This document shows positions 1 through 21,099 of a stretch of DNA of 21,099 nucleotides, one piece after another. Below the pieces are notes generated by a model. That model worked only from the letters and a program-made list of their open reading frames with translations. It was not told the origin of the DNA and searched no databases. The position numbers were made by a program, and so were the translations under genes. Location: IMG/VR virus record IMGVR_UViG_3300007520_000095, positions 1 through 21,099 of that record; one strand, 5' to 3'. This stretch comes from a virus. The first letter of the stretch is position 1, and every line of letters begins with the position of its first letter.

Positions 1-51
1 AACCGCCGCGAGGCAGACCAGGGCGGGGATGAGCAGGAGGCTGGCGGGCAT
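1..51 (-). CDS. Partial small hydrophobic protein (N-terminus only)
   Basis: Seventeen codons are visible before the window edge. The start ATG (51-49) overlaps the stop of the upstream minus-strand gene as TGATG, so it is probably translated by coupling as the fourth gene of the leftward operon. The visible residues (MPASLLLIPALVCLAAV) are strongly hydrophobic with no charge, which fits a signal peptide or the first membrane helix of a small membrane protein. Nothing more can be said about its function because the rest lies outside the window. Confidence 0.5.
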   Translation of the reverse strand, partial: MPASLLLIPALVCLAAV

Positions 52-266
52 CACGGCGCCTCCAACTCGGCGATATCGCCGCGCAGGCGGGCGATCTCGC
101 GCAGGTGGTAGCCGGCGGATGGGTGGTCGATGACGAGCTGGTCCAGGTTGTGTTGGTGGCGGCAGAGCATGGCGCGGTGGCCGCGCAGTATCCCGTTGCG
201 CAAATGCGCGGTGAGCAGCGGCGGCGGCATGGGCTCGGCGGCGCGGGCGTTGATGATGTCGGGCAT
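51..266 (-). CDS. Small hypothetical phage protein, 71 aa
   Basis: I do not recognise this protein. I chose the ATG at 266 because a strong Shine-Dalgarno (AGGAGG) lies about seven bases upstream of it. Longer readings in the same frame run into low-complexity Ser/Pro/Arg sequence typical of a shadow frame. The protein is soluble-looking, with a His/Arg-rich middle (residues 22-50) and a C-terminal helix-like stretch (residues 53-70) ending in acidic residues. It is the third gene of the leftward early operon and its TGA overlaps the next start as TGATG. Position next to the control region suggests an early or lysogeny-associated accessory role, but this is inference from location only. Confidence 0.6.
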   Translation of the reverse strand: MPDIINARAAEPMPPPLLTAHLRNGILRGHRAMLCRHQHNLDQLVIDHPSAGYHLREIARLRGDIAELEAP

Positions 267-339
267 GGGTAGCCTCCTCGATTGTGTCGGGAGGCGCCCG
301 CCGGAGCGTGGCCTCGGCGGCGCCAGTGATGGCGGCGGG

Positions 340-588
340 TCAGCGCTTGCGGGACGCGCGGGGCGGCTTGGGCTGGGCGACGGGCTGCGCCTTGCGGATG
401 GCGACGAGCTTGGGGATGGCGACGAGCTTGGGAGGGTTGGCCCAGGCGGCGACTTCGGCGCAGAGGTCCGCCACGTCGGAGTGGATCGTGGTCGGCCCGT
501 CGGAGACGTGATGCGAGATGCGGCGCAGCACGAATCCGTTGGCGACGCGCTCAATCTTAATGTTGTTGGTGCCGTTAATCATGGTCAT
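340..588 (-). CDS. Small hypothetical phage protein with a Lys/Pro/Arg-rich tail, 82 aa
   Basis: The family is not recognised. The ATG at 588 overlaps the stop of the upstream gene as ATGA and is preceded by a GAGGAG-type ribosome site, so the two genes are translationally coupled. Residues 1-50 look like a compact domain (strand-like IKIERVANGFVLRRIS followed by a helix around residues 38-50). Residues 53-82 are a basic, proline-rich tail that could bind nucleic acid. The tail contains a tandem repeat of KLVAIP/R caused by an 18-bp DNA duplication at 397-432. Role unknown; the basic tail is the only functional hint. Confidence 0.65.
   Translation of the reverse strand: MTMINGTNNIKIERVANGFVLRRISHHVSDGPTTIHSDVADLCAEVAAWANPPKLVAIPKLVAIRKAQPVAQPKPPRASRKR
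397..432. repeat. 18-bp perfect tandem duplication inside a coding region
   Basis: The 18-mer at 397-414 is repeated exactly at 415-432. The unit length is a multiple of three, so it duplicates six codons (KLVAIP) in the basic tail of the 82-aa protein without breaking the frame. It looks like a recent slippage event. Confidence 0.85.
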
Positions 589-884
589 TGCTCCTCGGCC
601 GCGTCGGGGAGGGCGTTGAAGACCTCCACCGCGGCGGCAGCTGTTCTTGATATCAAGTGGAAGGCGCGCCACTGGTCGGCCCAGGCCTGGGCGGCGCGAC
701 CCTGGCGGCCGCTGCGCCAGCGGGCCGTCCGGCCGTCGATCGCGGCCTGGGCAATGACCGAGATGTCGGCGGCGAAGGCCGCGGCCTCGGTATGGGCGGC
801 GGCGAGCTTCAGGCGCGTGACATGCATCCGGTCGGCGATCTCGACGAGGTAGGCGCGCTGCTCGGGCTGGAGGGTGAAGGGCAT
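585..884 (-). CDS. Hypothetical helical protein, first gene of leftward operon, 99 aa
   Basis: I do not recognise the family. The start ATG at 884 has a good ribosome site (AGGGAG, about seven bases upstream) and lies about 32 bases downstream of the start point predicted for the operator-controlled leftward promoter at 923-951. The whole sequence is alanine-rich and appears helical (residues 5-50 and 70-95), with no membrane segment or signal peptide. In lambdoid phages this position, directly behind the leftward early promoter, carries recombination, anti-termination or host-takeover genes. None of those families is visible here. Confidence 0.65.
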   Translation of the reverse strand: MPFTLQPEQRAYLVEIADRMHVTRLKLAAAHTEAAAFAADISVIAQAAIDGRTARWRSGRQGRAAQAWADQWRAFHLISRTAAAAVEVFNALPDAAEEQ

Positions 885-922
885 CGGTGTCTCCCTGCCG
901 TCGCGGGATGCGGCGGTGGGAA

Positions 923-951
923 ATCATGTGCACAAATGCACAACAAGGCAA
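923..951 (-). promoter_or_regulatory. Leftward early promoter (PL-like)
   Basis: On the minus strand, -35 TTGCCT (951-946) is followed by a 17-bp spacer and -10 CATGAT (928-923). One operator fills the spacer and a second abuts the -35 element upstream. The same arrangement is found at the rightward promoter, which supports both assignments. The predicted start near 916 gives a short leader before the ATG at 884. Confidence 0.6.
928..941. promoter_or_regulatory. Repressor operator OL1 (GTGCA-N4-TGCAC)
   Basis: GTGCACAAATGCAC has two perfect 5-bp inverted half-sites with spacer CAAA. It sits in the -35/-10 spacer of the leftward promoter, where binding would block polymerase. Fourteen base pairs matches the size of operators used by 434/P22-type phage repressors. 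Confidence 0.7.
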
Positions 952-965
952 GAGCAAAAATGCAC
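952..965. promoter_or_regulatory. Repressor operator OL2 (one mismatch)
   Basis: GAGCAAAAATGCAC differs from the consensus GTGCA-N4-TGCAC by one base in one half-site. Its centre is 24 bp from the neighbouring operator and it directly abuts the -35 hexamer of the leftward promoter. Confidence 0.6.
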
Positions 966-1102
966 ATGCGCGAATGACAGTGCTAGCCGGTTGAGCCAAA
1001 ACACAGTTTCGTGACGATTGGCGGTGCAATCTGGCGCCGGGCTAATCCGCCATCGCAATGGATGGTTTAAAGTTTGACGCGCCCTAAACCGTCAGGCAAC
1101 GT

Positions 1103-1513
1103 TCACGAAAGATTGCGATTTAAAGGTGTCTCATGATCGGCCCCGGCAGTATTCCCAGCGTCAACGAGGCTTTCAATCAGTTGCGCCACGACCACCTTGT
1201 TCTTGTGGCTGAGTCGCCGCCACGCGCGGAGCAGGTCGGCCTCCTCGGCATCTTGCGTCGAATCAACGCGAAGCAGGACGCCGCCGAGCGCCGGGCCGCT
1301 ATCCGCTTGGTTGTCGGCGCCGAAGCGGGCGACCGCCGCGTCGATCTTGGCAAGCGTGGTGGAGTTGGGCGTGCTCATGTAGTGGGGATTGTTTAAAAAC
1401 CGGGTCAGCGTCGTGTGAGACACCCCCGCCGCCTTCGCAAGCGCGGTCGCGTCCAGGCCGGTTGTTTTCAGCGCGGTCTGTAGCTGTTTCCTGATCTTTT
1501 CGCGATGGCTCAT
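1103..1513 (-). CDS. XRE-family phage repressor (CI-like, no protease domain), 136 aa
   Basis: This is probably the lysogeny repressor. A helix-turn-helix of the XRE/lambda-repressor type spans about residues 15-45, with the scanning helix and recognition helix around ALAKAAGVSHTTLTRFL. The C-terminal part (residues 88-116) is a helical segment, AWRRLSHKNKVVVAQLIESL, common in short XRE regulators. There is no S24 autoprotease domain, so RecA-driven self-cleavage is not expected and induction must use another route. I chose the ATG at 1513 because upstream in-frame sequence would translate straight through the operators. Its ribosome site is weak. It is transcribed leftward, diverging from the Cro-like gene, and is flanked by two operator pairs. 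Its own promoter could not be resolved. Confidence 0.85.
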   Translation of the reverse strand: MSHREKIRKQLQTALKTTGLDATALAKAAGVSHTTLTRFLNNPHYMSTPNSTTLAKIDAAVARFGADNQADSGPALGGVLLRVDSTQDAEEADLLRAWRRLSHKNKVVVAQLIESLVDAGNTAGADHETPLNRNLS

Positions 1514-1552
1514 GGCGCTCGCAGCTTCGCACGGCGGCGCATAAACGTCCGG

Positions 1553-1566
1553 GTGCAAGAATGCAC
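1553..1566. promoter_or_regulatory. Repressor operator OR2 (GTGCA-N4-TGCAC)
   Basis: GTGCAAGAATGCAC has perfect half-sites with spacer AGAA. It ends one base before the -35 hexamer of the rightward promoter, exactly as OL2 does for the leftward promoter. It also lies upstream of the repressor gene, so it could mediate autoregulation. Confidence 0.7.
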
Positions 1567-1594
1567 TTGTCACGAGTGCAATATTGCACATAAC
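1567..1594 (+). promoter_or_regulatory. Rightward early promoter (PR-like)
   Basis: -35 TTGTCA (1567-1572), a 16-bp spacer, then -10 CATAAC (1589-1594). An operator fills the spacer. The predicted start point near 1601 is only about three bases before the Cro-like ATG at 1604, so the transcript would be nearly leaderless, consistent with the absence of a ribosome binding site there. Confidence 0.6.
1576..1589. promoter_or_regulatory. Repressor operator OR1 (perfect 14-bp palindrome)
   Basis: GTGCAATATTGCAC is a perfect palindrome and the best match of the four operators. It lies in the spacer of the rightward promoter and overlaps the first base of its -10 hexamer. Its centre is 23 bp from OR2. 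Confidence 0.75.
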
Positions 1595-1603
1595 ATCCTC
1601 GCC

Positions 1604-1813
1604 ATGCTCCAGTTGATGACCGCAGAAGAGATCGAAGGCCTGGCCGCTAAGGCTGGGTTGTCCATGGCCGAGGTGTGCCGGAGGGCGAAGATCGCGCCGA
1701 CCACCTTTACGCGGTGGAAGGCAGGAAAGACCGAGCCCACGCTGGGGGTCTACCGGCGGTTGTGTGCGGCGGTCGAGCGCCCGGCCGCGCTGCAGCCGGA
1801 GCGGGCAGCGTGA
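1604..1813 (+). CDS. Cro-like helix-turn-helix regulator, 69 aa
   Basis: A small protein consisting almost only of a helix-turn-helix (about residues 8-45: AAKAGLSMAEVCRRAKIAPTTFTRWKAGK). It diverges from the repressor gene and is the first gene of the rightward early operon. This is the place and size of Cro in lambdoid phages (lambda Cro is 66 aa), so it probably binds the same operators and turns down early transcription. ATG 1604 is chosen because the promoter predicts a near-leaderless message. ATG 1616 is an alternative and also lacks a ribosome site. The downstream stop forms TGATG with a possible 30-codon ORF. Confidence 0.75.
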   Translation: MLQLMTAEEIEGLAAKAGLSMAEVCRRAKIAPTTFTRWKAGKTEPTLGVYRRLCAAVERPAALQPERAA

Positions 1814-1905
1814 TGGCGTCGGCAGTGCTGCTGTCATGCGCCGCAGCATCTACGGGACTACCCGTAGAGGTCACCAATAACAAACAAGGGGGTTACACGC
1901 GATGA
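1813..1905 (+). CDS. Possible 30-aa micro-ORF bridging two regulators
   Basis: A 30-codon frame starts inside the Cro-like stop (TGATG) and ends inside the start of the next gene (ATGA), so it would be coupled on both sides. It would encode MASAVLLSCAAASTGLPVEV plus ten more residues, with a short hydrophobic N-terminus. It reads through the hairpin at 1849-1868. It may be a real leader-type peptide, or chance, since the next gene has its own ribosome site. Confidence 0.3.
   Translation: MASAVLLSCAAASTGLPVEVTNNKQGGYTR
1849..1868. repeat. Perfect 8-bp inverted repeat (hairpin), 4-nt loop
   Basis: TCTACGGG-ACTA-CCCGTAGA lies between the Cro-like gene and the CII-like gene. No U-run follows, so it is not a standard terminator. 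It may be an mRNA hairpin controlling translation of the next gene or an operator for another regulator. Confidence 0.6.
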
Positions 1906-2411
1906 GCGGGCCAATGCTCGATCCGGTGAAGGTGAACGCGCTGAAAACCGCGACGCAGCAATTGATCGGGGCGCTCGGCGGTCTGGCCGCGGCCGAGACG
2001 GTGTGCCGGGTGTCCGTGCCGGTGCTGTCGACATACCAGTCCAGAAATCATCCGACCGTCACGATGCCGATCGACGTGGTGCTGCAACTGGAGGCGGTGG
2101 CCGGCGAGCCGATCGTCACCGGGGCGCTGGCGCGGCTGCAGGGCTGCGTCCTGGGCCGGGGCGAGGGCCTGCCGGGGCAGGACGTGGGCCGGGCGGTCGC
2201 GGACATGGCGCGGCACGCCGGGGAGGTCTCGGCCGGGTTTATCGAGGCCAACGCGGACGGGCTGCTGGATGTGGTGGAGCGGGCGCGGCTGGTGGAGCAG
2301 GGCGAGCGCATTCAGCAGGCGGTGGGCGCGATGCTGTCGGCGCTGGTGCAACCGCCCCAGGCGCCGGGCAGCGGCGTGGGCGTTGTGGTGGCAATGGAGC
2401 GCCGGGCGTGA
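1902..2411 (+). CDS. Putative phage regulator (CII-like), 169 aa
   Basis: The N-terminal 70 residues read as a helix-turn-helix region of the kind seen in phage CII-type regulators. An initial helix (KVNALKTATQQLIGALGG) is followed by AAETVCRVSVPVLSTYQSRN and a methionine/proline turn (TMPIDVVLQLEAVAGEPIV). Residues 90-155 are a long amphipathic helical region, probably for oligomerisation. It has a strong purine-rich ribosome site (AAGGGGG) ten bases before ATG 1902. It follows the Cro-like gene, as cII follows cro in lambda, and this position supports a role in the lysis-lysogeny choice. The exact family is inferred, not certain. Its stop overlaps the next start as GTGA. Confidence 0.55.
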   Translation: MSGPMLDPVKVNALKTATQQLIGALGGLAAAETVCRVSVPVLSTYQSRNHPTVTMPIDVVLQLEAVAGEPIVTGALARLQGCVLGRGEGLPGQDVGRAVADMARHAGEVSAGFIEANADGLLDVVERARLVEQGERIQQAVGAMLSALVQPPQAPGSGVGVVVAMERRA

Positions 2412-3322
2412 GCGCGCCGCTGTCGCTGGAGGCGCTGACGGCGCTGGTGCACGAGACGATCTCGGCACAGTCGCGCGCGGCGGTGGATGCGGCGCGGGCG
2501 GAGGGGTTTACGCTCGGCACGCAGGAGGGCTGGCTGCGGGCGGTGCGGGAGATGCGCGTGCGGCTCAACCAGCTCGGCGTCGATATGGCGGCGGCGGCGT
2601 GCGGCGGCGATCTGGTGCTCGGTAATGCCGATGGGGCCGGGTCGCTGGGCAGTTTGGACAGGATGCAGGCGGCGGTGTCACACGCCGAGCCGGAAGCGGC
2701 TCCTGCGGTGGGATCTCGCCTCCCCGCCGCGGTGCCTGCAAGCGCCGGGGTGGCTGCCCCCTCAGCCGCCCCGGCGCGGGATGACGCGGCGCCTGCCGCT
2801 GGGGTGCTGCTGTGCCAGCGCCGGGGTGGTCGGCCAGCGGAGGCGCAGGTCTGGCGCACGCCGGCGCGGGCCGAGGTGCTGCGGCGTGAGTGGCCGCTGG
2901 GCACGCCCGCGGCGGCGATCCGGCCGATGCTGGCGGCGCTGCCGGGCGCGAAGCTGCCGTACGGTGTCGATATCTCGATTTGGGCGTCCCAGCTGGGGCG
3001 GCAGCGGCCGGAGGGGTTTCGCGGCAGGCGGACGATCCGCGCGGCGCCGGCTGAGGCGGAGGCTGCGGCGCCTGCCGACGATGTGGCGGCGATAACGGCG
3101 CCGGCCCCAGCAGGGCCCGCGGCGGCCGCGGTGATCCAGGTGGCGGCACATCCGCAGCCGCCGGCCCCCGTGGCGGCGCCGGTGGAGGCGGATTTTCGCG
3201 TGATCCGGGCGTGGTGCGAGGCGCGCGGGATGCGGTTTGACGGCGCCAACATCGACGCGATCAACCGGGTGCGGATGGCGGGGTTCCCGCCGCTGCCGCC
3301 GTTTGTGCAGGTGGGGGCCTGA
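2408..3322 (+). CDS. Hypothetical DNA-binding-like protein with SANT/GcrA-type segment, 304 aa
   Basis: Not a recognised family as a whole. The start is GTG 2408, overlapping the previous stop (GTGA). Residues 1-60 form a helical domain with the stretch AVREMRVRLNQLGVDMAAAA. A long Ala/Pro linker follows (about 85-145). Residues 149-200 (WRTPARAEVLRREWPLGTPA onward) resemble the W-x(n)-L-x(2)-W-x(2)-G helical repeat of SANT/Myb or GcrA N-terminal domains. A second Ala/Pro linker follows, and then a small conserved-looking C-terminal segment (259-304). It lies two genes upstream of the GcrA-like gene. A role as an early transcription or replication regulator is inference. Confidence 0.6.
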   Translation: MSAPLSLEALTALVHETISAQSRAAVDAARAEGFTLGTQEGWLRAVREMRVRLNQLGVDMAAAACGGDLVLGNADGAGSLGSLDRMQAAVSHAEPEAAPAVGSRLPAAVPASAGVAAPSAAPARDDAAPAAGVLLCQRRGGRPAEAQVWRTPARAEVLRREWPLGTPAAAIRPMLAALPGAKLPYGVDISIWASQLGRQRPEGFRGRRTIRAAPAEAEAAAPADDVAAITAPAPAGPAAAAVIQVAAHPQPPAPVAAPVEADFRVIRAWCEARGMRFDGANIDAINRVRMAGFPPLPPFVQVGA

Positions 3323-3828
3323 TGCGCGGATTGGAGCGCGTGGCGCGGGATCGGCGGCACCTGGTGGCGGCGCAGGTGCGGTGCAGCACCGGATTTACCA
3401 CGGGCCACGCCGTCGACGGAATAGGGCGGCTGCGCGCGGCGGGGGTGTGGGCGGGGCCTGCGATCCGCGCGGCGATGCTGCCGCCGGTGGTGGTGCTGCC
3501 ATCTCCCGAGCCGGGGGCGCGGCGCAGCAATGCCGCGGCGCTGCTGGCGGTGCTGGAGGTGTGGCCTGAGGGCGAGCCGCTCGGCACGCTCACCGAAATG
3601 GCGCACCGGGCCGGGTTCGGGCGCGACGCGAGTAGCAGCTCGGCGTACCACGCGAGCAACGCGCTGGATCTGCTGATCGCGGACCGGGCGTTGGTGATGA
3701 CAGTCGGCACGCGGCAGGCATGGCACGGCGAGCGGGCGCTGCTGCTGCGCGCCTCCGGCCGGCTGCTGGCCACGGTGCGGGCGCCAAGCTTCTGGGCGAA
3801 GCGGATGCGGGAGATGGCCAGTGCCTAA
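3322..3828 (+). CDS. Hypothetical early protein, possible winged helix, 168 aa
   Basis: The start ATG overlaps the previous stop as TGATG, and the end overlaps the next gene by eight bases, so the gene is embedded in a coupled operon. Two segments look domain-like. Residues 1-60 contain GFTTGHAVDGIGRLRAAGVW. Residues 72-150 contain a helical region followed by SSSAYHASNALDLLIADRAL and a strand-turn-strand (ALVMTVGTRQAWHGERALLL), a pattern typical of a winged helix. No catalytic motif is visible. It probably binds DNA or partners with the regulators beside it, but no named family can be assigned. Confidence 0.55.
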   Translation: MRGLERVARDRRHLVAAQVRCSTGFTTGHAVDGIGRLRAAGVWAGPAIRAAMLPPVVVLPSPEPGARRSNAAALLAVLEVWPEGEPLGTLTEMAHRAGFGRDASSSSAYHASNALDLLIADRALVMTVGTRQAWHGERALLLRASGRLLATVRAPSFWAKRMREMASA

Positions 3829-4306
3829 AGAGACATGGACCAGCGAACAAATACTCCGTCTGCGCTCGCTGTGGGCCGAGGGGCATTCGGCGGCGGAGAT
3901 CGGTCGGCGACTGGGCTACAGCAAAAACGCGGTGGTCGGCAAGACGCACCGCGAGGGGTTGCCGTCACGGCCGTCGCCGATCCGGCCAGATGGTGCCGCG
4001 AAGAAGGCCAGGCCGGCGCGGCTCGGCGCGGTGACGAAATGGGGTGGCCTTGGGCGCGAGGAGCCGAGCACGCTGGTGACGCTCGGGGTCGCGGCCCAGA
4101 CGGCGGTGGTGGTGCCCGAGGCGCCGCGCCTGTCTGGGCGGTCGCACGAGTGCTCCTATCCGATCGGTGAGCCGCGCACGCCGGGGTTCCGCTATTGCGA
4201 TGCGCCAGCGCCGGCTGGGCGCAGCTACTGCGAGGCGCACCACCGGGTGGCGCATGTGCAGGGGCCGGTACGCGAGCCGCCGGTGTATGCGGCGTGGTTG
4301 CGCTGA
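3821..4306 (+). CDS. GcrA-family cell-cycle regulator homologue, 161 aa
   Basis: GcrA is an alphaproteobacterial transcription cofactor that binds sigma70-RNA polymerase and CcrM-methylated GANTC sites. The N-terminal DNA-binding region (residues 5-50: TWTSEQILRLRSLWAEGHSA, then GYSKNAVVGKTHREGLPSRP) matches the GcrA signature closely. The C-terminal region (residues 108-143) keeps the family's cysteine/histidine pattern: C111-x-YPIGEP, FRYC126, GRSYC137 and H140/H141. The start is GTG 3821 with GGGAG upstream, overlapping the previous gene by eight bases. The length is close to Caulobacter GcrA. It could redirect host cell-cycle transcription to the phage or control phage genes. No GANTC site is present in the intergenic regions of this window. 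Confidence 0.85.
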   Translation: MPKETWTSEQILRLRSLWAEGHSAAEIGRRLGYSKNAVVGKTHREGLPSRPSPIRPDGAAKKARPARLGAVTKWGGLGREEPSTLVTLGVAAQTAVVVPEAPRLSGRSHECSYPIGEPRTPGFRYCDAPAPAGRSYCEAHHRVAHVQGPVREPPVYAAWLR

Positions 4307-4503
4307 TGGTCGCCGGGGCGCGCGACGCGTCGCAGGCGCAGGGGTGCGTGGACGTACTTCGGGTGCTGGCGGAGCTATCGCCGGTGGACCAGGGCGTGGT
4401 GCTGGCGACGCTGTGCGGCGAGCTGGCGCGGCTGCAACCCCGGCCGGCGGAGGTGCTGGCGATGATGCTTGAAGTGGCGCGCGCGCGGGCGGGGGTGGCA
4501 TGA
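4306..4503 (+). CDS. Small hypothetical helical protein, 65 aa
   Basis: The start ATG 4306 overlaps the GcrA-like stop as TGATG, and the end overlaps the next start as ATGA. The protein appears entirely helical and rich in Ala/Leu (for example VDVLRVLAELSPVDQGVVLA), without membrane segments. No family recognised. The strict coupling on both sides and consistent codon use support it as a real gene. Confidence 0.55.
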   Translation: MVAGARDASQAQGCVDVLRVLAELSPVDQGVVLATLCGELARLQPRPAEVLAMMLEVARARAGVA

Positions 4504-4925
4504 GCGCGTCGCCGCCCGTCGGCCCGGTCAATCGCTGGCGCTGTATCGCCGGGGTGTATGGCCGGCTGGTGGCGCAGGGGGTGATGGCGCGCGACGAGGC
4601 GCTGGCGTCGCTGCTGGCGGCGGGGGCGGAGCGGATGCCGCGCATGGCGGCGTGCGGGCGGGACATGCGGCTGGCCTGGGCCCTGGACGATGCCGTGGCC
4701 GCGTGGCGCATGGGGCGCGACCGGACGCGGTTCGCGTTGCGGCGGGCGTTGGCGCCGATGCTCGCCGAGCGGGCGCCCTCGGCGCGGCTGCTGGCGGTGG
4801 CGCGGTCGATCAATCTCGACGCGGGTGGGGCGCTGCTGGAGCGCGAGGTGTTGGACGAGGTGCGGCGCGAGGTTTACTGGGCGGCGCGCCGCCAGCAGCC
4901 GCAACAGGCGAGGCGGCGGGCATGA
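4500..4925 (+). CDS. Hypothetical early protein upstream of the replication ATPase, 141 aa
   Basis: Coupled on both sides by ATGA overlaps. The sequence is Arg/Ala-rich and helical, with conserved-looking segments WRCIAGVYGRLVAQGVMARD (residues 13-32) and a C-terminal helix rich in Glu/Arg (residues 112-135) ending in a basic tail. I do not recognise the family. Its position immediately before the P-loop ATPase makes a helicase loader, primase accessory or replication-associated role possible, by position alone. Confidence 0.55.
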   Translation: MSASPPVGPVNRWRCIAGVYGRLVAQGVMARDEALASLLAAGAERMPRMAACGRDMRLAWALDDAVAAWRMGRDRTRFALRRALAPMLAERAPSARLLAVARSINLDAGGALLEREVLDEVRREVYWAARRQQPQQARRRA

Positions 4926-6742
4926 CGGACGCGATACTTGACGTATGGGATGCGGGCGGCCCTATGCCGGGCCAGCGGCCTCCGCCGCCGCCTGACGACA
5001 GCGGGCTGCCGGCGCCGACCGATCCCTGGGAGAGCGCGCCGTTCGTGCCGCTGGGCAAGTCGCTCGCGGTGTATTGGTTTTTCGACGCCTCGGGCGAGAT
5101 CGTGTCGTTGACGGCGCGGGCGCTGGGGCAGTGGCAGGACGTGCTGAGCCTGTGCGGCGGTGCCGAGGGCTGGCTGGGGGCGTGGTTCCCCGCGTTCGAC
5201 AAGGAGGGCATCCCCACCGGCGGGTTCAATGTGCGGCAGGTGGCGGCCGCGATCATGCGTCGGTGCCAGGAGATGCCGAGTTTTGACGCCAGCGAGCCGC
5301 GCCGGCGCTACGGGCTGTGGCCGGTGACGGCGGAGGACGGCAGCCCGGGCGCCGCGCTGCACCTGGGCAAGACGGTGATCTGGTGCGGCGAGCCGCTGCG
5401 GGCGGGGTTCGCGCGGGCGGGGGCGTTGTGGCCGGCGATGGCGCCGCGCTCTGCCCCGGCCGACCCGGCGAGCGCCGAGGTGGGGCAGGCGCTGGAGGCG
5501 ATGCTCGGGCGCTGGGCCTGGGCGCACCCCGATTCGGCGGCGGTGATGCTCGGTCTGGTGGTCAACGGGATGCTGGGCGGTCTCGCCTCGTGGCGCGCGC
5601 ACGGGTTCGTGGTGGGCGAGGCGGGCACGGGCAAGACCACCCTGCTGCGCTTCCTGGCCAGCCTGTGCCCGTTGACGGTGTTCCGTAATGATTTCACCGA
5701 GGCCGGCGTGCGGCAGATGCTCAGCGAGACCTCGGCCAGCGTGATCCTCGACGAGGCCGAGGGTGACGAGCATGGCGATTCGAAACTCAAGCGGGTGATC
5801 GAAATGCTGCGGCGCTCCAGTTCGGGCGCGGGCGTGCAGGGTGTGCGCGGGTCGCCGGAGCAGGTGTCGCGCGCGTTCTCGGTGACGGCGAGCGCGATCA
5901 TGGGGGCGATTTTGCCGCCGGCCCTGCCCTCGCAGGATGCCAGCCGGTTCACGGTTTTGCAGCTGCGCAAGCTGGCCGCCGAGGGGGATGCGCGGGAGAT
6001 CGAGGCGTTCGCCAAGCAGCACGGTCCCGGGCTGTGGGGGCGGGCGGTGGCGTCGGCCGGGCGGATCGTCACCCTGTTCCGGCGGCTGAGCGTGCGGCTG
6101 GTGGAGGAGGGGTGTTCGCGGCGTGCTGCGGACCAGCTCGGCATCATCGCGGCGTGCCACTGGGCGATGACGACGGAGCCGCACTACGACCCGAGCGAGG
6201 CGTCGCCAGACACCTATGCCGAGGCGCTGGCTCCGGTGCGCTGGCTGATCGTGCCGGAGGCGGAGGGCGAGGTGGATAGCGGGGGCAACCAGGCGCTGCA
6301 GCGGCTGCTGGCGATGCCGCTCGATATGGTGGGCGACAAGATGTTGCTCGGCCAGGCGCTGGAGCGATACCGGGAGCTGGGTCGCAAGCTCGCCGAGATG
6401 AATGTTGATTGGCCTGACCGCACGTTGACCCAGACCGATCACGACAAGTTGGGGCGGCTGTTGGAGGCGCACGGGGTGCGCTGGGCGCGATTGCCGCTCA
6501 AGCCTGCGGCGGCGGCCCCCGCGCCCCCTGTGGGGTTATACGTGGCGGCTGGCTCGCATCCGCGGCTGCTGCGCGGGTTCGATGGCACGCCGTGGGCTGG
6601 GCAGCGATGGGCCTCGGCGCTGGCGCAGTTGCCGGGCGCGGCGGGCGGGCGCGAGGCGCCGGCGGTGCATATCGGCGGTTCGAAAATGCGCACGTGCTGG
6701 GTGAGCCGGGAGACGCTGGACCGGCTGACGGGCGACGACTGA
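4922..6742 (+). CDS. Phage replication P-loop ATPase / putative helicase, 606 aa
   Basis: A large NTPase. The Walker A motif GEAGTGKT is at residues 232-239 (Lys238) and a Walker B-like VILDE is at 274-278, preceded by the linker FRNDFTEAGVRQMLSETSAS. Further downstream are RRSSSGAGVQGVRGSPEQVS and SVTASAIMGAILPPAL (sensor-like). This order resembles phage replicative helicase or DUF927-like ATPases, which use ATP to open duplex DNA at the origin. The N-terminal 200 residues (proline-rich start, then a globular region with WFFDASGEIV) could be a primase-like or DNA-binding domain, but no primase metal motif is evident. ATG 4922 overlaps the previous stop as ATGA. It is the last gene of the early cluster and is followed directly by the GTGTGAC repeat hub, which may be its origin. 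The precise helicase superfamily is uncertain. Confidence 0.7.
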   Translation: MTDAILDVWDAGGPMPGQRPPPPPDDSGLPAPTDPWESAPFVPLGKSLAVYWFFDASGEIVSLTARALGQWQDVLSLCGGAEGWLGAWFPAFDKEGIPTGGFNVRQVAAAIMRRCQEMPSFDASEPRRRYGLWPVTAEDGSPGAALHLGKTVIWCGEPLRAGFARAGALWPAMAPRSAPADPASAEVGQALEAMLGRWAWAHPDSAAVMLGLVVNGMLGGLASWRAHGFVVGEAGTGKTTLLRFLASLCPLTVFRNDFTEAGVRQMLSETSASVILDEAEGDEHGDSKLKRVIEMLRRSSSGAGVQGVRGSPEQVSRAFSVTASAIMGAILPPALPSQDASRFTVLQLRKLAAEGDAREIEAFAKQHGPGLWGRAVASAGRIVTLFRRLSVRLVEEGCSRRAADQLGIIAACHWAMTTEPHYDPSEASPDTYAEALAPVRWLIVPEAEGEVDSGGNQALQRLLAMPLDMVGDKMLLGQALERYRELGRKLAEMNVDWPDRTLTQTDHDKLGRLLEAHGVRWARLPLKPAAAAPAPPVGLYVAAGSHPRLLRGFDGTPWAGQRWASALAQLPGAAGGREAPAVHIGGSKMRTCWVSRETLDRLTGDD

Positions 6743-6745
6743 CGC

Positions 6746-6819
6746 GCCGGTGTGACGGTGTGACATGCCGTGTGACTTTTTAGCGTTGATATTGCTCAAA
6801 GTCACACGGTCACACCGGC
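6746..6819. repeat. 19-bp inverted repeat (18/19), 36-bp spacer
   Basis: Left arm 6746-6764, right arm 6801-6819, one central mismatch. The left arm also recurs as a direct repeat at 6880-6897 (17 of 18 bases identical to 6747-6764). As RNA it would form a long hairpin, but no U-run follows. Confidence 0.85.
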
Positions 6820-6834
6820 ACACCGGGTTTCCCT

Positions 6835-6864
6835 TATGTGTGTGTGTGCGCGCGCGCATGTATG
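6835..6864. repeat. 30-nt alternating pyrimidine-purine tract (Z-DNA candidate)
   Basis: Every step from 6835 to 6864 alternates pyrimidine and purine, with a (TG)6 block followed by a (CG)4 block. Such tracts adopt left-handed Z-DNA under negative supercoiling. It lies between the inverted GTGTGAC arms and the third repeat pair. Confidence 0.75.
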
Positions 6865-6913
6865 AGGATTGATGGTGTTCCGGTGTGACTGTGTGACATT
6901 GAAGGAAATCAGT

Positions 6914-7678
6914 ATGTTAGACGGACACCAGCAGGAACACGGGAACACCGGGCCGAATATGCCGAATGCCATTGACGGCGGCGAGGCATCGGGCGTAATG
7001 GTCGGGCGTTCCGCTCCCGGTGCGAGTCGCCCGGAGTGCGTGAGCTATCCAGACATCGACGGTCTATTCAAACCCGCAACGGAAAAGCGCGGGGGCGCGC
7101 GGGCCGGATCAGGGCCGAAGCCGCGGCCGCCTTCGGTGGCGGTGGTGGCGCCGTCCGCGGGTGGGCCGCGGTGGTATTGCGTCGAGGCGCACGCGCGGGC
7201 CGAGGCATTCGCGGTAGGCCAGATGATCGCCCAGGGGTTCCAGGCGTTCGTGCCGCTGCACCTCGTGCAGGCGCGGACCAGGCCGGGCGAGGCTCGGCAG
7301 ATGCGGCAGGCGCCGGCTTTCCCGGGGTATGTGCTGTGCGAGTTCGACGCGCGTGTTGATCCGTGGCGGCGTCTGGCTTCGGCGCGTGGCGTCAAGCGGC
7401 TGATGGGGTGGGATGCCGAGCGGCCAGCGCCGCTGCCTATCGGCGAGGCGGCCTGGATCATCGCCCAGTTCGGGCCGGCCGGCGTGCAGCTGATCCCGTC
7501 GCCTGTCCCGCCGGCTGGGGCAGAGCCGTTGGCCCTGGGCCAGTGGGTGCGGATCGTCGCGGGGCCGTTCCGTGGGTACGAGGGCCGGGTGCGGTCGAGC
7601 GATGGCCGCGAGGTGGCGCTGGTGGTCGCGGGTGTCGTGATGCGGATGGTGCAGGCGGCGGTTGAGGTGTCCGCGTGA
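6914..7678 (+). CDS. Phage NusG-like transcription elongation/antitermination factor, 254 aa
   Basis: NusG-family proteins bind elongating RNA polymerase and suppress pausing or termination. Residues 1-84 are a low-complexity, likely flexible N-terminal extension containing the basic motif KRGGARAGSGPKPRPP, a motif also common in phage packaging proteins. The NGN domain spans about residues 85-185: PRWYCVEAHARAEAFAVGQM, then AFPGYVLCEFD and GVKRLMGW. The KOW domain spans about residues 208-254: LGQWVRIVAGPFRGYEGRVR onward. I chose ATG 6914 because GAAGGA lies seven bases upstream. The longer frame from 6869 would read through the GTGTGAC repeats. It is the only gene between the early cluster and the terminase genes, the position of late antiterminators such as lambda Q. 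Use as the late-gene activator is inference. Confidence 0.8.
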   Translation: MLDGHQQEHGNTGPNMPNAIDGGEASGVMVGRSAPGASRPECVSYPDIDGLFKPATEKRGGARAGSGPKPRPPSVAVVAPSAGGPRWYCVEAHARAEAFAVGQMIAQGFQAFVPLHLVQARTRPGEARQMRQAPAFPGYVLCEFDARVDPWRRLASARGVKRLMGWDAERPAPLPIGEAAWIIAQFGPAGVQLIPSPVPPAGAEPLALGQWVRIVAGPFRGYEGRVRSSDGREVALVVAGVVMRMVQAAVEVSA

Positions 7679-7763
7679 AATCGCGGGTCCTCCCTGGCCC
7701 AAACTCTATGCGGGCAGGCAGTGCGCGCAAGATCGCTAGTCCGTTCACTTTCAAACGCTGAAC

Positions 7764-8276
7764 ATGATGAACCTCTTGAACATGCCGAATAGCGAAACTG
7801 AACACGGCCTGACCCAGCGTGAGGCTGCCGCTCGCCTCAAGGTTTCGGTCGGCACCATCAACCGCCGGGTCCGGGACGGGGACCTGGCCCTTCTGCCCAA
7901 CGGCAGGATCGACGCCGCCGGCCTTTCTGACACGTCGAACATCGCTGCCGAAATCGCACATGGCGCCCCCCGCAACTCGATCGGCCGCACCGCATCCCAG
8001 GCACGAGCCGAGCGCGATCAGGTCCTCGCCCGCATGGCCGGCCTCGACTACGCCGAGCGCGTTGGCCAGCTCGCCGCCACGGCCGATGTCGAAGCGGAGC
8101 AGACCACCATTGCCCGCCGCTTCCGTGATGGCCTGCTGTCCATACCAGCTCACCTGGCCCCCTCGCTAATCAACCTCCCCGATCCGCGCCAGATCGAGAC
8201 CGCGCTCCGGCGCGCCTTCACCCAGTTCCTCGACGGCCAGGCTGCCGCCCTTCATGACGAGCCCGCTCCCCCCTGA
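7764..8276 (+). CDS. Terminase small subunit (Nu1-like), 170 aa
   Basis: The small terminase recognises the phage DNA packaging site and recruits the large subunit. Residues 16-53 form a MerR/Nu1-type winged helix (LTQREAAARLKVSVGTINRR, then LLPNGRIDAAG). The middle and C-terminal parts (80-165) are helical, for oligomerisation and TerL contact. The length is close to lambda Nu1 (181 aa). The next gene is a GpA-type large terminase and overlaps it by 23 bases, which confirms the pairing. The start is uncertain between ATG 7764, 7767 and 7782; none has a good ribosome site, and TGAACATG occurs at both 7759 and 7777. Base usage switches here from G-rich to C-rich third codon positions. Confidence 0.8.
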   Translation: MMNLLNMPNSETEHGLTQREAAARLKVSVGTINRRVRDGDLALLPNGRIDAAGLSDTSNIAAEIAHGAPRNSIGRTASQARAERDQVLARMAGLDYAERVGQLAATADVEAEQTTIARRFRDGLLSIPAHLAPSLINLPDPRQIETALRRAFTQFLDGQAAALHDEPAPP

Positions 8277-10260
8277 CATCGCGCGCGACCTTGCCCCTGC
8301 ATTCGCCATCGTGCGGGCTGCATGGACCCGCGGCCTCGCCCCCGACCCCGAGCGCACCGTCGACCAGTGGGCCGATGCTGAGCGAATTGTCGCAGCCGAA
8401 TCAGGCAGCCCATGGCCCGGCAAATGGACTACAGCCCGTGTCCCCTACATGCGCGAGCCAATGCAGAAGATGTCGCTCAGCGACCCCTGCCGCCGTGTCA
8501 CGCTGAAGAAATCGGCGCAGACCAGTGGCTCGGAAGCCGGCCTGAATCTGCTCGGCCAGATCATGGCTGAAACACCCTGCCCCGTGCTGGTCATGCTCCC
8601 CAGCAACGACGAAGGCGGCGACTACAACCGGCTCAAGCTTCAGCCGATGATCGACGCCACCCCTGCAGTGGCCGCCCGCGTCCGCGGCATCGTCAGCCGC
8701 TCGGCGACCAGCTCGACGACCACCTTCAAAATGTTCGCCGGCGGCTACTTGCAGATCCTGGGCGCAAACTCCTCGAAAAACCTCCAGATGCGCACCGCCC
8801 GCGTGTTGCTGAACGAGGAAATCAGCGAATTCCCCTGGGACGTCGACGGCCGCGGCGACCCGCTGGTGCTCGCCGAAGAACGCCTGCAGATGTACACCGG
8901 CCGCGAAAAGATCGTGGACGTCTCCACCCCCGGCCTCGAAGGCAAGTGCCGCGTCTCCAGCCTCTACGCGCGCAGCTCCGGCGGCCGGTTCATGGTCCCA
9001 TGCCCGCATTGCAACGCCCGCCAGGTGCTAGAATTCAACAGCCTGCGCTGGGACATCGAGAAGGGCATCGCCGAATACGTCTGCACCGCCAATGGCTGCA
9101 TCATCGAAGGCCACCACAAGCCCGGCATGATCGCTGACGGCACGTGGTCGCATGACCGTCCCGAGCTGCTCGACATCCACGCCGGCTACCACATCAACGC
9201 GCTCTACAGCCCGGTGCTCACCTGGCTCGACGTCGCCAAGTCCTTTGAGGATGCTCGCGCCGCCGGCAACCTGAAGGTCTTCACCCAGCAGAAGCTGGGC
9301 CTGGAATTCAAGGAACAGGGCGAGGCCCCCGACCACGCCCGCCTGCACGCCACCCGCGAGCGCGACCGCGAGCTTCGCCGCCTGCCCCCGGAAGTCCTCT
9401 GGCTCACCGGCGCCGCCGACGTCCAGGGCGACCGCATTGAGTGGGACGTCTACGCCTGGGGCCCCGGCCTCACCTGCTGGCTGGTCGACACCGGCATCAT
9501 CATCGGCCAGCCCACCGACGACGCCACATGGCGCCAGCTCACCGAGGTCGCGGAGCGCCGCTACACCGACACCCGCGGCCGCACCTGGCCGATAGACGCC
9601 TTCGGGTGCGACTCCGGCTACATGAGCCAAGCCGTCTATCGCTGGACGATGAACGACCCCGCCCCCACCGGCCGCCGATTTGCCCTCGATGGCCAGGGCA
9701 AGCCGGCCCTGCCGGCCCTCGGCACCGGCAAGAAAATCGATGTCGACTATGCCGGCCGCAAACTTGGCGCGGTCATCCTTTGGCCGGTCGGAACCCACAG
9801 CCTGAAACTGGCCCACTACGCCGCGATCCGCCGCACCCTGGCCGGCCCATTGCCCGACGGCACCATGCCGCGCGGCCTGCTGCACCTGCCCGGCTTGGTT
9901 GATGAGGAATACTGCCGCCAGCTCACCGCCGAATTTCTCTACCAGCCGGCCAAGGGCCGCCCTGAATGGCGCGTGATCACGGGCACCCGCAACGAACGGC
10001 TGGACACGGCAGTCTATGCCCGCGCCTTGGCCCACCACCTGACCGACAGCCTCACCCCGGCCGACTGGCAGAACCTCGCCGCCAGCCGCGCGCTCGACCC
10101 CGCCGCCAGCCAGGCCGACCTCGCCGCCTACTGGTCGGAGCGGTTCGGCACGGATGAACGGCCGGCTCCGCGCCGCCCGGCTTCCCCAACGCCCGCCGTC
10201 GCCGCCGCGGCAATGCACCAGGGCCGCACCGTCGCCGGCACCGGCCGCCGCCTCGCCTGA
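8254..10260 (+). CDS. Terminase large subunit, GpA family, 668 aa
   Basis: This is the motor and nuclease that cuts concatemers and pumps DNA into the prohead (lambda gpA, 641 aa). The N-terminal ATPase part has the family's K-S-x motif region at residues 85-94 (KKSAQTSGSE) in the Walker A position and VLLNEE at 184-189 in the Walker B position, with Asn instead of the usual Asp. Residues 250-282 form a Cys4 zinc-finger-like element (C250PHC253, C277 and C282). The nuclease half has FGCDSGY with Asp453 and a late acidic/Arg region around TGTRNERLDTAVYARALAHH. ATG 8254 is the first start and overlaps TerS. A cos-type packaging mechanism is expected from the family. Confidence 0.93.
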   Translation: MTSPLPPDIARDLAPAFAIVRAAWTRGLAPDPERTVDQWADAERIVAAESGSPWPGKWTTARVPYMREPMQKMSLSDPCRRVTLKKSAQTSGSEAGLNLLGQIMAETPCPVLVMLPSNDEGGDYNRLKLQPMIDATPAVAARVRGIVSRSATSSTTTFKMFAGGYLQILGANSSKNLQMRTARVLLNEEISEFPWDVDGRGDPLVLAEERLQMYTGREKIVDVSTPGLEGKCRVSSLYARSSGGRFMVPCPHCNARQVLEFNSLRWDIEKGIAEYVCTANGCIIEGHHKPGMIADGTWSHDRPELLDIHAGYHINALYSPVLTWLDVAKSFEDARAAGNLKVFTQQKLGLEFKEQGEAPDHARLHATRERDRELRRLPPEVLWLTGAADVQGDRIEWDVYAWGPGLTCWLVDTGIIIGQPTDDATWRQLTEVAERRYTDTRGRTWPIDAFGCDSGYMSQAVYRWTMNDPAPTGRRFALDGQGKPALPALGTGKKIDVDYAGRKLGAVILWPVGTHSLKLAHYAAIRRTLAGPLPDGTMPRGLLHLPGLVDEEYCRQLTAEFLYQPAKGRPEWRVITGTRNERLDTAVYARALAHHLTDSLTPADWQNLAASRALDPAASQADLAAYWSERFGTDERPAPRRPASPTPAVAAAAMHQGRTVAGTGRRLA

Positions 10261-10281
10261 TCCACACGCAAGGAATTTCCC

Positions 10282-10491
10282 GTGGCCACCTACACCGAGC
10301 AACTCGCGCAGGTTGAGACGGCGATCGCCCGGGCCGAGCTGGGCCAGGAGGTGGCTGGCGCCGATGGCCGCCGCATCCGCCGCGGCGATTTGGCCACGCT
10401 GTACGCCGAACGCCGCCGCCTCACCGCGCTCGCCGCCCGCGAAGCCGTCAGCCGCACCGGTCCATCGATCAGCCGCGGCGCCGCCGGATGA
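10282..10491 (+). CDS. gpW-like head-tail joining protein, 69 aa
   Basis: Lambda gpW (68 aa) plugs the portal after packaging and forms the binding site for the tail. This protein has the same length and place (between terminase and portal) and the same plan: an N-terminal helix (TYTEQLAQVETAIARAELGQ), a short hairpin with DGRRIRRGDLATL, and a second helix (YAERRRLTALAAREAV). The start is GTG 10282 with AAGGAA about eight bases upstream. Its stop overlaps the portal start as ATGA, indicating coupled translation. Confidence 0.85.
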   Translation: MATYTEQLAQVETAIARAELGQEVAGADGRRIRRGDLATLYAERRRLTALAAREAVSRTGPSISRGAAG

Positions 10492-12110
10492 ACCTGGTGG
10501 ACCGCGCCATCGCCTATGTGTCGCCGCGTTTGGGCGCCCAGCGCGCTCGCGACCGGCTGCACCTCACCGCCGCCTCCGGCTACGACGCCGCCCGGCGTGA
10601 GCTGTCGGCCATGCGCAACTTCTCCGCCCGTGGCCAGACCGCCGACGCCGACACGCTGCCGAACCTCGGCGAAATCCGCGCCCGCTCGCGCGCCATGTTG
10701 ATGAACGCTCCGCTCGCCGCCGGTGCGGTCAATACTGTCGTCACCAACGTCGTCGGCACCGGCCTGCGCTTCTCGCCCCAGGCACGCGGCACCGACCTCG
10801 CCGCCCTGGCCGGAGTCACGCCCGCGCAGGTTCTCGCATTTGAGCAGGGGGCCGAGCGCGAATGGCGCCTGTTTCAACGCGCGGAGCATTGCGACGCCGC
10901 TGGCCAAACGGGCTTTGCCGCGATGCAGGAGTTGGCCTTCCGCGCGGTGCTCGCCAGCGGCGACTGCCTTGCCTTGATGGTGCAGGCGCCGCGCGGCGCG
11001 CCGTTTGATTTCGCACTGCAGCTCGTCGAAGCCGACCGCCTGAGCAACCCGCAATTCAAGGCTGACAGCGAGACGCTGGCGGGTGGAGTGGAGTTCAACG
11101 CCGCCGGCCGCCCGGTCGCCTACCACGTCGCCGAGATGGAGCGCACCACATCGGTGCAGCGAAGCTGGCGCCGCCTGCCGGCCACTGCGCCGGACGGCTC
11201 GCCCCGCGTGCTGCACCTGCTGCACCGCCAGCGCATCGGCCAGTCTCGCGGCGTGCCCTACCTGGCGCCGGTCATGGCCACCTTGAAGCAGATCGACCGA
11301 TACACCGAAGCCGAAGTGACCGCGGCCGTCCTGAACGCCTGCATCGCCATCATCGGCGAGTCGCCCACCGGCGACAGCCCGTTGAAGGCCGAGGCCGTGG
11401 CGGCCGGCGCCGGCACCTCCAGCGCCCCGGGCTTTCGCCGCGCCGAGATTAACTACGAACCCGGCATGACTCTGGAAGGCTTCTTGCCCGGCGAGTCGCT
11501 GAAAAGTTTCAGCCCCGACCGCCCTAGCAGCGGCTTCGACGCCTTTGTCCAGGCCGTGCTGCGCCAGGTGGGCGTGGCGTTGGAACTGCCGTTCGAGTTG
11601 CTGGTGAAGCATTTCACTGCCAGCTATTCGGCCGCCCGCGCCGCTCTGCTCCAGGCTTGGGGCTTCTTCCGGATGCGCCGCGCCTGGCTGGCGGACGCGC
11701 TGTGCCAGCCGGTCTACGAGCTGGTCATCGCCAATGCCATCGTGCGCGGCCGCATCACGGCCCCGGGCTTCCTCGTCGACCCCGCGATCCGCGCCGCCTG
11801 GTGCGGTGCGCGCTGGACCGGCCCCAGCCCCGGCCAGCTCGACCCGCTGAAGGAAGTGAACGCGGCCGAGAAGCGCCTCGCCCTGCGCCTGTCCACCCGC
11901 ACCCGCGAAACCGCCGAAATCACCGGCGATGACTGGGAGCAGACCATCGCTGAGTATGGCGAGGAACTGGACGTCATGGCCGCGCGCGGAGTGCCGCAAA
12001 GCGACGAGCCACCCGCTGCGCCACCGCTGCTCGGCCACAGCGGCGGCCCGCCGATCGCCGAGGAAGAAGACCCCGCCGACGGCAGCGACACCGACCTGGA
12101 GGCCGCATGA
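10488..12110 (+). CDS. Portal protein, lambda gpB family, 540 aa
   Basis: The portal dodecamer forms the DNA channel at one vertex of the head. The length is close to lambda gpB (533 aa). Diagnostic stretches are the N-terminal RARSRAMLMNAPLAAGAVNT and VVGTGLRFSPQ, the middle LQLVEADRLSNP, HLLHRQRIGQSRGVPYLAPV and LKQIDRYTEAEVTAAVLNAC, and later GVALELPFELLVKHFTASYS, with ARAALLQAWGFFRMRR after it. The C-terminal tail (500-540) is acidic and disordered-looking. It is coupled to the gpW-like gene upstream and to the protease downstream by ATGA overlaps. Confidence 0.93.
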   Translation: MNLVDRAIAYVSPRLGAQRARDRLHLTAASGYDAARRELSAMRNFSARGQTADADTLPNLGEIRARSRAMLMNAPLAAGAVNTVVTNVVGTGLRFSPQARGTDLAALAGVTPAQVLAFEQGAEREWRLFQRAEHCDAAGQTGFAAMQELAFRAVLASGDCLALMVQAPRGAPFDFALQLVEADRLSNPQFKADSETLAGGVEFNAAGRPVAYHVAEMERTTSVQRSWRRLPATAPDGSPRVLHLLHRQRIGQSRGVPYLAPVMATLKQIDRYTEAEVTAAVLNACIAIIGESPTGDSPLKAEAVAAGAGTSSAPGFRRAEINYEPGMTLEGFLPGESLKSFSPDRPSSGFDAFVQAVLRQVGVALELPFELLVKHFTASYSAARAALLQAWGFFRMRRAWLADALCQPVYELVIANAIVRGRITAPGFLVDPAIRAAWCGARWTGPSPGQLDPLKEVNAAEKRLALRLSTRTRETAEITGDDWEQTIAEYGEELDVMAARGVPQSDEPPAAPPLLGHSGGPPIAEEEDPADGSDTDLEAA

Positions 12111-13531
12111 CCAGCCGCATCATCGCCCGCCTCACCGGCCATCCCTGGCTGATCCAGTCCGAGGCGTTGGACACCATGCTGCAACTCGCCGCCCGCGATA
12201 TGCCAGACGAGGCGACCATCGACGCCTGGAAGCGCGGGCCGTCGCGTGAGGCGCTGGCATCCCGCCAGGGCGACAGCCTCGGCAACGCCCCCACCGCCCG
12301 CGTGCGCAATGGCGTGGCCATCGTGCCCATCGCCGGCCCGATCTTCCGCTATGCCAACCTGTTCACCAATTTCAGCGGCGCCACCGCCTTGTCGGATTTC
12401 GCGGCCAACATGGCCGCCGCCGTGGCCGACAGCCGGGTGAAGTCAATCGTGCTGGAAATCGACAGCCCTGGCGGCGAGGTGACCGGCTTGGCCGAAGCCG
12501 CGCGCATGATCGCCGAGGCCGCCATCACCAAGCCGGTCGCGGCGTTCATCGAAGGCGCGGCCATGTCGGCGGCCTACTGGCTGGCCAGCGCCGCCGGCGA
12601 GATCACCATTGCCAGCACCGGCGCGGTCGGCTCGCTCGGCGCCGTCGTCGCTATGCAGGACAGCCGCGACGCCCAGGCGAAATCCGGTGTGCGTCGCTAC
12701 CAGTTCGTCTCCAGCCAGACGCCGAACAAACTGCTCGACCCCACCACCGACGCGGGTGCCGCGCGGGTGCAGGCGTTCGCCGACCGTCTCGCCGGTGAGT
12801 TCCTGGCCGACGCCGCCGGCAATCGCGGCATGTCCGTCGCGGACCTGCTCGCCGCCACCGACGGCGGTGGCCTGCTGGTCGGCGCCGATGCGGTGGCCGC
12901 CGGCCTCGCCGATCACGTGGGCGGCTTTGAGGAAACACTGGCCCGCCTGGCTGCCGGCGGTGGCCGCCTGCGCACGTCCATTCCATCCCGCCCCACCGGA
13001 CCCGCCCCGCGGGCCACATCTCAGGAGCCCGCCATGAGCAACCCCGCTCAGACCGAAGCCCCGGCCTCCACGCCGGAGACCACCGCCGAAGCCAGCGCGC
13101 CGCCCCCGGCCCCGATCGCCGAGGCAGCGGCCCCGCCCGCCACGCCCCCCGCCGATCCCGTCGCCGTCGAGCGCACCCGCTGCGCCGCCATCCAGTCCGC
13201 CGCCGGCCCCGGCTTCGGCGCGCTGGCCACCCTCGCCGTCTCCAGCGGCTGGCCGGTGGAGCAGTTCACCGCCGCCCAGGCGGCCAGCCAGTCCGCCGTG
13301 GATGCCGCCCGCACCCAGGCGACCGCCGGCGCCTTCCGCGACTCCCTGCCGGCCCCCATCGCCGGGGGCGGCGCGGCGGGCGATCTGCCGGCCGACCCGG
13401 GCGAGCGTGCGAGGTTGGAGTTCGCCGCTGATCCCAAGTTGCGGGCCGAGTTCGCCACCGAGGGCCGCTACGTCGCGTACGTCCAGGCCGTGGCCGCCGG
13501 CAAGGTCCGCACCATCGGCAAGCGCGCCTGA
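12107..13531 (+). CDS. S49-family head maturation protease with C-terminal scaffold, 474 aa
   Basis: This is the lambda gpC counterpart (439 aa), cleaving itself and scaffold during prohead maturation. The S49/SppA-type protease domain spans about residues 66-285, with VKSIVLEIDSPGGEVTGLAE and IEGAAMSAAYWLAS. Ser154 is the likely nucleophile. Lys208 (in SSQTPNKLLDP), 54 residues later, is the likely general base, a spacing close to that in lambda gpC. Residues 286-360 are an Ala/Pro-rich linker, and 360-474 form a helical scaffold-like domain. ATGA couples it to the portal. A nested in-frame start at codon 310 probably gives the free scaffold. Confidence 0.9.
   Translation: MTSRIIARLTGHPWLIQSEALDTMLQLAARDMPDEATIDAWKRGPSREALASRQGDSLGNAPTARVRNGVAIVPIAGPIFRYANLFTNFSGATALSDFAANMAAAVADSRVKSIVLEIDSPGGEVTGLAEAARMIAEAAITKPVAAFIEGAAMSAAYWLASAAGEITIASTGAVGSLGAVVAMQDSRDAQAKSGVRRYQFVSSQTPNKLLDPTTDAGAARVQAFADRLAGEFLADAAGNRGMSVADLLAATDGGGLLVGADAVAAGLADHVGGFEETLARLAAGGGRLRTSIPSRPTGPAPRATSQEPAMSNPAQTEAPASTPETTAEASAPPPAPIAEAAAPPATPPADPVAVERTRCAAIQSAAGPGFGALATLAVSSGWPVEQFTAAQAASQSAVDAARTQATAGAFRDSLPAPIAGGGAAGDLPADPGERARLEFAADPKLRAEFATEGRYVAYVQAVAAGKVRTIGKRA
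13034..13531 (+). CDS. Nested scaffold protein (Nu3-like), 165 aa
   Basis: Inside the protease gene, in the same frame, ATG 13034 is preceded by a strong ribosome site (AGGAG at 13023-13027, six bases away). It would yield the last 165 residues: an Ala/Pro-rich leader, then a helical part (WPVEQFTAAQAASQSAVDAA onward) typical of phage scaffolds. Lambda uses the same trick: Nu3 is translated from within gene C. Internal initiation is inferred from sequence and from this precedent. Confidence 0.65.
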   Translation: MSNPAQTEAPASTPETTAEASAPPPAPIAEAAAPPATPPADPVAVERTRCAAIQSAAGPGFGALATLAVSSGWPVEQFTAAQAASQSAVDAARTQATAGAFRDSLPAPIAGGGAAGDLPADPGERARLEFAADPKLRAEFATEGRYVAYVQAVAAGKVRTIGKRA

Positions 13532-13592
13532 CCTGCTCACCCCACCCAGCCTCCGGCCGGCCTGAAGGCCGCCGCGCACAGGACCCGCACCC

Positions 13593-14150
13593 ATGACCCA
13601 GCTTGCCACCGCCGTTGCCCGAACCTACGTGCAGGGCGATATCGAAGATCTTCAGGTCGCGGCCGCCGTCGCCATCTACGAGGGCAGCGCCATCGGCCTT
13701 GTCTCCGGCTACGCCCGCCAGCTCGCGGCCGGCGACAAGTTCCAGGGCTTCGCTTTGTGCGATGTTGCCGTGCAGACCAGCGCTGGCGATCAGCGCGTGC
13801 GCGTCCGCACCAAGGGCCGCATCGTGCTGACCGTCGCCTCGGTGGCAGTCACCGACATCGGCAAGCCGGTGTTCGCCAGCGACGGCAACGCCTTCACGCT
13901 CACCCAGTCCACCAACAGCCATATCGGCCGCGTGGCCGACGTGTATGGCGCCAACCTGGCGCTGGTTGAATACGACGCCCACCGCGCCGGCCTCGGTGCC
14001 GGCGGCATCGCCGAACTGACGGACAGCTCCGGCGGCACCGCCAGCGATACCCTGGCCGCTATCACCGGCTCGTACGTCGAAGCGACCATCGAAAATACGG
14101 TGGCGAGCATGGCAGCCAAGATCAACGCCATCATCCGCCAACTCGGCTGA
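13593..14150 (+). CDS. Capsid decoration/cement protein (DUF2190-like, gpD position), 185 aa
   Basis: Decoration proteins bind the expanded capsid and stabilise it. Residues 13-120 carry the family's beta-rich pattern: VQGDIEDLQVAAAVAIYEGS, LVSGYARQLAAGDKFQGFAL, VRVRTKGRIVLTV, then GKPVFASDGNAFTLT and SHIGRVADVYG. Residues 130-185 are an extra C-terminal stretch, Gly/Ser/Thr-rich and then helical (TVASMAAKINAIIRQLG), not found in lambda gpD (110 aa); it may trimerise. The gene lies between protease/scaffold and capsid genes, as D does in lambda. AGGAC precedes ATG 13593. Confidence 0.8.
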   Translation: MTQLATAVARTYVQGDIEDLQVAAAVAIYEGSAIGLVSGYARQLAAGDKFQGFALCDVAVQTSAGDQRVRVRTKGRIVLTVASVAVTDIGKPVFASDGNAFTLTQSTNSHIGRVADVYGANLALVEYDAHRAGLGAGGIAELTDSSGGTASDTLAAITGSYVEATIENTVASMAAKINAIIRQLG

Positions 14151-14151
14151 T

Positions 14152-14184
14152 CCGGCCTCACTCCACCTCATGGCGCCAGGCCGG
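14152..14184. repeat. 7-bp inverted repeat between decoration and capsid genes
   Basis: CCGGCCT (14152-14158) and AGGCCGG (14178-14184) are perfect complements with a 19-nt loop, just after the decoration gene stop and before the capsid ribosome site. No U-run follows. It may stabilise or process the highly expressed capsid mRNA, or be chance in GC-rich DNA. Confidence 0.35.
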
Positions 14185-14219
14185 CCGTTGAGCCCCCGCG
14201 CGCGAAGGAACCCTGAACA

Positions 14220-15179
14220 ATGACTCTCGGCACAGGCATCGGCGCGAACTACAGCTCGCGCGCCATCATCGGTCGCTTTTACGAGCGGCTCTCCGAAACC
14301 CAGCCCCCGGCGTGGGTGGAGAGCCTCGCCTTTCGGGTGGACAGCGACCAGCCCAGCGAGACCTACAACTGGCTCGGCATGTCGCCAGTCATGCGCGAAT
14401 GGGTCGGCGGCCGGGCTGCGCAGGGTTTCCGCACCAACGGCTTGACGGTCACCAACCGGCTGTTCGAGGCCACGGTCAACGTCTCGCTGGACGACATCCG
14501 CCGCGACAAGACTGGCCAGTTTCTCGCCCGCATCGATGAGCTGCCCGGCCGCGCCCAGCAGCACCGCGCCCGCCTGCTCACCGATCTGATCCTGACCGGC
14601 GAAGCCGCTGTGTGCTACGACGGGCAGTTCTTCTTTGACACCGACCACGCCGAGGGCAGTAGCGGCACCCAGTCAAACGACCTCGCCTTCGACATTTCCG
14701 ACAACGGCACCGGCGGCACTGCTACCGCGCCGGCAGCGAGCACCATCCAGGCGGCGGTCCTTCAGGCCGTTCAGGCCATCATGGGCTTCAAGGATGACAA
14801 GGGCGAGCCCGTCAACGAGGGGGCGATGAACTTTGAGGTTCACGTGCCGGTCACGTTCATGGGTGAAACGATGAAGGCGCTGGATATGCCGCTGATTGGC
14901 GGCGGCGACAGCAACGTCCTGGTGAACAATCGGAAATTCAACCTGATCTCGGTCATCAACCCGCGTCTGACCTGGACCACGAAGCTGGCGGTCTACAACA
15001 CCGACGGCACCACGAAGCCGTTCATCGAGCAGGTCGAATACGATCCCATCATGGTGGCAATCGCCGAGGACTCCGAGCACGAGAAGCTCAAGCGCGAGCA
15101 CATCTACAGCGTCGAGCGCATGGGCAACGTGGCGTTCGGCATGTGGCAGAAGGCCTGCCTCGTCACGCTGGCGGCCTGA
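14220..15179 (+). CDS. Major capsid protein, Mu gpT-like, 319 aa
   Basis: The main head shell subunit. It resembles the Mu gpT family rather than lambda gpE. Features include the N-terminal SSRAIIGRFYERLSE, VREW-type SPVMREWVGGRAAQGFRTNG, VSLDDIRRDKTGQFLARIDE, and the family hallmark CYDGQFFFDTDHAEG at about residues 138-153. The C-terminal half has FEVHVPVTFMGETMKALDMP and YNTDGTTKPFIEQVEYDP, then YSVERMGNVAFGMWQKACLV. The length is close to Mu gpT (305 aa). The ribosome site GAAGGAA lies nine bases before ATG 14220. A Mu-type capsid inside a lambda-type packaging module indicates modular exchange. Confidence 0.88.
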   Translation: MTLGTGIGANYSSRAIIGRFYERLSETQPPAWVESLAFRVDSDQPSETYNWLGMSPVMREWVGGRAAQGFRTNGLTVTNRLFEATVNVSLDDIRRDKTGQFLARIDELPGRAQQHRARLLTDLILTGEAAVCYDGQFFFDTDHAEGSSGTQSNDLAFDISDNGTGGTATAPAASTIQAAVLQAVQAIMGFKDDKGEPVNEGAMNFEVHVPVTFMGETMKALDMPLIGGGDSNVLVNNRKFNLISVINPRLTWTTKLAVYNTDGTTKPFIEQVEYDPIMVAIAEDSEHEKLKREHIYSVERMGNVAFGMWQKACLVTLAA

Positions 15180-15187
15180 GCGCCCTC

Positions 15188-15511
15188 GTGAGCGTCTTCG
15201 ACGAAGCGATGGAAGATCTGCACAACGACGCGGATCTCTCCATCGCCGCCGAGTTCCGCCGCCCGCCCTTCGCGTGGGTGGCGGTGCGGGCGATCCTGTC
15301 TCAGTCCACCGACGCAATCGGCGGGCTGGGCGGCCTCGGCGCGCGAGCCGGGCAAGTTCAGGCCGACATCCTGGCCGCCGCCATCACCGATACGCCCACC
15401 AAGGGCGACCAGCTCCGCATCGGCGCCACCGCCTACACCGTTGAGGCGGCCGAGCGCGACGCCCTGGCGCTGTCATGGCGCCTGACGCTCAGCGACGCGA
15501 CGCAGCCCTGA
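15188..15511 (+). CDS. Head-tail joining protein (gpFII-like), 107 aa
   Basis: FII-type proteins bind the filled head and create the tail docking site. The start is GTG 15188, nine bases after the capsid stop, with no clear ribosome site, so it probably depends on reinitiation. The pattern fits the small beta-barrel family: helix SVFDEAMEDLHNDADLSIAA, then WVAVRAILSQS, ARAGQVQADILAA, DTPTKGDQLRIGATAYTVEA and LALSWRLTLSD. The length is near lambda gpFII (117 aa). Its stop overlaps the next start as TGATG. Confidence 0.75.
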   Translation: MSVFDEAMEDLHNDADLSIAAEFRRPPFAWVAVRAILSQSTDAIGGLGGLGARAGQVQADILAAAITDTPTKGDQLRIGATAYTVEAAERDALALSWRLTLSDATQP

Positions 15512-15963
15512 TGCCCATATCCCTCCGCGAAACCGCGCTGGCCGCCGTTGCCGCCCGGCTGACCTCACAAATCTCCGCCGCCATAGTCGAGCGCGCCCGA
15601 CGCTCCGAGGTCGACACCGATAACGAAACGCTGCCGCGCCTGGTGCTCACCGGCGGCGACCTCGATGCCGACGCCACGCTGGAAGCGCTGATGGTGCACT
15701 ACACCCTGTCCTTCGTGGTCGAGGGCTACGCCCGCGCCGCCACCGACCTCGCCGCGGAACAGGCGCAATCAGCCCTGTATGCTCAAGTGGTGGCCGCCCT
15801 GGCGGGGTGGGAGCCGGCGGTGGCCGGCATCGGCGACATGCAGGAGGCCGGGGCCGAGTTCGCCCTGCTCTCCGCCGACGCCGCCGCCCGCCCGGCCGGC
15901 CAGTTCGCCGCCCGCTTCTCTCTCCGCCTCATCGCCGCGACCGGCAACCCGTACGCCGCTTAG
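15511..15963 (+). CDS. Tail terminator / minor tail protein (gpU/gpZ position), 150 aa
   Basis: ATG 15511 overlaps the stop of the joining protein (TGATG). The N-terminal helix SLRETALAAVAARLTSQISA, followed by LPRLVLTGGDLDADAT and two long strands (YTLSFVVEGYARAATDLAAE and the C-terminal AARFSLRLIAATGNPYA), fits small tail-completion or terminator proteins that cap the tail tube. Order (after the FII-like gene, before the tail tube) supports this. Sequence alone does not separate a U-type from a Z-type role. Confidence 0.6.
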   Translation: MPISLRETALAAVAARLTSQISAAIVERARRSEVDTDNETLPRLVLTGGDLDADATLEALMVHYTLSFVVEGYARAATDLAAEQAQSALYAQVVAALAGWEPAVAGIGDMQEAGAEFALLSADAAARPAGQFAARFSLRLIAATGNPYAA

Positions 15964-15972
15964 GAGCGCCCC

Positions 15973-17148
15973 ATGCCCGTAACGACACTCATCCGCTTTC
16001 GTCAGGCCGCCGTGGCGGTCAAGGCCGAAGTCACTCCTGGCACCGACAGTATCGCCGGCACGCCCGCCACGGGTGACTGGGTGGCCGGCTCCGGCACGCT
16101 GGCGCTCAACCCCATCGTCATTTCGGACCCCAGCTTCACCGGCAGCATGGACGCCGCGGTGGACAGCGTTGGCGGCTTCAAGCCGACGCTTACCCTGCAG
16201 GTGCCGTTTCGGGGCTCCGGCACTGCTGGCACCGAGCCTGGGGTGGCCAAGCTGCTCAAGGCCTGCACCATGGCGGTCACCACCACCGCCGCCGCTGTCG
16301 GCGTCCCCACCGCCGCCGCCGCCGGCACCACCACCACCGTCACCGCCGCCACGCCATTCGGCACCACGGCCGACGCGTACAACGGCATGCCGCTGATCGT
16401 GGCTGGCGACCAGTCCTTCACAACCGGAATCGTTGACTACACGGCAGCTCGGGTCATCAGCATGGGCGAAACCCGCACCGCGCTGACCACCGACAGCGAC
16501 CTGCAGATCCCGATCAACAATATCTATCGCCCGACCTCCGACGAGGCCGTCTTTACGACCACGAGCATCTACCTGTTTCATGACGGAATCCGCTACAGGC
16601 TGACGGGCTGCCAGGGCACCTGGTCGTTGGAGATGACGGCCGGTGGCAGCGGCATGTTTACGTTCACGCTCACCGGTCAGCTTTCCGCCGCGCCCGATAG
16701 CACCGTCCTGCCCGCCGGGGCCGCCGCCGCCCTCTCCGCCCTTCCCACGGCGCCGGTGTGGATGAACGGCCGCAGCCAGATCAACCTTGGAACCGCGCGG
16801 GTGCGGACCTTCCGCTTGGATTTCGGCGTGCAATCGGTGCTGCCCGACAACCCCGAGTCGATCTACGGCTTCGATCCTGGCGTGCCGATCGGCCGCCGCC
16901 CCGCTGGCAGCATCGACCCGCTGGCCGACACCGCCACCCATGTGGCCATGTTCAGCGCGATGTCCGCGAATACCGCCGTGCCATATTTCGCCATTCTCGG
17001 CAGCACCGCCGGCAACCGCATGCTGGTGATGGTCGCCGCCATGCGCATGCAGGGCATGGACCTGGCCGAGCGCGATGGGCTCGGCGCCCACAACATCCCA
17101 TTCCAGGCGGACGGCCCGGACGCCGGCTGTTCGCTCTGCTTCTTCTGA
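15973..17148 (+). CDS. Major tail tube protein, 391 aa
   Basis: It forms the stacked hexameric rings of the tail tube. Location (after the terminator-like gene, before the tail chaperones) and beta-rich composition fit gpV-type tube proteins. Recognisable segments are FTGSMDAAVDSVGGFKPTLT and LQVPFRGSG, a mid-section YRLTGCQGTWSLEMTAGGSG with MFTFTLTGQLSAAPD, and a C-terminal VRTFRLDFGVQSVLPDNPES. Residues 98-122 are an Ala/Thr-rich low-complexity stretch, encoded by GCC and ACC runs at 16260-16350, that may be a surface loop. It is longer than lambda gpV (246 aa). GGAG lies six bases before ATG 15973. Confidence 0.78.
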   Translation: MPVTTLIRFRQAAVAVKAEVTPGTDSIAGTPATGDWVAGSGTLALNPIVISDPSFTGSMDAAVDSVGGFKPTLTLQVPFRGSGTAGTEPGVAKLLKACTMAVTTTAAAVGVPTAAAAGTTTTVTAATPFGTTADAYNGMPLIVAGDQSFTTGIVDYTAARVISMGETRTALTTDSDLQIPINNIYRPTSDEAVFTTTSIYLFHDGIRYRLTGCQGTWSLEMTAGGSGMFTFTLTGQLSAAPDSTVLPAGAAAALSALPTAPVWMNGRSQINLGTARVRTFRLDFGVQSVLPDNPESIYGFDPGVPIGRRPAGSIDPLADTATHVAMFSAMSANTAVPYFAILGSTAGNRMLVMVAAMRMQGMDLAERDGLGAHNIPFQADGPDAGCSLCFF

Positions 17149-17157
17149 GGAAACACG

Positions 17158-17769
17158 ATGCCGGATGACATGATCTCCACCGCCGAGCCGGTGTTCAGCG
17201 CGCTGGACACCGACACCATCACGCCGGACGGTTCGCCGCGCAGCTACACGTTGCGGGTGCCGAGCTACCGCCAGGCCAACGCCGTGCGCCGCCTGTTGCG
17301 CCAGATTGCCGGCACGGACTTTGTGCAGGCCGTGCTGCTCGACACGCTGCGCGAGGTGATGCGCCAGATCGCACCGCCGAACCTGGCCGAGGTGCTGGCG
17401 CAGATCGACGAGGCCGAGGCAACGCCGGAGGACCGGCGCGCCCAGGCCCGCCTGCAGGTGATCGAGGCGGCGGCCATGCCGGTGCCCGCGTATGCGGAAA
17501 TGGTCGACCGCCGCGACCGGTACGTCGAGCAAATGCCAGTTGTACGCCTGCGCCACATGCTGGTGGACTGGCGCGGCCCCGGCCTGCCGCCCTTCGCCAC
17601 CGTCGGCGGGCTGGCGCCGGAGGATATCGATGACATCATTCCCGCCCCGGAGTTCGCCGCCCTGGCCCGCCGCGCCGAGTCGCTGCTGGTGGTCGGTCGG
17701 GCCATGGTGGGAAACTCCGTGGCGCCTACCACGTCGCCCGCGATCCCGCCAATTTCGCCGGAGGGCTGA
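17158..17769 (+). CDS. Tail assembly chaperone (gpG-like), 203 aa
   Basis: G-type proteins hold the tape measure protein while the tail tube assembles. The N-terminus has ITPDGSPRSYTLRVPSYRQA, like other tail chaperones that begin with a small beta region. A helical middle follows (NAVRRLLRQIAGTDFVQAVL; DRRAQARLQVIEAAAMPVPA). The zero-frame product ends at TGA 17767-17769. Before that stop, GGGAAAC at 17709-17715 is a canonical -1 slippery heptamer, so a fraction of ribosomes should make a longer GT fusion. It lies between tube and tape measure genes as in lambda, where gpG is 140 aa. Confidence 0.8.
   Translation: MPDDMISTAEPVFSALDTDTITPDGSPRSYTLRVPSYRQANAVRRLLRQIAGTDFVQAVLLDTLREVMRQIAPPNLAEVLAQIDEAEATPEDRRAQARLQVIEAAAMPVPAYAEMVDRRDRYVEQMPVVRLRHMLVDWRGPGLPPFATVGGLAPEDIDDIIPAPEFAALARRAESLLVVGRAMVGNSVAPTTSPAIPPISPEG
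17709..17715 (+). other. Programmed -1 ribosomal frameshift site (G GGA AAC)
   Basis: In the chaperone's reading frame the codons read G-GGA-AAC. Slipping back one base re-pairs both tRNAs as GGG-AAA, the same type of site used by lambda G-T (GGGAAAG). The -1 frame is open from 17634 to its stop at 18009-18011. A small hairpin, CGTGG (17718-17722) with CCACG (17729-17733), follows directly and may help. Confidence 0.85.
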
Positions 17770-18011
17770 GGCTCGAAGGCGGCTCGGCGTGGCTGCTCGG
17801 CGGCGAGGAATGGACCCGGAACCCGCGCCTGGTCATACCGCCCGCCTGGCACGGTTTCGTGCGCCTGTGGTCGAATTGCCGTGGCGAGACGGGCTTTGCG
17901 CATTGGCCCGACCCCGGCGGCGTCAACGATCAGGCGGCCTGGGTGGTGGACGCGTTCGCGGCGTTGTCAGCGATCGACGCGGAATGGCGGGCTGAGAGAA
18001 AGACCGGATGA
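17715..18011 (+). CDS. T-like extension of the tail chaperone, made as a GT fusion (-1 frame)
   Basis: After slippage at 17709-17715, translation continues in the -1 frame for 98 codons and ends at TGA 18009-18011, overlapping the next start as ATGA. The fusion would be 186 + 98 = 284 aa, almost the size of lambda gpGT (279 aa). The extension is protein-like and not a shadow: LEGGSAWLLGGEEWTRNPRL, then WHGFVRLWSNCRGETGFAHW and DPGGVNDQAAWVVDAFAALS. It has no good start codon of its own, which also argues for frameshifting. It fills what would otherwise be a 238-base gap between tail genes. The T part is expected to contact tube subunits or the tape measure. Confidence 0.8.
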   Translation, partial: LRGAYHVARDPANFAGGLRLEGGSAWLLGGEEWTRNPRLVIPPAWHGFVRLWSNCRGETGFAHWPDPGGVNDQAAWVVDAFAALSAIDAEWRAERKTG

Positions 18012-18742
18012 CCTATATTCGCGCCACCGTCACCGGCAACCTCGTCAAGGCCATGGACACCGAAATCCGCAAGGTCGCGGGCGCGCTGCGGCGGGCGGTG
18101 GAAACCACGGGCAAGCAGGTGCAGGGCGAGCTCCGCGCCCAGGCCCGCGGCGCCGGCTTCAAGGATCGTGGGCGGTCCATCGCCAATGCGTGGCGGCTGG
18201 CCGTGTATCCCCGCCCCGGCATGGGCACGCGGAGCCTCAAGCCAGCTGCGCTGGTCAGCAGCCGCATGTCAAAGGTGGTGGAGGCATTTGACAAGGGCGC
18301 CGAGATCACCGCCAAGAACGGCAAATACATGGCATTCCCCACGGGCTACAACGCGCGCGGCGGCAGGCGTGGCGCCGGCACCCGGGGCGGTGTGCGTGTC
18401 ACCACTGACCAGATGATCGCGGCGGGCAAGCGCGGCGAGGCCTTCGTGCTGAAACTGGACGGCCGCCCCGGCCGGGCTTTGTGGTGCCTTCGGGTGGCCG
18501 ATGCGCGCGGCAAAAAGAACAAGCTGCGCCTGTTCGTTGGCACCAGCACGGAGGTGGTCACCGGCAAGGTCAAGGGCCTCGCCCAGCGCCGCAAGGATGT
18601 GCTGGCACAAGGCTTCGTGCCGATGTTCTTCCTGATGCGGCGCGTGACCCTGCGCAAGCGCCTGGACGTGGCCGGCGTCCGCGCCCGCGCCGGCGCGATG
18701 TACGCGGCGAACGCGGTGCGGGAGCTGAACGCGCTGGGCTAG
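18008..18742 (+). CDS. Tail-associated protein (DUF6441-like), 244 aa
   Basis: Probably a minor tail or tail-completion protein. The basic N-terminal helix (KAMDTEIRKVAGALRRAVET, then TGKQVQGELRAQARGAGF) followed by IANAWRLAVYPRPGMGTRSL, ALVSSRMSKVVEAFDKGAEI and GKYMAFPTGYNA matches the general plan of proteins found between tail chaperone and tape measure genes in alphaproteobacterial phages (DUF6441). It is also reminiscent of HK97 gp10-type proteins. ATG 18008 is coupled to the chaperone extension (ATGA). Its TAG stop overlaps the stop of the convergent lipoprotein gene within the palindrome CTAG. Family assignment comes from memory of sequence pattern and is moderate. Confidence 0.65.
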   Translation: MTYIRATVTGNLVKAMDTEIRKVAGALRRAVETTGKQVQGELRAQARGAGFKDRGRSIANAWRLAVYPRPGMGTRSLKPAALVSSRMSKVVEAFDKGAEITAKNGKYMAFPTGYNARGGRRGAGTRGGVRVTTDQMIAAGKRGEAFVLKLDGRPGRALWCLRVADARGKKNKLRLFVGTSTEVVTGKVKGLAQRRKDVLAQGFVPMFFLMRRVTLRKRLDVAGVRARAGAMYAANAVRELNALG

Positions 18743-19038
18743 GGCATCTGCCCTGTGCTGCGCCAGTAATCCATGCAGCTGGCGTGCATCTGGTTGGCCC
18801 GTGCGGTTCCCTCCAAGTCGAGAATTGACCGGGCCTGCCAACCGGCCATCGCAAATTGCGTCTTCGTGCGGCAGCCAAGATCGGCCTGCTTTGTGCCTGA
18901 TCGGCGTTCTTCCCGATCCGAATAGATCGCGTAAGCGCGCTGTGCCTCGCGTTCGACTTCCGTCATCCGCTGCGCCGGGGCAATCCCCTGCGTCGCGCAC
19001 CCCGCCAGCGCCACCGCCACCAACACCATCGCCCGCAT
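18739..19038 (-). CDS. Small lipoprotein in opposite orientation (moron-like), 99 aa
   Basis: The N-terminus is a bacterial lipoprotein signal (MRAMVLVAVALAGC, lipobox LAGC, lipidated Cys14), so the mature protein should be anchored on the outer or inner membrane facing the periplasm. The mature part (about 85 residues) is helical and charged (MTEVEREAQRAYAIYSDREE), with two further cysteines, Cys56 and Cys88, that could form a disulfide. A strong ribosome site (GGAGGA, four bases before ATG 19038) fixes the start. It is the only minus-strand gene in the late region and has its own weak promoter candidate. This is typical of a lysogen-expressed moron, for example for superinfection exclusion or envelope change. 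Specific function unknown. Confidence 0.75.
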   Translation of the reverse strand: MRAMVLVAVALAGCATQGIAPAQRMTEVEREAQRAYAIYSDREERRSGTKQADLGCRTKTQFAMAGWQARSILDLEGTARANQMHASCMDYWRSTGQMP

Positions 19039-19064
19039 TGCATCCTCCATGCTGCCTGCGGGCC

Positions 19065-19093
19065 ATTGTGCCACCGACGCAACTACCTGACCA
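19065..19093 (-). promoter_or_regulatory. Candidate promoter of the lipoprotein gene
   Basis: On the minus strand, TGGTCA (19093-19088), 17-bp spacer, CACAAT (19070-19065); each hexamer matches consensus at four of six positions. It lies about 27 bases before the lipoprotein start codon. The match is weak, but an independent promoter is expected because no other minus-strand gene is nearby. Confidence 0.35.
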
Positions 19094-19108
19094 GAGGAGC
19101 GCGTGAGC

Positions 19109-21099
19109 ATGAGCGGCAGTCGCCCTTCGGTCGGCATTCGGATCAGCGCGGAGGGGGCCGACCTCGCCCGGCAGAAGCTGGAGAACATCGGCACGACCGG
19201 CGATGCGGCAATGCGCCGGGTGGCCGGGGCGTCCACTGCTGCCAGGCCGGCCATCCAGGGCGTGGCCGGTGCCGCCGATGGGGTGCAGCGGTCCATCGTT
19301 GGCCTGAACGGCAATCTCAGCCTGTTGGCGTCGGGATTTGCCGGCGCGGCGGCAGCCGGCACAGCGATGGGCGTGGCGTTGGTGGGCGGCTTCACCGCCT
19401 CCGTCCGCGCTGCCGAGCAGTTCGAGCGGCTCGGCCTGCGCACCGAGGCAGTCATCAAGGCGACCGGCGGCGCGGCCGGCCTGTCGGCACAGCAAATCCG
19501 CGAAATGTCGCAGGAACTGGCGCGCGGCACCCTGGCCAGCACAGCCGGCGTTGAGGCTGCGGCGCAAAAGCTGCTCACATTCCGCAGCATCGCCGGCGAC
19601 GCCTTTGGCCGCACCCTGCGCGCGGCGCAGGACCTGGCGGCGGTCGGCTTCGGCTCGATCGACTCCGCCGCCACCCAGCTTGGCAAGGCGCTGGAAAGCC
19701 CCGTTACCGGCATGAGCGCGCTGGCCGAAGTCGGCGTGTCATTCACGGCGGCCCAAAAGGAAGTCGTGGCGCAGCTCGTCGCCACCGGCCGCGCGGCCGA
19801 GGCCCAGGCAATCATCCTGGCGGCGGTTGAACAGCAGGTTGGTGGCGCGGGTGGTGCCGAGGCTGGCGGGCTGGCCGGCGCCTATGACACGCTGGCCCAA
19901 AATACCGAGGAGTTCCTGCTGGCGATCGGCAATCGCGGGCCGATTCAATTAGCGACGGTATCGTTGCAGGCTCTTGCTGGTGTCGTAAAGGAACTCAATG
20001 AGCTTGTAACGTCGCGCAGCGGTGCTGCTGCCGCGCGTGCCGGCGTTACTGCTGCTGAGTCGGCTCTTGCTGCTGCTGAGAAGGCGCAAACGCGGCGGGG
20101 GTTCCTTGGCGGCGCTCTATCGCTTGGCGAGGGCGCACGGGAGATCGAACGCGCCCGCGCGGCATTGAGAGAAGCAAAACAGGAAGAAGAACAGATACTC
20201 GTTGACGCATACGCGCGTCAGGCCGCGCTGGCCGCTAAGTCGGCGATTGAACAGGCTGGTATACAGCGCGCGGCCTCAGCCGCCGCCGTGCGGGCGTTGG
20301 AGCTGGAATCCAACAAAAAGGAACATATCCAGGAGAAGTTCCGGCAGAAGCGCGCGGTCATCGACGAGGCCGAGCGCACCGGCGCGCGCACCGCCGAGGA
20401 AGCCGCGGCCCTTCGCAGCACTTCCAACCAGCAGGAAATCGAAGAACTCGACAAGCTGGCCGGGGCACAGGCTGGGGTTGCCGCCGCCACGCGCGGGCGC
20501 GGCGATGCGGCCAAGGAAGCCCAAGCCGTCGAGCGTGCCGCCAACAAGGAAGCCGCTGCCGCCGTCAAGGCGGTCCAGAAGGTGCAAGAGGAAGCCCGCG
20601 CCAAGGCGCTGTCGGAGGTCGACCGCTTCAACCGGGAGGTTGAGAGCCAGTCCCGCCGCGTGGCCGACGACGTGGCGACGAACCTGTTCGAGGCGATGAC
20701 AGGCGACGGCAAGGGCGAGAGCGTTGTTGATTTCTTCAAGAACATTTTCAAGCGCATTGCCATCCAGGCGCTGAGCGCCAACATCATCCTGCCGATCACC
20801 ACGGCCATCATCGGCGGCGCGCCGGGCCTGTTCGGGATCAACGCGCCTGGGCAGGCCGGCGGTGGCGGCGTGGGTGGCATCGGCGACATTCTCGGCCTTG
20901 GCAACCTGACCAGCGGCTTGTCTTCTCTCGGTTCGTATCAGCTCATCAGCCCTGGCGGCGGCTACATCAGCCCGATAGGCGAGGCCGGGGCACCGATCGG
21001 CGGCCTGACCCTGGGCGGTCTGGCAGGCTCGGCGGCCCTGGGGTTCGGGGTCGGCGGCCTGACGGCAGGGCTGACCGGTGGCAACAGCCTGGGCGGCGG
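19109..21099 (+). CDS. Tail tape measure protein (partial, C-terminus missing)
   Basis: It sets tail length and is ejected with DNA. 663 codons are open to the window edge. ATG 19109 is preferred to GTG 19103 because AGAGGAG ends nine bases before the ATG but only three before the GTG. The N-terminus (VGIRISAEGADLARQKLENI) starts the typical TMP helical region. Residues 60-100 contain a Gly/Ala hydrophobic stretch (GFAGAAAAGTAMGVALVGGF), and AAEQFERLGLRTEAVIKATG follows. Residues 320-530 are Ala/Glu/Lys/Arg coiled-coil. Near 525-560, TNLFEAMTGDGKGESVVDFF and FKRIAIQALSANIILPITTA match the lambda-type tape measure C-terminal domain. Codons at 19940-20280 are unusually AT-ending. Confidence 0.85.
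   Translation, partial: MSGSRPSVGIRISAEGADLARQKLENIGTTGDAAMRRVAGASTAARPAIQGVAGAADGVQRSIVGLNGNLSLLASGFAGAAAAGTAMGVALVGGFTASVRAAEQFERLGLRTEAVIKATGGAAGLSAQQIREMSQELARGTLASTAGVEAAAQKLLTFRSIAGDAFGRTLRAAQDLAAVGFGSIDSAATQLGKALESPVTGMSALAEVGVSFTAAQKEVVAQLVATGRAAEAQAIILAAVEQQVGGAGGAEAGGLAGAYDTLAQNTEEFLLAIGNRGPIQLATVSLQALAGVVKELNELVTSRSGAAAARAGVTAAESALAAAEKAQTRRGFLGGALSLGEGAREIERARAALREAKQEEEQILVDAYARQAALAAKSAIEQAGIQRAASAAAVRALELESNKKEHIQEKFRQKRAVIDEAERTGARTAEEAAALRSTSNQQEIEELDKLAGAQAGVAAATRGRGDAAKEAQAVERAANKEAAAAVKAVQKVQEEARAKALSEVDRFNREVESQSRRVADDVATNLFEAMTGDGKGESVVDFFKNIFKRIAIQALSANIILPITTAIIGGAPGLFGINAPGQAGGGGVGGIGDILGLGNLTSGLSSLGSYQLISPGGGYISPIGEAGAPIGGLTLGGLAGSAALGFGVGGLTAGLTGGNSLGG

Follow-up and report, generated by a model that had tools for sequence, protein, structure and literature searches.

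The virus record IMGVR_UViG_3300007520_000095 (21,099 bases, analyzed at its full length and referred to here as the window) is a fragment of about 21 kb. It encodes a GpA terminase, a lambda-type portal, an S49 protease, a Mu gpT-like head protein and tail proteins, and therefore derives from a tailed phage. A CII-like gene suggests a temperate lifestyle. A homolog of GcrA, a cell-cycle regulator of alphaproteobacteria, is encoded at 3821-4306 (+ strand; PF07750, E 5.5e-28), and its carriage by the phage suggests an alphaproteobacterial host. A protein scan of genome contigs returned no close relatives, and a DNA search among named phages gave no meaningful match. Directly 3' of a gene for a 606-aa ATPase lies a hub of short repeats (iterons), followed by a NusG/KOW gene and then by the small and large terminase, portal, protease, head and tail genes. 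The features of the locus are as follows.

4922..6742, + strand: 606-aa AAA+ ATPase gene, phrog_21086-like, a putative self-loading initiator helicase
6750..6776, + strand: arm A, three GTGTGAC iterons (6750, 6758, 6770)
6777..6800: AT-rich core 1, 29% GC, one of the record's lowest-GC 24-mers, a candidate melting site
6801..6823, - strand: arm B, exact iterons at 6801 and 6809 plus GTGTGCC at 6817
6835..6864: alternating purine-pyrimidine tract of 30 nt, TATGTGTGTGTGTGCGCGCGCGCATGTATG, the symmetry centre
6875..6897, + strand: arm B', GTGTTCC at 6875 plus exact iterons at 6883 and 6891, an inverted copy of B
6898..6933: AT-rich core 2, 42% GC overall, 29% in its first 24-mer
6934..6948, - strand: arm A', two GTGTTCC (6934, 6942) at a spacing of 8 bp, within the 5' end of the NusG-like coding sequence
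6914..7678, + strand: NusG/KOW-domain antiterminator-like gene (PF02357, E 9.7e-11; phrog_6386, E 4.3e-15)
7764..8276: small terminase gene (phrog_57), with the hub about 0.8 kb upstream

The first iteron lies 7 bp past the ATPase stop codon (6742), in agreement with the first-pass annotation, which had placed the repeats immediately after a replication ATPase gene. That annotation had counted seven exact GTGTGAC heptamers and one degenerate copy in about 150 bp. We recover the same set, with all seven exact copies (GTGTGAC or GTCACAC) between 6742 and 6897 and a single mismatch in the GTGTGCC at 6817. The three GTGTTCC copies each carry two mismatches. The whole record contains eight copies of GTGTGAC compared with 1.8 expected, a number reached in 0 of 100 shuffles, and the most found in any 200 bp of 300 dinucleotide shuffles was two, compared with seven in the hub. 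Doublets of the form GTGTNNC-N-GTGTNNC occur six times in the 21,099 bases; because every one of them sits inside the hub, the degenerate arm A' is supported as part of it.

The hub consists of two modules, A/core 1/B and B'/core 2/A', mirrored about the tract at 6835-6864. Arm B lies 26.5 bp and arm B' 25.5 bp from the centre of the tract, and the two are inverted copies of each other with a near-perfect match. The inverted arms reported earlier are indeed identical at 18 of 19 positions (6746-6764 and 6801-6819), and the 24-bp AT-rich stretch is core 1. However, core 1 had been taken as the centre of symmetry, a place that belongs to the alternating tract, and the hub had been drawn at 6746-6897; its repeats are real, but it reaches about 6948. 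The four-arm symmetry, the central tract and the occurrence of GTGTGAC hubs beside other helicase families are additions to that description. No other alternating run in the record is as long as the tract (the runner-up is 14 nt), which is presumably Z-DNA-prone or easily unwound. Elsewhere in the record, 24-mers at or below 29% GC are found only near 20.7 kb. The start of the NusG-like gene falls in core 2, with its ATG at 6914 and a ribosome site of the AAGGA type. GC skew, suggested earlier as a further check, lends no support to an origin, as the cumulative curve has its maximum near 7.7 kb and no minimum at the hub. There is an abrupt switch from positive to negative skew at 7600-7800, close to where the late genes begin, although gene direction is unchanged there.

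The ATPase matches PHROG 21086 (E 5.8e-91) and, more weakly, phage DNA primase family 35358. For an AlphaFold2 model of the protein (pLDDT 88.4, 67 sequences), the best fold match in the PDB is 5dgk, the SCCmec Cch helicase (E 1.3e-7), followed by NrS-1, poxvirus D5/E5, African swine fever virus PrimPol and SaPI5 primase-helicases. The whole-chain TM-scores against 5dgk are modest (0.41/0.46). Comparison with the DUF927 profile is weak (16–18% probability), so that sequence profiles alone do not place the ATPase there, and profile-profile comparison with D5, DUF927 and VapE alignments gave weak matches only. The predicted fold makes the ATPase a putative initiator helicase of the self-loading type. 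Its C-terminal domain is predicted to be alpha/beta (pLDDT 84.8), and searched alone it has no significant fold match. SaPI Rep and Cch2 read their iterons via the C-terminal domain, and for Cch2 iteron binding by the isolated domain has been demonstrated biochemically (PMC7581432). By analogy, our guess is that the C-terminal domain of the ATPase could be the iteron reader here.

We collected 89 non-redundant homologs of the ATPase from named phages, genomes and viral contigs. A hub counted as significant when a 6-mer recurred more often than in shuffled sequence (p up to 0.01) in the 400 bp 3' of the stop codon. Significant hubs follow 43 of the 89 homologs compared with 8 of 329 control regions (41/87 when the record itself and one homolog found through the motif, a Caulobacter contig, are removed). 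In about half of the 89, no hub was detected in this 400-bp interval. A search of related phages for the same repeat after the ATPase gene had been suggested as a check; the hub does recur in this position, but its word differs, with CGTAAC, GTTAGG, TGTCCC, TGTGAG, TGTAAC and TGTATC among the iterons. All hub words contain GT (background 52%), and 28 of the 43 fit GTNA[CG] (background 2%). Neighbouring iterons in the same orientation are mostly 8–9 bp apart. The words closest to GTGTGAC are those of Synechococcus phage MinM1 (GTGTGAG) and of the Caulobacter contig, in which GTGTGACG and GGGACG are mixed. The gene that follows the hub may encode a sliding clamp, thymidylate synthase, an HNH protein, a tail protein or a protein of unassigned function, whereas the helicase gene is constant. 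The NusG/KOW gene (phrog_6386) also follows the hub in MinM1 (L041:3946-4575) and is absent at the other neighbours examined.

Two of the homologs, L288 and L291, are 95% identical in the AAA region and 79% identical in the C-terminal region. Their hubs align, and the iterons change from GTGAC to GTAAC at corresponding positions, which is the pattern expected if one trans-acting protein reads the iterons. Pairs of this kind make a change of iteron specificity by the initiator directly testable. Over all hubs, the association of C-terminal-domain divergence with the iteron, beyond that of the rest of the protein, was not significant (Mantel p 0.13). The alternating tracts of these two loci (L288:4630-4990 and L291:4630-4990) measure 80 and 64 nt and lie between the inner iteron arms.

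Alternating runs of at least 16 nt are found in 19 of the 43 hubs, in none of 43 hubless downstream regions and in 10 of 1093 control windows. When runs of at least 12 nt are considered, 28 of 29 fall within the hub, mostly near its middle. In 25 of 28 cases the strand of the flanking iterons switches across the tract (p 1.4e-5). The lowest-GC 24-mer lies below 99.5% of the remaining locus in 40/43 hub regions versus 17/46 non-hub regions. The tract is mostly absent from hubs of other helicase families, and thus marks the family of this ATPase. Differences in GC skew between the left and right sides are small across the homologs and give no clear origin signal.

GTGTGAC hubs were also sought directly, using the exact doublet in viral contigs and a gapped pattern in genomes, with a hub defined as at least five copies per 300 bp. 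Where a helicase neighbour was recognised, the hub is at the 3' end of the helicase gene, and the helicases belong to the D5_N, DUF927, VapE-like and AAA_25 (RecA-like) families. Since these hubs were picked by motif, they demonstrate recurrence and not prevalence. A significant hub lies downstream in 12 of 36 VapE-like loci, where several different words are again seen. In one viral contig (L028:2894-3167), GTGTGAC occurs nine times together with an alternating tract of 19 nt, and no helicase was recognised adjacent. Eight Variovorax genomes (L144, L146, L155, L171, L176, L185, L198, L208) contain inverted clusters of 3–4 copies, and no helicase was recognised alongside these clusters. A Lachnospiraceae metagenome genome, RGIG5021, has several clusters on separate contigs (L143, L152, L166, L180, L181, L184), which is unlike a single origin. 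Some genome matches adjoin histidine kinases, integrases or an MscS channel, and are probably due to chance or to something else.

Given the homolog hubs in the same place and an architecture of the PICI/SaPI type, the comparison strongly supports the reading of the hub as an origin, as the first-pass annotation had proposed. On sequence comparison we consider it highly probable (about 0.87) that this tailed phage starts its replication at the hub, which would then be a PICI/SaPI-like iteron origin in duplicate, arranged around an alternating tract. The NusG-like gene is a neighbour and lies outside the origin proper. Because the record is a 21-kb fragment, a further origin may exist elsewhere. 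In the mechanism we propose, ATPase rings would form at the flanking iteron arms, with the rings left and right of the tract facing opposite ways, and the AT-rich cores, the alternating tract or both would open. The helicases would then unwind the DNA, allowing host or phage primase and polymerase to start.

The hub could instead be a cluster of operators, which the first-pass annotation had named as the alternative for the NusG-like gene. A phage repressor or activator bound to GTGTGAC would then control that gene and also the late genes downstream of it. The hub is directly upstream of the NusG-like gene, arm A' overlaps the gene start, MinM1 has the same neighbour gene, and binding by an initiator could also be autoregulatory. 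However, other genes follow the hub in most homologs examined while the helicase stays, GTGTGAC hubs lie behind helicase genes of several families, and no sigma-70-like promoter was found in 6600-7050. Operator control is therefore an improbable explanation. Sites of the CRP type were also considered in the hub, and no pair has the TGTGA-N6-TCACA spacing.

Two other explanations are less probable still. The inverted repeats might form RNA hairpins that terminate the replication transcript at its 3' end, and 6755-6776 on the + strand does hold one hairpin of the terminator type, with a T run. A search of the hub against Rfam returned nothing at the gathering threshold. Termination would leave unexplained the direct repeats at 8–9 bp, the four arms, the second AT core and the tract, as well as a conserved layout in which the word changes, and we regard it as very unlikely as the function of the hub, although a terminator may coexist with the origin. 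Packaging sites are often found near terS, and the position of the hub upstream of the small terminase gene would suit a pac or cos site for that enzyme. However, the hub does not track the terminase, since the genes next to it in the homologs include those for a sliding clamp, thymidylate synthase, HNH proteins and tail proteins, and iteron arrays with AT-rich cores suit initiators. Packaging is the least likely of the explanations considered. Roles as operator, packaging site or terminator are possible as secondary functions, but they do not explain the comparative pattern.

More tentatively, and at somewhat less than even odds, the putative origin described here may represent a widespread class of phage origins in which mirrored iteron modules surround a central tract that acts as the opening element, and in which GTNAS-type iterons switch in concert, so that the helicase encoded next to the origin would read a code private to its phage lineage. 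To our knowledge, origins are unmapped for most phages with helicase-primase genes. The present comparison provides a search rule, namely inverted short iterons and a low-GC core just 3' of a helicase gene, with an alternating tract in the family of this ATPase, and the rule yields testable origin predictions for about 40 phages together. It would also extend to tailed phages an origin layout that has been described as unique to PICIs. Within the limited set of literature searched, we found no description of mirrored doubling with a central tract.

Several characterized replication systems share parts of this arrangement. Phage P4 has an ori plus crr, with a different repeat. The ATPase described here has no fused primase, in contrast to the P4 alpha protein, which, according to a published summary (PMC4234260), is a helicase-initiator that binds origin repeats via a C-terminal winged helix. 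The origin of the archaeal plasmid pRN1 is likewise found 3' of a primase-helicase gene, within about 170 bp (PMC4234260), but it consists of a long stem-loop without iterons. The SCCmec Cch2 origin (PMC7581432) also has short iterons (AAGTG), in its case downstream of a gene for a self-loading helicase; there the iterons are three direct repeats, whereas here a different word forms four inverted arms around a central tract. The closest similarity is to the origins of PICIs and SaPIs such as SaPIbov1 and EcCICFT073, which lie directly 3' of an initiator-helicase gene, and the pri-rep-ori region of EcCICFT073 maintains a plasmid (PMC6092414). The initiators of these elements are of the self-loading helicase kind, as the ATPase putatively is from its predicted fold. 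The record itself is not a PICI, as it has its own terminase, portal, head and tail genes, in contrast to a helper-dependent satellite. Its hub thus differs from the PICI/SaPI origins in belonging to a tailed phage and in having the module doubled and mirrored about an alternating tract.

Follow-up and report, generated by a model that had tools for sequence, protein, structure and literature searches.

We find that the virus DNA analysed here (IMG/VR record IMGVR_UViG_3300007520_000095; the whole stretch of 21,099 nucleotides is called the window) very probably has a tail assembly chaperone gene expressed by programmed −1 ribosomal frameshifting. The mechanism is a known one and the protein family is uncatalogued, and the case is very well supported. 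Its elements in the window are as follows.

17158..17769, + strand: G-like gene, an open reading frame with a zero-frame product of 203 aa
17634..18011, + strand: the open −1 frame at full length; the segment before the heptamer is not conserved
17709..17715, + strand: slippery heptamer GGGAAAC, read G GGA AAC in the G-gene frame, identified by phase, uniqueness and conservation
17715..18011, + strand: T-like extension after a −1 slip, 98 aa plus stop, a conserved domain in relatives with a confident model

Both the G-like stop at 17769 and the −1 frame open from 17634 to 18011, as an earlier note on this DNA had described them, are found in the sequence and in the list of open reading frames. 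A −1 slip at 17709–17715 joins 186 G residues to 98 T residues in a 284-aa fusion with a computed mass of 31.2 kDa, against 22.1 kDa for G; recomputing the note's arithmetic (a 98-residue extension, a 284-aa fusion and a 238-base gap left by routine gene calling) returned the same values. The T frame ends in ATGA (18008–18011), where its stop shares bases with the ATG of the gene downstream. The claim that a single fitting heptamer lies in the overlap, in the correct phase, also stands: GGGAAAC is the sole XXXYYYZ sequence there in any phase, and the nine window genes examined, 3195 codons in all, have no other strong heptamer in phase; synonymous-codon redraws put a strong heptamer at 17709–17715 in only 1.1% of 20,000 draws. 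The −1 frame was further said to lack a start of its own, and the first possible T-frame start (ATG, GTG or TTG) indeed lies at least 150 nt past the heptamer.

We envision that the majority of ribosomes would make the 203-aa G-like protein. In a minority, the tRNAs would re-pair one base back within G GGA AAC, from GGA and AAC to GGG and AAA; translation would then continue in the −1 frame and yield the 284-aa G–T fusion, which ends at 18011. If the two products act as in lambda, their common G part may coat the tape measure protein, and T, present only in the less abundant fusion, may recruit the tail tube protein; a passage in PMC5009743 describes lambda gpG and the rarer gpGT as loading the tube protein on the tape measure. 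The frames, the heptamer and its phase are observed directly, as are the conservation and gene order given below; what we infer is the chaperone role and the slippage in the host, including how often it occurs.

Used as a protein query, the −1 frame returned 23 virus contigs and 17 genome contigs, mostly from Roseomonas and other Acetobacteraceae. When these 40 loci were inspected together with the window, 40 of the 41 extended to the slip site, the exception (L041) being excluded because a contig edge cuts it before the heptamer, and all 40 carried GGGAAAC or AAAAAAC at the same residue. Profile searches added virus contigs with the T domain and gave matches in genomes of one family (34 of 397), its class (6 of 385), its order (34 of 395) and its phylum (5 of 398); ten loci from the order and phylum searches were inspected, the remaining ones lying at places taken as already counted. 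The profile matched in 142 of 142 loci of a first census. Ninety-two sites and 39 distinct ones from 46 new loci were then combined, with duplicates merged and the window included, into 129 distinct sites, leaving out partial places (G217:C492, G061:C25:145000) and places with no locus (such as G1155:C18, G1160:C1 and G1155:C88:14001). The T domain is a conserved domain whose family is absent from Pfam, PHROGs and NCBIfam; neither G nor T gave a match above chance in these three libraries, and the G protein alone, as a query, found no relative in the virus contigs or the phage collection.

An in-phase heptamer of the form X XXA AA[CAG] occupies all 129 distinct sites in the same −1 phase (AAAAAAC 74, GGGAAAC 49, GGGAAAA 3, AAAAAAA 2, GGGAAAG 1), and is present as well in ten of ten further loci and three of three remote named phages. 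The earlier note had named homologues that would count against its reading, those whose −1 frame is interrupted by stops and those lacking the heptamer; none appeared among the 129 sites, ten loci and three named phages. Some heptamers sit 3 to 21 nt from the first position of the profile, as N-terminal alignment gaps would give; at two loci (L197, L198) the heptamer was first missed, with the best profile segment elsewhere, and was recovered via a K-K-L motif, a route that presupposes part of the answer. Among 92 sites the first three bases are GGG in 46 and AAA in 46, with no mixed case, and the next three are AAA in all 92. Since only GGG and AAA occur there, despite the rarity of these codons elsewhere in the G genes (AAA for 12% of Lys, GGG for 17% of Gly), the conservation of the heptamer exceeds that of the protein. 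The state changes between GGG and AAA nine times on the best T tree, where well-supported branches alone force only one change, and in two pairs of relatives that are 85–87% identical near the site all three X bases differ. Across the heptamer, identity rises from 0.19 to 0.33 in the T frame and from 0.18 to 0.24 in the unused third frame; in the G frame it stays at 0.20–0.21 throughout. One point of background counts against the frameshift: a passage in PMC5009743 has A_AAA_AAC as less shift-prone than A_AAA_AAG in E. coli. The same source, in the part concerned with tail chaperones, describes their frameshift as conserved despite low sequence similarity, and a passage of another (PMC10885494) puts the joined tail assembly chaperones in a set of 3679 actinophage genomes at 2397; frameshifted tail assembly chaperones are thus common.

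The family extends to more distant phages. Four loci from the phylum-wide search (L196–L199) share a K-K-L start and have AAAAAAC in the −1 phase, and one of them, used as a query, led to Rhodobacter phage RcZahn (E 7e-3), Microcystis phage Mae-JY22 (2e-8) and Alteromonas phage P24 (5e-3), the set labelled L221, L222 and L223, with RcZahn and P24 marginal by score. Each of the three has AAAAAAC in −1 phase within the gene before T, and T is followed directly by the tape measure gene. They are alike in the T domain of the wider family and in K-K-L at the slip site; they differ from the window in that the match amounts to 32.6–36.6% over the matched part, in their Cys residues and in that no frameshift is annotated in their records. 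The RcZahn record gives T (gene 28) as a separate, shortened CDS annotated "tail assembly chaperone", that of Mae-JY22 has it as a separate shortened gene, and that of P24 leaves it out. Synechococcus phage MinM1 (L042) is a direct match whose record holds a truncated T starting 63 nt past the heptamer; 26 G-frame codons in the end of that record were read. Our literature search found nothing on frameshifts in Roseomonas prophages or on MinM1. As a separate observation, the T domains of L196–L199 and L221–L223 carry a CxxC-like Cys pattern and a later Cys-Pro, both absent from the window's group; such a pattern could bind a metal.

The surroundings of the gene bear on its function. In the window it is flanked by the following genes.

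15973..17148, + strand: tail tube (major tail) protein (Pfam Phage_tube_2, 30.1 bits, cut-off 27)
18008..18742, + strand: DUF6441 gene, between T and the tape measure gene (Pfam DUF6441, 66.5 bits)
19103..21097, + strand: tape measure protein, open at the window end (Pfam TMP_2, E 6.9e-5, below the cut-off)

A tail tube gene lies upstream in 77 of the 83 relatives with enough flank, and a DUF6441 gene downstream, often further off, in 65 of 88. The structure model of G is confident and helical (mean pLDDT 86.6), its last helix ending at residue 183, just before the slip codons, and T is modelled as a confident small domain (mean pLDDT 92.2). Against viral models (BFVD), the best match of G is unnamed (E 7.9e-4); among its best 50 rows, 11 carry a functional name, and for 8 of these it is that of a tail assembly protein or chaperone (E no better than 0.08; 0.08–0.9 for those named tail assembly chaperone). 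By fold, neither G nor T has a match in the PDB at E ≤ 0.001. In a second fold comparison a Mu baseplate chain reached Z 5.9 over 69 residues; we set it aside, as this may reflect just an arrangement common among helical proteins. WD-repeat and titin-like chains from a PDB sequence profile (E 0.015 or worse) were taken as chance.

A system close in layout is lambda gpG/gpGT, which shares the overlapping frames, the −1 shift, a GGGAAA-type heptamer in the same codon phase and the place between the tail tube and tape measure genes. The earlier note's comparison with lambda is right as to geometry, gene G of J02459 having GGGAAAG in the same codon phase. The differences are that lambda G has 140 aa and T 144 (as annotated), against 203 and 98 in the window, that the last heptamer base is G in lambda and C in the window, and that in the window a DUF6441 gene separates T from the tape measure gene. 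The earlier note set the 284-aa fusion against 279 aa for lambda gpGT. The names "G-like" and "T-like" are justified by position and mechanism; homology to lambda gpG or gpT was not detected by hhalign against single lambda sequences (probability 0.1%). For HK97, AF069529 similarly annotates gp13/gp14 as a chaperone with an extension by −1 frameshift, located ahead of the tape measure gene, and G there is much shorter than the window's; for two genes of an HK97-like chaperone cluster, a passage in PMC3711429 gives 6–7% frameshifting. Between its chaperone and tape measure genes HK97 also carries gp15, annotated as a moron, to be compared with a 99-aa open reading frame at 18739–19038 of the window. 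This frame, located after the DUF6441 gene and before the tape measure gene, runs on the − strand, against the direction of the tail genes; it has a lipoprotein-like N-terminus with a signal-like stretch ending in LAGC (the lipobox is our own reading), no relative in the virus contigs and, in Pfam, just a sub-threshold hit to DUF6491. Further upstream, at 8254–15179, the head module is a mosaic in which a lambda-type terminase (GpA), portal and S49 protease adjoin a Mu gpT-like major head protein.

A real frameshift could in principle serve another tail function than that of an assembly chaperone, as the lack of detected sequence homology to lambda or other catalogued chaperones and the DUF6441 gene separating T from the tape measure gene in the window might suggest. 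We consider this improbable: the gene follows that of the tail tube and, in the three named phages, directly precedes the tape measure gene; T of RcZahn is annotated as a tail assembly chaperone; and BFVD rows so named are among the matches to the G model. The G/T gene resembles lambda G/GT in arrangement and, most likely, would do so in function.

The position of the switch between frames is closely delimited. At two loci (L021, L187) a stop stands just before the heptamer, so that the T frame opens at the heptamer itself, and 32 of the 129 sites have a G-frame stop codon immediately behind it (AAAAAAC followed by TGA or TAA, GGGAAAC by TGA). With T-frame stops just before and G-frame stops just after, the switch is confined to the heptamer. 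In this stop-adjacent subgroup (for example L121, L125, L132 and L151) the unshifted protein ends at the slip site; most other sites keep a short G tail, the commonest stop ending 61 nt from the heptamer start (69 of 129).

These sites also speak to whether T might instead be translated from a start codon of its own, either internal or translationally coupled; GenBank annotation treats T as a separate gene in RcZahn and MinM1. In RcZahn an ATG at the end of the G gene, 21 nt past the heptamer, is the annotated start of the separate tail assembly chaperone CDS, and a possible T start lies within 150 nt upstream in 31 of the 129 sites, 12 of them ATG. Against this, 72 of the 129 have no ATG, GTG or TTG between the upstream T-frame stop and 48 nt past the heptamer; candidate starts, where present, are not at a conserved place; in the window, a start as late as the first available one would cut the conserved N-terminal T helix; and a separate start leaves the heptamer unexplained. 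We therefore regard a separate gene as very unlikely. That the frames are joined by RNA polymerase slippage on the A run, or broken by sequencing or assembly error, is hardly credible even though the AAAAAAC sites have runs of six or seven As, since GGG precedes the As in 53 of the 129 sites, leaving no long homopolymer there, and the same frame break recurs in 129 distinct sequences from many assemblies.

Besides the heptamer, the programmed ribosomal frameshift may draw on a second signal, for which the window offers two candidates by anti-Shine-Dalgarno complementarity.

17687–17695, + strand: possible Shine-Dalgarno-like stretch, G-rich, about −5.6 kcal/mol
17694–17701, + strand: possible Shine-Dalgarno-like stretch, −3.8 kcal/mol

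Across the family, anti-Shine-Dalgarno complementarity peaks 6–13 nt before the heptamer. In 30 clusters formed at 70% identity it averages −5.01 kcal/mol, against −4.00 in synonymous redraws (0 of 1000 as low), and it is at or below −4 in 23 of the 30 against 13.2 expected; such redraws are a fair control because only the G frame is translated upstream of the heptamer. An earlier figure (z −15.8 over 92 related sites) was overstated, kin having been counted repeatedly, and is replaced by the cluster value. The window's own element is weak, at percentile 0.129 of its redraws, as are those of L044, L117 and L120, of the stop-adjacent group (median −2.7) and of P24 (−2.6); lambda has −2.1 at the same place. 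A passage in a review puts upstream stimulators of −1 shifts at a spacing of 9–14 nt. Our hypothesis, modestly supported by the clustered sites, is that in many members the shift is stimulated by a Shine-Dalgarno-like element located about 10 nt ahead of the heptamer; for the window the case is less clear. The heptamer named in the earlier note is borne out by its conservation, and the signal in the family is probably wider. No downstream stem-loop was detected: the mean folding z at +7 to +62 is −0.10 over 36 representatives, pseudoknots left out, and z in the window itself lies between −0.92 and 1.57. E. coli dnaX pairs a slippery heptamer with an upstream Shine-Dalgarno-like stimulator, as may also be the case in this family; it differs in also using a downstream stem-loop and in being a different gene with a different purpose. 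In the open-access literature searched we found no report of a Shine-Dalgarno-like stimulator in tail chaperone frameshifts. Tentatively, and as a composite that may well not hold in all its parts, we propose a large uncatalogued chaperone family in phages of Alphaproteobacteria, with remote kin in Alteromonas and cyanobacteria phages, whose bipartite signal would consist of the Shine-Dalgarno-like element about 10 nt upstream and X XXA AAC, with no downstream structure; the slippery triplet would flip between GGG and AAA, and the upstream element would tune the G:GT ratio.

The mechanism is textbook, and the interest of the case lies in annotation and in the comparative signal. That Pfam, PHROGs and NCBIfam lack the family is probably due to the frameshifted product being invisible to gene callers, and the public records of MinM1, RcZahn, Mae-JY22 and P24 truncate, separate or omit the T domain. 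A T-domain profile combined with the heptamer would repair annotation in many prophages of Acetobacteraceae and their relatives. The family also provides a natural experiment on slippery sites: at a constant position GGGAAAC and AAAAAAC have replaced each other several times, and the element upstream of them differs among members.
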